Positions 1-64,000 of a stretch of DNA of 64,000 nucleotides are shown here, piece by piece. The stretch covers positions 2,294,001 through 2,358,000 of the forward strand of contig NW_004457624.1 of assembly GCF_000203815.1 (NCBI RefSeq), written 5' to 3'. Origin of the DNA: Cavenderia fasciculata (lineage: Eukaryota > Evosea > Eumycetozoa > Acytosteliales > Cavenderiaceae). Both the position numbers and the translations under genes were made by a program. Positions within the stretch are counted from its first letter, which is position 1, and each line of letters begins with the position of its first letter. The notes under the pieces are model-generated. The model had not been told where the DNA came from and searched no databases. It saw only the letters and a list, made by a program, of their open reading frames with translations.

Positions 1-1
1 T

Positions 2-841
2 TGTCTATATAGACATATAAGAGAAATGTCAATTATTCAAGGTGGCATTGGATGTGCAATTTGGGATGCAGCTATCATATTCTCTAGATGGGTTTACAAA
101 AACACTCAAGTGTTTGATGGTCAAAAAGTATTGGAACTTGGTAGTGGTGTTGGTTTACCTGGTATTCTTGCTTCATACTATGCCGCACATGTTACTTTGA
201 GTGATTATTTACCTCCTGTAAGTAAAGCCTTGATAGTTATTATGATTGATCGATTGATTGACATTGTTTTTATTATAGTTGATTGAAAACCTTCAATACA
301 ATGTAGATTTAAATGCTAAACAAAAAAATGATGGATCTGATGATGAAGAGGAAGATGAACAAGAACAAGAGGAAGGAACAACTGAACAAAAAATTGATAT
401 TAGAAATAGAATTGATATTAAATTATTAAATTGGGATGAAATTGATAATGTATGTAATCCATAAACAGTACTGTTGGAATCCAAAAATATAATTAATTCC
501 CTTTTGTTTTTGTATAGATTGAAGTAAAGGAAGAAGATAAATATGATATTATATTTGGTAGTGAATTAACATATAGTATGTTGAGTGTCGATAATCTAAT
601 CAAAGTAATCCAAAAATATTTAAAAGATGATGGTATGTTTTACGAAATTCTATCCGATGATCGAGATGGCGTGTCATACTTTATCGAAAAGATGACCCAA
701 CTCGAATTCGCTTCACATATCGTTCCAGTACCATCCCATTTCCTCGGTAGCTATGGTACCAAACAAAGAGAGGAAACCTATAAATTCTACTCTTTCTATT
801 ACTCTAAAAATCAAAATATCGTTCATCCATTTTGTCAATAA
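2..841 (+). CDS. Family-16 lysine methyltransferase-like protein, 5' end cut by window
   Basis: The reading frame is open from base 2, so the start lies upstream of the window. Three exons join in phase 0: <2-217, 279-449 and 518-841. The introns (218-278 and 450-517) have GTAAGT/GTATGT donors and TAG acceptors. The visible protein begins with a GGIGCAIWDAA segment followed by VLELGSGVGLPG, the S-adenosylmethionine-binding motif I of the METTL21/family-16 methyltransferases. DIIFGSELTY is the motif IV region that follows a typical beta-4 strand. An acidic insertion rich in Asp, Glu and Gln sits between motifs I and IV. Members of this family methylate lysines on chaperones, elongation factors or calmodulin. 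The substrate of this one cannot be read from the sequence. The class call is firm and the subfamily is open. Confidence 0.8.
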
Positions 842-1281
842 ATAAAACAAAAAAGCTACTTTAAGAATCGATTCGTCTCTCGAAAAATGTGACATTTCAT
901 CACTTTCTCGTTTGCAACAATTTTATTTTATTTTTTTATTTTTTGTTTCAAAGTACTCCCTCCATCTTCGCGCTCTTCAAAGGGTTAACGAACACAAATA
1001 ATTCAAATTTTTTACTCTCTCTCACAACAACTAATTAGTAGTAGTAGTCGTAGTAGTATTAGTATTAGTATTAGAGTAGAGTGTTTAGATTAGATGAAAG
1101 ACATATAATACAAGTCAAGATAATCAACATTAAAAGAGAAAGAACAACGAGGGGGGCATAGTCATTGTGTAATCTTACAAACAAAGAAAGAAAAAGAGAA
1201 GAAAAGAAAAGATTATTATTTGTTTTTAATCATCATTGTCAAAAAAAATAACATACAATAATAATAGAATATATAATAATA
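842..1281. other. Intergenic region with TAG-type microsatellite
   Basis: This is non-coding AT-rich DNA between the methyltransferase stop and the next start. It holds a short TAG/TAT-type simple repeat near 1035-1075 and A/G-rich stretches just before the downstream start, presumably promoter and 5' UTR. I see no other structure. Confidence 0.5.
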
Positions 1282-2471
1282 ATGGGTAAATATACAGAAG
1301 CAAACTATGATAATGAATTTATAATTAAAGTTAGAGCTCTCTTTGAAGTATGTATGAAAAACAAATAGATTTAGATTACTCTCCTCATAGAGGTTAACTT
1401 TTTGAATGTTTACACTTCTTCTTCTTCTTCATCTCTACTTCTTTACTTTTTTTAAAAAGGAAATCAATGGAAAGACCAAACATGTAAGAGAATAATAATA
1501 ATAATAATAAGTACTAGAAGCGAGACAATAATCGATTGTTAACCTTCTTTTTCTTATTCTATTTGTTTTAGGGAGAAAAGAATATATCATTTGAAGAATT
1601 TGTAGAATCTTTTGATCCAAAGAATAAACATACACGTAATTGCTTTGAAAATTTGATTAGAGATACATGTAAATCGAGGTTCTATGGTACTGGCGCACAC
1701 CATCACCATCATCATGGCGGTAGTGTACACGGTAGTAGTAGTAGTACTGGTAATAATACTAGCAATATCAACATTGGCAATGCAAACATTGGGATCAACC
1801 CCAACAATCCAACCAGCATCTATGCAAGAGAAGGTGTTGCTAATCCATACTTTTACTCTGGAACACTTGTGCGATCGTCACAAGACTCTTCTTCATCGTC
1901 TCAACCAATCCCATTTAATCCCTATCACAGTGGATTCAATTCTAATCGTATCATTCTTACTCCTGTCGACTTGGGTAGTCTACCTACCCTAGGTAACAAT
2001 ACCAACAACAATAATATCAATATCAGTAATAGTAATGGTTTGGGTGGACCATCATCATCTGGAGCCATTTCATCTGCATTGTTATCATCACCAAGATCAT
2101 CGTCTTCTCCAAGACACCCTCCTACTTTAAATTTGCATCCTAGTTTGAATACTGGTTTCCTATCAACTCACATATCATCACCATCACCACCAACATCATC
2201 ATCATCATCTTCTACATCATCTAATACTCTAGATTATTACAGTAATTTATTTTCAATCAATAGACAACACCTACAACATCAACAACAACAACTTCAACAA
2301 CAATTAAATCAACAACAACAATTAAATCAACATACTAATAATAATAATATTAATCATATTAATTCCTCTTCTTCTTCCTCTTCTTCCTCATCCAATACCA
2401 ATACCAACAACAACAGCTCTTCAAATAATAATAATAATAATAATAACGAATTATCATCACAACTTTTGTAA
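1282..2471 (+). CDS. Ser/Asn/Gln/His-rich hypothetical protein
   Basis: Not recognised. Exon 1 (1282-1347) begins with MGKYTEANYD. The main exon (1572-2471) follows after a T-rich acceptor. Both are in phase 0, so direct splicing gives an intact protein of about 320 residues. A 24-nt segment at 1460-1483, between an AAG acceptor and a GTAAG donor, could be an in-phase microexon encoding EINGKTKH. The first 60 or so residues are mixed and possibly folded (ISFEEFVESFDP). The rest is low complexity: a six-His run, Ser-rich blocks, a Gln/Leu block and Asn runs. Such composition is common in dictyostelid regulatory proteins but does not define a function. The start is the first ATG after a purine-rich leader. 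Confidence 0.6.
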
Positions 2472-2676
2472 ATATAATTAATATATTTTTTTTAAATACC
2501 TCTTTTTTTTTTTATATATTTATATATATACTAATAATAATAATAACTAGTAGTAATAATAAAGATTAATGAAAATAATTAATTAATTTTTAAAACTATA
2601 ATCAAAAACCAGCTTTCGCCTTTGATCATTTTGAATTTCAATTTCATATTCTTCATTTTTCTTTCTATTTGCAAAG

Positions 2677-3810
2677 ATGAATAGATTAATCATTCGATCA
2701 TCAAGTTTACTAAATCATACTACTAGTAGAGTAGTAGGAAGTACATGCAGAGGAGGAAGTATCATTAGTTGTAATACTTCTTCTACTTCTACTACTGCTG
2801 CTTCATTCTCAAGTTCAAACAAGAAAAAAAGACAAGTAAACAAAGAACAAAAAGAACAACAACAACAAGAAAAATGGAATACAACAACTCAATCATCATC
2901 AATTGAACAATCTCGTCAACAACATCAACAAGAACATGATCATAAAGGAGGACCAACATTAAAACAAATGTTTAAAAATGTTGGAATGTTGATGGCTATT
3001 GCATTAAAGGGATATACATCGATGCGTTTAAATATGATAAAACACAAGTCTATATTGGAGAGAGCAAACTCTATTCTCCGAGACCACGCTCATATCATTT
3101 CAAGTGTTACAGGTGTACCCTATGACGAATCAAAAACAAAAGTAAAGAATTTTGTAGTCTTTGCCAAAGGTTCACCCTTGTCTGTAGCACTTCAAACTAA
3201 AGATGATCCAATCGTTATTACTATTACATTAATGGAACAACAACAAGAAAAAGAAAAGAAGGAAAAGGAAATGGAACTAAAGAGACCAAGAGGAAGACCA
3301 AGAAAAAAGAATGAACAAGAACAAGAAGAATATGATGACGAACAATTTGAAGAGGATTTAAGAAAAAGATTACATGTCGATAATATAACACTGGATGCTG
3401 TCATTATTGGTCGTTTGGAATCTGCAACTCATGATGGCGACACTAACTTCATTTCAAGATTCAAAAGTTCATCCAAACAATGGTTGGGTATTAGCGATGA
3501 ATCAAATACGCATATCGACTCTGTCAGTCTTTTATTGGATAATCCAATCACTCAACAACAAAAGGAAATCCCTCTTTGGGAATCAGATAGAAATCAACAA
3601 TTAAAACAAAATCAAATGGAACATGAACAAGAATATTATTATGACAATGATGATCAAGAAATTATTATTGATCAAGATGATAAAGATAAAGGTTCAAGTA
3701 ATTTTAAGAATATAAAGAATGAAAACAAAAAGGATGGTGATAATGGTGATGTAATAGAGATTGAAATTGAAGATTACACTGAAAAACCAAAGAATAATAA
3801 AAGAAAATAA
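2677..3810 (+). CDS. Hypothetical protein with possible mitochondrial presequence and AT-hook-like motif
   Basis: Single-exon ORF of 377 residues, not recognised. The N-terminus (MNRLIIRSSSLLNHTTSRVV) is rich in Arg and Ser and lacks acidic residues, as in mitochondrial targeting peptides. A Gln/Glu-rich linker follows. Two conserved-looking blocks follow: about 95-175 (from TLKQMFKNVGMLMAIALKGY), where a hydrophobic stretch could be one membrane segment, and about 230-290 (DNITLDAVIIGRLES). The blocks are separated by a charged insert containing KRPRGRPRKK, which resembles an AT-hook. The C-terminus is acidic low complexity. A mitochondrial inner-membrane assembly factor is one possibility, but neither localisation nor family is established. 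Confidence 0.65.
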   Translation: MNRLIIRSSSLLNHTTSRVVGSTCRGGSIISCNTSSTSTTAASFSSSNKKKRQVNKEQKEQQQQEKWNTTTQSSSIEQSRQQHQQEHDHKGGPTLKQMFKNVGMLMAIALKGYTSMRLNMIKHKSILERANSILRDHAHIISSVTGVPYDESKTKVKNFVVFAKGSPLSVALQTKDDPIVITITLMEQQQEKEKKEKEMELKRPRGRPRKKNEQEQEEYDDEQFEEDLRKRLHVDNITLDAVIIGRLESATHDGDTNFISRFKSSSKQWLGISDESNTHIDSVSLLLDNPITQQQKEIPLWESDRNQQLKQNQMEHEQEYYYDNDDQEIIIDQDDKDKGSSNFKNIKNENKKDGDNGDVIEIEIEDYTEKPKNNKRK

Positions 3811-3974
3811 ACTATCGATAATACTATTATATACTACTGTAACCTTGCTAGAGTATGATCTTTCTTATTTGATTGTGATCGCGCTTTGAAAATAAACCCA
3901 ACTAAAGATAGAAGCTGTATGATAGAGTTTTGTTTTTTATATGCTTTCTTTATTTAAACACCTAATCTAATGCT

Positions 3975-4433
3975 TTAGACCTTGGTGAAGATACCACTAC
4001 GATGAGAGTAGATGACCTTCTTGATTTGGCCCTTGGCGGCAAAATCTCTGATGATACGACGGGCGAGTGAACCGTTGACCTTGTACTTGTCAGAAACGTT
4101 GGCAATGGTGATGACCTTTTGACCTGGCAACTCCTTGTTGACCTTGTTGAAGGTTTCCTTGTCGAGGAGGACCAAGTTAGCTAACTTTTCCTTGGATTTT
4201 CCCTTGGACCATTTCTATTTGATAGTAAAAGTAAATGAAAGGTGTAGAGAAAGTGATAATGTATGATGGAGAGATGGTATGAGTAAACTTTGATCTGCTG
4301 TTTGGTTGCTGTTTGTTGTAAACTGCTATCTCTAACTATATCTAATCTTTACCTTTCTGGCACCCTTTTGGTTACCAGCAGCTGACTTGGCAGCTTGGAT
4401 TTGCTTGCTCTTTCCACCGACTTTTGGAGGCAT
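3975..4433 (-). CDS. rps25: 40S ribosomal protein S25 (eS25)
   Basis: Component of the small ribosomal subunit near the head; in other eukaryotes eS25 is needed for some IRES-driven translation. Exon 1 is 4433-4353 (27 codons, MPPKVGGKSK). Exon 2 is 4214-3975, joined across a 138-nt intron at a codon boundary, giving 106 residues as expected for the family. The Lys-rich N-terminus, KWSKGKSKEKLANLVL and the winged-helix part ending GIFTKV are characteristic of eS25. Codon choice is more GC-rich than in neighbours (many ACC, GTC and TTG codons), typical of a highly expressed gene. It is transcribed divergently from the VPS34 gene, sharing an upstream region of about 330 bases. Confidence 0.97.
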
Positions 4434-4694
4434 TTTGTCTATATCACTACAAGTTCGAAAGGGACTCTCTGTATGTTGAAAGCACAGACTTGACTCTGCC
4501 ACTGCTGTCGCACGAAGCACATCCTCTCTGTCACCCAAAAAAAATCAAAAAATTAAAAGTTTCAATTTGATCTCGAGAAATGTTTGCCTGCAGGTGCAAG
4601 AAGATTAAAGTTTTTTAAAAATTAAAAAAAGTAAAAGTAAAAAGAAGAAGTTGATTAATCAAGTAGTAAAGAAAGTAGTAATAGTAGTATTGTA

Positions 4695-4729
<35 letters not shown>

Positions 4730-4760
4730 ATATTTCATTTCACACAAATTTTAATGAAAT
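4434..4760. promoter_or_regulatory. Shared divergent upstream region of rps25 and VPS34
   Basis: Some 330 bases separate the two divergent start codons. The rps25-proximal part is mixed sequence. The VPS34 side is A-rich and holds a GA dinucleotide run at about 4699-4725. No specific promoter motif could be assigned. Confidence 0.45.
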
Positions 4761-7647
4761 ATGAAAGTACCAAAAGAATTCAAGTTCTTTTATAGTTGTG
4801 ATATATCATTGAAATATAAAATTAAAATGTATGTACAATATTAGCAATAGCAATATATTAGTTAGTGTAGAGATAGATTTCTAATATTATTATTACTTGT
4901 CTTTTATTATTATTATTTAGATGTGGATTAAAAGGTAAAAAGGAAAGAGAGAATGCACCTGAAACTATAAACAAATGGTTGGAAGACCCATTTTTAAAGA
5001 ATTCTTCATTGTATAAAGAGTATGATGAAAAGAAGAATAATAAGAAATAGAAAGATTAAGAAATCAAATTAACATCTTTTTCTCTCTATTCTTTTTATCT
5101 ATTTTCTATTTTAGTAAACCTATAGATATTTATATTTGTTGTACATTATATTCAAATGGTAAACCATTATGTTCACCAGAACAAACTATATTTATGCCAT
5201 TTAGAGGAGATGATAGATGGGATCAATATATAACAATACCGATTAGACATCAAGATTTACCATTTGATACAAAGATTGTCATTACTATATGGGATGTTTA
5301 TGCACCACTTCAAAAGATACCAATCGGTGGTACCTGTTTCAATGTATTTGGAAGAAGTCGTGTCGAAAGAAAAGGTAGACATAAACTATTTGTCTATCAA
5401 AACACTCAAGGCAATGATGATACAACACCAGGTCAAATCGTTGGCAAGGATGAATTATATCGTCTTGAAAAGTTAATCAAACGTTATGAAAGAAATTTAA
5501 TTCCTCATGTTGATTGGTTAGATAAATTTGCTTCAATTGAAATTGATAAAATATCAAAGGTAAGAAAAGAAAAAAAAAAAAAGATTCAAAAGATCAATCA
5601 ATCATACTTATTTATTTATTTATTTATTTTCTATTTTTTAGAATTCAGATTCATTAAATAAGAATTCATTATATTTAACAATTGAATTACCAGAATTTGA
5701 ATTACCAGTATTATTTAAACAACAAACATGTCAATTGTATAAATCGATTATTCAAACACAAAAGAGACAATTGGTCATTGTAAATGATAATGAAATTAGT
5801 GATCATCCATGTGAACAAAAGTATCATCGTTTAAATGTTTACTCTTATGATAAAGATAAAGATCATAAAGATTTAAAACCAAATTCTTCTGAATTAAGAT
5901 TATTAAACGTAAGTCTAAAAAAAAAATGGAAACAAAAAGAAATAGAAAAATAAGACTTCTAAACCTTTTTTCCTTTTCCCTTTTGTTAGAAATTAATTAA
6001 AACACCACCAAATACACATTTTACACCAATTGAATCATTGTTGGTATGGAAATTTAGATATTTCTTATCAAATAATAAGAAGGCATTGACAAAATTCCTA
6101 AGATCTGTAGAGTGGAATGAAACGATACAAAAGAATGAAGCCAATTTAATTTTACCAAAATGGGAAGCAATTGATGTAGCCGATGCGTTGGAATTGCTTT
6201 CCAATGCATTTACACAGAAAAATACAATTGGTGTTCGTCGATATGCAGTAGATATTCTTAGAAAGGCAGACGACGAAGAACTACTCTACTATCTCTTGCA
6301 ATTGGTACAAGCAACCAAATATGAAATGATAGAAACAAACTATGACCATAGTTCAGAGTCACCTCTCATTAGTTTCTTGATTGAACGTGCATCAAAGAAT
6401 TTCAAATTGGCAAGTCGTCTCTATTGGTACATTACAGTTGATAGTGTCTTGAAAAAGAGTAGTTTCTGTAATCACTACAAGACTGTTGGAGAAGAGTTGC
6501 ATAGATCTCTTAGTAGAGATGATCAACAAAAGATTACTCGTCAAAGTCAATTTATCAGTCGTTTGGCAAAACTCTCTGAAGAACTAAAGGCAATGAATAT
6601 ACTTCGAGAGAAAAAGATTGAAAAGTTAAAGTATGCACTCTCTGATGGTGATTATAAGGATCTGTCTGATTTCCCTCCCCTTCCCCTACCAGTTGACCCA
6701 TCGATCGAGGTGATTGGTATCATTCCCGACAAGTCAACCATCTACAAGAGTGCCAAATCACCACTTGGTCTAAAGTTGAAAACTAAAAGTGGTCCAGAGT
6801 ATGGTATCATTTTCAAGACTGGTGATGATATGCGTCAAGATCAATTAATCATTCAATTGATTTCACTTATGGATCGTCTATTGAAAAAGGAAAATCTAGA
6901 TCTCAAACTTACACCTTACCAAGTTTTGGCAACTGCCGAAGAAGATGGTGTAGTTGAAATGGTTCAACCTTCTGAAGCAATGGCATCAGTCCTCAACAAA
7001 TATGATGGTGAAATTTTGAAATATTTCAAGGTTCATCATCCAGATCCAGAAGCTCCTTTGGGTATCACTGCCGAAGTTTTGGATACTTTTGTTAAAAGTT
7101 GTGCTGGTTATTGTGTTATCACTTATATCCTTGGTATTGGTGATAGACATTTAGATAATTTATTATTAACTCCAAATGGTAATTTATTTCATATTGGTAA
7201 GAAATAGAAAAAATAGAAAAAAGCAAAAAAAATGTTTTATTTATTTATTTATTTTTTTTTTAAGATTTTGGATATATATTAGGTAAAGATCCAAAAATTT
7301 TACCACCACCAATGAAATTATGTAAAGAGATGGTTATTGGTATGGGAGGAGAAAATTCAAAACATTATGGAAAATTCAAACAATTGTGTTGTGAAGCCTA
7401 TAATATTTTAAGAAATTCATCACATCTTATTATCAATCTTTTTGCACTGATGATTGATGCAAACATTCCAACCATTTCAGAGGAAAGAGAAAAGAGTATT
7501 CTTCGTGTTCAAGAAAAATTACAACTTGAATTAACCGATCAAGAAGCTGCCAATAGTCTTTTACAATTATTAAATGATTCTGTTAGTGCTCTTTTCCCTG
7601 TTGTAGTTGAATATGTTCATAAATGGTATCAATATTGGAGAAATTAA
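4761..7647 (+). CDS. vps34: Phosphatidylinositol 3-kinase, class III (VPS34)
   Basis: Makes phosphatidylinositol 3-phosphate on endosomes and autophagosomes, with VPS15 and Beclin-1 type partners. Six exons join in phase: 4761-4828, 4921-5019, 5115-5559, 5642-5908, 5990-7196 and 7265-7647. They encode 822 residues, a normal length. The start is chosen because [13 protein letters not shown] matches the N-terminal VPS34 block. Domain order is C2 (about 1-190; [18 protein letters not shown]), helical PIK domain (about 310-480; [10 protein letters not shown]) and kinase domain (about 530-822). The catalytic loop GDRHLDN is near residue 676. The activation DFG is at about 695, with its Asp codon split by the last intron. 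The C-terminus KWYQYWRN matches the membrane-contacting tail helix. No class I Ras-binding domain is present. Confidence 0.97.
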
Positions 7648-7712
7648 TAAAAACAAAAAAAAGTATCATTATTTTTTTTATTATTTCTTTTATTATTCTT
7701 TTTTTATTTTAT

Positions 7713-8685
7713 TTATTTTGCTAATAATTTCATAACATAATCATTAACAACTAAAAGGATACCACCACCAGGACCAAGACGAAGTACCTTTGGAAGGAAA
7801 CCTTTGTAGAGAGCAGCGACACCTTCTTCTCTGGCAACAGTGACCATGGAAGGAATACACCAAGTGTATTTCTTTGGACCGGTACCTTGATTTTGAATTC
7901 TACTCTTGACGACATCGGCAGGAGTATTCAAGACTGTACCCAATGTACCAGCAAGACCACCAGCAACAAAGTTGTTGAGTAGTGTTTGTTTTTGGCTGGT
8001 TGGTGTTGGCAAGGCAGCCTTGAGAGTATGAATAAATCCAAAATAGGCAGAGTTCCAAAGAGCATGTCTCCATAGTGTCGACTCTAAACCCTTGAAAAAG
8101 CCACCCAAACCTTCGCTTTTAGCAATCTTGACAACACAATCCATTGTATTCTTGTATTTACCTGCATTCTCTTTGGCTTGTAATCTAATCTTTACCAATT
8201 CAAATGGTACTACAATAAATGCTTCAGTTACACCTGCACCAATACCAGAACAAATTGCTTGTTTTTGTGTTAATTTACTATCTATAAAAAGTAGAAATAG
8301 AAAATGGATCATTAATATGTGTGTTTGTACAATTATTTCTATAGTTTTTGTACATACTTCCATAAAAAGCTAAAATCTTTTGTTCATAAAACTTGTTTGA
8401 TGCAAACTTGATAGCTCTCTTTGGTGCCTCGACAGCTAATGGAGGAACAATACCACGATACATTCTGAAACCGTCGTGTCTGATCATCTGAACCAAACTA
8501 GTAAACATTGATTGACTTTGACCAACTTGTAATTGTGCTCTAGTCTTTACTACATCCAATGGATACATGACAAGAATCTCTGATACACCTGCTATACCAC
8601 CACTAATAATATTATGCCATAATGGTTGTGACTTTGTTGGTGTTGGTGGTGATCCTGCATTTCCTCCTTCTTGTTTAGTTGCCAT
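7713..8685 (-). CDS. mcfT: Mitochondrial 2-oxodicarboxylate carrier-like protein (SLC25 family)
   Basis: Six-helix inner-membrane exchanger, probably moving 2-oxoadipate/2-oxoglutarate (SLC25A21/ODC type). Exon 1 is 8685-8358 and exon 2 is 8281-7713; an Asn codon is split across the intron, giving 298 residues. Three SLC25 repeats are seen, each with its signature: PLDVVKTR (repeat 1), PFELVKIR (repeat 2) and PADVVKSR (repeat 3). FYRGIVPP/FFKGLEST-type motifs close each repeat. WRHALWNSAYFG and the GPGGGILLVV end resemble the oxodicarboxylate subgroup. The symbol is by analogy with the D. discoideum member. Membership of the carrier family is certain; substrate is inferred. Confidence 0.9.
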
Positions 8686-8933
8686 ATTTAATAATAATAA
8701 TTATATGTTGTTATTGTTGTTGTTGTTTAAATAATAATACAATGTTTCTTTTGTTTGTTTGTTTCTTTCTTTTCTTTGTTTGTTTCAAATATAAATTTTA
8801 TATTATTATCCTTAAATATCTATACTACTAGTGTTTCAAGTGTGTAATAAAATAATAATAATCTTATCTTTTGTTTGATTCTTTTATCAATAACTAAAAC
8901 AAACTCTTTCAGAATGGATGATGATTATATATA

Positions 8934-9133
8934 TTATGAATAACTAAATTTCAAACCCTTTTTGGCATTGGATGATGAAGACGATTGTGCTGAACATGAT
9001 GATTTGAACTTTTATTTTGAATTGAGGAAAGAAAAAAAAACAGACAAAGTAAAAAAAAAGACAAAGAACAGAAAAAAAAGAGGAAAATCAGTAAATTGAG
9101 ATCAACATTATATTTTCTATCTAATAACTTACA
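8934..9133 (-). other. Possible 3' exon downstream of the Fanzor-like gene stop
   Basis: On the minus strand, in the same frame as the Fanzor-like gene and beyond its TAG stop (9186-9184), the sequence stays open for 17 codons. It reaches a consensus GTAAGT donor at 9132. A T-rich intron (9132-9009) ends AAAAG, and 9008-8934 then encodes 24 residues (SSCSAQSSSSSNAKKG...) to TAA, again in frame. This could be the ancestral end of the protein, a spliced 3' UTR, or chance. Confidence 0.3.
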
Positions 9134-9183
9134 GCTGAGGGGGGGACTTTCATATTTATGCAGGAAGGCCCTGTTAAGGTTAA

Positions 9184-12100
9184 CTAGGTCGTGTCTACCC
9201 TCCCAATATGCACGATATCGGCAGGTAAAGGACGATAAATCCATGGCCTGTAATCTGCGGTTTGGTGTAAGATTCCCAATAAGAGAATATTCTTTGCAGC
9301 GCTCGAGTCTCTGTTGAAGAAATGATCACAAACTGGACAATATAGCCATTGCCATTTAGTTTTAAATGGCATTTCTGTCGCATTTGGGTTCTTTGACTTC
9401 CAGAGATCTTTGATCTGACTATCACAAAGAGACTTACCAAAACCATAATCGTGGGTCGAAACAGAGTTGCTTGTAGACTTGTTCCCATCCTTTTGACTAT
9501 TGCTTTGATCTTGGTCCTTACAACGATCATTAGTAGTTGATGACGATTTTGACCTCTTTTTCTTATTTTTGCTAGCATCCCTTTTTTGTTTTTCAAAATT
9601 AAACTTGATGATAGCGTTGATAAGTTGGTCCTTTTTGCTGTTGGTAGCACCACCCTTACTATCCTTGTGAGAACCTCTTTTGTTTTTCCCTTTGGTTGGC
9701 TCTTCTTGTTGATTGTATTTGATAGAGTTTAGATTGCAAAACTCTATCAACTCCTTGACAGTCTTTTTGCTTAAAGAGAAAAGGGATTCCAATAGCATAG
9801 TTGGAGAAGGTGAAGTATTTTCAAGTGATATGAATACTTTTAGAGTTTCATTCATATCATCTGCCAATTGAGACACTTTCAGAGTTGAATCATTCTCTTT
9901 GTCCGCCAATTGAGCCTTGGAGCATTGACAATTGTAATCAGTCAATTTGCAACCATCACATAACTTGGAATCCTTTCCTTGCCAACGAACACCATTGTCT
10001 GAAAACGTGGAGGATATGGGTGCACCAACAACATGGGTCTTTTCAAAAGATTCTGGCAACACATTTTTAACCTTTTGGTGTTTAGCTTTTTCTAGGAACT
10101 TGTTGTTGTTGGTAGAATGAATTTTGGAGGCACATGCATTATGAATCTTGGAAAAAAAAATATTAATGAATGGCCATTTCGAGGGTTGATCTAAAAATTC
10201 AATTATTAAAACACACATACTTTGGAGGTATTAAATTCATTGACAAGACGTGCCTTGTAACCCATATTCAAAAACAGTCTGAGTAGTGTCTTTGATGTAC
10301 AACCAGTTCTACCACCACCTCGGGATCCATGGAAAAAATCAGACCCTCCAATATCTATAAAAAGAAAGAAGATTAATAACAAATAATAATAAATGGTTTG
10401 AAGAAATAAAAAAAACATACAAATCACTATTCTATTTTTCGGGATTGTTGTTGGTGGTACAAAGCTCTTTGCATAGGCATATTGGGCGCGCTTCTTGTCA
10501 ATGTTCCTGTTCTTGTCCATGGTCTGAAACGTATAGGACGTCACTACATGGGAATAAAGACGACATTGATCCCTATGGGTAATTCTTTCATACTCTATTC
10601 GTCTCAATACAGATTCTACATTGAATAAAGTATCTAGGAATTAAAAAAAAAGTTAGTTTATAAATATTAATATTATAATATATAGGTGGTATAGACAATG
10701 CATATTTAAAATAACACTTACCAAAGGTATTATAGGGTGGCAATTCACTTTCAAATTTGGACAGGACCGGGTTCTTTTTGTAGTTTTGTTGTCTTGCCAG
10801 AAGACGGTCAGTGCCCATGAGGTTGTAATAAGATGCCACTGAAACCACTCGAGCACGATTCATAGAGTCTACAATCGTACATTTTGACCTTCCAGGATCA
10901 ATTCCGATATAAAGATAATTGCCACAGTTGTTTTCCCTCATAACTTTCCATTTGCTTCGGCGCCTTCTACACATTCCAGAGTGATAAAAATCTCTCTTTG
11001 CTCTTATATGTTTCTCTTCATCTTTGTAAACGCACTTTTCATTTTTTACAAAAGGTTTAGAGTAGGAGGAGTAGGAGAATGAGTGTGAGGGGAGTGAGGT
11101 ATAGGTCAAGGATGAGGTATCGGTGGAAGAGGGTGGAGTTGAGGTATCGGATGAGGTGGTTGAGGTATCGGTCAAGGATGAGGTATCGGTGGAAGAGGGT
11201 GGAGTTGAGGTATCGGATGAGGATGAAGTGGGTGGGGCATCGGTCAAGGATGGGGAAGAGGGGAGTGAGATATCGGTCAAGGGTGAGGAAGGGGTGGGCA
11301 AGTAGGAGGACGGAGATGGGGACGAGGTGGAAGCGAGACACCTTTGCACGGCTTTTTTGAGGGTTTCCAACGTCATGAAGAACCAATAGTCTGTCAAAGG
11401 GATATTTTTTTCTCTCGCATAGGTCAGTATATCTTTTTTCGAGTTTGATTTCTCTAGATCAAACTGTTCAATTTTTTGTTCTGACCATATTTGAACCCCA
11501 AGGACCGATTTCAACAAAACACATTCCACTTGAAGACGATCTTCTTTGATATTCTCTACGTCGATTTTACGGGATGTGGCCTCTTCAACTAGATGTTCCA
11601 ACGTCCATTGTTTAAGTTTAGGAAAATCTTTTGTTTTGTTACTTAGATTTGGGCGTTTGGTGGTATTTTGATTGGAGGACGAAGGGGAGGATGATGAAGA
11701 GGAGGTGGATGATAAGGACGACGAGGAAGACGAGGCAGATGATGAGGATGACGTGGATGATAAGGACGTGGAGGAGGACGAGGAGGACGGGGACAAGGCA
11801 GACGAGGAAGACGAGGCAGATGATGAAGATGACGAGGCAGATGATGAAGATGACGTGGATGATAAGGACGTGGAGGAGAAGGAGGACGAGGCAGACGAGG
11901 GGGAATTCGATTTAAATGTTTGAACTGGGTCAAATTGAGATACCTTTGGAGCCATTTTGTAGATATCATGAGCAATCAAAATATAGGCTGCTGTTATGTG
12001 CAACGCAAACATGACTGATGGATGCGGGGCGATAGCAATGAGCCTTTTAGGAATTATCCTACTTACATCCACCTCTTTGTCCTCGGTTGTGCCTTTGGCT

Positions 12101-15100
12101 TTATCTAAAATGGTGTGATAAGATTCTTGACTATAGTCAACCATTTCGTAATCCAAAGGATTGGCATTAAAAGCCTCTTTGGCTGCCTTGCAAGGGAATT
12201 GTCCACAAACAATAATGAGCTTGGACGTTGTCATTGAAAAATGCTTCATTAATTCCTTCACCATGATTTCATGTTTGATTTCATTTTCAAATCCGCCAGT
12301 AGACGAGTCGTGGACAAAGGGATATGCATCACGAATTCTAAATTGCATCGAGGGATCGGATGTAGTTTTAATAAGATTGAATAGGTTCCGCATGGAGGGT
12401 GCAATTCCTGACCTGTTACTGTTGAGTGCTATCGAGGTGGTGTTGAGAGCCTCGTGTAGAAAAATCTCCACGTGGGGTGACTCAGGTTGGTCAAATTTGA
12501 CGAGTCGATGATTGATTTCGGCAATTAATGGTACTGGTGGAGGGAATTGATCATCCTTTGAATCAAAGGGTGGCATTTTTTCAAATGCATTCCTTTTTAG
12601 TTGAATATCAACCGAGTACAGATCCATCAGGTCACCACATAAATCCAATCTTTTTTCATGTTCCGATAGAATAGGAATGGTCGCATCACATTGTTCGCAC
12701 ACCATAGGCAAATCTTTAAGTGAGTGGGATGACAAACAATTGGCACAGATAATATCTCTATCCTTGACTTTGGGAATGTTTGGTTTCAACCCAACTTGTT
12801 TTGCCACAAAACAAGCATAGTGGGGATGGTTGTATGAATATGAATGGTTCTTTTCCATTTCTTCTACTTGTTTACATTTCCATGATTCATCATCATCATC
12901 GTCGTCGTCATCGGAATCATCCATGGGTGTGCCATCTTGACCGTTTTTTTGAGAGACCAAACTTTGCTCTGGAAAAGATTCTTCTAGTTTTTGTCTCTTT
13001 TTCAAATGGTATGGCAAGAGACGGCAATTCATGGATATTTGCACATCAGAAACTACTTTTTCATTTGCACCTATATAAAGATTAAAATTAAATATTAGTA
13101 AAATGAATGGGTCGTAAAAGATAATAATGCTTTAAAACAATGACATTTACTTTTTGTTTGGAACCAGATATGGCTGGGAACGTTGGTTGTCACCATCATC
13201 GCCCTTTGATTGATTAGGACCGACATTTTTTGGTTATAAATGTAACCAATATTGTCTCTTTCGTAATCATTAAAGTTGGGGTGAATTGTTTTTGTTGACC
13301 CGTTGAAATCGAATGGGTTGTCTTTTACATACGGTGATTGCAAATAATCGCAGAGGACTGATTTTCCAACAAATCCAATCGTATAGTAACGAAAAAGAAA
13401 CGATTTTTTTGTTGAAGCAAGAGACTTTGGCATCCATTTCCTTGGCCCATTTCTCTTCACCTTTGGGCTGTCATTGAATAGTTTCTTGAGAGTTGCTTTC
13501 AGTGTTGGCAATGAACAGCAGTACCAATCATATTCGATTTTAATAGTGCTAGTAGGTAAAGATAACCATTTTAAAATGCTAACTTGACTGGATTTGCTGT
13601 AGTCAAAGTCTTCTTTAAAATCTATTTGCAAGCGTTTTACCATGTCTTGCCATAAAACCAATTTCAATCTTTTAATATTTTCCTCTTCTTGGACTTGTGT
13701 ATCAATGTTTGGGGATTCGATATCTCTAAGTTCCAATTGTCGATTAAGATCCTCCAATTTAAAATCTTTAAAATCAGGGAATTTTTCTAACTTTATATCC
13801 ACAATCTCACTACGAGTTCTACCTCTTTTTTTTTTTGATGATGAGGATGGAGATGTAGTTGTATCAGACGAAGAGGATGGTGATGTTGTTGTATCAGACG
13901 AAGAGGATGGTGATATTGTTACATCAGACAAAGAGGATGGTGATGTTGTTACATCAGACGAAGAGGATGGTGATATTGTTACATCTGACGATGAAGGAAA
14001 AGAAGCCAAGTGCGAAGCTTTGAGGATCTCAATTTCCTTGTCGAAAAACTTAAATCTATCCAATGGATAGCCACTTTCCAATGGATGACCAATTTCTTTT
14101 TCCAAATTAGGTAATATTTTTGAAATATACCTTAATATTTTGTGTTTGTCGGTCAAACCAAGGGACATATCTATTCCAGAGTTGACGATTATACTGACAA
14201 ACAACTCTATCGAGAATGGGATAAAAGTACTGTTGAATCTATAGATAAAAAAGAGGATTAGTTTTAAAAATATAAAAAAAAAGATATTGGTCAATTGTTT
14301 TATACATACTTTGCTTGTGGTGCAAAGCTATTCAATGCGAAAGGAGTAGTTTTTATCGTCTCCAAATCGGACGTCATGAGGGATTTCAATCCTGTAGGGT
14401 CATATCCTTTTGGAAACTTGTATCCATTTGATTCACAAAAATCCATTAAAGATGGATATTGATCTTTTGTCAACTTTGAAAAATCGATTGAATTGTCCTC
14501 TCTATAGAAAAAAAAATAAGATTACAAAAAAAGCATTTGATTAGTTAATTATAATGAAAATAATAAAAAATAACAAAAGATATAATAATAATAATAGTTA
14601 CGGATTAATTATATTTTCCAAATTTAGCATTTTCAATCTATTCAATTGGAGGGTATTTAACCCACTCCAGGCACTTATTGATGTTGATGATTGGATCAAC
14701 GCTTCCAACTTTGATGAGAGTTCAGATTGTAAATAATCACCAGATATATGTTCTTCAACCTTTAATTTCTTTACATTTTTGCTATCAATCTCTAAATCTG
14801 TGGCCAAATTTGATATTGAATAAACAGTTCCATCAAAATTGATTTCATCAAAGTTTTCAGGCCTTTTGTCACCCAAAAACTGTTTCTTCTTTTTTTTTTC
14901 CTTGGGAATGGCTGGCTCTTGATTTTGCTTGGCCTCTCTTTCCTCTTTTAATTTTGACCTTTTCTTTTCGCATTCCAAATTATGATCTATAATGATAAAT
15001 GTAATAAATGTTAGAGAGGTTTAAAATTAAAAAAAAAAAAGGTTTGACAGGCCTGTCACTGCATAGAGAGAGCTTCTTGCTATCAATGGAGGTATCAAAG

Positions 15101-17009
15101 ATCACTCTAATCTCTGCAATAATTAATACGCGCTGTATTACAATTATACTCTATAAATTCTATCTCTCTCTCCACAATGAGGCAAAAGAGATAGGTGATG
15201 CGTTGATTGGATAATGAAAACAAAAAAGAAATGGTGTAAAAGCAATGATTGTAATGTTTTGCATTATCGATCTGATGGAAAGACTGGGACCAACAATGAG
15301 GCGAGTGGTTAGATGGGTGGTGCATCTCGATAATAAAAACAAATATAATCAAAACAAGAAAGGGTAAAAGAGGAGCAATGGTAGTGATTGATTGCAGTAT
15401 CTGATGGAAAGTTAAGTGGTAAAGAAAGTTTGTCGGATAGGAGAGTGGATCAAACGAACAACAAAAAGGATGCAGAGCGATAAAGAGTGGTAGATTGGTA
15501 CTTGATTTGGATCAAAAAGGATTATATAATTTATGAGTGAACACAAGAGGTCAATGATATGTAAAGATGAACTTGGCCAACAATGAGTAGTTAAAAGGAA
15601 AGAGATGGGTGGTGCATTGATTGGTAAACCAATGAAAACAAAAGATAATCAAAAAGAAATGGTGTAAAAGAGGAGTAATGATAGTGATGTGTGGGTTCTT
15701 ACACTAAAAGTGTAACTATAAACAATACTCGCTGTATTCTATCTATTGATAATGTTGTGTTGAGTGTGAGATGTTATTTAATAGTTTAATATACATTCTC
15801 TAAATTTGGTTTCTGTGAGTTGTTCGAGATGAAAAAAAAAAATGAAAATAAATATTAAAAAAAAAAATCTGATCGACACTCCACAAACTGCCCACCATCC
15901 TCTCAGTAGCGGTCATCGACCCCTTTTGACGTGTATGAGCAAAAGATAAACAAAATGAGAGATAGAGTTACATGAACCGACGCAAGAAGATATTTAAAAA
16001 AAACCTGTGATGGTGTTAATATCAATGACATACCTTTTAATGGTTGAGATGAAAATATTAGTTTGAGAGCTTGGTACCCTTCACCGATATCACCATCATC
16101 TATTTTGGCAAGTATATCCTCCAGAAGATCCGACACCAACTTGGACTCGTGGTGGAATATGTTTCGGTCATCTTGACGGTCTAAAGCACTCTCCACCATC
16201 CTTTTGCAGGTCTCGGCCACCTCGGCCGAGTAACTATTGCAAATGGAGTTGGCAAAGGCGGTTTTATAAGAGTGGCAACAGCCAATTGGATTCAGATCTG
16301 GGTCAAGGAGTGCATATCGGAGGATTTGATATTTTGCAACCATCTCGTCTACCTTGAGTTTGGCAAATGTTCTCGATAGCATTTTGTTGACGATTTTCTC
16401 TTTTGCTTGGACATCTTGTGCAGAATTCTGTAAAGAGTAAACAAAGAATAAAATAAAAATTAATTTATTATTACACATCATAACTGTCACAGACTGTTAT
16501 ACATACATAATCTCTTGGACTATTACTGCTTTTGCGTGTGTCTATGTCCATCACCTTTGAGATGATGGCCTCCACAATTAGAGAATCCCATCGAATCGGC
16601 AAAGTCAACCGATTTTCCATTTTTTCATATAATTCATTTGTTTTGTTCTTTGAAAGAACACTCATGTCGTAATACTTTGGTATTACTTTTTCGAGTTCTT
16701 GTCGGGACAAACTAAACACTAAAAATAGTAAAATACATGAAATCGATCAATTAGTTCATGAACTTATCTGAATGATTCATGTTCAAAAAAAAAAAAAAAG
16801 GTTGATGATATCTTACTGTTATTAAAGTCGTATACAAATATTAAAAAAAATTGGCCTACTAACCTCTTAACAGAGTGATAGTATCTTGCATATTGGCCGA
16901 GATGTGTCACAAACAAGTTTTGTTCGTTATTCCACTTCTTACCCATGAGACGATCGAGAGGGTATTGAGTTGTTCTTGTCTCTGTTGCGGATGGAAGTGG
17001 GCCATTCAT
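9184..17009 (-). CDS. Giant Fanzor-like (eukaryotic TnpB-family) RNA-guided nuclease gene
   Basis: Ten exons: 17009-16864, 16711-16507, 16427-16034, 14986-14602, 14501-14310, 14238-13151, 13070-10722, 10633-10421, 10354-10221 and 10146-9184. All nine joins keep phase, giving about 2,022 codons. The C-terminal third is the nuclease: GIDPGRSK (RuvC-I Asp, about 1528), LVNEFNTSK (RuvC-II Glu, about 1697) and NRDSSAAKNI (RuvC-III Asp, about 1982). Zinc pairs CDGC (about 1765) and CPVC (about 1972) flank a Lys/Ser-rich insert of some 200 residues. The first 1,500 residues are unassigned. They include CANC...CEQC (a possible zinc ribbon), poly-Ser tracts and a Pro/Ser/Thr block. Fanzors use a guide RNA from the element's 3' end to cut DNA. 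The third intron (1,047 nt) is unusually long, so exons 1-3 might be a separate gene. The penultimate acceptor (CCAAG) is not a TAG. Confidence 0.8.
11097..11340 (-). repeat. 66-72-nt coding minisatellite in Fanzor-like gene
   Basis: Imperfect tandem units recur about every 66-72 nt. The landmark GTCAAGG appears on the plus strand at 11105, 11171 and 11243, with a shorter-spaced copy at 11277. The tract is G-rich on the plus strand and codes for a Ser/Thr/Pro block (TDTSS, STPPSS) just upstream of RuvC-I. It is far more GC-rich than its surroundings. Confidence 0.8.
11672..11905 (-). repeat. Poly-Ser coding repeat in Fanzor-like gene
   Basis: A purine-rich (plus-strand) run of GAC/GAG/GAT triplets codes on the minus strand for Ser tracts broken by Ala, Thr, Leu and Pro. 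Blocks of about 30-60 nt recur within it, indicating slippage growth. All reading frames are open here, so overlapping ORFs in the tract carry no meaning. Confidence 0.85.
13849..13990 (-). repeat. 30-nt coding tandem repeat, about five units
   Basis: Five nearly identical 30-nt units encode a ten-residue Ser/Asp/Thr/Pro repeat (SSSSDTTTSP and SSSSDVTISP variants) in exon 6 of the Fanzor-like gene. They are close in sequence, so expansion is probably recent. Confidence 0.85.
15124..15745. repeat. Diverged repeats inside the 1-kb intron of the Fanzor-like gene
   Basis: Three diverged copies of a unit of about 80-110 nt lie at about 15174-15250, 15291-15395 and 15579-15690. They share CAATGAG, GGTGRTGCAT and GAAATGGTGTAAAAG landmarks. 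A second motif, CGCTGTATT, occurs near both edges (about 15130 and 15729). No coding potential is seen. The remainder of the intron (14987-16033) is A-rich. This could be an insertion that grew by duplication or a cryptic intergenic spacer. Confidence 0.55.
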
Positions 17010-17885
17010 GATGACCACTGTGCGATAGTGAACCTCAATTAGAAGCTTCCTATATAAAAAATATATAAAGGTAATACAATATAGCAGAAAGATAATGAAT
17101 TGAAGAAAAGATAGATAAAATGAATAATGATGTGATGAGAAAAAGAACACTTTAAATAGAGAACATTGGAGCTTGATGAATAATATTTTATTTTAAACAA
17201 ATGTTTTCTTGTCTTTGTTGATTATCAACAAAAAGTGAGGGGTGATACATATACAGATGGGGTTGTCCCAATGATATCATAATCGTATGGTGGTTTCTTA
17301 ATACCCGAACTGTGTCATCACCACCGTTTAATGGGGGCATTCATGATGCCTAGGTGAGCCACAGCAGCACGATCATTTATGATTCAACATATGAGTGAGG
17401 GGGATAAGGAGGAGGATAGGGGGTGGTAGTCATGGTTGGATATGATGCCTAGGTGAGCCACAGCACGATCATTCTTTGATGTAACCCGTCAGATTATGGG
17501 CGTGTTGATTCACTATATGAGTGAGGCGGATAAGGAGGGGGATGGGGGTGCGGATTAGGCTCATTATATGAACCAAGATCTAAAATGTAAGAGAAGAGGA
17601 GGAGGGAGAGGGGGGGGTGTATGATACCAAATCAGGGTATGATTCTATTGTTGTTTCTTCTTTTTGATAGGATCCATTTATTAATGAGAGAGAGGGGCTA
17701 TTTGCTGTTGTTGTTTTGAAACAAATGTTCAAACCTCGCAATGTATCAGGTCAGTCACCTATGGCACGCATAAAGATCGCACTATCTCATGAGAAAAAAA
17801 AATTTAAAAAAAAAAAAAAAAAAAGTGTAGAATCAATTGAAACAAACAATTAATTATTTAATTAAATTGATAATATCTTTATTTA
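17010..17885. other. Upstream flank of Fanzor-like gene, no gene seen
   Basis: About 875 bases between the proposed Fanzor-like start and the next gene. It has GC-rich islands atypical of the local spacers, including the duplicated unit listed separately, a G-run near 17610 and long A-runs at about 17790-17823. A TATATAG acceptor-like site at about 17053 leaves room for a further 5' exon, but no convincing one was found. Confidence 0.45.
17341..17560. repeat. Two-copy imperfect direct repeat of about 110 bp
   Basis: GATGCCTAGGTGAGCCACAG occurs at about 17347 and again at about 17442. Each copy is followed by CACGATCATT and, further on, by ATATGAGTGAGG and GATAAGGAG landmarks. The unit is GC-richer than its surroundings and non-coding. 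It lies just outside the 5' end of the Fanzor-like gene. Confidence 0.7.
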
Positions 17886-18389
17886 ATGAATTATCAATAT
17901 TATAGATATATTTTTATCTTTATTTTAAGCATATTAATCATGAGTACAGCAGCCCAAACTATCACTGCATCAGCAGCATCATCAGTATCAGTAGCATTAG
18001 TACCAATAACAACAATCTCTGCATCACCAGCAGCAGCAACAACAACAACAACGACACCTCCAACAGTCTACCAACGATTAATTGGCGACCGTTTTAAACC
18101 AACATTCTCATTAAGACAAGTGCAACGCATTAGAAATAAAACGTCATTCCTGTTGAGAAGACATACAAATGGCGACGAAGTACTACAAGCAGAGGTTCTA
18201 AGAAGTTTGAGCATGTCTAAACATGGAAGAGGTATCAAGACAACTCTCGACCCCAAAGGAGAAAAGATCAACGAAGATGGTACAGTTTTTATGTCACCAA
18301 GAGATTTTAGTTGTATCAACATCATTAGAAAGATGCACAAGGAAGCAAAAGATGGAAAAAAGAATTATTATAATAATTCTACACAATAA
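17886..18389 (+). CDS. Small secreted hypothetical protein
   Basis: Single-exon ORF of 167 residues, not recognised. The first 25 residues form a plausible signal peptide (YIFIFILSILIM core, cleavage near STAAQT). A Thr/Ala/Ser-rich linker follows, then a basic domain of about 105 residues (VYQRLIGDRFKPTFSLRQVQ and onward, many Arg and Lys) with no cysteines, ending in Asn-rich sequence. An alternative start at the internal Met before STAAQT would remove the signal peptide. It has no visible partner; it sits between the Fanzor-like gene's repeat flank and gene-poor DNA. Confidence 0.55.
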   Translation: MNYQYYRYIFIFILSILIMSTAAQTITASAASSVSVALVPITTISASPAAATTTTTTPPTVYQRLIGDRFKPTFSLRQVQRIRNKTSFLLRRHTNGDEVLQAEVLRSLSMSKHGRGIKTTLDPKGEKINEDGTVFMSPRDFSCINIIRKMHKEAKDGKKNYYNNSTQ

Positions 18390-21067
18390 GTTGCATATAA
18401 GAAATTAACTAGTAGTAGTTGTTGATGTATACTAATTCCTTTCTTCAAAAGAATATTATCATCAGTGTCACCTTTTCATACTAGTAAGCAACTAAGAGAT
18501 TTTGGGTTCAAATTTGCAAATGGAGCATTCACAAACGCCAACAAACATCATGATCATCACAGAGTCATAAGAATAAGAACAATACAATTACAATACAATA
18601 CTTAGAGATATAAAAGTCATGATGATGATCATGTTGATGATGATGATGTGAATATTGATCATCAACACAAGTAGTATAGGGTAACAAGTTAAATTAAATC
18701 TCAATCATCATCGTCATTTGATGGATGTCTGTCTCGAATGAATGAATGAATGAATTCAACTTTAGGATGGGTTATGAATTCATAAATCTAGATGTATTTA
18801 TATTTACTACTTGTCTTGTACTGCGCGAGAACACAGTACAGCACAGCACTATCATGTCATGAAGAGAAGTAATTAATTTTGGAGGGAGAATTTTCATCAT
18901 GACACCAACAACAATAACCATCGATCGATTAGATTCATCAAGATATTTTAAACAATCATCAATCAGTCAATCAACAATGGGAATGACGCCTTTAGAGGAC
19001 ATGACGTAGACCAACAATCACTCTGTCTTTATTCAAGGATCCTTTGACAAAGAACCAAAATCTTTTATAAATATATAATATAAATTAAAGTAAGACTATA
19101 CACTACTATGAAATATTATACATCACTAACCATTATTCTATTGTTTAAAGACAATAGAAATAAACCTCTTTTTTATAATTATAGATTACACTTGTGGTTA
19201 TATTATTATTATTATTTAAAAAGACACTACAACTCCTTTTGGTTGGTGGGAGGATGTTCTAGTGTCTGCCAAATGGTCACGCTTCGGTGTGGGAAACTTA
19301 TGAATTCTACCCTCTATCCCTCTTTCCCCCCCCCCCCCCCCTCTATATATATACAATTCTCCCCTATTTTAAATCATTTCAGAATTGGGAGCTGCAAGTA
19401 CATTGTTCATTTGACTCAAAAGGACTACTCTACGGCATAGCCAACGGAGTTCAACTTGTCATTTGGTTCACAATGGGCATTTGCTTGCAGCTCCAGGCTT
19501 GGGTCTGGATACTAATATTTTATTTATTATCTATATATTGTTGGTGTTTTTTTTTAGAATGAGAAACATTGTGAGATTGAGACAAGAGTAATGGTAGCTC
19601 TATTGATTCTACTCATATTTCTTTTCCTCTTTTTATTTATCCCTTACAGCTTTATAGTTCAATATTTAATCAAACAATACATCCATATATGGTACCTATC
19701 CATAAATGATAAAGTTTAAGTATCATGTAGACTTCAACATAGTAGTAGTATATACTACAACCACCACTCAATTACTAATACATATTTTTAACATAGGTCA
19801 TCCTTACTATTTTTCTATAGAACCGATTGATCTTCTTCTTAATCAACCGCTGATCTATTAAAGTTATGTATATATTCATAACATAAATTAATTTCAAAAC
19901 TAACAATTCCAATCTATCAGATATCTGTTTAATGAGACTAGTCAACAAATCGGTTCATACTATAGCTGATAGTCTTGTATTATAGCAACAAAGGTGGTTG
20001 TTTGGTCATCAACTCTACCCACCTGAATTAGAATACAAAGTTAAGTAAATTCATCACAATACAACTATCAAACCCTCAACTAATCATATTCATGCCATAT
20101 TATACTTTAAATATAGAATCAATTGATTAGAGACGAGTTGGTCCATTTTTAAAAACTGTAAAGATATGTATCTTGTAAAATTACTGTCATAAATACTGTT
20201 TACTAATTATTATTTATTATCTTTTAGAATGGATGGTTTTGATAGACCGAATGCGAAATTGTCCATGACCACTAGCCTTGATGGGTTTTAAAAGAGCTAA
20301 TTACAATAATACTAGTATGTACCAAATAAATAACCATGATATCGATATAGATTAAGCTACCATTACTCTTGAGCATTCACAATTGTTTTGAGATTGACCA
20401 TTCCAAATATACTAACCATCTTGTCTAGCGTTGCTGGATGTGGCATGCATTGAACACTGCCGACACCAGTGCATATAATGTTGAAGATTCAAGGCGCCTA
20501 CACCTCTTGCGTTGGCGCTTGTCTTTTTATTTGATTAATCGTGATCCGATCCATGTAGCACGTAGTTTTATATGGTTGCATGTTTACTATATGAGATAGG
20601 CTTTGAAGAATAGCATTTTTTTTATTTGAATAATCTTTGAAACGACGATCCAATATCACCAATAGATACAACTTTTTGTGCTCTTTCTGTTTATATCATT
20701 TGTTTTTCCAAACAATGCTTTCTAGACCTCATCTTAGCCCATGGCTAATGGCGACTTTACGGAAAGTACTTTTTAGAAGGGTGAACCTCTCGCAAATTTT
20801 TTTGTCAACCATTTGATAGATAATGAAAAGATCTATCGATTGGTAAAAGAATAATTAAAAATAAAGAAGACCATAGAGAGAAATAAGTTTTACAAATAAA
20901 TAGATTCTGAGGCGGTACTCCCAACCAAAAATTTTCAAAACCCCCAAAGAAAATAAATATTCATTTTTTTTTATTTTTCCCTTGAAATAATCAAAGGGAT
21001 GGATGGTTTTTTTTTTTATTCAATTCATTTATTATTACATTAATTTTATTTAACTTTTACTCCTTCT
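18390..21067. other. Gene-poor 2.7-kb region
   Basis: No ORF of convincing composition is found. The region is AT-rich with a poly-C run (about 19327-19341), a TATA-like run just after it, and the hairpin listed separately. GC-richer islands at about 20430-20520 and 20730-20810 look like decayed unique sequence; I could not assign them to a gene, an snRNA or a transposon. Confidence 0.5.
19388..19494. ncRNA. Candidate structured RNA (107-nt hairpin), strand unknown
   Basis: An 11-bp perfect terminal stem pairs GGAGCTGCAAG (19388-19398) with CTTGCAGCTCC (19484-19494). Two inner stems stack on it: CATTGT with ACAATG, and TTGACTC with GAGTTCAA (one bulge). Three nested helices in otherwise AT-rich, gene-free DNA are more than I would expect by chance. 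No known RNA family was recognised. Confidence 0.35.
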
Positions 21068-24026
21068 TTAAAACAAATTATTAAACCAATTCTTTTTAGA
21101 TGATTTGTGTTTTTGTACATTTTGTTGTTGTTGTTCTTGTTGTTGTTGAAGATTTAAATTTTGTTGTCTATGTTGAATAGAGAGTTGATTTAATTTTTCA
21201 TTTAATTGATCCAATTTCTTTTCAATGATTGATTTGACTGTGTCTGGTAGCAGGTCATATTCTGGTAGTTGTTGGGGATTTGGCATGGTTGGGATTTTAG
21301 CTTCACACCAAACAACGAGTGGTTTAACATTGAGTTTGATGGCTAGATGATAGATGGAACAAATACTTTCGACATCGATGGATGGACGGATCACAGCGGC
21401 CAGTAGCTCTTTGGCTCTAGGGATTTGATGAATATCGGCGAGGAACAATAAATCAATACATTGATTTGGATCTTCTGGAACACTATTACAATAGAGATAG
21501 ACTAGTAAATGATTAAAGCTACCTGGGTCCACTTCATACATATCGATTTCATTCTTTGTACTCTCTGCAAATTGACCTTGAAACATCATTTGGAAGTATT
21601 GTGATCTAAGTGCCAACATTGCTCTGTAGGATTTAATCTTTTGAATTGAATTGATTGGTTGATAGGATGATTTCTCTGATGATACATTGAATGTAATGTC
21701 ACCATAGTGGTCAAGGTATTCTTGATTGGAGAGATTACCAAAATCCTCTAAAAGACTACTAGTTGGGATAGTTTCCAAAGATTTATAATTTGTAATATTA
21801 CAAATATAAGATAACCTTTCAATCGATAGACTAGTTGCCAAAATACCAAGATCTTGAACATGAGATGCAACGAGTGGAGCATGATCAGTGTATAGAAACT
21901 TTACGAAAAGTTTAATTGGTTCAATCGATGTAAATGATGGGAAATCCATATAAATGATCCCATTCTCGGTAGACGTTGTAATAAAGGTGGTTTGAGTGAG
22001 TGGTATCTTGTTGTTTTGATTTGGACGATCGATTTCCATTTTCAATAGACTATGTAATTTCTTTGATCTCGATGCAACAATGAATCTATGAGCTTTTACA
22101 GTTTCTTGTCTATTTGAATTGACTTGTAGACACAGATCATAATATCTCTCATCTTTTAATAGTTGAGCCATTTCCGAACCAAAGATACTATGACCACTTG
22201 ACAGAGAGACAAGTGAAGCATAATTACCAGCAGCAATCTTGAATACAGTACTTTTGTTTTGAATTTCAACCTTTCTAAAAGTACCAGCATCTCGAAGTAG
22301 CTCTCCATGACCAAGTTGATCCATTTGATTACTACCAAATGTTATGACCTCTCCTGCATCGGTCAACACTACAACATGTTCATATCCAACTTCAATATTA
22401 TTAATTGGATATGGTAGCAATGTCTTTACCAATTGTGGTACATAGGTATAGGTATCATTAAGTGTTGCTGCATAAACTGAAATATAATTATTATTATTAT
22501 TATTGTTTCTACTATTATTGGTACTATTGCTTTTTGTTTCAATAAGGACACCCAATTGACCTTTATCATTATTACCCCAAGTATAGATCATATTTGAAGT
22601 TGTAAGGACTGCATTAAAATTTAAACCTGCACCAATTTTTTTGATTTTAATGTTGGCGTCAAAGATGACACGATTGGGAGGTGATTCTACTGTAGTCAAT
22701 TCTCTACCACATCTACCCTCACGATTTGAACCAAAAGCATAGACATCACCACCATTTGTCAATGTCAATGAATGCCAATTACCACAACTAACTTGTTTGC
22801 ATGCTGGTATAGATTCTACACGACGAGGAGTTGATTGGAAACCCATTGGATTGGAATAACCAAGTTTACCAAACCCTGCCTGTCCCCAACTAAATACTCG
22901 ACCATCTTGACAAACTGCCATCGAGTGATCTTGACCACAAGCAATACCAACAACCTTTACTTGATCTGGGAAATGTGCTACCATTGTTGGCAAAGATACC
23001 ACATCGGTCTTGTTTAATCCTAATCTACCTCCTGCTCCATTGCCCCATGCATAAACACATCCAATTTCATCCAATGCCAATGAATGATCTTTACCACATG
23101 CTATCTGTGTAATCTGTTTATTCTTTAATTCCATAATTTGTGATGGTATTGGACAATCATTTTTTGAATATTGTCCCAACTAAGAAAAATAGAAAATAGA
23201 AAAAAAAAAAAGAAAAAGAATAAATATATAATTAATTTTTTTTTTTATGTTTCTATTCTATTTTACTTACCTTTCCATAACTACATAAACCCCAAGAATA
23301 AATCATACCAGTATCAGTCAACATTAAAGCAAAGTTACCACCAAATTGAACATTTGAAACACCATGTTCTTGATGATGATTAAATAGGACGGTTTGAGGT
23401 GTAGAGACTTTACCAAGTGATAGTTGAGTGGTAAACATTTGACCCCATTGATAGAATGGAGAGATTGGATTTTCAGTGTTTGGACTAGCGTTGTGATGAC
23501 CTTTGATTGAAAAGTTTTTTGGTAGTTCAACGGTCAGTTGACTGGTTGAAATGGCGGCAATGATTTCAGCGGCTTGAAAGTCATCCATCCAAACTGCCAT
23601 ATCTAGAGGTGTAAGGTTACGATGACATTTGTACGATGCATTGGGACCACAAGTAGCAAATAGACGTAGGAATGCATAGTTTTTGTTTAAAACGGCAACA
23701 TGCAATGCTGTCTCTTCTGCTCGATTCAATACATTTTTAAACTCCAAGTATTCAGTCTTGTTTAAATGTTTTAAAGTATTGATTAAAATGTTGTGTTGAT
23801 TTGGTCTAATTGTACCCATTGCTTGACTATGTAGTAATGTTTGTCCATCTGTATCCAATTTTGTCAAATATTGTACAATCTTTTGTTTATCATTTGTTTT
23901 CTCCAAATCATGAGAAATTGAATAAATCGATGCCGAACTCCAAACAAAATTCTCTCTACTTGTCAATTCCTCTATATCTATACGTTCTATTGGTGTATAT
24001 AAATCTTCATGATAAAATGATTCCAT
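21068..24026 (-). CDS. IBTK-like ankyrin/RCC1/double-BTB protein
   Basis: Two exons, 24026-23271 and 23179-21068, join in phase 0 to 955 residues. The domain order is that of the inhibitor of Bruton tyrosine kinase (IBTK) family. Ankyrin repeats (about 55-170) include GQTLLHSQA, ETALHVAV and TPLDMAV. RCC1 repeats (about 240-570) recur as ACGKDHSLAL, YAWGNG, ACGQDHSMAV, FSWG and CGNWHSLTL. A first BTB lies at about 585-700 (DLCLQV, VKAHRFIVASRS) and a second at about 740-860 (ITFNV, RAMLALRSQYFQMMF). IBTK acts as a CUL3 substrate adaptor in animals; the name does not imply a Bruton kinase here. An Asn run interrupts one RCC1 blade and the C-terminus is Gln-rich. Confidence 0.88.
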
Positions 24027-24260
24027 GATAAAAAAGATAAATAGAAAAAAAAAGATAAATAAGAGATAGAAAAGAAAGAGAGATATTCAAAAAAAAAAGA
24101 GAAGATTAGATTAAAAGGACCAACCCATCACACCACCGTTTTTTTTGTTTTGATCAAAATATTCATCGATTCTGTTTCAATGAAAAAAATTAGAAAATTC
24201 AAAAACGCTCTACCATATTTATTTATTATGTATTATGTATTTCTATTTATTTCCTTTTCT

Positions 24261-26824
24261 TTACTCTACCAATTTAATTAGAGTTTTTTGTTCAGACCAT
24301 AAAATTAAATTTAATTGACTATATTCTTCTATTGTATCTTGAAGATGTTTTTCTGTAAAACCAGCATTTACAATTTGAGGTAGGATATCTGTATATTTGG
24401 CTGATTTTCTATCAGATCGCTTACAATTATTTTTAATGAGGTCATAGATGGCGGATGGAATGTTTGTGGGTCTTTGTTTTTTATCCTTTTCAATACGAAT
24501 GGAATCTTTTGATTTGTAGATGAGACGAATGGCTTCTTCGATATCTGATTGTTGTACATGGGAGGCGGCACGACAACGAGCGTGGGCTTGCGCCATACGC
24601 AAGATACCGAGTAGGGTACGAGCCGTGGTATAGGTGAATGGTTCTTTGGTTTCACTTTCTTGTTTGCGCATGCCGACATAGGTCGATGCGATAAACTCGG
24701 TGAGATCTTTGGAGACGTAGGGACTGTACGAGCGAGCCACCGAGACATAGGCACGAATAAACTCTGGTTCAAATGTGACAAAGTCGAGTGCGGGAGGCTT
24801 GGAATTTTGATGGACAAAGGTGACATGTTCCGAGAGTAGACGATCCAATTCCAAATTGGGTCGATCCACCATGAGAAAGAGTAGATCAAAACGAGACAAG
24901 AGTGATGGTGGAAGGTTAAAGTTTTCGTCGGGTGATTTTTTGAAATTGTATCTTCCATAGGCGGGATTGGCGGCGGCCAAGATACTGGTACGGGCATTGA
25001 GTGTGGTGGTGATACCAGCCTTTGCAATGGAGATGGTTTGCTGTTCCATGACTTCGTGGATGGCGGTACGATCGGCTTCTTCCATCTTGTCAAACTCGTC
25101 GATGCAGCAGATACCCATGTCGGCGAGTACGAGCGAACCACCCTCTAGAACAAACTCGCCCGTCATGGAATCCTTGACGACAGCGGCCGTAAGACCGACG
25201 CCACTGCTTCCCTTGCCCGACGTGTAAATGCCACGTGGCGCCACCTTGCAAATATGTTTGAGCAACTGACTCTTGGCGACACCTGGGTCACCCATCAAAC
25301 AAATATTAATGTCACCTCTGATTGACATGCCATCACGCATTGATTTGGAGATTCCACCAATCATCATCAAAAGTAATGCCTTTTTAACATCCAAATGACC
25401 ATAGATTTCTGGTGCAATCGATCTTGCCAAACGTTCATAAATGTCGGGTGTCTTGCTCTCTAGCTCTACCTTGAATCGAGTGTCATCGGTCAATTCCAAT
25501 TGTTCATAGGTTTTCTTGTGTTGACGAATTTCCATTGCCTCGACATAGGTATCTGCCAATAAACCTGCACGAATTGCTTTGTGACCGGTATAGGGGGTTG
25601 GTAAAAAGACGCCATCTACAGTCACTACATCACCAGGTGACCCTTTTCTAGTCAATTCACCACGAACAAATATCTTTATTGAACGTGGTGTATGACCAAT
25701 CGGTACTTGATCTGCCATTTCCTGCAATTTCATTTCTTGAAACTTTATAAATTTACTGCCACGCAACTGCAGCGTCAATCCACCTCCAAGTTGTTTTTGA
25801 GCGTTTGCACATACTGTACTTGGACACATACCAACTGGCATAAATTCTCTACCTTTGATCTCTTGGAAAACCTCTGCACTACAACCATCGCATGTATAGG
25901 TTGCAACTGTAATCATTGGTTTCACCTCTGTCACTCTAGTCACTACACCCGTAAATGTTACCAATCTACCAATATGTAAACTTCTAATCATTCTAATTGG
26001 TGTTGGTGAAAGTGATTTCTTCTTCATTGGACATATTGTAACTTCAAATCTTCTAATTAATTCTTTTGGATATTCTGAAGAAGTGGGAGGTTTAAATGTT
26101 GATGGTTGTTGTTTACCATTTTGATTTTGAATTCCAATGGTTGGTAAAAAAGTACTTGAAATATGATTCAAGTCTTTATCATTTCTTGAACGTTGTTGAC
26201 GTTGTGTTAGGAGTAAATCCAAGATTGGATCATCACTTTCACCAATTTTTTGTTTATCCAATGGATCACCAATGATTTCATCAATGGCCATTGTAAACAA
26301 TCTTATATAGGTAAATGTATTTCTTTCAATCCTCTCTACAAATTCAATTGATCCAAATAATTCTCCTTCTATATTTTCTCTAATTGCAAACATATCATCC
26401 AATTCTATTATTATTCTTTTTAATTTTCCTTCTTCAATTTGTTTCTAAAGTTTAAAAAAAAAAAAGTTAGAAGAGATAAAAAGAGATATAATTATCATTT
26501 TCTTCTTACAATGATATCTAAATATTTAAATGGTTTTGCAAGTGTATTATATTCTCTTAGAAATCTTCTACATAGTTCTAAAAATAAATATTAGTATAAA
26601 GTATCATACATATGGTGATTGATTTACATACTCAAATCATCTTCATAAACAAATTTTAAATTATTTATATCATCATTACTATCTGTATCTGCATTGAAAT
26701 TATTTGTTGTTGATCTTCCTCCTGTTGATGATGATGATCCTCCTCTTCCTCTTCCTCCTCTTCCTCTATTAGTACTACTACTACTACTAATACCTCCACC
26801 TCTTTGATTTGATCCTCCTTCCAT
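24261..26824 (-). CDS. mcm7: DNA replication licensing factor MCM7
   Basis: Subunit of the MCM2-7 replicative helicase. Exons 26824-26632, 26577-26510 and 26444-24261 join in phase to 814 residues. The N-terminal 60 residues are an RGG-like Gly/Arg/Ser tail. A zinc-binding motif (CDGC...CPSTVC) follows VTRVTEVKPM, and GDVVTVDGVFLPTPYTG is a typical MCM7 block. The AAA+ core has Walker A GDPGVAKSQ (about 470), Walker B CCIDEFDKM and the arginine finger SRFD. The C-terminal winged helix is present. The coding strand is GC-richer in the AAA+ part. I rate MCM7 over the other paralogues on the zinc-finger region and the VHQNSKPP segment. Confidence 0.96.
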
Positions 26825-26920
26825 TCTCTCTATTTCTCTATCTATTTACACACACAAAAAGAATAAACACTATAAAAGTCTTGAATGAATCGTCGAGTTT
26901 AAAAATTTCCCTCCTTTTTT

Positions 26921-27386
26921 TTAATCTTTATTTTTTAATTCTTTTACAGCATTTTCAAATTTTTGATTAATTTTAGACTATTAAAAAGTAGAAGTTTGGT
27001 TAATATACTTTATAAATTAATATTTTTTTAATTTTTACCAATTCAAAATCATTTAAATTTAATAATTTTAATTTTAATTGATCAATTTCCAATTGAAACT
27101 TGTTTGTATTTTTGATTTGATTATTTAAAGATTGATCGAAATCCTTCATCTTGATTAAAGCAATTTGAATTTTCTTTTCAAATTCATATTCCTCTAGTAG
27201 ATTATAATATTCATTTTTTAGAAATTCCAATCCTCTATAATAATATCCACGATATAACTTTTCTAAAAATCGATCTTTTGCATCTTGAGGTAATTTTGAT
27301 ACTAAAATCTCTTCTAAAAATAATTCAATCTCTGATGTTAAATTATTATTATTATCTGATTCTTCTACTATTTTAACTGTATCCAT
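26921..27386 (-). CDS. Small coiled-coil hypothetical protein
   Basis: Not recognised. Exon 1 is 27386-27039 and exon 2 is 26977-26921, joined in phase 0 by a 61-nt intron with a GTAAAAAT donor, giving 134 residues. It is almost wholly helical and charged: an acidic start (ESDNNNNLTSEIELF), a block FLEKLYRGYYYRGLEFLKNE, then heptad-like Leu/Ile spacing to the C-terminus (VKELKNKD). It may be a small complex subunit. It starts about 670 bases from the divergent end of the mitochondrial L20 gene and is co-oriented with it and with MCM7. Confidence 0.65.
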
Positions 27387-27611
27387 TCTTTTACTTTTGT
27401 AAAATAAATGAATAAATGAATCATATTATCCTCTTTTGACCAACAAAATTTAAATTATAATATTAATATTTGGACTTGCAAAGAAAAAAAGACTATTGGT
27501 TGTTTGTATCTTTTTATAATAATATAATATATGGTTTTTTTTTATCTATTTAAAAAAGAGAAGGTTAGCATTATGTGCTTGGTACCATCTATTTCATTTA
27601 ATAACATAGAC

Positions 27612-28058
27612 TTACTGTTGTTTTGGTAAATAAGAAGTTCCATCTAATTGAGTTAATGTAGTCTTTGCAACATCAGTTAAAGCTTTAAAACTAAATGGTT
27701 CTGTAACTGCCAATTCTGAAAGTATCTATAAAAAAACAAACAAACAAACAGATAAAAGTAAGTATTCTAATCTAATCATTCTTTTCTCTTTTCTTTTTTT
27801 ACTATCTTTTACTTTTCTATTTAAATGAATATCAGAAGCAACCATTCCTCTAGTAAAACTATTATATGTTAGATCATGTTGACGAGCACCAGCATTGATA
27901 CGTTGAATAAAGTTTGATCTCATGTCACGTTTAAAGAGACGACGAGATACATAGTTGTATTCAAGACCTTTTTCTACACGTTCACGAGCCAATGATTTAC
28001 AATTCTTTGATCTACCATAGAAACCTTTTGCTAATTTGAAAATCTTATCAATATTCAT
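27612..28058 (-). CDS. mrpl20: Mitochondrial 50S ribosomal protein L20 (bL20m)
   Basis: Bacterial-type ribosomal protein that binds large-subunit rRNA during early assembly. Exon 1 is 28058-27813 (82 codons) and exon 2 is 27725-27612, joined in phase 0, giving 119 residues, the usual length for bL20. KIFKLAKGFYGRSKN, RRLFKRDMRSNFIQRINAGAR and HLNRK followed by ILSELAV match the bL20 core closely. An organellar rather than plastid form is inferred because dictyostelids lack plastids and the gene is nuclear (spliceosomal intron). It is divergent from sec63, with about 270 bases between starts. Confidence 0.92.
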
Positions 28059-28327
28059 GATCGTTGTGTATATAACTTTAAGAAGATTTGTACTCTATAG
28101 TAGTGAATCACACTTGACCACGATCATACTACATCTGTCAGACGAATGACTAGTCATTAAAAAAAAAAAAAATGAATTTTTTTTAATTTTTTCTCACAAG
28201 AATTTTGTTTGACCAAACAGACTATGTGGTGAGGATCATCAAAAACACAAACTATTTGTTCTATTCTTTAGTTTATTTATATATATTTTATCTTTTGATA
28301 ATTTATTTATCTTTTATTTTTGTAGTC

Positions 28328-30778
28328 ATGTCACAACAACAAAATGCATATACAAAAGAACAACAACAAAAGACAGAAGATTATAATGATGCAGCATTTG
28401 GATATTGGATATTATTTACTCTAGCCATTGTACTCGTACCATCGACATGGTGGGCCATTAAAAAGATCTTTCCCAAAAAGACTGAAAAGCACATCAACTG
28501 TAGTTGTCAAGGTTGTCACAGAAAGCATGATATTCGTGTTCAACAAGATCAACAATCAAGAAGATCCATTGCAACCTATATAAAGTTTGTACTCGTTGCC
28601 ATTCTTTGGGTTGCATTCTTTGTTATCCTCTTTAAGGTTAGTTCATTTGGTGTTACCGAATCTGAACCTTATAATCCTTTTACTGTTTTAAATCTTCAAG
28701 ATGTATGTAAAAATAGAAAATAGAAAATAGAAAATAGAAAAAAAAAGAAATAAATCATCTTATTTACTTATTTATTTTTAGGGAGCAAGTGAAGAAGAAG
28801 TTAAAAGAGCATATAGAAAACTTTCATTGGTTTATCATCCAGATAAAAATCCAAGTGATGAAGCAAAGGAAATGTTTATTGGTATTTCCAAAGCTTATGA
28901 AGCACTGACTGATCCAGCTGTTCGTGAAAAAATGGAAAAGTATGGTAATCCAGATGGTCCACAACCAATTTCAATTGGTATTGCTTTACCAAGTTGGTTA
29001 ATTAATAGAAATAATTCTGGTATCGGTAAGAAAAAAAAAAGAAAAAAAGAGACAAAACAAAAATATTAATATTAATATTTCTATTTTTTTTATTAGTTTT
29101 GACAATTTATTTAATAGCATTAGTAATATTAGTACCATTATGTGTTTATTTATGGAATAAGAGACAAAATAAGAATTCAGTATTGGAAGTATCAAATAAT
29201 ACAATGGGATTATTTTATCATGTGATTGATGACAAGATGAGATATAAACAAATCATTGAAGTGGTGGCAGCAGCACAAGAATACAAGGACGAGTTTATTG
29301 AAAGACCAACCGACGAGGAAGAACTTAAAAAGGTTTTGGCAGCTGTTCCAGCCGAGTACAGAGTCAAACAATTTAGATTCAATCAAAATTACATCTTTAA
29401 AAACACCATTTTACTGTATGCTCACATTTCACGTATCCATCAACAAATTACACCACGTTTGGAACAAGACCTTGAAAAGATTTTACAACGTGTCCGTGTC
29501 ATGATTAATGGTGCATTCCAACTCGTAAAGGAACGTAGATTTATCATTCCCGTCGTCGAGTTGATCAAGCTTTCACAATGCATTACCCAATCGGCCTGGG
29601 ACAACCAGCCACTCTTGCAAATCCCACACTTTGACCAAACCACCATTGCCGCTTTGGCCCAACAGAAAAAGGTAAACGATCTATCAAAATTCAAGAAATT
29701 GGGTGTCGATGGTCGTCTAGAGTTTTTAAAGGCTGCCAACTTTACCAATCAACAAATCAGCGATATCGAAGCCGTCACTGCCAAAATCCCTTGCGATGTT
29801 GGTATCTCTTACAAGATTCATACTGGTGACGACGATGATAATATCATTTATTCTTCTGCCATTTGTACTCTTGAAGTTGAATTTGTCGATGCTACTCCAA
29901 AATCAAAAGAAGAAAAGGAAGCAGAAAAGGAAAAAGAAAAGGAAAAACAAGAAAAGTTGAAAAACAAAAAGAAATCAAAAGCTTCCTCTTCTTCTTTGGT
30001 CGATAGAAATGATATTGATGGTATTTTGAAAGAATTGGATGGTGAACAAGATGATGGATTGGATCCAGAGAAGCGAGCCAAAGCTAAAAAGAGAGCAGAA
30101 AGAGCAAAAAAGATTGAAGAAAAGGAAAAACAAAGAGCCGATAGACATCAAAAGAGAAAAGAGAAAAAGGCAAAAGGTGAAGATGTCTCTGATGATGATG
30201 ATGATGATGAAGACGATGACGACGATGAAGACTTTGACGAGGATGACTTTTCAGATTCAGATTCAGATTCAGACTGGGAAGCTCCAGTTAAAAAATCAAA
30301 GAAATCGGAAAAGGCATTTGTTCACTCTCCCTATGTTAGTGATGAACGTCCACTCTCTTGGTGGATTGCTTTTGGTGATCGCAACAAGAATCAATTGATC
30401 GCTCTTGGTAGAGCTGAAAATCATGAACCAGGTACTTCTATCAAAATCCAATTCCTTACACCAAAGGAACCTGGAAAATATACCTACTCTTTATATTTAA
30501 TGTGTGATGGTTATATTGGTTGTGATTCCTATGTTGATGTTAATCTAAATGTCATCTTGAATCCAAATCCAATTCAATTACCTCAACAACATAATCATCC
30601 TCATCAACCTGCTGAAAGACAACAACAACAACAACAACAAAGACAACCAGCTGCTATTCAACAACAACCAGCTCAACAACAACAACAACAACAACCAGCT
30701 GCTGCTGCTGGAGGTCAACCAAAATCTGATAAACCTCAAAATAGAGATGAAAAGAGAAAGGCTGCCAAGGATGACTAA
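28328..30778 (+). CDS. sec63: SEC63 translocon component
   Basis: ER membrane J-domain protein that recruits BiP to the Sec61 channel for post-translational import. Exons 28328-28702, 28782-29025 and 29097-30778 join in phase to 766 residues. The start is the ATG of MSQQQNAY; the open frame upstream is T-rich leader, probably with a 5' UTR splice site. Membrane segments occur at about 25-45 and 90-110. The J domain follows ([23 protein letters not shown] motif present), then a third membrane segment ([20 protein letters not shown]). A Sec63/Brl region runs about 230-410, interrupted by a charged Lys/Glu and Asp/Glu insert, with the FN3-like end near 690. The Gln-rich C-terminus replaces the acidic tail of the yeast protein. 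Confidence 0.94.
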
Positions 30779-31051
30779 AAAACAAAAAAGAATTAATCAA
30801 ATTAAAAACAAAAAAAAAGAAATAATAAAAATCATCCATAAATAATATAAGACAAGGTTATCTAAACTTGAATTGTCTTTCTTACCACTATAGTTTATCA
30901 TTTCTTTCGACTTCATGTTGTTTTTTTTGATTGATTTTTTTATGTCAATGTTTTTTTACAAACCAATTTTTTTTGTTTCAAAACACATTTCCAACATTCT
31001 AGAAGTAGTTTGGAAACTTATTATTCCGCAGAAATAAAAAAAACAGAAAAA

Positions 31052-31122
31052 GGATTATACAAGGATTGAACTTGTGACCAAAGGATTTGCAGTCCTCTAC
31101 TCTACCACTGAGCTAATAATCC
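31052..31122 (-). tRNA. tRNA-Cys (GCA)
   Basis: The minus strand folds as a cloverleaf: acceptor GGATTAT/ATAATCC, D arm with GCTCAGTGGTAGAG, anticodon stem GAGGA/TCCTT with loop CTGCAAA (anticodon GCA), and T arm ACAAG-TTCAATC-CTTGT. There is no intron and CCA is not encoded. A LINE insertion begins 46 nt upstream of its 5' end. Confidence 0.95.
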
Positions 31123-31167
31123 ATGGTTTTAGTGTCTATTTTTTGGCGTGTTTCGCCTATTTATAGT

Positions 31168-31991
31168 GCCACGCGAAGCCACATCGTGGCAACACTAGAA
31201 CGAATATGGTTCCGACGTAATGATTTACGTCACCAAAGAGATGAACCATTCACTGAACAATACCTGCGAGCTAGATTGATAAGTGATATGCGACATATTA
31301 TAAAAGTAAACTGGGACAAGACGTTAGAATTATGTAATCGATGGCACTTGGCTCTAATGAACCAAACCGACGAATCAGTAATACATACGATTACAGAACG
31401 AATACAAACTATCATCCTTCGATTCTTCTCCAACTACAACCATCCTACTGTCTACAAGATCGCACTACCTAGTCATTTGGAGAGGTACAAGACTCTGCGT
31501 ACTCTTCATCTATAATCGTTCACCCTCAGCTTCATTCCTCTCATCCTCTTCACCACCGTCATCCTCTTCTATTCTCTCTACAACTATCAATAATATTATT
31601 AATAATATAATAATTCACTAAATAATAATAATAATAATAATTATATCAACTCAGTATTATAGCCTATAGTGCTAGTGAGAAAAAAAAAAAAAAAAAAAAA
31701 AATAGCGATATCTTTAACCAATTTATTTTTAGAACAAGAAACAATCCAAAACAATCCAACATGCCTGACACTATACAAAAAGATACATGATCAACGTCCA
31801 TACAACATGTATCATAGACATGGACAAACCCCCAGAACAAATTAACTTTAATTCTTCTTGAGATAATCTTTATTTCTTGCTGGTCAATTAAAAAGTATAA
31901 TTAATAAAACTTTGGAACTTCTGAGTACTACCCTTCCCGATAGGAGAGAACAGGAAAAGAATTACTTTAAAAAAAAAAGCCACGCGAAGCC
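31168..31991 (+). repeat. Target-site duplication pair of the first LINE insertion
   Basis: GCCACGCGAAGCC occurs at 31168-31180 and again at 31979-31991, directly after an A-run. The two 13-bp copies bound the 5'-truncated LINE and mark the insertion site as 45 nt away from the tRNA-Cys gene's first base. Confidence 0.9.
31181..31978 (+). mobile_element. 5'-truncated non-LTR retrotransposon (TRE5-like) upstream of tRNA-Cys
   Basis: About 798 bp. The 5' part keeps the last 110 or so codons of a LINE ORF2, ending at a TAA near 31515. The sequence (SHIVATLERIWFRRNDLRHQ) resembles the domain after the reverse transcriptase in L1-like elements. The rest is a 3' UTR of about 460 bp, ending in an A-run, that is about 95% identical by eye to 34938-35364. 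Position upstream of a tRNA gene is the TRE5 habit in Dictyostelium. It is a dead-on-arrival copy. Naming as TRE5 is by target preference, not by full-length comparison. Confidence 0.85.
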
Positions 31992-33254
31992 AGTTTTAAC
32001 ATAGATACATCTACCACAAGGGCTCGATTCTCTGAGGATTTGCATCCAGATTTAATAATTTAAATAAACTTTAGTTCTTCTCAACCAGTTTTTTCAAATA
32101 GAATTAAAATAATTAATTTAATTCTACATGGATTAAATTGTTTCTGCCTTTATATCTAGGACCAGCCAAAAATATTCTAAATTGAGAAGATAGGTCATAT
32201 CTCCAAATGATAAATGTCCCATTTTGATAAATATATAATATATAAATGGCAAGTATTTTGTTGTCTAATCAAACAAACAAATGTTAATATGTTTGCGGAC
32301 AAATATTTGGTAAAAATAAAAAAATTGTGTGTTGTTCTTTTTTGATTCTTTTCTTGGATTGTTATTTTGTAGTACCAATATGCTATAAAACACAACAAAC
32401 ACATTACTAACATTCTAATATAATATTACATACATAGATCAGGTTAAATAGTCAACACTTGATGATTGTTGTGGTCGAGCTTATATAAAAGAGGGGAATC
32501 CACCTCTTTCACATTTTACATGGATCATTTTACCTTGTGTGATTACATTCTGCAGCACTCACGGTCGGATCCTTTCTCTTCATTGCCACCTTTTAAGCAA
32601 CCGATGCTCGTCGTACTTTCTCATCAGAGATGGTTCATCTCTCAAGACCGAGTTTAAACATTACCATCACCACCACTGAGAAGCATCTCACTGCCTTGTC
32701 CAATCAACCAAAAGTCTCTCTCTCTCTCTTTCTTACTCGTATGTCCACCTAACATAGTCGCCCTTGTCTTTGGTGGATTTGATCATTCACAAAGAGTGGA
32801 GTTTGTACTCGTATCTATCAATCCATCTAGTGCAGGTAATTTACTACCACATTTGGAATCTATTCAGATAGTGACATGGTTTTCCATTACCATCGATTTG
32901 CAATGTTGATCAATGGGTGTCTACCACACCATCAATGCCATGGACCTCCACTATGGACCATCAACTTCAAGTACAATGGGTGTCCAACCTCCTACTCCAT
33001 CAACAGGGGTCGGCCTCCATCAACAAGGGTGGTGTATGTCCAACCCCCTCCTCCATCAACAGGGGTGTCCACCCAAATCTACCATCAACAAGGGGTCATG
33101 CAGCCATCCTCCATCACAATCAACAATGGTCATGGTGTATGTCCTCCTCCTCCTCCACCATCAAGAGTGATGGTATATGTCCAACCTCTACCTTTTCCAC
33201 CATCAACAATGGTCATGGTGTATGTCCTCCTCCTCCACCATCAACAAGCATGAA
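31992..33254. other. Repeat-rich intergenic DNA, no supported gene
   Basis: AT-rich unique sequence continues to about 32860, with a TATATAAAAG at about 32483. From 32900 to 33250 there are degenerate repeats built on CCATCAACA and GTCCWCCTCC words. These keep all three plus frames open and give meaningless Pro/Ser/Thr-type ORFs. I see no splice-supported coding region. Confidence 0.5.
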
Positions 33255-33570
33255 ACATCAACATCAAACAAACATGCAGCAAACAAACATGCAGCAAACA
33301 AACATGCAGCAAACTTTTTTTTTTTTTACTACAGAAGTGTATTTTAGATTTATTTGATTTAATTGGTTGGCGCAAGGTTTCTCTTGTCCCTGTATCTGTT
33401 GCTTGTCCTGGATGTTACATGCAGCAAACAAACATGCAGCAAACAAACATGCAGCAAACAAACATGCAGCAAACAAACATGCAGCAAACATTTTTTTTTT
33501 TTACTACAAAAGTGTATTTTAGATTTATTTGATTTAATTGGTTGGCGCAAGGTTTCTCTTGTCCCTGTAC
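33255..33570. repeat. Tandem duplication containing 15-bp AAACAAACATGCAGC repeats
   Basis: The 15-bp unit AAACAAACATGCAGC is repeated about three times ending near 33311 and about five times from 33420 to 33487. Each array is followed by the same block of about 90 bp: a T-run, TACTACARAAGTGTATTT and onward to CTCTTGTCCCTGTA. The whole is a two-copy segmental duplication with a minisatellite in each copy. Confidence 0.85.
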
Positions 33571-33599
33571 AGATTATTAGTTTAAATAAATGTTGTTAT

Positions 33600-34320
33600 T
33601 ATTATTATTTTTTTTTTTCTATGTGTTGTTTGTGTTGAGTTGCAATCATTTGTGTTGGAGGTTAGAGGTTTAGAGCTTGTTGTTATTGGCGTACATTATT
33701 GTCTTGTTTAATCTATTATATTGATTCCTTATTTCATCATGTGTTATCAGCTTGTGTTCATCTTCGTTTTCATTAAATAGGAGTGAGGCTATCGCAATCC
33801 ATAGGTTGTGGAGTATTATTTGGGTAGGAGAGAGATTCCTGTTGATTTTAAAGTTGAGAGTTTGAAAGTTCCATTGGGTCTCGGTTCCAATTAGTTCCGT
33901 GTATAGTAGTTGTAGATTGTTCGTCATTTTTGTAGTCCTTTGGCATTGGAAGAAGTGATGAACATAGACATCTTCCGGGATCACTTGGCAAGCCAGCTTG
34001 GGGGTCAGCTGAGAGAATGTATTTCGCCATGGCTTCGATCACCAAGACGAATAGTGTGGGGGATATTGGGTCTCCCTGCTTGACCCCTCTACCGATGGTG
34101 AAGGGGTCAGAGAGCTTGCCGTTGACGAGTATGCTAGCTTGCGTGTTTGTTAAAAGGTTCATAATGGTTGACTTTAGCTTCGGTGTGATACCAACGTGCG
34201 TAAGAGTTCTTTCGATTGATCCGTGTGAGATGCTGTCAAATGCCTTATTAAAGTCATATAACGTGATCACACCCGGTATCTTCTTTTGTTGAGGTTGTCG
34301 ATTACTTCACGTAGATGACG
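33600..34320 (-). mobile_element. LINE fragment with reverse-transcriptase motifs, downstream of tRNA-Asp
   Basis: The minus strand carries LYDFNKAFDSISH and RGVKQGDPISPTLF, diagnostic of LINE reverse transcriptase (about 34290-34010). A shift in frame and an internal deletion follow, leading into a C-terminal part (HHFFQCQRT, LSPTQIILHNLWIAIASLLF; about 33984-33670). The fragment ends in an A-rich/TAA-type tail near 33600-33620. Its 5' limit is some 25 bases from the tRNA-Asp 3' end. The position, downstream of a tRNA gene, is like the TRE3 class. No target duplication was found. Confidence 0.75.
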
Positions 34321-34345
34321 TAGCAAACGATAGCAGCAAAAAATC

Positions 34346-34416
34346 TCCCCTTCCGAGAATTGAACTCGGGCCTTTCGCGTGACAGGCGAAATTCCTCACC
34401 ACTAGACCAAAAGGGA
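34346..34416 (-). tRNA. tRNA-Asp (GTC)
   Basis: The minus strand gives acceptor TCCCTTT/AAGGGGA (one G-T pair), D arm GGTCTAGTGGTGAGG, and anticodon stem TTCGC/GCGAA with loop CTGTCAC (anticodon GTC). The T arm is CCGAG-TTCAATT-CTCGG. No intron. Retroelement pieces flank it on both sides. Confidence 0.95.
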
Positions 34417-34461
34417 ATTTTTGATGTCTAAATGTGAAAAATCTAGATGTCATTCGCCTTT

Positions 34462-35056
34462 GTCTCCGAGCCCCCTGGGCATGGCGTGGCAAGTGAGTCG
34501 GGAGTGTGCTACCCCGGGAACGTAAAGGTCATAGGTTCGAATCCTGCCCTCGAACTTTACCTTTGGCGCCAACGTTTAACTTGACACAATTGGGGGGATT
34601 GAGGAGAAAAACCATCCGACTCTAGGGATCTAGAGACAGGACACCCCCACGGAAGGATGACCGGGTTAGTTTCCCCTTCTCAGCAGGAGATTGGGTAGCC
34701 AGACTGCAACAAGTAACGGGAAGGTAGTGGAGGACCTACTGGGCCGTCGCGATAGAAAGCCATCTGACATCTCAAATACAATATGCAACACGTAAAGACG
34801 AGTGTCCACAATGGGGAGTAAATCGGCGCGAGAGTTGAGAGCGGCAGTCGGTCTTGGACGCACCCAAGGCTTAAGGTTTCACCGCAAGTATGGTACTAAA
34901 ATTAGAAGAAGATGGGTGCCATATTTGCGTCAACACCTTCATCTTCTTCTATTCTCTCTTCATCTATCAATAATAATATTAATAATATAATAATTTACTA
35001 AATAATAATAACATAGAATAATTATATAACACAATATTACAGCCTATAGTGCTGAG

Positions 35057-35087
<31 letters not shown>

Positions 35088-35377
35088 CGATATCTTTAAC
35101 CAATTTATTTTTAGAACAAGCAACAACCCAAAACAATCCAACATGCTTGACACTATACAATAAGATACATGATCAACGTCCATATAACATGTATCATAGA
35201 CATGGACAACCCCCAGAACAAATTAACTTTAATTCTTCTCGAGATAATCTTTATTTCTTGCTGGTCAATTAAAATGTATAATTAATAAAACTTTGTAACT
35301 TCTGAGTACTACTCTTCCCGATAGGAGAGAACAGGAAAAGAATTACTTTAAAAAAAAAAAAAAAGTCTCCGAGCCCC
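34462..35377 (+). repeat. Target-site duplication pair of the second insertion
   Basis: GTCTCCGAGCCCC occurs at 34462-34474 and 35365-35377, the second copy directly after an A-run. It brackets the short element at 34475-35364 and begins 46 nt upstream of the tRNA-Asp 5' end. Confidence 0.92.
34475..35364 (+). mobile_element. Short non-autonomous retroelement with tRNA-like head and LINE tail
   Basis: About 890 bp between 13-bp target duplications. The first 80 or so bases contain a B-box-like GGTTCGAATCC (34534-34544) preceded by an A-box-like TGGCAAGTGAG, suggesting an internal RNA polymerase III promoter. A GC-rich middle has one short ORF at 34811 (MGSKSARELRAAVGLGR). From about 34938 it matches the 3' UTR of the LINE at 31557-31978. 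It looks like a SINE-like derivative that borrows the LINE's 3' end for mobilisation. Few differences from the partner tail imply recent activity. Confidence 0.8.
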
Positions 35378-35496
35378 ATTTATCCAAAACACTCTATTAA
35401 ATTTACCAAATTTGAAACAGTACTATCGATTTAATTTATTCAATAAAAACCATAAATCTCTCTTTAAAATATCTTCACTATATATTTATTTATTTA

Positions 35497-36430
35497 TCAA
35501 GTATTGTGTTCATCAAAGAAATCTGGTAGATCGAAATCCTCTAAACTTGGAGGGTTTTGGTTGACAGGTTTTGGAGATGGTTTAACAGCCTTGAATGGTT
35601 GGTGAAGAATACTCCATAAACTATTAACTTTTTTAGGACCAATTCCAGGGCACAATGAAACTGCCTCTTTTGAACTATCAAATAATTCTTTTATACTCTA
35701 CAATATTCAATATATAAATATTAATATCTTTTACTCTTTTCTTTTTATCTTTTTTCCTTTTTTTTTCATTTTTTTTTTCCTTTACATACACCAAAAGTAT
35801 TAATAAGATTTGTAGAGTCTGTTTTGTTTATAGATTTAAAAGTAGTTAAAACATCTTCAACCACAGACTTGTCCAAATCTGAATGTTTTGTTTTAATAAT
35901 GTCTGGTGATTTTTGGTCAAATAATTTAAAGGTTTGAATGTATCGAGCAACTTCAATCAAACTCCAACCAACGACAAGAGTCAAATTGTATACGATGCAC
36001 CAATGTGAAAGCTCTTCCAATAGTGGTACAGCCGAAGCCTCTTCGACATCGACAAGTACAAACAAGACACGTAATTCGTGAACACTTGATATAGCCTTGT
36101 TACGTTCACCAAGTTGAGCTGGTTGCAATCGATGATTTTTCAACGACAAGAATAATCCACATGAATCATGTGCCATTAAAAAATCTGGTTTAATATTTGA
36201 ATTGTATTCCCATTTTACAAGATTAAGAAATTGAATAATACCATTTCCTCTTAATCTTTCACTTACTATTAATGATGAAAATGAAAATGATTGAGAAACT
36301 ATAGAAGTTGTTGTAGTAGAAGGTGTTGGAGTTGGAGTTGGTGTTGGTGATCTTTGATAGATTTGTTTTGATATTTTAAGTGATATTGTTTTTTTAGTTA
36401 TTTGTGCATTTGGTAATATTGGTATTTGAC

Positions 36431-36503
<73 letters not shown>

Positions 36504-36830
36504 TACAGGTTGTATATTATTATTAGTAGTAGGTGTAGGAGTTGATTTTGGTTTTATTATTAAACTATTGTTATTATCAATAGAATTTGAAGGAGGAGTT
36601 GATGGTGTATCAATATCAATATCGATTGCTATAGGTTGTTGTTGTTGTTGTCTTTGTGGTTGTTGTTGTATTGATTGTTGTTGTATAGCAGGTTGTTGTT
36701 CTTTATGAGCTTTTTCATATAATTCTTTTTGAGCTCTAAGAGTTTCTATTGATAAAGGTTTTAATTTATCAACTTTATCATCATCATCATCATCATCAAA
36801 TTCTAAAATAAATGGTTTCTTTTGACTCAT
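35497..36830 (-). CDS. ercc1: DNA excision repair protein ERCC1
   Basis: Non-catalytic partner of XPF in nucleotide excision and interstrand-crosslink repair. Exons 36830-35790 and 35697-35497 join in phase 0 to 413 residues. The N-terminal 190 residues are low complexity (Gln, Asn, Thr-Pro), with a very long Asn run coded by an ATT/AAT microsatellite (about 36428-36504). The central domain (about 190-335) has SERLRGNGIIQFL, LFLSLKNHRL and LRVLFVLVDVEEA, matching ERCC1's nuclease-like fold. VNKTDS-type sequence (INKTDSTNLINTFG) leads into the helix-hairpin-helix end (LCPGIGPKKVNSLWSILHQPF), which pairs with XPF. Confidence 0.95.
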
Positions 36831-36990
36831 ATCTCTTTTAAATACATATAATTGTATATTTAAAAAGTTAGAAATGAATGATGATAATTAAATTCAAACA
36901 AACAAACCTTTTTCAAAGATCAAACTCTTCTCTTTTCGTTTTTCTTTTTTCATTCTTCATATTTATTATATTTACTTTTAAATTTATGTA

Positions 36991-38319
36991 ATGCAAATAG
37001 AGGAAGAAGAAAATCTTTGTTGTTATCAATGTGATACAATAATAAGAGGAATACAAAATGATTCAAAGAGTCTAGGAGATAGGGTAAAAGTACCACTTTG
37101 TGAATTATGTACAAGAGTGAATCAATTAAAATGGACACAATGGGATAGTATAGATGTATCGCTGACAATGGATGGAACGTTACAAGAGAAAAACAAGAGA
37201 TATGCATTGGTTACAGGTGGACGTATGAAGATTGGGTTTCATATTGCACTCAGACTACTCAAGAGTGGCTTTACAGTGATGGTGACGACTAGGTTTCCTT
37301 GGGTGGCTGCCAACTCTTACAAACAAGAACCAGACTATTCACAATGGGGTCATAGACTGCATGTATATGGAGTAGACTTTAGACATTTACCATCGGTTCA
37401 ATCACTCGTACAAAATGTAATCAAAACATTCCCTCGTTTGGATATTCTAATCAACAATGCTGCTCAAACTATTCGTCGTCCAAGAGCCTACTATCATTCA
37501 CTTTTAAATCAAGAACAAAGTTTAATAGAAAATAATCAATCAAATCAATTACAATCTCATTTTATTCAATCTTTAAAAGATTTAAAGTTAAATGAAGAAA
37601 AGGATGGAGAAAAGGATAGAGAGGGAGAAATAATTAATTTTCATGTTATGGAATGTTCAAAAATGACGCAAATAGAATTATTAGAACATGATAAAGATAG
37701 TAGAGATGATAAATTATATCCAGTTGGAAGAATGGATGTTAGTGGACAACAAGTAGATATGAGAAAAAAGACAACATGGAGAGAAACTATTCAAGAAACA
37801 AGTCCAATTGAATTGTTGGAAGTTCAGCTAATCAATTGTACAGTGCCATTTATGCTCATTTCACAATTAAGTCATTTAATGACTAGACCAACCGATACAC
37901 AAACACATTACAATGATAATTGGAGATTTATAATCAATGTATCAGCACAAGAAGGATCATTTACAAGTCATTCTCATGGTAGAGGTATTCATGTTCATAG
38001 TAATATGGCCAAAGCATCACTCAATATGATGACCTATTCAATCGCTGAGAGTTATCTAGCCAAATCAATTTATGTTTGTGGAGTAGATACTGGATGGTGT
38101 TCAAAAATGACAGCTCAAGATCATAATGCAAGAAGTGTTCCTTTAAATGATCGTGATGGTGCTTGTCGCATATTGGATCCAATATTTCAACTACTCTCTT
38201 CAAACAACGAATCTGATCAAGAATCAAAACAATTAAAAACTGCTGGATTTATGTTTCGTCATTATAGACTTGAAAATAATAATGATTATAGTGGTAAATA
38301 TAATGGTCCAATTGTTTAA
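36991..38319 (+). CDS. Short-chain dehydrogenase/reductase-like protein with cysteine-rich N-terminus
   Basis: Single exon, 442 residues. The N-terminus has two Cys pairs (CCYQC and CELC), a possible zinc site. The Rossmann part begins ALVTGGRMKIGFHIALRLL, a TGGRxxIG variant of the SDR glycine motif. LDILINNAAQTIRRPR is the NNA motif. At the active site, where classical SDRs have YxxxK, this protein reads HVHSNMAKASLNMMT: Lys is kept, Tyr is replaced by Ser. The same Asn-Met-Ala-Lys pattern occurs in a divergent SDR group of plants and fungi as I recall it. A charged insert of about 100 residues sits between the NNA motif and the central beta strand. Function is unknown; it may not be a standard oxidoreductase. 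Confidence 0.8.
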   Translation: MQIEEEENLCCYQCDTIIRGIQNDSKSLGDRVKVPLCELCTRVNQLKWTQWDSIDVSLTMDGTLQEKNKRYALVTGGRMKIGFHIALRLLKSGFTVMVTTRFPWVAANSYKQEPDYSQWGHRLHVYGVDFRHLPSVQSLVQNVIKTFPRLDILINNAAQTIRRPRAYYHSLLNQEQSLIENNQSNQLQSHFIQSLKDLKLNEEKDGEKDREGEIINFHVMECSKMTQIELLEHDKDSRDDKLYPVGRMDVSGQQVDMRKKTTWRETIQETSPIELLEVQLINCTVPFMLISQLSHLMTRPTDTQTHYNDNWRFIINVSAQEGSFTSHSHGRGIHVHSNMAKASLNMMTYSIAESYLAKSIYVCGVDTGWCSKMTAQDHNARSVPLNDRDGACRILDPIFQLLSSNNESDQESKQLKTAGFMFRHYRLENNNDYSGKYNGPIV

Positions 38320-38336
38320 AAACAATAATAATAAAT

Positions 38337-39080
38337 TTATATAATATCTTGTTTATTATTCAATGTGAATAGTTGTTGATGAATTTGTGCTTGTTTAGCT
38401 CTCGTATTTCTTTTGTTAAATATAAAATTTGGTGATGATGGTGATACAGATGATGATGAATATGAAGTAGGTGAATTTTTTGTTATCGTAGTAGTAGTAG
38501 AGGTTGCTATTGTTATTGGTCTATTTATATTATTATTATTGGTTGGAATGATTTGTAATCCTTTTTCGTCGTTTTCATTTTCCTTTTCTTTTTCCTTTTC
38601 ATCTAGTCTTGATTGATATAAATCATTTAAATAATTGTCATTGATTGTAAAACTATTTATAATTTCATTTAATTGTTTGATATTGGTACCATTTGTAATC
38701 ATTGAACTACTACTACTACCATTTCTATAGGTATAGGCAGCAGAAGATCTTTTGAATTTGTTGTTGTTGTTGTTTTTGGTAGATTTCTTTTCCAGTTGTG
38801 ATTTTGATACCAATTCCATTCCATTATTACTTTCATAGGATGATGGTGATGATAGGTCAATGAAATCACGATAATAATCTTGATCATCATCTTCACTATA
38901 ATCAAATATCTCCTCGGTATTGTGTGAACTTGAACAATTATCATCAAATGATCGATATGATGATTTATCATCTTGTTGTTGGTTTGGATTATTTTCATCA
39001 TCTGAATCCAATTCCCTATCACTATCGTCAATAATGACAAAGTGTAGGGATGCTTTTTGATTTATAAAGTCGTCTGTCAT
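38337..39080 (-). CDS. Acidic low-complexity hypothetical protein
   Basis: Single-exon ORF of 247 residues, not recognised. The start (MTDDFINQKASLHFVIIDDS) is mixed and acidic. The middle is rich in Asp, Ser and Asn, and the C-terminus has a basic patch (FNKRNTRAKQAQIHQQ) after a Ser/Pro run. It converges with the SDR-like gene, the two stops being only about 18 bases apart. That supports it as a real, tightly packed gene. Intrinsic disorder is likely throughout. Confidence 0.55.
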   Translation of the reverse strand: MTDDFINQKASLHFVIIDDSDRELDSDDENNPNQQQDDKSSYRSFDDNCSSSHNTEEIFDYSEDDDQDYYRDFIDLSSPSSYESNNGMELVSKSQLEKKSTKNNNNNKFKRSSAAYTYRNGSSSSSMITNGTNIKQLNEIINSFTINDNYLNDLYQSRLDEKEKEKENENDEKGLQIIPTNNNNINRPITIATSTTTTITKNSPTSYSSSSVSPSSPNFIFNKRNTRAKQAQIHQQLFTLNNKQDII

Positions 39081-40032
39081 TTTAAAAAAAAAAAGATGGA
39101 AAAAAATAAAGAAATAAAGAGAATAAAATAAAAAAAAAGGTAGAGAGAGAGAGAGAAAAGAAAATAAATATACTACTTTCTACTCCTACTCTAGACAAAC
39201 GCGTTTAAATAAAAATAAATAAAAACTATAGTGTGAGGGGCGTTAAACTGTAAAAAAAAAAAAAAATATATATAATATAAAGATAGGATAAATAATATAT
39301 TATTATAAACTTTTAAATGAAGAGATTTAAAATTTGGTGTTGTTTTTAATAAATAGATACAATAGATTTATACAAAGAGAGAGGGTATGTAGGAATATGC
39401 AGAGGTGGTAGTGATTATACAATAATGTAATGATACTTTTTTAAAATAAATATATACAAATATGAAAAGAGAGTTGATACAACAATGATGATAAAGAAAG
39501 AAAAAGAAAAAAGGTGTTGTGATTTATATCATGGTTTAATCTAAATGATGATCGTCGGTATGATTTTGGGTAAGGTTAATGTATGTTGTTTTTAAAGATA
39601 TATTGATTTAAACATCTTTCATGTTGTTGTTATTGTTGTATGTATATATATAAAGATAAAAAGGGTGTTAATCTTTGTTAAATCTTGATTGATTGGTTGA
39701 TTAATTAATTAATTGGGTTTAGGTTGTTGTGATTTCTATTGATGCATTTGTGATTATTTATTTATTTATTTATGTGTATGTATATGTGCAAAACTTTTGA
39801 GATATATAATGAAAAAGAGATTGTGATAGGATTATGCTGAGTATACTTTGCAGGTTCCCCGCTAAAAAAAACAATTTTCATTTATTTTTTTTATTTTTCA
39901 CCACTCATGTGTCATGACGCACCAATTTGGGTAAAGTAATTCCCTCTTTTTTTTTTTTCGGAAACCCAATCCTTTTTTTTTTTTTATTTGTTTTGGGTTT
40001 TTGATTTAGCTTTCCTTTTGCTTTTGCTGTAT
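39081..40032. other. AT-rich spacer, no gene seen
   Basis: About 950 bases with A-runs, a GA run near 39140-39160, TTTA repeats near 39760 and T-runs near 39945-39985. No ORF of note in either strand and no clear RNA structure. Confidence 0.6.
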
Positions 40033-41445
40033 CTACTTAAAATTCTTTGTATTTTTAATTTGTTGAAAAGCTTTATCGGCTTGATCTAAAACTTGATCCT
40101 TTTTACAAAAACAAAAGCGAGCATAGTTGGCTGGAAGATGGGCATGTTCCTCACTGTAAAAGGCAGAGATGGGAATGGCGGTGACTCCGATATCGGTGGT
40201 GAGCCAACGACAAACGTTCCAGTCACGAAGATGTTTACCCATACCCGTGATGGAGCTGGATTGACCTTCGTCACCTTGCAAATGGATGCGAGAAGTGTCA
40301 CCTAGTACAAAATAGGTGCCTTGAGGTACGACAGGGTCCAAACCAGCCTGACGCAACGAGGTGACGAGTCGGTCACGCTTGCCTTGATACATTTGTGCGA
40401 GTTCTTTGAGATAGTCTCTATGAAGAGTCTCTTCGAGTGCAATGGCCACCGCTTCTTGTGATGGAGTGTGTACAGAGAATGGGATGTATTGGTGGACGTT
40501 GGCTATGGCCGATATAATGTTTTTGGGTCCGATACACCATCCAATCTTCCACCCGGTAATGGAAAAGGTCTTGCCTGCAGAACCTACCGTGATGGTACGA
40601 TCATACATATCCTTGATCGTAGCAAATCGTTCGTGTTTGATACCGTCATACGTCATCCATTCATACACTTCATCAGAGATGACTGTTACTTGTGGATGAC
40701 GTTTGACAATCTCTGCAATACGTTCTAGTTCTGCACGAGACCATACCTTTCCAACTGGATTGTGTGGATTGTTGAGTAATAATACTCTAGTCTTTGGTGT
40801 AAATGCCTTTTCAAATTCATCCCAATCCAATTCCCAATTGGCAGATGAACGTGCGTCTGTTACATTCTTTCGTGGTTGTTCACGTAATGGGACGTGTTTA
40901 GATACACCTCCAGCCATGACAACGGCTCCACTATATATATCAAAAAAGGGTTCAATGAGAATCACCTCATCGCCTTGACCAACACATGTTTGAATGGCAC
41001 AAAAGATTGCTTCCGATGCTCCGACTGTTGTCACCACTTCGGTGGTTGGTTCAATCGTTCTCTCAAAGTATGGTGAATACACTTTAGAGATTGCATTTAC
41101 CAATCTCAAGTGTCCTGGACTACGTGCATATTGATTGAATCCTCCAGTCTCTACTGTCTTTGCTAATGCATCTGATACAAATTGTGGTGGTTCAAAATCT
41201 GGGAATCCTTGTCCCAAATTAATTGATTTATGTTTAATTGATAATGGTGAGAATTCTAAAATAGAAAAGAAAAGTACAGTAAAGAAAGAATGAAAGAGAG
41301 TTAAGAAAGAAGATAAGAGAGATAAAAAGATATGTGTATATAATAACATACCTACCCAAACTGATGGTCCAAAGTGACTTGCTTGAGGACTAGGTACAAA
41401 TTTATATGCTGTATTTGACATTAGTTGTAATGATCTTTTAATCAT
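40033..41445 (-). CDS. ccbl: Kynurenine aminotransferase / cysteine-S-conjugate beta-lyase
   Basis: PLP-dependent fold-type I transaminase converting kynurenine to kynurenic acid and able to cleave cysteine conjugates. Exons 41445-41352 and 41255-40033 join across a 96-nt in-frame intron; splicing restores VWVEFSPL, the family's usual sequence, giving 438 residues. INLGQGFPDF and GGFNQYARSPGHLRL are substrate and cofactor contacts. NNPHNPVGKVW and ISDEVYEWM are the PLP phosphate and pyridine contacts. SAGKTFSITGWKIGW carries the Schiff-base lysine. The first 20 residues (MIKRSLQLMSNTAYKF) could serve as a weak mitochondrial leader, with an alternative start at the second Met. Confidence 0.94.
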   Translation of the reverse strand: MIKRSLQLMSNTAYKFVPSPQASHFGPSVWVGMLLYTHIFLSLLSSFLTLFHSFFTVLFFSILEFSPLSIKHKSINLGQGFPDFEPPQFVSDALAKTVETGGFNQYARSPGHLRLVNAISKVYSPYFERTIEPTTEVVTTVGASEAIFCAIQTCVGQGDEVILIEPFFDIYSGAVVMAGGVSKHVPLREQPRKNVTDARSSANWELDWDEFEKAFTPKTRVLLLNNPHNPVGKVWSRAELERIAEIVKRHPQVTVISDEVYEWMTYDGIKHERFATIKDMYDRTITVGSAGKTFSITGWKIGWCIGPKNIISAIANVHQYIPFSVHTPSQEAVAIALEETLHRDYLKELAQMYQGKRDRLVTSLRQAGLDPVVPQGTYFVLGDTSRIHLQGDEGQSSSITGMGKHLRDWNVCRWLTTDIGVTAIPISAFYSEEHAHLPANYARFCFCKKDQVLDQADKAFQQIKNTKNFK

Positions 41446-41787
41446 AATAATAATAACTGCTAGTATACTATGTTATTTAAAGTAAGTGTGTGAGAGTGTG
41501 TATATATAAAAATAAAATGAATTCTATAAAAAAAATAATTTTACCTTTTTTAGAATAAGATGAACTTGACACGAAGAAGATTATTCATTTTCTTTTTGGT
41601 TTTTTTTTTTTAAATATCTGTTTTTTTTATTTTATTTATTTAAAAAATAGTAAGTTTTGTAATGATTATTATTATTATTATTACAACAAAAAAAGGGTAT
41701 TGGTGGTGTTAATATATTATATCTATTTGTGAAATTATTAGCGTGTGGGGTTTTATATTATTATGTATATGTATATTTATCTCTATC
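41446..41787. other. Short spacer with ATT microsatellite
   Basis: The 5' flank of the aminotransferase gene meets the 3' flank of the BAR gene here. Holds T-runs near 41600 and an ATT repeat near 41670. Nothing coding seen. Confidence 0.5.
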
Positions 41788-43670
41788 TTAATATTGACGA
41801 TTATTAATTTGATTTGCAGCAGCATTACCAGCAGCATTTTGAACAGTTTCATTACGAGCAGCAAAACCAAAACCTTTACCAGCTGCACCTTGAACCTTGG
41901 AGTTGGAAGCAGCAGACTTTAGATAAGGATTACTGGTATTGTTGGCAATTTGACCACCAACTTGACCTTGAACTCTTGGATCGTTGGCCTTGTTGGCAGC
42001 GGCATTACCAGCAGCTCTTTGATATTCTGGATTGGTCACCACTGAAGTTGCGTATCCATTGGCTTGTTCATTTACAAAATCTGAATCATATGATTGTTGT
42101 GGGTTGTATTGTGGTGGTTGATATTGTTGATGTTGTTGTTGTTGTTGTTGTTGTTGAGGTGGTTGATATTGAGTTGGTGGTTGGTATTGACTTGGTGGTT
42201 GATATTGGGTTGGTGGTTGGTATTGACTGGGTGGTTGGTATTGTGTGGTTGGAGCAGATGGTAATTGTGGGCGACCTCCAGTTGGACGTGGGGGGGGTGG
42301 TCCTTGTTGATCTTGTTGAGCTGGAAGTTTATATACTCCTGGGCCTGGGTATACACCTGGTGCTGATGGGCGTGGTGGAGGTGGTCCTGCTTGATGTGAT
42401 GGTTGTGGAGGTGCTGGTCTTGGTGGAGCTGCTTGTTGTGGTGGTTGATAGGATGGTTGGTGTGGAGCTGGTCTTGGTGGAGCAGCTTGTGGTGGTTGAT
42501 ATTGTACTGAAACTGGTCTTGGTGGTGGTGCAGCTTGTTGAGGTGGTTGATATGATGGTTGTGGAGGTTGATAGGATGGTTGTGGTGGTTGATATGTTTG
42601 TTGTTGAGGTGGTTGATAAGCTGGTTGAGGTGGTTGATAAGAGTCATGACCATTACCATTATATTGTTGTTGATTATTGTTTGCACCATTTGGAATAGGA
42701 GGAGAAGAAGACTTTCTAAGTGAAAGTGGTGGTGGAGGATTATCAAATGATTTACCAATTGATTCTTGAGTTGTATAGGAAGTTGGAGCTACACCTACTA
42801 GATCCTTGACAGGGTTAAAGTAAGGTGGATTCTTTTCAAGGAGAGCAGTATGTTTCGAGTGGTTGGTAGAGATACTGGTAAAGAGGTATCCAAGTGATAG
42901 GATGATGTTTTGGAGTGGACGGTCAAATTGGCTCTGCTTGTCCTCAAAGAATTGTGAAATATCCGACAAGAGCTTATAGTTTAGCACGTCGTATTGCTCC
43001 TTTTTGGCATTGTAAAAGTTTTGTTCATTTGGTAGTTTGTGTGGGTCTTTGGATGGCTTGGCCTGTAGATCCTTGATCTTACCAGCCGATCTATCCAACT
43101 CTCCCACGACACCATCACGATCCAAAATCGATTCACGAATAAACTTTATACGTGCAACATATTGTTGTAAGAGGTCGTAATTGGTCTTTTGACTCTCTAC
43201 CCAATCATTAAATGAAAATTCTACTTGTTTCAATACTTCTGTAGTATAAATACATAATGGATGATCAGATACAAAGTATTTTTGTATATTCTTGTTTAAA
43301 CTACTTGGATCAATAAATGTTTCTTTAAGATTGAAAAACAAAAAAGAGGATGTTAGAGTTGATGTATTGTTATTTATACTTTTCATCCTTTTCCTTCTTT
43401 CTACTACTACATACTCTTTAAATTTTTATCATGTTTGACAAGTGATTGATAGGTATTGTTTGTTGCTTCAGAGAATGCAGTAAACTCTCTTCTTGCAGTT
43501 TCAAAGTTTGTATCTGTTGTTTTAGGTCCATTTGAAAATGCATTTACAACCTTTTGTTTTTAAAATATATATATATATATATTGTTAATCATCATATGTC
43601 TAAGAGTACTGATCAAAACTAAAATAGAACAACTTACATTATTCTTAAATTTACTAAATGTATTTTTCAT
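41788..43670 (-). CDS. BAR-domain protein with Pro/Gln-rich tail
   Basis: Exons 43670-43638, 43550-43415 and 43322-41788 join in phase to 567 residues. The start (MKNTFSKFKNN) fits an amphipathic N-terminal helix followed by NFETARREFTAFSEATN. Residues about 1-215 form an all-helical block with arfaptin/amphiphysin-like spacing (KYFVSDHPL, FSFNDWVESQKTNYDLLQQYVARI, FFEDKQSQFDRPLQNIILSLGYL). It would bind and bend membranes as a dimer. Residues about 240-460 are Tyr-Gln-Pro-Pro repeats, a likely SH3 or WW ligand. The last 90 residues repeat AAGNAAAN-type motifs (GNAAANKAND, KVQGAAGKGFG, GNAAANQINN), a small Ala/Gly/Asn module I cannot name. Confidence 0.82.
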
Positions 43671-44239
43671 TCTTCTATTCTATTCTATCTCTATATTCTA
43701 TCTCTCTGTCTATGCTAATAAATAAATAAGTAATTATACAACAAACAATGGTGTTTTAACAATAATATATATTAAAAAGAGTGTGAAATTTGTTTAGGGA
43801 GTATTTTGAAACCCCAATTATGAGAATTTCTAAAAGTTATCATAAAACTACTGCCACATCGGCTCAAAAACAATGAGGTTTTTTTCGTTTTGCAGCAGTT
43901 ATCAAAAACAGGAGTGGTCTCTTGTGTGTTTCTTCAATAAGGATGCTTACTGGTCAACGTTTCATTTGAAACCAAACCATTGTTTGATTGAAACAAGAGT
44001 CTTGGAATTGCCAGATCCAGCAAATATTTTCGAAAATAGAAAAGGGTTTAGTTGTGTTTATTATTATTATTATTATAAGGTTTATCATAGCACAATTTGA
44101 TGATGGTTGATGATGATAGTTGATGACATTTTGATGGTGTTATATAGAGTTATAGTAGTATATTATTATTATTCTGGTTTTTAATTGATCTAATTAAATA
44201 TATATATTTCCTTATTGTTGAATTAAATTTTAGATTAAT
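43671..44239. other. Spacer with a short unexplained ORF
   Basis: Between the BAR gene and DGAT1. A plus-strand ORF (43873-44100, 75 codons) has non-repetitive composition in its first 60 residues (WSLVCFFNKDAYWSTF), ending in a Tyr run from an ATT repeat. No splice partners or family recognised; it may be a gene relic. Confidence 0.35.
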
Positions 44240-45952
44240 TTAGATTTGGATTGGATGATTTTTGTTATAAATTTCATTAAATTGCATTGAATACAAAAGT
44301 GACACAAATGGTTGTCCAATAAATACTGTAATCCACATTATTACATTGCCAAATCTTGTTTTTTGGAATATTGGTAATTGTGTGAAATATACTAATCCAA
44401 CTATGGAAAAAAATGGAAAAAGGTTAATAACCTTTGGGAATATTTTTGTTTCTTTTTGTTTGCTTAACATACTTTGAAGTAACATTGTAGTTGATAAAAT
44501 TGGTCGAACAAATCTAAATGAAATGATCATCACAATTTCGTGCAATAATGCAGATAAAAGAAAAGTAGAGACCATGGCCCAGAATTTGTTGAGTTTAATG
44601 GTATGCATACTATCGGTATACACGTGGCGACTCATAAAGCGGTAAACAGGTTTATTCCATCTACGCCACCACATGTCAAAGGTGGTTGCATTCCACCAAT
44701 CTTGATAGAACTCTCTGTCGGCATACTTGGTAATCTCGGCAAAGATATTCAACAGACAATGGAATACTCCATAGAATCCCAACATCCATAAACTCATAGA
44801 TGGTAATGATAATTGAACCAATATAATTAAAAATGATTCAGTTCCACATTCTCTATAAAATGGTGTTGTCAAATTTACTAATAAAAAAAAAAATAAGTAA
44901 TTTGAGATTGGTGGAATGCAACCACCTTTGACATGTGGTGGCGTCGATGGAATAAACCTGTGAACCTGTGAGTCGTTCAGGCCAGTCCACAAATTACTAC
45001 CTATTTTTTTTTCTTTTTTTTTTTACTTACACATTAAATAGAAAACAAAAAAAGTACCAAAACCAGCAAGTACCTCTTTCAAGATATAAGATGGACGAAT
45101 TGATTTTGTTTTTGGGAATGAAGTTTCAAAGACTAGAGTTGGAGCAACCATAAAGTATAAAAAGTGTGAAAATGATACATTGGGTATTAAATCTTTTCTA
45201 GTGACTGGAGAATTGTTAGAGGTTGCTTTAACACCTCCCTTTTTCAAGAAATAATTTGTATGCCAATAAGAATGATTCTTTAATGAATATACACATAATT
45301 GTAATCCGTATCCTCCACTTAGAACTATAAAAATGAAATGTTAGAAAGAGAAAAATATAATTATATTTTTGATTTCTTACTAGGAGATAATTCATAAGAA
45401 AAAAGATAGGACATTGATACTGGGAATGCAACCAATTGCCATAGACAATATAATACTATAGATATTCTATTGGGGATGTAACCTTTGACCATTAATCTTG
45501 TTTGAATGTAATTGACTTGTGAAAACAAAAACAACCCAACCGATAGGATCAATCCACAATGCCAATTCTTTGTTAGAGTCCAAAACAATTCCATATCAAC
45601 AATGACACCCTTTTCTTTGTACATTTGTGCCATAATTGAAAATCCTGCCATTACATAGGCCAAAGCAATATAATTAAATGTTCCCCATTGTATATTTGCC
45701 ATTTCTGGTGATCTACAAAGAAAAAGTTAATTTAGACAGAATCAGATATAGATTTAGGTTTAGAGACACATACGTTAATAATGATTCTCTTGGTTTTGAT
45801 AATGCAGAGAATCTTTCCAATGATGGAGAATGAGGTGGAGTATTCAATAATACCTTATTATTGAGTCCAAGTAAACTTGGTTTTGCTTCAATTGTCTCTG
45901 ACCCTCCATGATTACTTGTATTTACTCCATCTTTTACTTTTCTTTTTATTGT

Positions 45953-45986
<34 letters not shown>

Positions 45987-46030
45987 GTATGATTACTACT
46001 ATCTTTATGATTATTTTCAGTTGACATCAT
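44240..46030 (-). CDS. dgat1: Diacylglycerol O-acyltransferase 1 (MBOAT family)
   Basis: ER multi-pass enzyme that makes triacylglycerol from diacylglycerol and acyl-CoA. Exons 46030-45774, 45712-45381, 45324-45031 and 44877-44240 join in phase to 506 residues. The N-terminal 90 residues are Ser-rich and cytosolic, with the family's SLLGLNNKVLLN region. Then come eight or nine hydrophobic segments. Diagnostic motifs are REFYQDWWNA (FYxDWWN, acyl-CoA contact) and LLHEIVM, which carries the catalytic His. The C-terminus FGNVIMWITVFIGQPFVSLLYS fits DGAT1 rather than sterol acyltransferase. The third intron contains an inverted copy of part of exon 4, described separately. Confidence 0.93.
44646..44961. 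repeat. 57-bp inverted repeat, exon 4 versus intron 3 of DGAT1
   Basis: The intron segment 44905-44961 is the reverse complement of exon segment 44646-44702, with one mismatch in 57. The exon arm codes for the DWWNATTFDMWWRRWNKP region containing the acyltransferase motif. In the unspliced transcript the two arms could form a long hairpin with a loop of about 200 nt. Confidence 0.95.
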
Positions 46031-46753
46031 TTTTGATGATACCAATTAATTGCTTATACTATGAAGACTATATATTATTATTACTGTTTTAATACTACTG
46101 ATACTACTTATACTTCTACTTATTAACTGATAAAGGATAATGACTATAGTTAGTTAGTTCGTTAGGTAGACAGACAAAGGTTACAAAAAGAAGGGAACAA
46201 AGTTGTTGCGTTAAATTAAAAATTTAATTTAAAAAATACGAGAGGACAAAAAAGTTGTTGTACTGTTGTCCAAAAGAGGTAAGTTGATTCGAAGGTTGTC
46301 GAATAAAAATGATGATGATGATGACAATGATGATGAGAAATGACGCAAATTGTTTGTGTTACGACCTGTTGTTTTATATATATTTTGTTTTAAAAACATT
46401 CTACCATTGATGGTGATGATGGTTTTCTAACATTCTTGAATAATTATGATAATGACATACCCTTTGTCTTTTTTCAAAAAATATAGATATTTTCCTATTT
46501 TTTTTTTATTCTAGAATTAGTAAATAATTAAATTATTATTATTATTACTACGATGAAAGAGTGAGAGATAGATGGATGGGTGGAATAGGCAATGATGAGT
46601 GAGTGCGAAGTGTTGGTGTTACAAATATTTATTCTCTGTACCCCATTCTTTTTACACTTTTACATTTTTTTTTTGTTTAATTTATTTAGTACCGTATGTG
46701 TGTGATTTATTAATAATATTAATATTATTTAGATATATTAAATTATATCCCTA
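46031..46753. other. Spacer between DGAT1 and phosphotransferase genes
   Basis: About 720 bases, the promoter side of DGAT1 and the 3' side of the neighbour. It holds a GATGAT run near 46310-46335 and ATT repeats near 46535. Nothing coding seen. Confidence 0.5.
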
Positions 46754-48589
46754 TTATATTTTGATTGAATCATTACTATTATTATTATTATCATCATCTT
46801 CATGTTCAATAGCGCCCTCTTCGACTGCAGATAATAAAGATGATTGTTGTGACTCTGATGGTTGACCGGCACTGCCGCCGCCGCCACCACCACCGCTAGT
46901 AATGGTAAACACCTTAATTCGAAGATGATCACATAATTGTCTGGTTGTGAATACGGCAAATATTAAGAATTGGATACACGCCAATACAAACATTACCCAC
47001 AACATAGCATATTCACTTATTAGATTTGATCTAAATTAAATTAAATAATTAATTAATTAATTCATTCATTTCCATGTTTTTTGTAAATATATTAAATGGT
47101 TGATTTAACTTACTGGAAAGAAGCCAAAATTGAATTAAAAACAACTATAGCAAATGGAACGAGGATAGGATAGAATAATAAACAATCGTCGTGACAAACA
47201 CGTTGAGTAATGTATCGAGACTGAAGGTAGGCAAATACCATTCCAATGGTCATGATGAAAAGGTGTGGTTGTGTAGTCAAAAGGTCCGACACTGACACCC
47301 AAATAATAATTAAGATATTAAAGATTACAAATGGAGTTAATTGAATTAAACATTTCATAAATGGTATTCTATTTTGAAGTGCAAATGTATTTTTGAAACT
47401 AAAATTGATAAATAAAAATAATTTAGGTATTAGTATTTGTACCCCAAAAATATAATATATATATATATTCATTCTTTTCTATATACTTTTGATAAATTGT
47501 AAAAATAGCACCAAAAGAGACGGCAACAGTTGCCATCATACCAATGGTGAAATCTTTTGGACCAATGATCCAAATGTCAGATGAAAAGATACAAGTTATG
47601 ATTTCGATAATCATAAACAATACCTGTGCTTCGGTAGGGCCATTAAATTCACCCATCACCAAAATACCGGCATGATACTCTTCCCAATGTGCAAGATAAA
47701 ATGGCCAAATACCAACAAATAAACTTATAAATGCCCATTTTGGTCCTACTCTTAATGTTGCTGACATTACTACTGCAAACATCTAAGAAACAGAAGAAAT
47801 AAATAAATATAAATATTGGTAGGATTATTAATCTATTCCTTTTGACTTACAGCAACACTAATAGCATCACAAACATGATCAAATAATTCACCCAATGGTG
47901 AAGATGATTTAGTTCTTCTAGCTTGTTTACCATCGACATTGTCGAGTGTTTGATAGGCAAAGATTAAGAATGCAACGGCTAAATAACACCATCGTGGAGC
48001 TTCCTCTGTCAATGTTGGACAATGGAAATAAATTATAAGATACATTCCAATATTACATAATAATCCTACCAATGTAATCTAAAAAAAGTAAAACAAAACA
48101 CAAACAAATGTTAATATAAATTAAAAAGTAAAAGCAATTGATAATTGATATCGATAATGAATTGAAAGTACCTACTAAATTTGGACTATATAAAGTAAAG
48201 AATGAGAAGAGAATTAATAAATTGATCAAGTTTACTTTACTTTATTTTCTTTTCTTTTCTTTTCTTTTCTAGACATACGCTAACCATAAAGGAGTTAAAT
48301 GTTCAACAGCATAAGTCCACCAATATTTTAAGAAATGAGTTCCACACCATGAATTATCGACACCCGAGTAATGGTAATGAGCCAAGTTGGCAATACCCTT
48401 TTCCGAGATGTATTTAAAGTAGTGAGACATATCTTTGTAGAGGTTGCTGATAGAAGGATTGTTTAAGAAATCTTCAAATGATGCTGAAAGAGAATATACT
48501 GCTCCAAAAGGTCCACTACTATTATTACTACCTAGTGTGGAAGACTGTCCTCCCAATCTTGGGCTATTAAAATTATTTGTTCTCTTCAC
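46754..48589 (-). CDS. Choline/ethanolamine phosphotransferase (CDP-alcohol phosphatidyltransferase)
   Basis: Transfers phosphocholine or phosphoethanolamine from the CDP form to diacylglycerol in ER/Golgi membranes. Exons 48589-48279, 48185-48176, 48078-47851, 47782-47487, 47398-47114 and 47030-46754 join in phase. The second exon is only 10 nt; without it the frame breaks, and with it the product reads LAPNLITLVG, the family consensus. The CDP-alcohol motif is complete: [10 protein letters not shown], then GELFDHVCD. About eight membrane segments follow and the tail is acidic. The first ATG in frame is at 48430 ([16 protein letters not shown]). The frame is open up to a GTG at 48589, so either translation starts at 48430 or an upstream exon was missed. 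Confidence 0.88.
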
Positions 48590-48972
48590 TTTTTTATATT
48601 ATATATATTTATGTATATGTATTTACACTTCTTATTACATGTAAGAAAAGTGTAGTGCTCTATATCTCTTTCTCTCTGTTCTGTTTTGTGTGTGTGAATT
48701 GTATAAAAAAAAAAAGATATTAAAATGAACTAGTAAATACAATGTGTGTGATTCGTCTTTTTAATTTACCTCGTGTGGCTGTTTGTTCAATGTATCTTTG
48801 AAAAAAGGTTTGTTTATGAGGTGGGAAATTCAAAAAAAAAAAACTTCTTTTTTCGGGAACATATTGTAATGTAGTTATATTTATTACTAAATATATATTT
48901 ACTTTGTATATATTATATTTATATTTATATTTCTATTTCTATTACTATTTATTTAATTTAATTTAATTTTAA
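48590..48972. other. Spacer upstream of the phosphotransferase gene
   Basis: AT-rich with ATATTT repeats near 48905-48965. It may include an unrecognised 5' exon of the phosphotransferase gene. Nothing else seen. Confidence 0.45.
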
Positions 48973-51900
48973 TTATTTTAAAACTGGTAAAGATAAAGAA
49001 TTTGATTGAGTTATTGGAGTTGGATTATTATTATTATTATTATCTTTTTCTTTCATTATTGAACTACCTGAATTACTACTATTATTACTACTGTTATTTT
49101 CCTTTTCAGCCATTTTCTTTCTTAAACCAGTTTGACCCAATTTAATTGCATTGGCCAAAGCTGCGAGTGGATCTGAACCACCACCAATCTTTTTACCCTC
49201 GCCTGTTCCAGTATTGGTAGACTTGTTGTTATTTTTAATGTCACGGTCGATTTTTTGAGCCATCTTGGAGAATGCCGCTGAAAAGGCATAGATTGATCCG
49301 AAAAATTGTTGGCATGTGATGGATGATGTGGCCGTCTTGGGGTAGCCGAAAAATTCAATGAGCGTGTGGAACTTTTCGATGGTGTCTTTTTGAGTGTCTT
49401 TAAGTTTTTTAATGTCTGCCTCTGCCTTTTTCAAAAAGGGTGGAACGATTGAACTAAAGTCACCGAGACCCTCACCAATCTTGGTCGAGAGGTTATTACA
49501 AATATTGAATTGACCATCTAGATCACCAACATCGGTTTGGATGTCTTGTAGTGATAGTTGGACTTGTCCGAGTGACTCGAGTTCATCGACTAGTGTAAGT
49601 GTCTTGGGGTACTTGTCAACGGCCATTCTGGCGATATACTCGAGTAGCGTTTGCTTGCCATCGACATCTTTGGTGGTGGAGAGAGTGTCGAGAATCTCGA
49701 GGTTGAAACCATCGGCTTGACCACGACTAGACCCGCCATTCATGTGGTTACCAAGTACCAAAACAATACCTAGTATCTTTCTGAGACTTTCGTTTGCCTT
49801 GGCATCTGTGCATGCCTTGGACAAGAGTTGGAAACTATTCGAGAGGTTGGTAATAGTCTCGTTGAATTCAATGGTAAACAACCAACAACGGAGACGTTCC
49901 TTGAGGAATTGGACAGAGTGCATTTCGAGTATCCAACGTTCGGGACGGTCCAATCGAGCGACTGGCACCTCACTCGCCTTGATGGTTTGGTAGTCTTCGT
50001 CGGTTGGAACATTTTGCAAGAGTGTTTTGATCACTTCCTTGTGCAATTTGTTACTGTCTAGTTTGTCAACCGCTCTTTTCAACTCTTCGACCGCTGGCAA
50101 CTTGGCAAGCATAAATGCAATAGCATTTGACTTTTTAAGGTCAATCACTGATACCAATTTAATCTTTTCTAATGGTTTATCGGCTCCATTGTCACTGCCA
50201 TTATTATTCTCTCCCATTGACGCCTTGTTTAAAGCTTCTTGTTTCTTTTTTTGACAAAACATTTCTTCAAAATCTTTGGCGTTGAATGTTGGTTCGAGAA
50301 TTTGATCCCAAATCGATTCCGATCTTCCAGAGGGTGGTAGAATGATACGCTTCCAATAGAGTGGTTTCATCTTGGCACCTGGGTTGACGGCTGGTTTGGT
50401 CGGTTGGATGGCAGATGGTCCGGCAAGTTTCTTGCCTCCTGGAGGTGGAGGTGGTGGTGGTGGAGGAGGACCGCCACCTGGGGGAGGGGGTGGTGCACCA
50501 CCTGGTGGAGGTGGAGGTGGAGGTGGAGGGGGTGGCCCACCAGCAGCACTATCACCATCACCAGCATCAGTAGCCGATGTATCAGGTGACAATGAAACCT
50601 TTTCAGGAACACTTAGATTAGATGCACCATCAGCATCACCAATCTGAGCTTGATCAGGTGGATTCTTTTCCTCCAAAACCAATTTTAATCTTTGAATCTC
50701 CAATAATGCTTCTTCAAGTGATCCAACTGCTGCAATCGCTGCTCCACCACCCAATACTGTAGCAGGTCCACGACTAGTCAATTCACTCTTTAATTGATCC
50801 ATTTCAAATTTATATTTAATTTCTTGTTGTGCAAGACGTTGATTTTCAACCGTCAAATCCGAGATGGTCGAATCATACGTCTTTTTATAGGTTAGTAGTT
50901 GATTCTTGTATTCTTCCGATTGTCGTAGCTCTTGTTTCAACGTTTCATTAATCGACAATAATTTCCTCTCCAAATCCAATATCTTCTCCTTTTCAATCAC
51001 TGTTGTTCTAAGGAATGATAAATCAACTGGATAACTTGGATTTAATGGTCCTAAAAATCTTTGTACTGGATGTGCTAAAAAAAAGAAAAATAAAAAGAAA
51101 AGAAGAAAGAGTAAGTAAATTATTATTATTTATCTTTTGTTTCTATTTTTTTTTTGTTTCTATTTTACAATTTAAAAATATTCTATCATTTGAAGCTTCT
51201 TTAATTAATTGTTGATTTAATCTTAATTCTTCTTTTAGGATATTGACCAAAGGTTGTTGACTATCGTATTCATTGAGTTTAGTTTTAAGACGTTTACATA
51301 TTTCTTCGAGTCTCGAAGCTTTAGTTCGAAGTTTGATGCCAGTTAGATCTTCATAGAGTTCCAATTGAATTTGGAATTCCTTTTGTTGAATTTCAACCAA
51401 CGATCGTAGTTTGTCGTGTAATCCCAAGTCACCCCATTTCTTTACCAATTTTTGTGTTTTCTCTTCGGATGGACAACAATCCAACATGACATTGAGCAGA
51501 GTAAATGAATTGATTTTGGTCTCGAGGTCACCGCTATCCAACAATCTGACGATATTGGCATACGGTCTCTTTTCTTGGGCCTGTGCCAAAGCCTTGGCAG
51601 CGAGATGGATTGAATTGAACCCTTCCTCTCTTCTTATATTACACATGACAAACAACAGTTCCAACGAACTACGACATACTCCAACCACCGACGAATCAAC
51701 CAATGCAAACAATTGTTTGATCAATGCCGGTGTCTTTGTAATGATATCCATACCACTGACATACTCCAAACATGCTCTCAACGCTCCCAATGCATATGTC
51801 TGTGCATTACCTTTGGCCGATGTTACACTTGTCAATATACCATCAACTCCTCCTTGTTCAATAAATGATTCTGCAAATTCTGATTCCTTTAAAAAAACAA

Positions 51901-52472
51901 ATTAAAAGTATCAAATTAATATCATATACATATCTCTATCTCTATCTCTATCTTTTCTATTTGTGCTTGCTTACTTGTAATTTATATTTTAAATGAAATA
52001 TGATATCTTTTTGATTATCTTCTTCATTTAAAGCTTTAACCCAACGCATTGCACGATAGGTTGGATTATATTTCAATAGGATGGAGGATTCACCCGACTC
52101 TATGAGGTATTTGACAATGTGTTTGGTTTTCGATTCGTCTTGAATGGGTGGCCAATTGAGATACTTTTTACTCGATTCTACTTGCAAGATATAACTGTCA
52201 GAGTTGGTGTCTGCAATACCAAACAATGCACATATTGCTAAAAATACAGTCTTGTAACTAGACTTTTCATCTAGACTATAGGTTTTTGATCCTTGTTGTA
52301 ATTGTAATTGTGATACATTGAGTGATGCTCTTTTGTTGTTTGAAGCAGTTGCTGGTGCTGATAATGACATTGCCAATTGTGGTGTTAGTGTACCACCCTG
52401 CAAAGTAGGACTGGTATTACCACCACCACCACTATTGATATTATCAATTTGTAATGTTATTGTCAATAACAT
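48973..52472 (-). CDS. Diaphanous-type formin
   Basis: Actin nucleator and elongator. Exons 52472-51975, 51886-51169 and 51074-48973 join in phase to 1,105 residues. The N-terminal GBD/FH3 region (about 60-400) has armadillo-like helices (ALGALRACLEYVSGMDI, NSFTLLNVMLDCCPSEE) that bind Rho-family GTPases. A coiled coil (about 430-520) follows (EKEKILDLERKLLSI). FH1 (about 580-630) consists of proline runs coded by a GC-rich tract near 50430-50540 and would bind profilin. FH2 (about 635-1020) has MKPLYWKRI, the FNAKDFEEMF block, ILGIVLVLGNHMNGGSSRG and ADGFNLEILDTLS. No typical autoinhibitory C-terminal motif is obvious in the Ser/Asn-rich tail. Which of the ten D. discoideum formins it matches cannot be said. 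Confidence 0.95.
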
Positions 52473-53793
52473 GATTGAATGATGATGATTCTTCTAACTA
52501 CTCTATTCTATAACTCTCTAAATTATATATACATAAATATGATATGTGATAATATGTGATATGGTACAACAACAATAATAATAAGAGAGAATAATAAAAC
52601 AAAGATATGATGTGTTTGCGTGATGTGTAGAATCTTCTTTTAAAATGGGGGCAATGAGAGTTAGCTGATTGAAAGTTGTCATCGCGAAAAAAATAGATTT
52701 ACAGAAGATTTTTTGCCGTTACGTACACGCACACGAAAAGAGGTTAGATTGAAACTCGATCATAGTATTCCACCAACCGGTTATTACTGTATAATATTTT
52801 AATATTTAATTAAATCTATAATCTAATTATATAATAGAATTTAAATAAAAAGAAGAAGAAGAGATATGATTATATAAAAAATGGTAATGACAATCAATAA
52901 TAATAATAAAATACACAACTGCTACTAGCGTTAGTACAACTATGACTGAATTGCCAATCTTTCACGGATCCTGGACCAAGAAAATCGAACAACTTTTAAA
53001 TGTATATATGTTTTTTTAAATATGTTATGTTACCCATTTTGTTTGTTTGTTTGTTTAAGCTTATAATAATATTTTGTTTTTGAAAGTATTATCTTCCTAT
53101 TGTTAATAATCTAAAAGAAGATGATCATTTATCTGTAGAAGGGGTTCCATAAAGTTGGCGGCTTTGAGATGATATGATCAAACTGCAATACAACAATGGA
53201 GCAGTGTACCAACCATCCATCAACAAATTGCTAGTTGGGTTACGATGAACATATGCACTGAAAACAGGCAGATGCATCTGACGACGATGGGACAAATAAA
53301 GGATGATGGATGTTTCATGCGTACCAAATACACTTCGATATTATCTTCCCAATAGCAATTTTTGTCATTCCAAGGTGCAGATTTCAATCCAACACGTGTA
53401 GTATCTTTTGGAACTAGACCTCTATCAATGTTAAACGTACTGCATATTATAAACCTCGGAATACCAAGAATAGAGTATGCAACAAGTTATAGATCTCCAT
53501 TCCTCCAATTGCCAAGTGTACAAGTCTTTGATGGTGTACCCTATTGGATTTCCTCCAACTGTTGACATTGATTTGATATCTCTTAGAGGCATGATAAAGA
53601 ACTAATTATTAAGACCATATATACATATATATATATACCTATATATATACATCTATCTTTTGTAAAATAAAAAAAAAAAAAGTAGATTACAGTGATGTTC
53701 ATCACAAACTCTGAGAGACATGACCGCAAAATCATTATTACATTTTAAATTAATTTGATTATATAAATATCTATAATAGATAGATAGACATAG
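52473..53793. other. 1.3-kb spacer with possible gene relic
   Basis: Holds a short exon-like ORF at 52942 (MTELPIFHGSWTKKIEQLLN, then a GTATAT donor). An unrelated-looking 67-codon ORF lies at 53362-53565 (VVSFGTRPLSMLNVLHIINL). Both have non-repetitive composition but I cannot join or identify them. The remainder is AT-rich with an ATAT run near 53620-53650. Confidence 0.35.
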
Positions 53794-55190
53794 ATGTCAA
53801 GTAAAGATACAATACAACAATGCCTAGAACAACTATCAGCACAATATTCATCATTATTTAATGAGATTGGTGTAATGGGAAATGCCCCCGATATAGATAC
53901 TATGTTTAAACCTAATCTTTGTATGTTTCAGATATCTATATAAGTGTGTCGTTTATTTATTTGTGTTAACTATTTTCTCTCTTTTAGTTCACTCCTATTC
54001 AACATGTAATCTAGATGAAAAGGTTAATAATCTACAAAGAACATTAGAGGCAATGAAATTAACGTTTCATCAATACGCTCAATGGCAAACTGATCCTCTT
54101 TATTTAAAAGTTATTAATAATCAAAAGGTAAAAGATATAGATAGAATAGATATATATATATATATATAATATGACTATTTGTTTGTTGTTGTTAACTTTT
54201 TTGGTTTCTATTTATAGTTTGTAGTAATAACATCAAACAAGGTAAAACAAATTACAAAATCAATATCAGATAGTACATTATTTGGAAAGATGTATCTTGA
54301 TGTATTGTCAAGTTATCAACAACAAGTTAGTAATACCACTGCAAACCATGTATCACATGCAAAGAAGAAATTGAGTTTGTTGGCTAGTAAACTACACGAT
54401 TTTATCACTGATCTCGATTTAAAATATGGTACCTATTCAGATTTGGAAGATCTAAGTTCACTTCATAAAGTTGATCCAAGTGAAATGAAACCTGAAACTG
54501 TACATAGTTGTAGTATATCTTCTGCTACTTTTTTACTTGATGTATGTAGAAAAAAAAGACAAAAAAACAAAAAGGAAAAGAAAAACTAATGTTTAAACAT
54601 TCTCCTTCCTCCTCCCCTTTAGATATTTATAAATGGTGATGGAACAATTAATGAGGTTAAATTAATGCATATATCAATGAGTAGTGAAGAAAGTACAACT
54701 GCATCACAAGATGTAACCGATGATTTGACAAAATCACTTAAAACAAAGGAAAAGGATTTTGAATTAAAGGTTAGAAGAATTTGTAACCAAGATTTACTAT
54801 TTAGAAAGTATAAGAACTTTGATCTTCAAAAATCAGTTTCAATACTTCAAGATGATTTTCAATCAATTAATAATTTAATCAAGTATGAAATAGAGAAAGA
54901 AAAAATACTTTACTTTTTATTTATTTATTATTTATTTTAGAGATAGAGAAGATATATTTAATAGTTATGGAAAGATTACAAATGATTATTGTGGTATAAA
55001 ATTTATTTATTATCAAACTATACAACAAAAAATGATGGATGAAATTGGGTTTGTTGCCTGTTTGGAATTGGAGGAAGGAATGAATCCTGTTAAACTACCA
55101 TTGATATCATTATTTAGTGGTGAAAATTCAATTGATGGTACTTATTTTTTAAATGCTCAACAATTATTACAAGATCAACAACAAGAATCA

Positions 55191-55224
<34 letters not shown>

Positions 55225-56057
55225 TATTACCAACAACAACAACAACAACAATTGAATCTGGTGGTGATTCAATCATGGCTGAATTAAATCCTCCAACTAC
55301 TTCTACTTCTACAACTACTACTTCTACATCACCAACATTTATATTATCACCAATTAGATTAGTTTTAAAATTAGAACCCTGTATTCATATTACATATGAT
55401 GGATTATGTAAAATTTTATCAATATTGGAACGTGAAAAGGATATTGTAGATTATACAGGACAGGTTGTTGGAAACTCAAATCTTGCTAAAAATCATCTAT
55501 TGTACATTGAAAATCAAATCATTGGATCAAAGGATCGTGATAAATCAATCCTTCAACAACAATTTGACAATCAAGTGTTGGGGGTTGCCCAACGCTATTT
55601 CTACACCAACGAACAGTTCCACGTTGGTTATGAAATCTCTCGTATTCCAATTGGTTATCCCAACCAAATATTCCCAATCTTTCAGATTCTAAGACAACAA
55701 ATTGTATTTAATCTATTATTCAAGAGTTGTTTTACCATTCAACCACAATTACAAAATGATCCTTCATCTCCTGTTCAAGTTAATGGTAGTAATGGTCAAG
55801 ATACAACTAATACTGCTGCTGCTAATATACCAGTATTTGAAATTCAATGTGAACCAGCTCAATCAATTTATATTACCTTTTTACATCCAACTTGTAAACA
55901 ATTTAGATCAATATCAATCAATATTGCTTCAGGTGGACACATCAATGCAACTATTGATGACAACTCACTTTGTTCAAATGAATATTTAACCAATATTCTA
56001 TCAACTTCAAAATCAATTCCTCTAACTTTATATTATATTTTTAATCATCAAAATTAA
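53794..56057 (+). CDS. Probable Mediator complex subunit 1
   Basis: Exons 53794-53920, 53988-54127, 54218-54541, 54623-54882 and 54941-56057 join in phase to 655 residues. The layout fits the Med1 N-terminal domain: a helical start (NLQRTLEAMKLTFHQ), a stretch analogous to the long central helices (YLDVLSSYQQQVSN), then IFINGDGTINEVKLMHI. That last segment resembles the Med1 strand that precedes the cysteine/lysine-rich helical block. Asn, Thr and Gln tracts interrupt the C-terminal half, which has beta-rich segments (RLVLKLEPCIHITYDGL). Mediator links transcription factors to RNA polymerase II. The identification rests on pattern memory and is moderate; gene structure is firm. Confidence 0.6.
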
Positions 56058-56301
56058 ATTTAAAATCAAAATCAAATAAATAGTAATAGGAATGACAATG
56101 GATAATAAATTAGGGGAGTGAATGAAAAAAGATCACAAAAGAGGATACTAATTTTATTAGGGGTTGGTTATTTGGGGATTGTGGATAGAGGGGAGAAAAA
56201 AAAAGAACCTTTAGAACATAGATGCAACATTTGGTGTTTCAAGAATAGCTCCACAATAAGTTATTTTTCTCTCTCGCTACTATGAATACATTATATTTGA
56301 T

Positions 56302-57797
56302 TTAAATATAATTGTCATAGGATTTATAACTTTTACCATCTTGAATTACTTCGTTTTGTTGCTGTTCTTGTTCTTTTTTGGTTGCTTCTTCATGATCCTT
56401 CATAGCTTTATTCTCGGCATACAATGATAATATGAAACCGAAAATAATAGCAGAGAAACCTGGAATGGCAACCAATGGGAATTTAACATGTTTAAATACA
56501 ATGTCCCATAACAATGTACCTGGAATTGACATTAATTCACCTGATCTTACAAATAATGGACTTGTAATTGATAACTATAAATAGAAAAATAAAAAGAGAA
56601 AAGGAAATTAATATTAATATTTAAATGGGTAGGGTGGTATATTTGTATTTTTAAATTTACATACACCAATATTCATAACATAAATAAGAGCAAATGAAAG
56701 ACTACCCATTAAAGCAAGCGCACCAAAAGTTTCTTTGTCTGGGAATTCAAAGGTTTCAAATTTGATTGCATTGAGAATGGCCAATATTGGAATACCGACA
56801 ACGAGCATATTAAAAGTATTCATACCAACGAAAAAGTTTAACACGGTTCTAGTTGCCTTTGAAAACATCTTGTTTACAAATACTTCATAGGTGGCCCACA
56901 AGACAGCAGATGCCACCATGATGATATCACCTTTGACTGCATTTGGGTATTGTGAACTATCACTACCGGTCAATTGATCGGCCACAGTAATACCAACAAC
57001 TCCAGCAACAAACAATAAAACATATGCTACTTTTAAAACTGTTGGTTTATCCTTTAAAATAAATATCGATAAAATAAATACAAATACAGTTGCCGATTCT
57101 TTCAAATTTGAAATAAATAAGAAATTAATAATTAATTAATAAATAAATAAATAAATAATTTTAAATATATTATTGTATTTTTATACGTACGATAAATAGC
57201 AGTAGCAGTACTAACAACAGTCATAGTTAAACCAATCATAAACATCCAATTAACAATAATTAAAAGAAAAGTAAATGACAAACTAGTAATAAAAAACTTG
57301 GTAAAGGTGTATCCAGACTTTGAAAACTCTTCACGTAGAGCTTCGATCATGGATAAATCTTTGGTTTCATTTTGGTCATTGATACTACGATTGTAACTAG
57401 CTTCTTCATTTTCTTTGGCTTTTTTGTGTAATTCTGCTTTCAGGACAATTAATTCAATTGGAATGGCTAAAAATACAAACATTGATCCTGATAAACCTAG
57501 GTAGAAGAATAAAATAGAGACAAGATAGATCAATTGGATTAGGAAATGATTATTTAATAATTTAATTTTTTACATACAGACAAAAAAAGGTTTATTAAAA
57601 CCAACTAGGGCAGTTTGACCTATCTCAGATAGAGCAGTTTGGAGGACAGCAATAAGGATAACAATTACAATACCTGCAATTCTCCTAGTTTTATCACTTA
57701 ATTGTCCTTCCTGTGCCGATGATGGTGGAGGTGGATTTAATAATGGTGCATTTTCATTGTTGCTATTGATGTTGTAGCTGTTGTTGTCTTTTGACAT
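56302..57797 (-). CDS. DMT-superfamily transporter (SLC35-like)
   Basis: Exons 57797-57578, 57496-57191, 57098-56665 and 56574-56302 join in phase to 410 residues. About ten hydrophobic segments are spread over two EamA-like halves. GIVIVILIAVLQTALSEIG opens helix 1 and MTVVSTATAIYQSATVFVF spans the end of the first half. GDIIMVASAVLWATYEVFVNK begins the second half, and GFSAIIFGFILSLYAE is the last helix. A charged cytosolic loop of about 60 residues sits between helices 2 and 3. The pattern is closest to the SLC35F group of the drug/metabolite superfamily. Substrate is unknown. The tail is Lys/Glu/Gln-rich. Confidence 0.8.
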
Positions 57798-58802
57798 GTT
57801 GGTTGGTGGTTAATCTTTAGATCCGATCTGATTGTATATAAATCGTCGTACGTAGTAAGTTCTTTGATAATCTTTAAAAGTCAAGAAAGACAATGATGAT
57901 TCATTCTTTAATTATTCCCACGATTATAAATAGATACGGGGATTGAATATAATTTAATATATTACATATAGCCAAAATGGGAAGCAAGGTTACAACTTTC
58001 TTTAAAATAATTATATTTTTGTGTAAACCCAGGTCAATAGAAGGTTGGATTGATAGGATAGGAGAGGAGGAGGGGTTGTTGATCACGTTTTGTTGATGAG
58101 AACACACTGAAAATTTCCTCCAACCATTGCAATTTCCTCTTGCCTTAGAAGCGAATGAGCTGGAGTTGCAGCTAAAAGGAGAGGGATAGAGAACGAGAGA
58201 GAAGGAGAGGGAGAGGGAGACAACCCCCACACACATTTTGTCGACTCCACTCACAGTCGATCACCACACACATAGGCCATTGATCGACCTCCTATCCACT
58301 TCGGAACGTAGTCATCCAATCTCGCGGTTACAAAACCAAAAACAATGACAACACCAAACCAAAAAATATCGGTGACCTGGTCATTGAAAGAAAAGTTGTA
58401 TTACTTTTTTTTTTATAAAGATCTTTCTTTGTTGTTGTTGATGAATACGCGATCGAAAGTGTGGTCAATGATACCATCACTTCGATGTCAATACCGGCAT
58501 TGTTTTTATATTAAAAATCTAATCGCTTGATCATTATTTGATTTAAATATAGTTATTTTGGCGCCCCAATAAATAAAGTGTAGAATGTTTATTTGTATGA
58601 TGAGGAAGATGGGGATAGCTCAAGACCGCGAGAAGAGGATGAACCATGGGTGGTGATGAAAATTTTTTTATTTTATTTTTGTTATTTGTTTTTTTTTGAT
58701 GGGTGTTTGTTGTTGTATGATGGTGGTACTTGAAATTGTTAAAGCTAACAGAGAGAGTTTAGAGAGAGAGTTTAAGAAGAGAGTTTAAAAGAGTAGTTTG
58801 GG
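57798..58802. other. 1-kb spacer, no gene seen
   Basis: Contains a GA-rich block near 58050-58225 with AGAGAGGGAGAGGGAGA-type repeats, CCACACACA words near 58230-58270 and T-runs near 58660-58700. The last 60 bases are AG-rich, as often seen before start codons here. No coding region or tRNA was found. Confidence 0.5.
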
Positions 58803-60807
58803 ATGAAAAAAGACTTTAGAACAGCCTACCTTAATACATTAGGGTTTAAAGGTGGACAGTTAAAGTCATCACTCGAAGCAATCTTTGAACAGAGGGTGAT
58901 AGACTTGCCCAAGTTGAAAAAGATATGTAATATATTTGAAATACCTAGTCAGTATAGAAACAAGCTATGGAAGATACTGTTGGGTGTCACTACATCACAT
59001 CAAGAGACTTGGGATTTCATTCAAGAACAAAGAACCATAGAATATGAAGATTTAAAACACGCTGTAAATTTAGTTAGAAGAGGTAATCTACCTGAATCTT
59101 TTTATAATCAATGGTATAAACAAACAATTCAATCAATCAATCAATGAATGATCATCATGTAGTCTAATTTGATTTGATTCAACTTTATTTAGGAAAGAAA
59201 TAACAAAACAATATACAATGGATTCAGATGAATTGATTGTATTGGAAGCTAAAGATATAGCTGCAAACGCATTGGCAATCATTTATCATACAAAGGAACG
59301 ATACTTTAACTTTCAAAATGGATTATATTATGATACATCTTCAATTGATATGACAACAATACGTAATGGTACTCTAAGTACTAGTTCTAATAGTAGTAGT
59401 ATTGGTAGTTCTATTAATAACAACAACAATAACAACAACAATAATAATAATAATAATAATAGTAATAATGGAGTTGATAGTCAATCATCTTTATTATCAT
59501 CACCATCAAGTGGATCAGTACCATCATCATCTCCAATATACTCATCAATTGCTATATCATCATCTGATAGTCATCCAATGGTCATGTATGATGCTACCTT
59601 TAAAAATATGCCAAGTCAATTAAATACTTTAATCCCAAATCATAATAATATTAATAATAATAATAATCCACAAAATACTGTAAATAATAATCAAACAAAT
59701 GAACAAAATATAGGAGTATCAGGAGATACAAGTGAAAACAGTGATGATATAAAATTGGAAGAATTGGTAGATGAATATACGTCATCTAGTAGTAATAATG
59801 GATCATTTACACCACAATATGAAGATAGTCTAAAATTGGTGGCAGAAGTATTTTGTTATGTATGCGATAATGAAGTAGACGCATTTTGGTGTTTTAATAA
59901 TTTTTTAAACAAAGCTTGTAAACAATATGGTCACAAGGTAAGAAAAAGAAAGAAAGAAAGAAGAAGAAGAAGAAGTATAAATTGGATCTATCTCTCTCTC
60001 TCTCTGACACTTTTCAATTTTTTAGGATATTGGAATTTATCATCAAATTAATATATTATCTAGATTACTTGAATTATATGAGAGACCATTATGGAATCAT
60101 TTTCATCAATATAATGTTCACGTGGATCAATTTAGTGCAAAGTATGAAACGAACGATATTGAATTGAAATGACGCCAATTGTACTTTCGTTATTCGTCAC
60201 CACGAATCCACACACAAGATTACTAACTCTACTTTTATATATATCTGTTCCTCTCTCCCAATCTCTCTATCTCTTTCTATCTCTCTCCTCTCTTATTCTT
60301 TAGGTGGTTTAAAACCTATTTTACTAGTTGTTTTCCAACCCTATGTTTAGATAGACTTTGGGACCGAATCATTGGAGTGTCATTAGATTATATGGCATTT
60401 TTTGGATTGGTGATTTTGCAATCAAAAAAATCAATCATCATGGAGAAACATTCAACAAACGATATTCTAAATTACTTGTTAAATGTATGTAAATGATTTC
60501 ATTATAATAATAATCAAAATAGATACAACAAAACAAGATTAAATAGTCCTATCTTTTGCATCATCAAAACTAACTTCACACACATAATACACAATGTACA
60601 CACAATGTCAAGTGTGAAGTGTTTGGAAAAAAAAAAACAAATCAAATCACCCCCCCTCTCCCATCAATCATATATCTGCACGCAGCTTATTAACACTCTC
60701 ACTCTTGTTTAATTACCATTTTTCCTTTCCACAAATAGATAAAAGATTTAAATGTAGATATAGTATTAGAAAAGGCTGTTGAATATTATACAAACAATGA
60801 ACCATAA
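58803..60807 (+). CDS. TBC1D7-like TBC-domain protein
   Basis: Exons 58803-59113, 59193-59937, 60026-60141, 60304-60484 and 60739-60807 join in phase to 473 residues. The N-terminus MKKDFRTAYLNTLGF and the block IFEIPSQYRNKLWKILLGV parallel human TBC1D7 (FRSVYYEKVGFRG, RALVWKVLLGI). The middle is broken by an Asn/Ser-rich insert of about 150 residues (near 280-390 in the DNA-coded order of exon 2). EVFCYVCDNEVDAFWCFNNFL and WFKTYFTSCFPTLCLDRLWDRIIG complete the TBC fold. The catalytic Arg and Gln fingers of active Rab GAPs (IxxDxxR, YxQ) are not seen, as in TBC1D7. In animals TBC1D7 is the third subunit of the TSC complex that restrains Rheb and TORC1. Confidence 0.8.
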
Positions 60808-61596
60808 AGTATATACAAGTGTGCGTACAATTTGTTGTTGAATAAATAGACCTACACCTCTCTATCAACACCACCACCACCACAATCAAACAAACAAAAA
60901 TTGTTACAATGTTTTTATAAGTATTACGTAATAACGGTGCTGCTGCTACCAACTACTGCTGACAAAAATGTTAATTAATTACCTTGCAATTATGACAATT
61001 TATAATTTATTGTAGTCGGGATCATCATGCACACACACGAATGAATCATCATTCATCTGATTAGATATGATGGACATCATCCATCCACCCATCCATCATC
61101 ATGCTCTTCTATAATATCTTTTATTATTTTAATGAGACAATCTAGCATCTCACCTTTTTTTTTTTTTGTTCTCCTTTGGTAAGATTTAATGAAGCATCAT
61201 CTTTGTCTCTAGAATGGAAGAAATTGTAACCACCCATCACATCCTATTATAAAAGTCAGACTATTCCTTATTTTATTTAAATACTTTGTCCACAAGATTA
61301 TTTTCCAAATTTAGAATCAGAATATATATACAACAACATTCATTTAGTTCTGTGTCGGTCAGCCCTATTCCTCTTCCTCTTCTTCATCCGAAAGATAATT
61401 TATCGCGTATAGTTACAAAAACAAAAAAACCATATTTCTATATATATTTTATTTTGTATATATATATTTATCTATTTCTATAAACTATATATATTTCTAT
61501 ATTTACTAACTATATAATTGTACAAAATAGTTAAAAAACACTGATGCTAATTTAGGATTTTTTTTCTTTTTATCTTTTCCTAATTTAATTACACAA
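60808..61596. other. Spacer, no gene seen
   Basis: About 790 bases with CCATCC words near 61080-61100 and TATA-type runs near 61440-61500. Nothing coding or structured recognised. Confidence 0.5.
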
Positions 61597-64000
61597 ATGA
61601 TTAGATTTATCAATAATGTTTTAGAATTCATATTAGTAGTATTTTTGGTATTGTTGTTTCCAAATTATATTTTTTCGATATGTCCATCAAACTATGTGAC
61701 CGATATAAATAGGCAATTATGTGTTGGTAGAGATAATGGTATAAACTCTTTAACTTTTGTAGAGGTAAAGATATCAAATCAATAATTTAAACATAAATCT
61801 ATATAGAGTAAACATCATATTTATTTTTACTATATATATTATTATTTAGTGTAAATATCAATTACCAAATACAAATGGAAATAATAATAGAGTTTCATTA
61901 TTATTAATGTTTGAGAAAAAGGCATTATTATCAAATAGTCCACCACAACAAAATAATACATTTAATTGCCCATTTGTAGCGGGCATGTCTGATGGTACTC
62001 CATCGAATTTTAACGATTTTCCACCGATAAACATAGATTTGGTTTATAATAATTATCTCATTTACAGCGAATGTCCGACCATACCCAGTCGTCCAGCAGA
62101 CATGGCCAACAAGAGAATGGGTATAATGGCCTTGGAGCAGACCAGTTACAATTCTCTCAAAAGCACCGATCTCTGTAGAGGATCAGTATCACCAATGGAC
62201 TTTGAAAAGAATAATCCAATGGCTGGTATATTGGACCTAAACTCTTGTGTCCAAACTTATTTCTGTAAAAGTGTAGATACCTATTTTCAAGTAATGCAAT
62301 CCACCAACAACAACAATTGTGAATCCAACAACAATAACTATATCTGTCCGACTCTTCCAAATAGTAATCATTCATCAGTACTAGTCTATTCACAAACAAT
62401 CGATATTGGTGACAAATTAAATATTACCTCTTCAAAATGTTCAACCGTTTGTGTTCATGGTTTTTGTAATTCAAGATTATCAATTTGTCAATGTGATCCT
62501 GGTTGGACTAATATTGATTGTAGTCAAGGTAAATAATAGATAATATAAAAAGAATAGAATGAATAGATTAAAATGATAAAACATAACCTTAACTTTTATA
62601 TTTTAATTTTAGATGTTGATGAATGTAAACAAAGTGATTTAAATCCATGTCAATTAAATTCACATTGCGTAAATACTTTGGGATCTTATCAATGTGTTTG
62701 TAATCAAGGTTATAAACAAAATTCAAATAGTTGTAGTGGTATAGTATATTAAAAACAAGAGATATCAAAACTTTGAAAAGATCATTTATTTATTAAACTA
62801 AACTATTTCCTTTTTAATTTATTTTAGATATTAATGAATGTAATGAAAATAATTTATTATGTAATCAAACTACATCATATTGTGTAAATAATGTTGGAAG
62901 TTATAATTGTGTTTGTTTAAATGGTTTTAAATTAAAACAAAATATTTCAAATGAATGTGAAGGTAAATCAACTTATTGAATTTAAAAAAAGTAAAGAGAG
63001 AGAGAGAGAGAGGATCATATTAATTAATATTATTATTATTATTATTTCCTTTTTTTTTAGATATAAATGAATGTGAAAATGAAGATATATGTGGTGATCA
63101 TGGTATATGTCAAAACACATTTGGTAGCTTTCAATGTGGATGTGAAAGAGGTTATTTATGGAATTCAACACAATGTATAGATGTTGATGAATGTACAACT
63201 AGGTTGGCTGTATGTCCATTAAATGCATTGTGTATTAATCGTATTGGTCATTATGATTGTAAATGTCCTGATAATTTACTTTTCCTATCTGATAATAAAT
63301 GTCAAGGTAAAAAAGAGAACCAAAAAAAGAAATACTATAGTATACTCTATCCATCTTCTAACCTTTTTTTTTCTTATTTTTGTAGAATTTCCACCAATTT
63401 ATAATGTTAAACATTTAGGTAAAGGTAAAATAGAAATGGAAGGAGTAGGACAATTTAAATATGAAAACTTTTCCATTTTAATTGGTAATATACCTTGTGT
63501 AAAGGTTGAATTTGCAACCAATGGAGAAAAGAAATTAAGTTGTACAATTGAACAAGGTCTTTATATCGATGGTGAATCAATCATATTTTTTGTAAATTCT
63601 GCTAGTAAAATGGTTTCAACGCTAAGATGTAAGAAAGAAAAAAACAAATATATTTAAATCATCTTTTTTCTAATTCTTTTTTTTCTTTTTGCTTTTTTAG
63701 TACCATTTATAACATCAATTAATGAAGTACCAACAAAAGGAGGATATTTAGAATTAAATGTAATTGGATCAGTTGATGAACGTCAAATGAAATTAGAGAT
63801 TAATGATAAACCATGTGAAAATCTAACATTGATAGATCAAGGTGTATTGTCTTGTTATGTTGGTCCTGGAACAGGTATAAAAAGTTTGGTATTTGAAAGT
63901 ATTGGACAAGTATCTAGTGATGGTTTGATGTTTTCCTATCAACAACCAAACATTACATTCCATACATTGGTTGGTACTGAAGGTGGTCAAATTCAAATCT
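61597..64000 (+). CDS. Secreted/surface protein with EGF-like and IPT/TIG domains, 3' end cut by window
   Basis: Exons 61597-61764, 61850-62528, 62613-62738, 62828-62962, 63061-63306, 63386-63628 and 63701->64000 join, the last six introns being phase 1, the classic EGF-module phase. A signal peptide is seen (FILVVFLVLLFPNYIFS). A Cys-containing N-terminal domain (about 30-240) follows, then an EGF module (CVHGFCNSRLSICQCDPGW). Calcium-binding EGF modules each open with DVDEC or DINEC and carry the consensus Asn and aromatic (CVNTLGSYQC, CVNNVGSYNC, CQNTFGSFQC). IPT/TIG immunoglobulin-like repeats begin near 63386 (PPIYNVKHLGKGKIEMEG; PFITSINEVPTKGGYLEL). This layout is shared with dictyostelid adhesion and recognition receptors such as the tiger (Tgr) proteins. 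The C-terminus and any membrane anchor lie outside. Confidence 0.85.

Follow-up and report, generated by a model that had tools for sequence, protein, structure and literature searches.

Sola2-Fanzor1 elements of Dictyostelium (Cavenderia) fasciculatum were described by Bao and Jurka in 2013 as DFa-1, DFa-2 and DFa-3; the families of this species were assigned to Fanzor1, and the Sola2 transposase is mostly deleted in DFa-1 and DFa-3 (PMC3627910). The Fanzor fingerprint consists of DPG in RuvC-I and an alternative catalytic Glu six residues before the zinc ribbon, and Fanzor1 proteins reach an upper length of approximately 800 residues in a 2023 survey (PMC10711439). In virus-borne Fanzor1s, the guide RNAs extend about 15 nt beyond the target-site duplication (TSD), and the terminal inverted repeat (TIR) and the TSD are predicted to lie within the scaffold (PMC10711439). 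Here, we analyzed 64,000 nt of Cavenderia fasciculata DNA, termed the window (GCF_000203815.1, NW_004457624.1, positions 2,294,001 to 2,358,000 of the forward strand). It probably harbors a Sola2-like Fanzor transposon, in a copy that is young and complete, and the mechanism proposed below is one explanation of how such an element could work.

The Fanzor gene was rebuilt on the minus strand from 17009 to 9184 and comprises 10 exons, 9 GT-AG introns, and exactly 2,022 uninterrupted codons, reproducing the structure without phase conflicts given by an earlier sequence-only reading of this DNA. Exon 1 (16864..17009, aa 1 to 48), whose 3' boundary is the least certain of the model, is followed on the minus strand by exon 2 (16507..16711) and exon 3 (16034..16427, up to aa 248). 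Exons 4 (14602..14986), 5 (14310..14501), 6 (13151..14238), 7 (10722..13070, up to aa 1586), 8 (10421..10633), and 9 (10221..10354) are supported by both the gene model and the comparison with a relative on contig C4 described below, and exon 10 (9184..10146) holds RuvC-III and a split zinc ribbon. Intron 3 (14987..16033) spans 1,047 bp, versus 66 to 152 bp for the remaining eight introns.

As previously noted from the letters alone, the C-terminal part carries the RuvC-I, RuvC-II, and RuvC-III motifs with three acidic residues, located on the minus strand at D1528 (10897..10899), E1697 (10236..10238), and D1982 (9307-9309, within exon 10). RuvC-I reads GIDPG at D1528, the alternative Glu lies six residues ahead of the zinc ribbon (E1697-FNTSKI-H1704xxC1707), and the RD of RuvC-III follows the second knuckle (CPVCDHFFNRD, D1982). 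This fingerprint, DPG together with the alternative Glu, is found in all six intact copies of the element and in the C4 relative. The zinc ribbon has an HxxC / CxxC arrangement (H1704, C1707 / C1972, C1975) with knuckles 264 residues apart, and its first Cys is replaced by His in both the window and C4 proteins. A profile search, proposed earlier as a check of family membership, did match PF07282 (E 0.014), but the score stayed under the curated cut-off (16.0 bits versus 26.3 needed), and no NCBIfam model matched the protein; exon 10 alone gave an E of 0.095 against PF07282. When a profile of the zinc/RuvC-III region built from six sequences was compared with PDB chains, the TnpB-derived LaTranC ranked first (E 7.4e-4), designed zinc fingers second and fourth, and the TnpB-like L79 fifth (0.015); a RuvC I-II profile found no PDB chain. 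Family B of the same genome, which the window protein matches at about 5e-6, reaches a TnpB model of Pfam at 4e-5 and one of NCBIfam at 2e-4, in each case under the curated cut-off. No WED or REC region was recognized in Pfam or PDB searches, and none of 22 pattern matches in viral contigs was confirmed as a RuvC I-II relative. Judged by its motifs, the C-terminus is a Fanzor with an intact D-E-D set.

The span 9184..17009 first assigned to this locus covers the gene, but comparison of the ends among copies defined a larger transposon of 11,957 bp (9006..20962), with the gene sense on the minus strand. Its 3' end is identical in the 12 other copies listed, which have unrelated flanks, and its 5' end was placed from a copy on C2 and a 5' fragment on C1 (L082). 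Candidate ends near 18688 or 17930, taken from the C2 copy and locus edges, were rejected because the C2 copy resumes at window position 20097 and reaches the 5' end. The inverted repeat GAACTTTTATTTT (9006..9018) pairs with the opposite end, whose reverse complement is GAATATTTATTTT (20950..20962), at 11 of 13 positions, and this 13-bp length lies within the 12 to 13 bp given for the D. fasciculatum Sola2 families. ATTT is present at 9002..9005, on the gene's 3' side, and at 20963..20966, on the 5' side; ATTT stands on both flanks in the only copies seen at both ends, those of the window and C2, a 4-bp AT-rich TSD as in Sola2.

A search for copies in the same genome, suggested earlier, was productive. 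Exon-by-exon mapping of the window and ten further copies identified all ten exons in 9 of the 11, window included, and the frame is open from end to end in six of these nine. The other three have a 4-bp frameshift in exon 3 in common, and one of them is also frameshifted in exon 7. In eight copies, exon 7 is longer or shorter than its window counterpart, and seven of these differences are multiples of three. Long aligned stretches are mostly 98 to 99.8% identical, and, as far as these comparisons indicate, the element is intact and recently multiplied. A second, divergent gene of 149 aa lies on the plus strand (17940..18389); it shares 86 of 144 residues with its C4 counterpart and has 25 matched stretches genome-wide. 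When frames that overlap the Fanzor gene are set aside, the ORF lists, which were read with no Sola2 reference for comparison, hold nothing longer than 171 aa, and no transposase was recognized within the element.

The C4 relative, in the same genome, has an intact frame of 1,915 aa and is 50% identical to the window protein over 1,811 aligned codons (dN 0.43, dS 1.86). Its exons 1 to 10 follow the same order, and introns 2 to 9 are conserved in phase; intron 1 differs in phase in the C4 model, where the donor is weak. This relative bears on whether two genes were misjoined, with exons 1 to 3 representing a 5' module shared among transposons and the Fanzor starting at exon 4, with about 1,770 aa. 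Such a split was first suggested by the 1,047-bp intron 3, and it is also in line with the exon 3 frameshift in three of nine copies and with an element at C3:1825170-1835965, in which exons 1 to 3 and the 5' end stand at approximately 99% DNA identity ahead of an unrelated Fanzor. However, the C4 exon 3/4 junction contains an ordinary intron of 89 bp, with the phase and the junction residues (LK|DHNL) kept, which makes the split unlikely. Exons 1 to 10 are thus taken as one gene, because the relative agrees in all ten exons and in eight of nine intron phases and has an 89-bp intron 3.

Constraint on the protein, N-terminal segments included, is shown by comparison with this old relative. The earlier reading took an intact frame of this length to suggest selection. 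Among the six intact copies, however, dN/dS ranges from 0.34 to 1.4 over 15 pairs and is below 1 in 11, with low-complexity columns included; therefore, youth accounts for the open frame of the window copy no less than selection does. The Fanzor might be a passenger that no longer cuts, in an element mobilized solely by a transposase from elsewhere, and the unclear constraint among copies, the His in place of Cys in the zinc ribbon, the 264-aa insertion, and the frameshifts in three of nine copies would all suit such a loss. We consider this improbable, as the acidic residues are all retained in six of six intact copies and C4, and, among the segments measured against C4, those of RuvC show the highest conservation (dN 0.24 and 0.12; amino acid identity 66% and 79%). 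A domesticated host gene, with the Fanzor domain retained for a cellular function, would accord with the long intact frame and the constrained N-terminal segments but is very hard to reconcile with nine ten-exon copies in unrelated flanks, inverted repeats, and TSDs. Of the two origins offered by the sequence-only reading, the recently active element fits the near-identical copies; the host-adopted gene is not supported.

Returning to the young transposon, comparative evidence indicates that splicing joins the N-terminal approximately 1,500 residues to the rest of the protein and that they are under constraint. This extension had been called unexplained; in it we now recognize a zinc ribbon and an alpha/beta domain, in addition to a module that occurs twice. 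The two copies of the roughly 105-aa module (aa ~590-694, 13479..13793; aa ~1282-1381, 11338..11637; minus strand), which we tentatively read as SAP-like in look, bracket the other two features. The zinc-ribbon-like CxxC...CxxC (C912, C915, C928, C931; 12688..12747, minus) shows no change in any of its four Cys between the window and C4 proteins, and the alpha/beta domain (aa ~985-1181; 11938..12528, minus) is 56 to 60% identical in C4. Structure prediction of the N-terminal part, another check proposed earlier, provided fold candidates for this domain, but AF2 models and fold searches gave mixed results: with Foldseek, SMUG1 ranked top in one of two models, and the better model is closer to other alpha/beta folds. 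The domain is possibly uracil-DNA-glycosylase (UDG)-like. It resembles that superfamily (SMUG1, UdgX, TDG, UNG) in its alternating beta/alpha order, and its APHPS, also found in E. coli UNG, recalls the HPS loop; unlike UNG, it has no GQDPYH motif. Sequence and profile searches gave no significant match to the superfamily, and none of 48 pattern matches in viral contigs was confirmed as a relative. It is a tentative and rather doubtful idea that a UDG-fold domain, bracketed by the module copies, was built into a giant Fanzor, fusing base recognition or excision to programmable cutting, and was kept by selection.

The protein likely acts as the RNA-guided homing nuclease of the transposon. We propose that the element is mobilized by a transposase supplied from elsewhere, and that transcripts of its 3' end, which would read across the inverted repeat and AAAT and continue for about 15 nt in the flank, may serve as guide RNA. 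The Fanzor would then cleave an empty site, in which the guide sequence comes after AAAT, and repair templated by a filled copy would re-create the element; the N-terminal modules (the module pair, zinc ribbon, and alpha/beta domain) might add DNA-binding or repair-related functions. The putative scaffold site is the 3' noncoding end (9006..9183, minus), of which the last ~24 bp are conserved in five element ends, window included. Among four 3' ends, good alignment is confined to these ~24 bp, and no coherent shared RNA fold emerged from their alignment; in the search for a guide-RNA fold, no Rfam family reached its gathering score. At one diverged 3' end (C18:1308k), the next letters are ATTT instead of AAAT.

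A Fanzor of 2,022 aa, against Fanzor1s of up to about 800 residues in one 2023 survey (PMC10711439), bears out the earlier remark that it is several times longer than is typical. It raises the question of how such an extension benefits a transposon nuclease, be it in targeting, in handling host repair, or in control of activity. The system is open to testing: six of its copies are intact, its target is predicted to lie next to AAAT, and an intact relative that has diverged is available.

Compared with known systems, the protein has the zinc/RuvC-III motif CxxC...NRDxxAAxN of TnpB from IS605/IS607; unlike TnpB, it has DPG and the alternative Glu, introns, and DNA-transposon ends. With SpuFz1, the Fanzor1 of Spizellomyces punctatus, it has in common the RuvC acidic residues and an inverted-repeat element; the SpuFz1 guide RNA arises from the element's locus, as proposed here, whereas SpuFz1 has 638 residues and RuvC-I of the window protein starts after about 1,500 (PMC10432273). 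The window element resembles DFa-1/2/3, with 12- to 13-bp TIRs, 4-bp AWWT TSDs, a common 5' region with Fanzor regions differing between families, and a transposase mostly deleted in two families (PMC3627910). In the passages of that report compared here, no Fanzor length is given for DFa-1/2/3; the protein size and N-terminal architecture go beyond those passages, and this exact element and its full protein may already be part of that report. The window element fits the published Sola2-Fanzor1 chimeras, an element type known since 2013 (PMC3627910).

Rebuilding the gene from the window sequence gave a single 2,022-codon frame running from 17009 to 9184 on the minus strand, in agreement with what the sequence-only reading had proposed; its ten exons are separated by nine introns, all with GT-AG boundaries. 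Two separate genes were first suspected because intron 3 spans 1,047 bp, versus 66-152 bp for the remaining eight; this was countered by a diverged relative on contig C4, which carries all ten exons in one gene. The C4 relative encodes an intact protein of 1,915 aa with the same ten-exon layout and introns of 62-142 bp. The phases of introns 2-9 are identical in both genes, and the doubtful exon 3/4 junction joins LK to DHNL in both, the C4 intron at this position being 89 bp. The exon 1/intron 1 boundary is unsure, since in the model used the phase of intron 1 in the C4 relative differs from that in the window and the C4 donor is weak. Within the much enlarged window intron 3 (14987-16033), 15332-15388 is repeated imperfectly and in direct orientation at 15631-15688; the form of this intron varies among element copies. 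A chimeric element at C3:1825170-1835965 (L077, L041, L081, L003) combines the 5' end and exons 1-3 of the window element (~99%) with a long unrelated gene bearing Fanzor motifs, which belongs to family B, a related Fanzor family of the same genome; the swap point lies inside intron 3.

Window and C4 proteins share 50% identity, with a dN of 0.425 and a dS of 1.86 over 1,811 aligned codons. Four N-terminal segments (aa 1-248, 249-520, 580-803, and 860-1180) gave dN values of 0.37-0.51 and pS values of 0.72-0.78, the latter near saturation. Conservation is highest in the RuvC segments (dN 0.24 and 0.12) and lowest in the second copy of a repeated ~105-aa module (1280-1390; 31% identity, dN 0.78, pS 0.75), while the insertion at 1736-1960 showed a dN of 0.36 versus a dS of 0.69. 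From these comparisons with C4 we conclude that the long N-terminus is real and has been maintained by selection, weaker in places. The alpha/beta domain (aa ~985-1181) has a third relative at C1:1677300-1679000 (L084), an apparently truncated fragment (VEIWVNEPLNTSSIAMNEDRS).

According to PMC10711439, the Fanzor fingerprint consists of DPG in RuvC-I together with a glutamate that precedes the zinc ribbon by six residues, and DPG with this alternative-position glutamate occurs in <1% of TnpB-family proteins. Both features are present in all six intact copies, as D1528 within IGIDPG and E1697 six residues ahead of H1704xxC1707; the RuvC-III D1982 follows CPVC. Unlike the usual Fanzor form, the zinc ribbon has a histidine at the first zinc cysteine position, and its knuckles lie 264 residues apart, whereas the search pattern of the same paper allows 12-18. 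The window protein has a weak PF07282 match under the cut-off (E 0.014). Its similarity to family B reaches about 5e-6, and that family matches TnpB models more strongly, still under the cut-off (4e-5 in Pfam, 2e-4 for the NCBIfam guided TnpB model). PDB chains were searched with a profile built from six sequences across the zinc/RuvC-III region; TnpB-derived LaTranC ranked first (7.4e-4) and a designed zinc-finger protein second (7.9e-4). Membership of the Fanzors is well supported at the sequence level, chiefly by the fingerprint.

A search of the window's own genome (30,995,898 bp, 21 contigs) found near-identical copies on several contigs. Twelve listed copies share one end base, window 9002, with unrelated flanks; the 5' end was located through a partly deleted C2 copy and a C1 5' fragment. 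The element spans 9006-20962, with its gene on the minus strand, flanking ATTT duplications and 13-bp inverted repeats matching at 11 positions. ATTT also flanks the C2 copy at both ends and the C1 fragment at its 5' end. DNA identity is mostly 98-99.8% in long aligned stretches and ~97% across the 5' part in four copies. In exon-by-exon mapping of the window and ten copies, nine of the 11 had all ten exons, and six of these nine are open (2,015-2,022 aa). The other three share a 4-bp exon 3 frameshift, one with a second frameshift in exon 7; of the remaining two mapped copies, one is without exons 1-3 and the other carries an internal deletion. Among the six intact copies, dN/dS ranged from 0.34 to 1.4 (11 of 15 pairs below 1, low-complexity columns included); the changes are few, as a recent burst would leave, and by themselves are no firm evidence of selection. 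The short copies C2:1003979-1007923 (L018; both ends kept, masked gap inside) and C10:242025-245414 (L019) retain the 3' end and lack most of the protein gene, and are possible guide-RNA-only "ghost" loci.

The element is inserted between two minus-strand genes (7713-8700 and 21068-23179). Judging from their translations, one is mitochondrial-carrier-like, with the element ~0.3 kb upstream of it, and the other is RCC1/BTB-like, with the element ~0.1 kb downstream. Near its 5' end lies a divergent plus-strand gene of 149 aa (17940-18389), 60% conserved in the C4 relative and with matches near several family B copies. A Pfam search with it returned only matches below the cut-off; it is perhaps a transposase remnant or an accessory gene.

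At the 3' end, AAAT (gene sense) directly follows the window element and 12 other listed copies. Five distinct element ends share the terminal ~24 bp (TTTCCTCATTTTAAAATAAAAGYTC, with small variation); AAAT follows four of them, and ATTT the fifth (C18:1308k). Diverged Fanzor element ends or relics with this terminus in the same genome include L085 on C5, L086 (C18:1308100) and L088 (C3:55700). A comparison of RNA folds at element 3' ends was negative. In the published picture of Fanzor1 (PMC10711439), the inverted repeat and target site duplication lie within the RNA scaffold and the guide just outside; the conserved 3' end and AAAT fit this layout. We infer a cut-repair cycle in which a Sola2-type transposase, supplied from elsewhere, would act on the element, the Fanzor would cut the empty site, and repair from a filled copy would restore the element.

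A literature search combining Fanzor with uracil-DNA glycosylase or domain fusion returned, by title, only general editing reviews, and for large or giant Fanzors it returned nothing, subscription papers being outside its scope. For D. fasciculatum, PMC3627910 describes four families of Fanzor1; three are Sola2 elements that have a 5' region in common, differ in their Fanzor regions, and carry 12-13-bp TIRs and AWWT duplications. The window element agrees with these Sola2-Fanzor1 families, and its kind is therefore already known.
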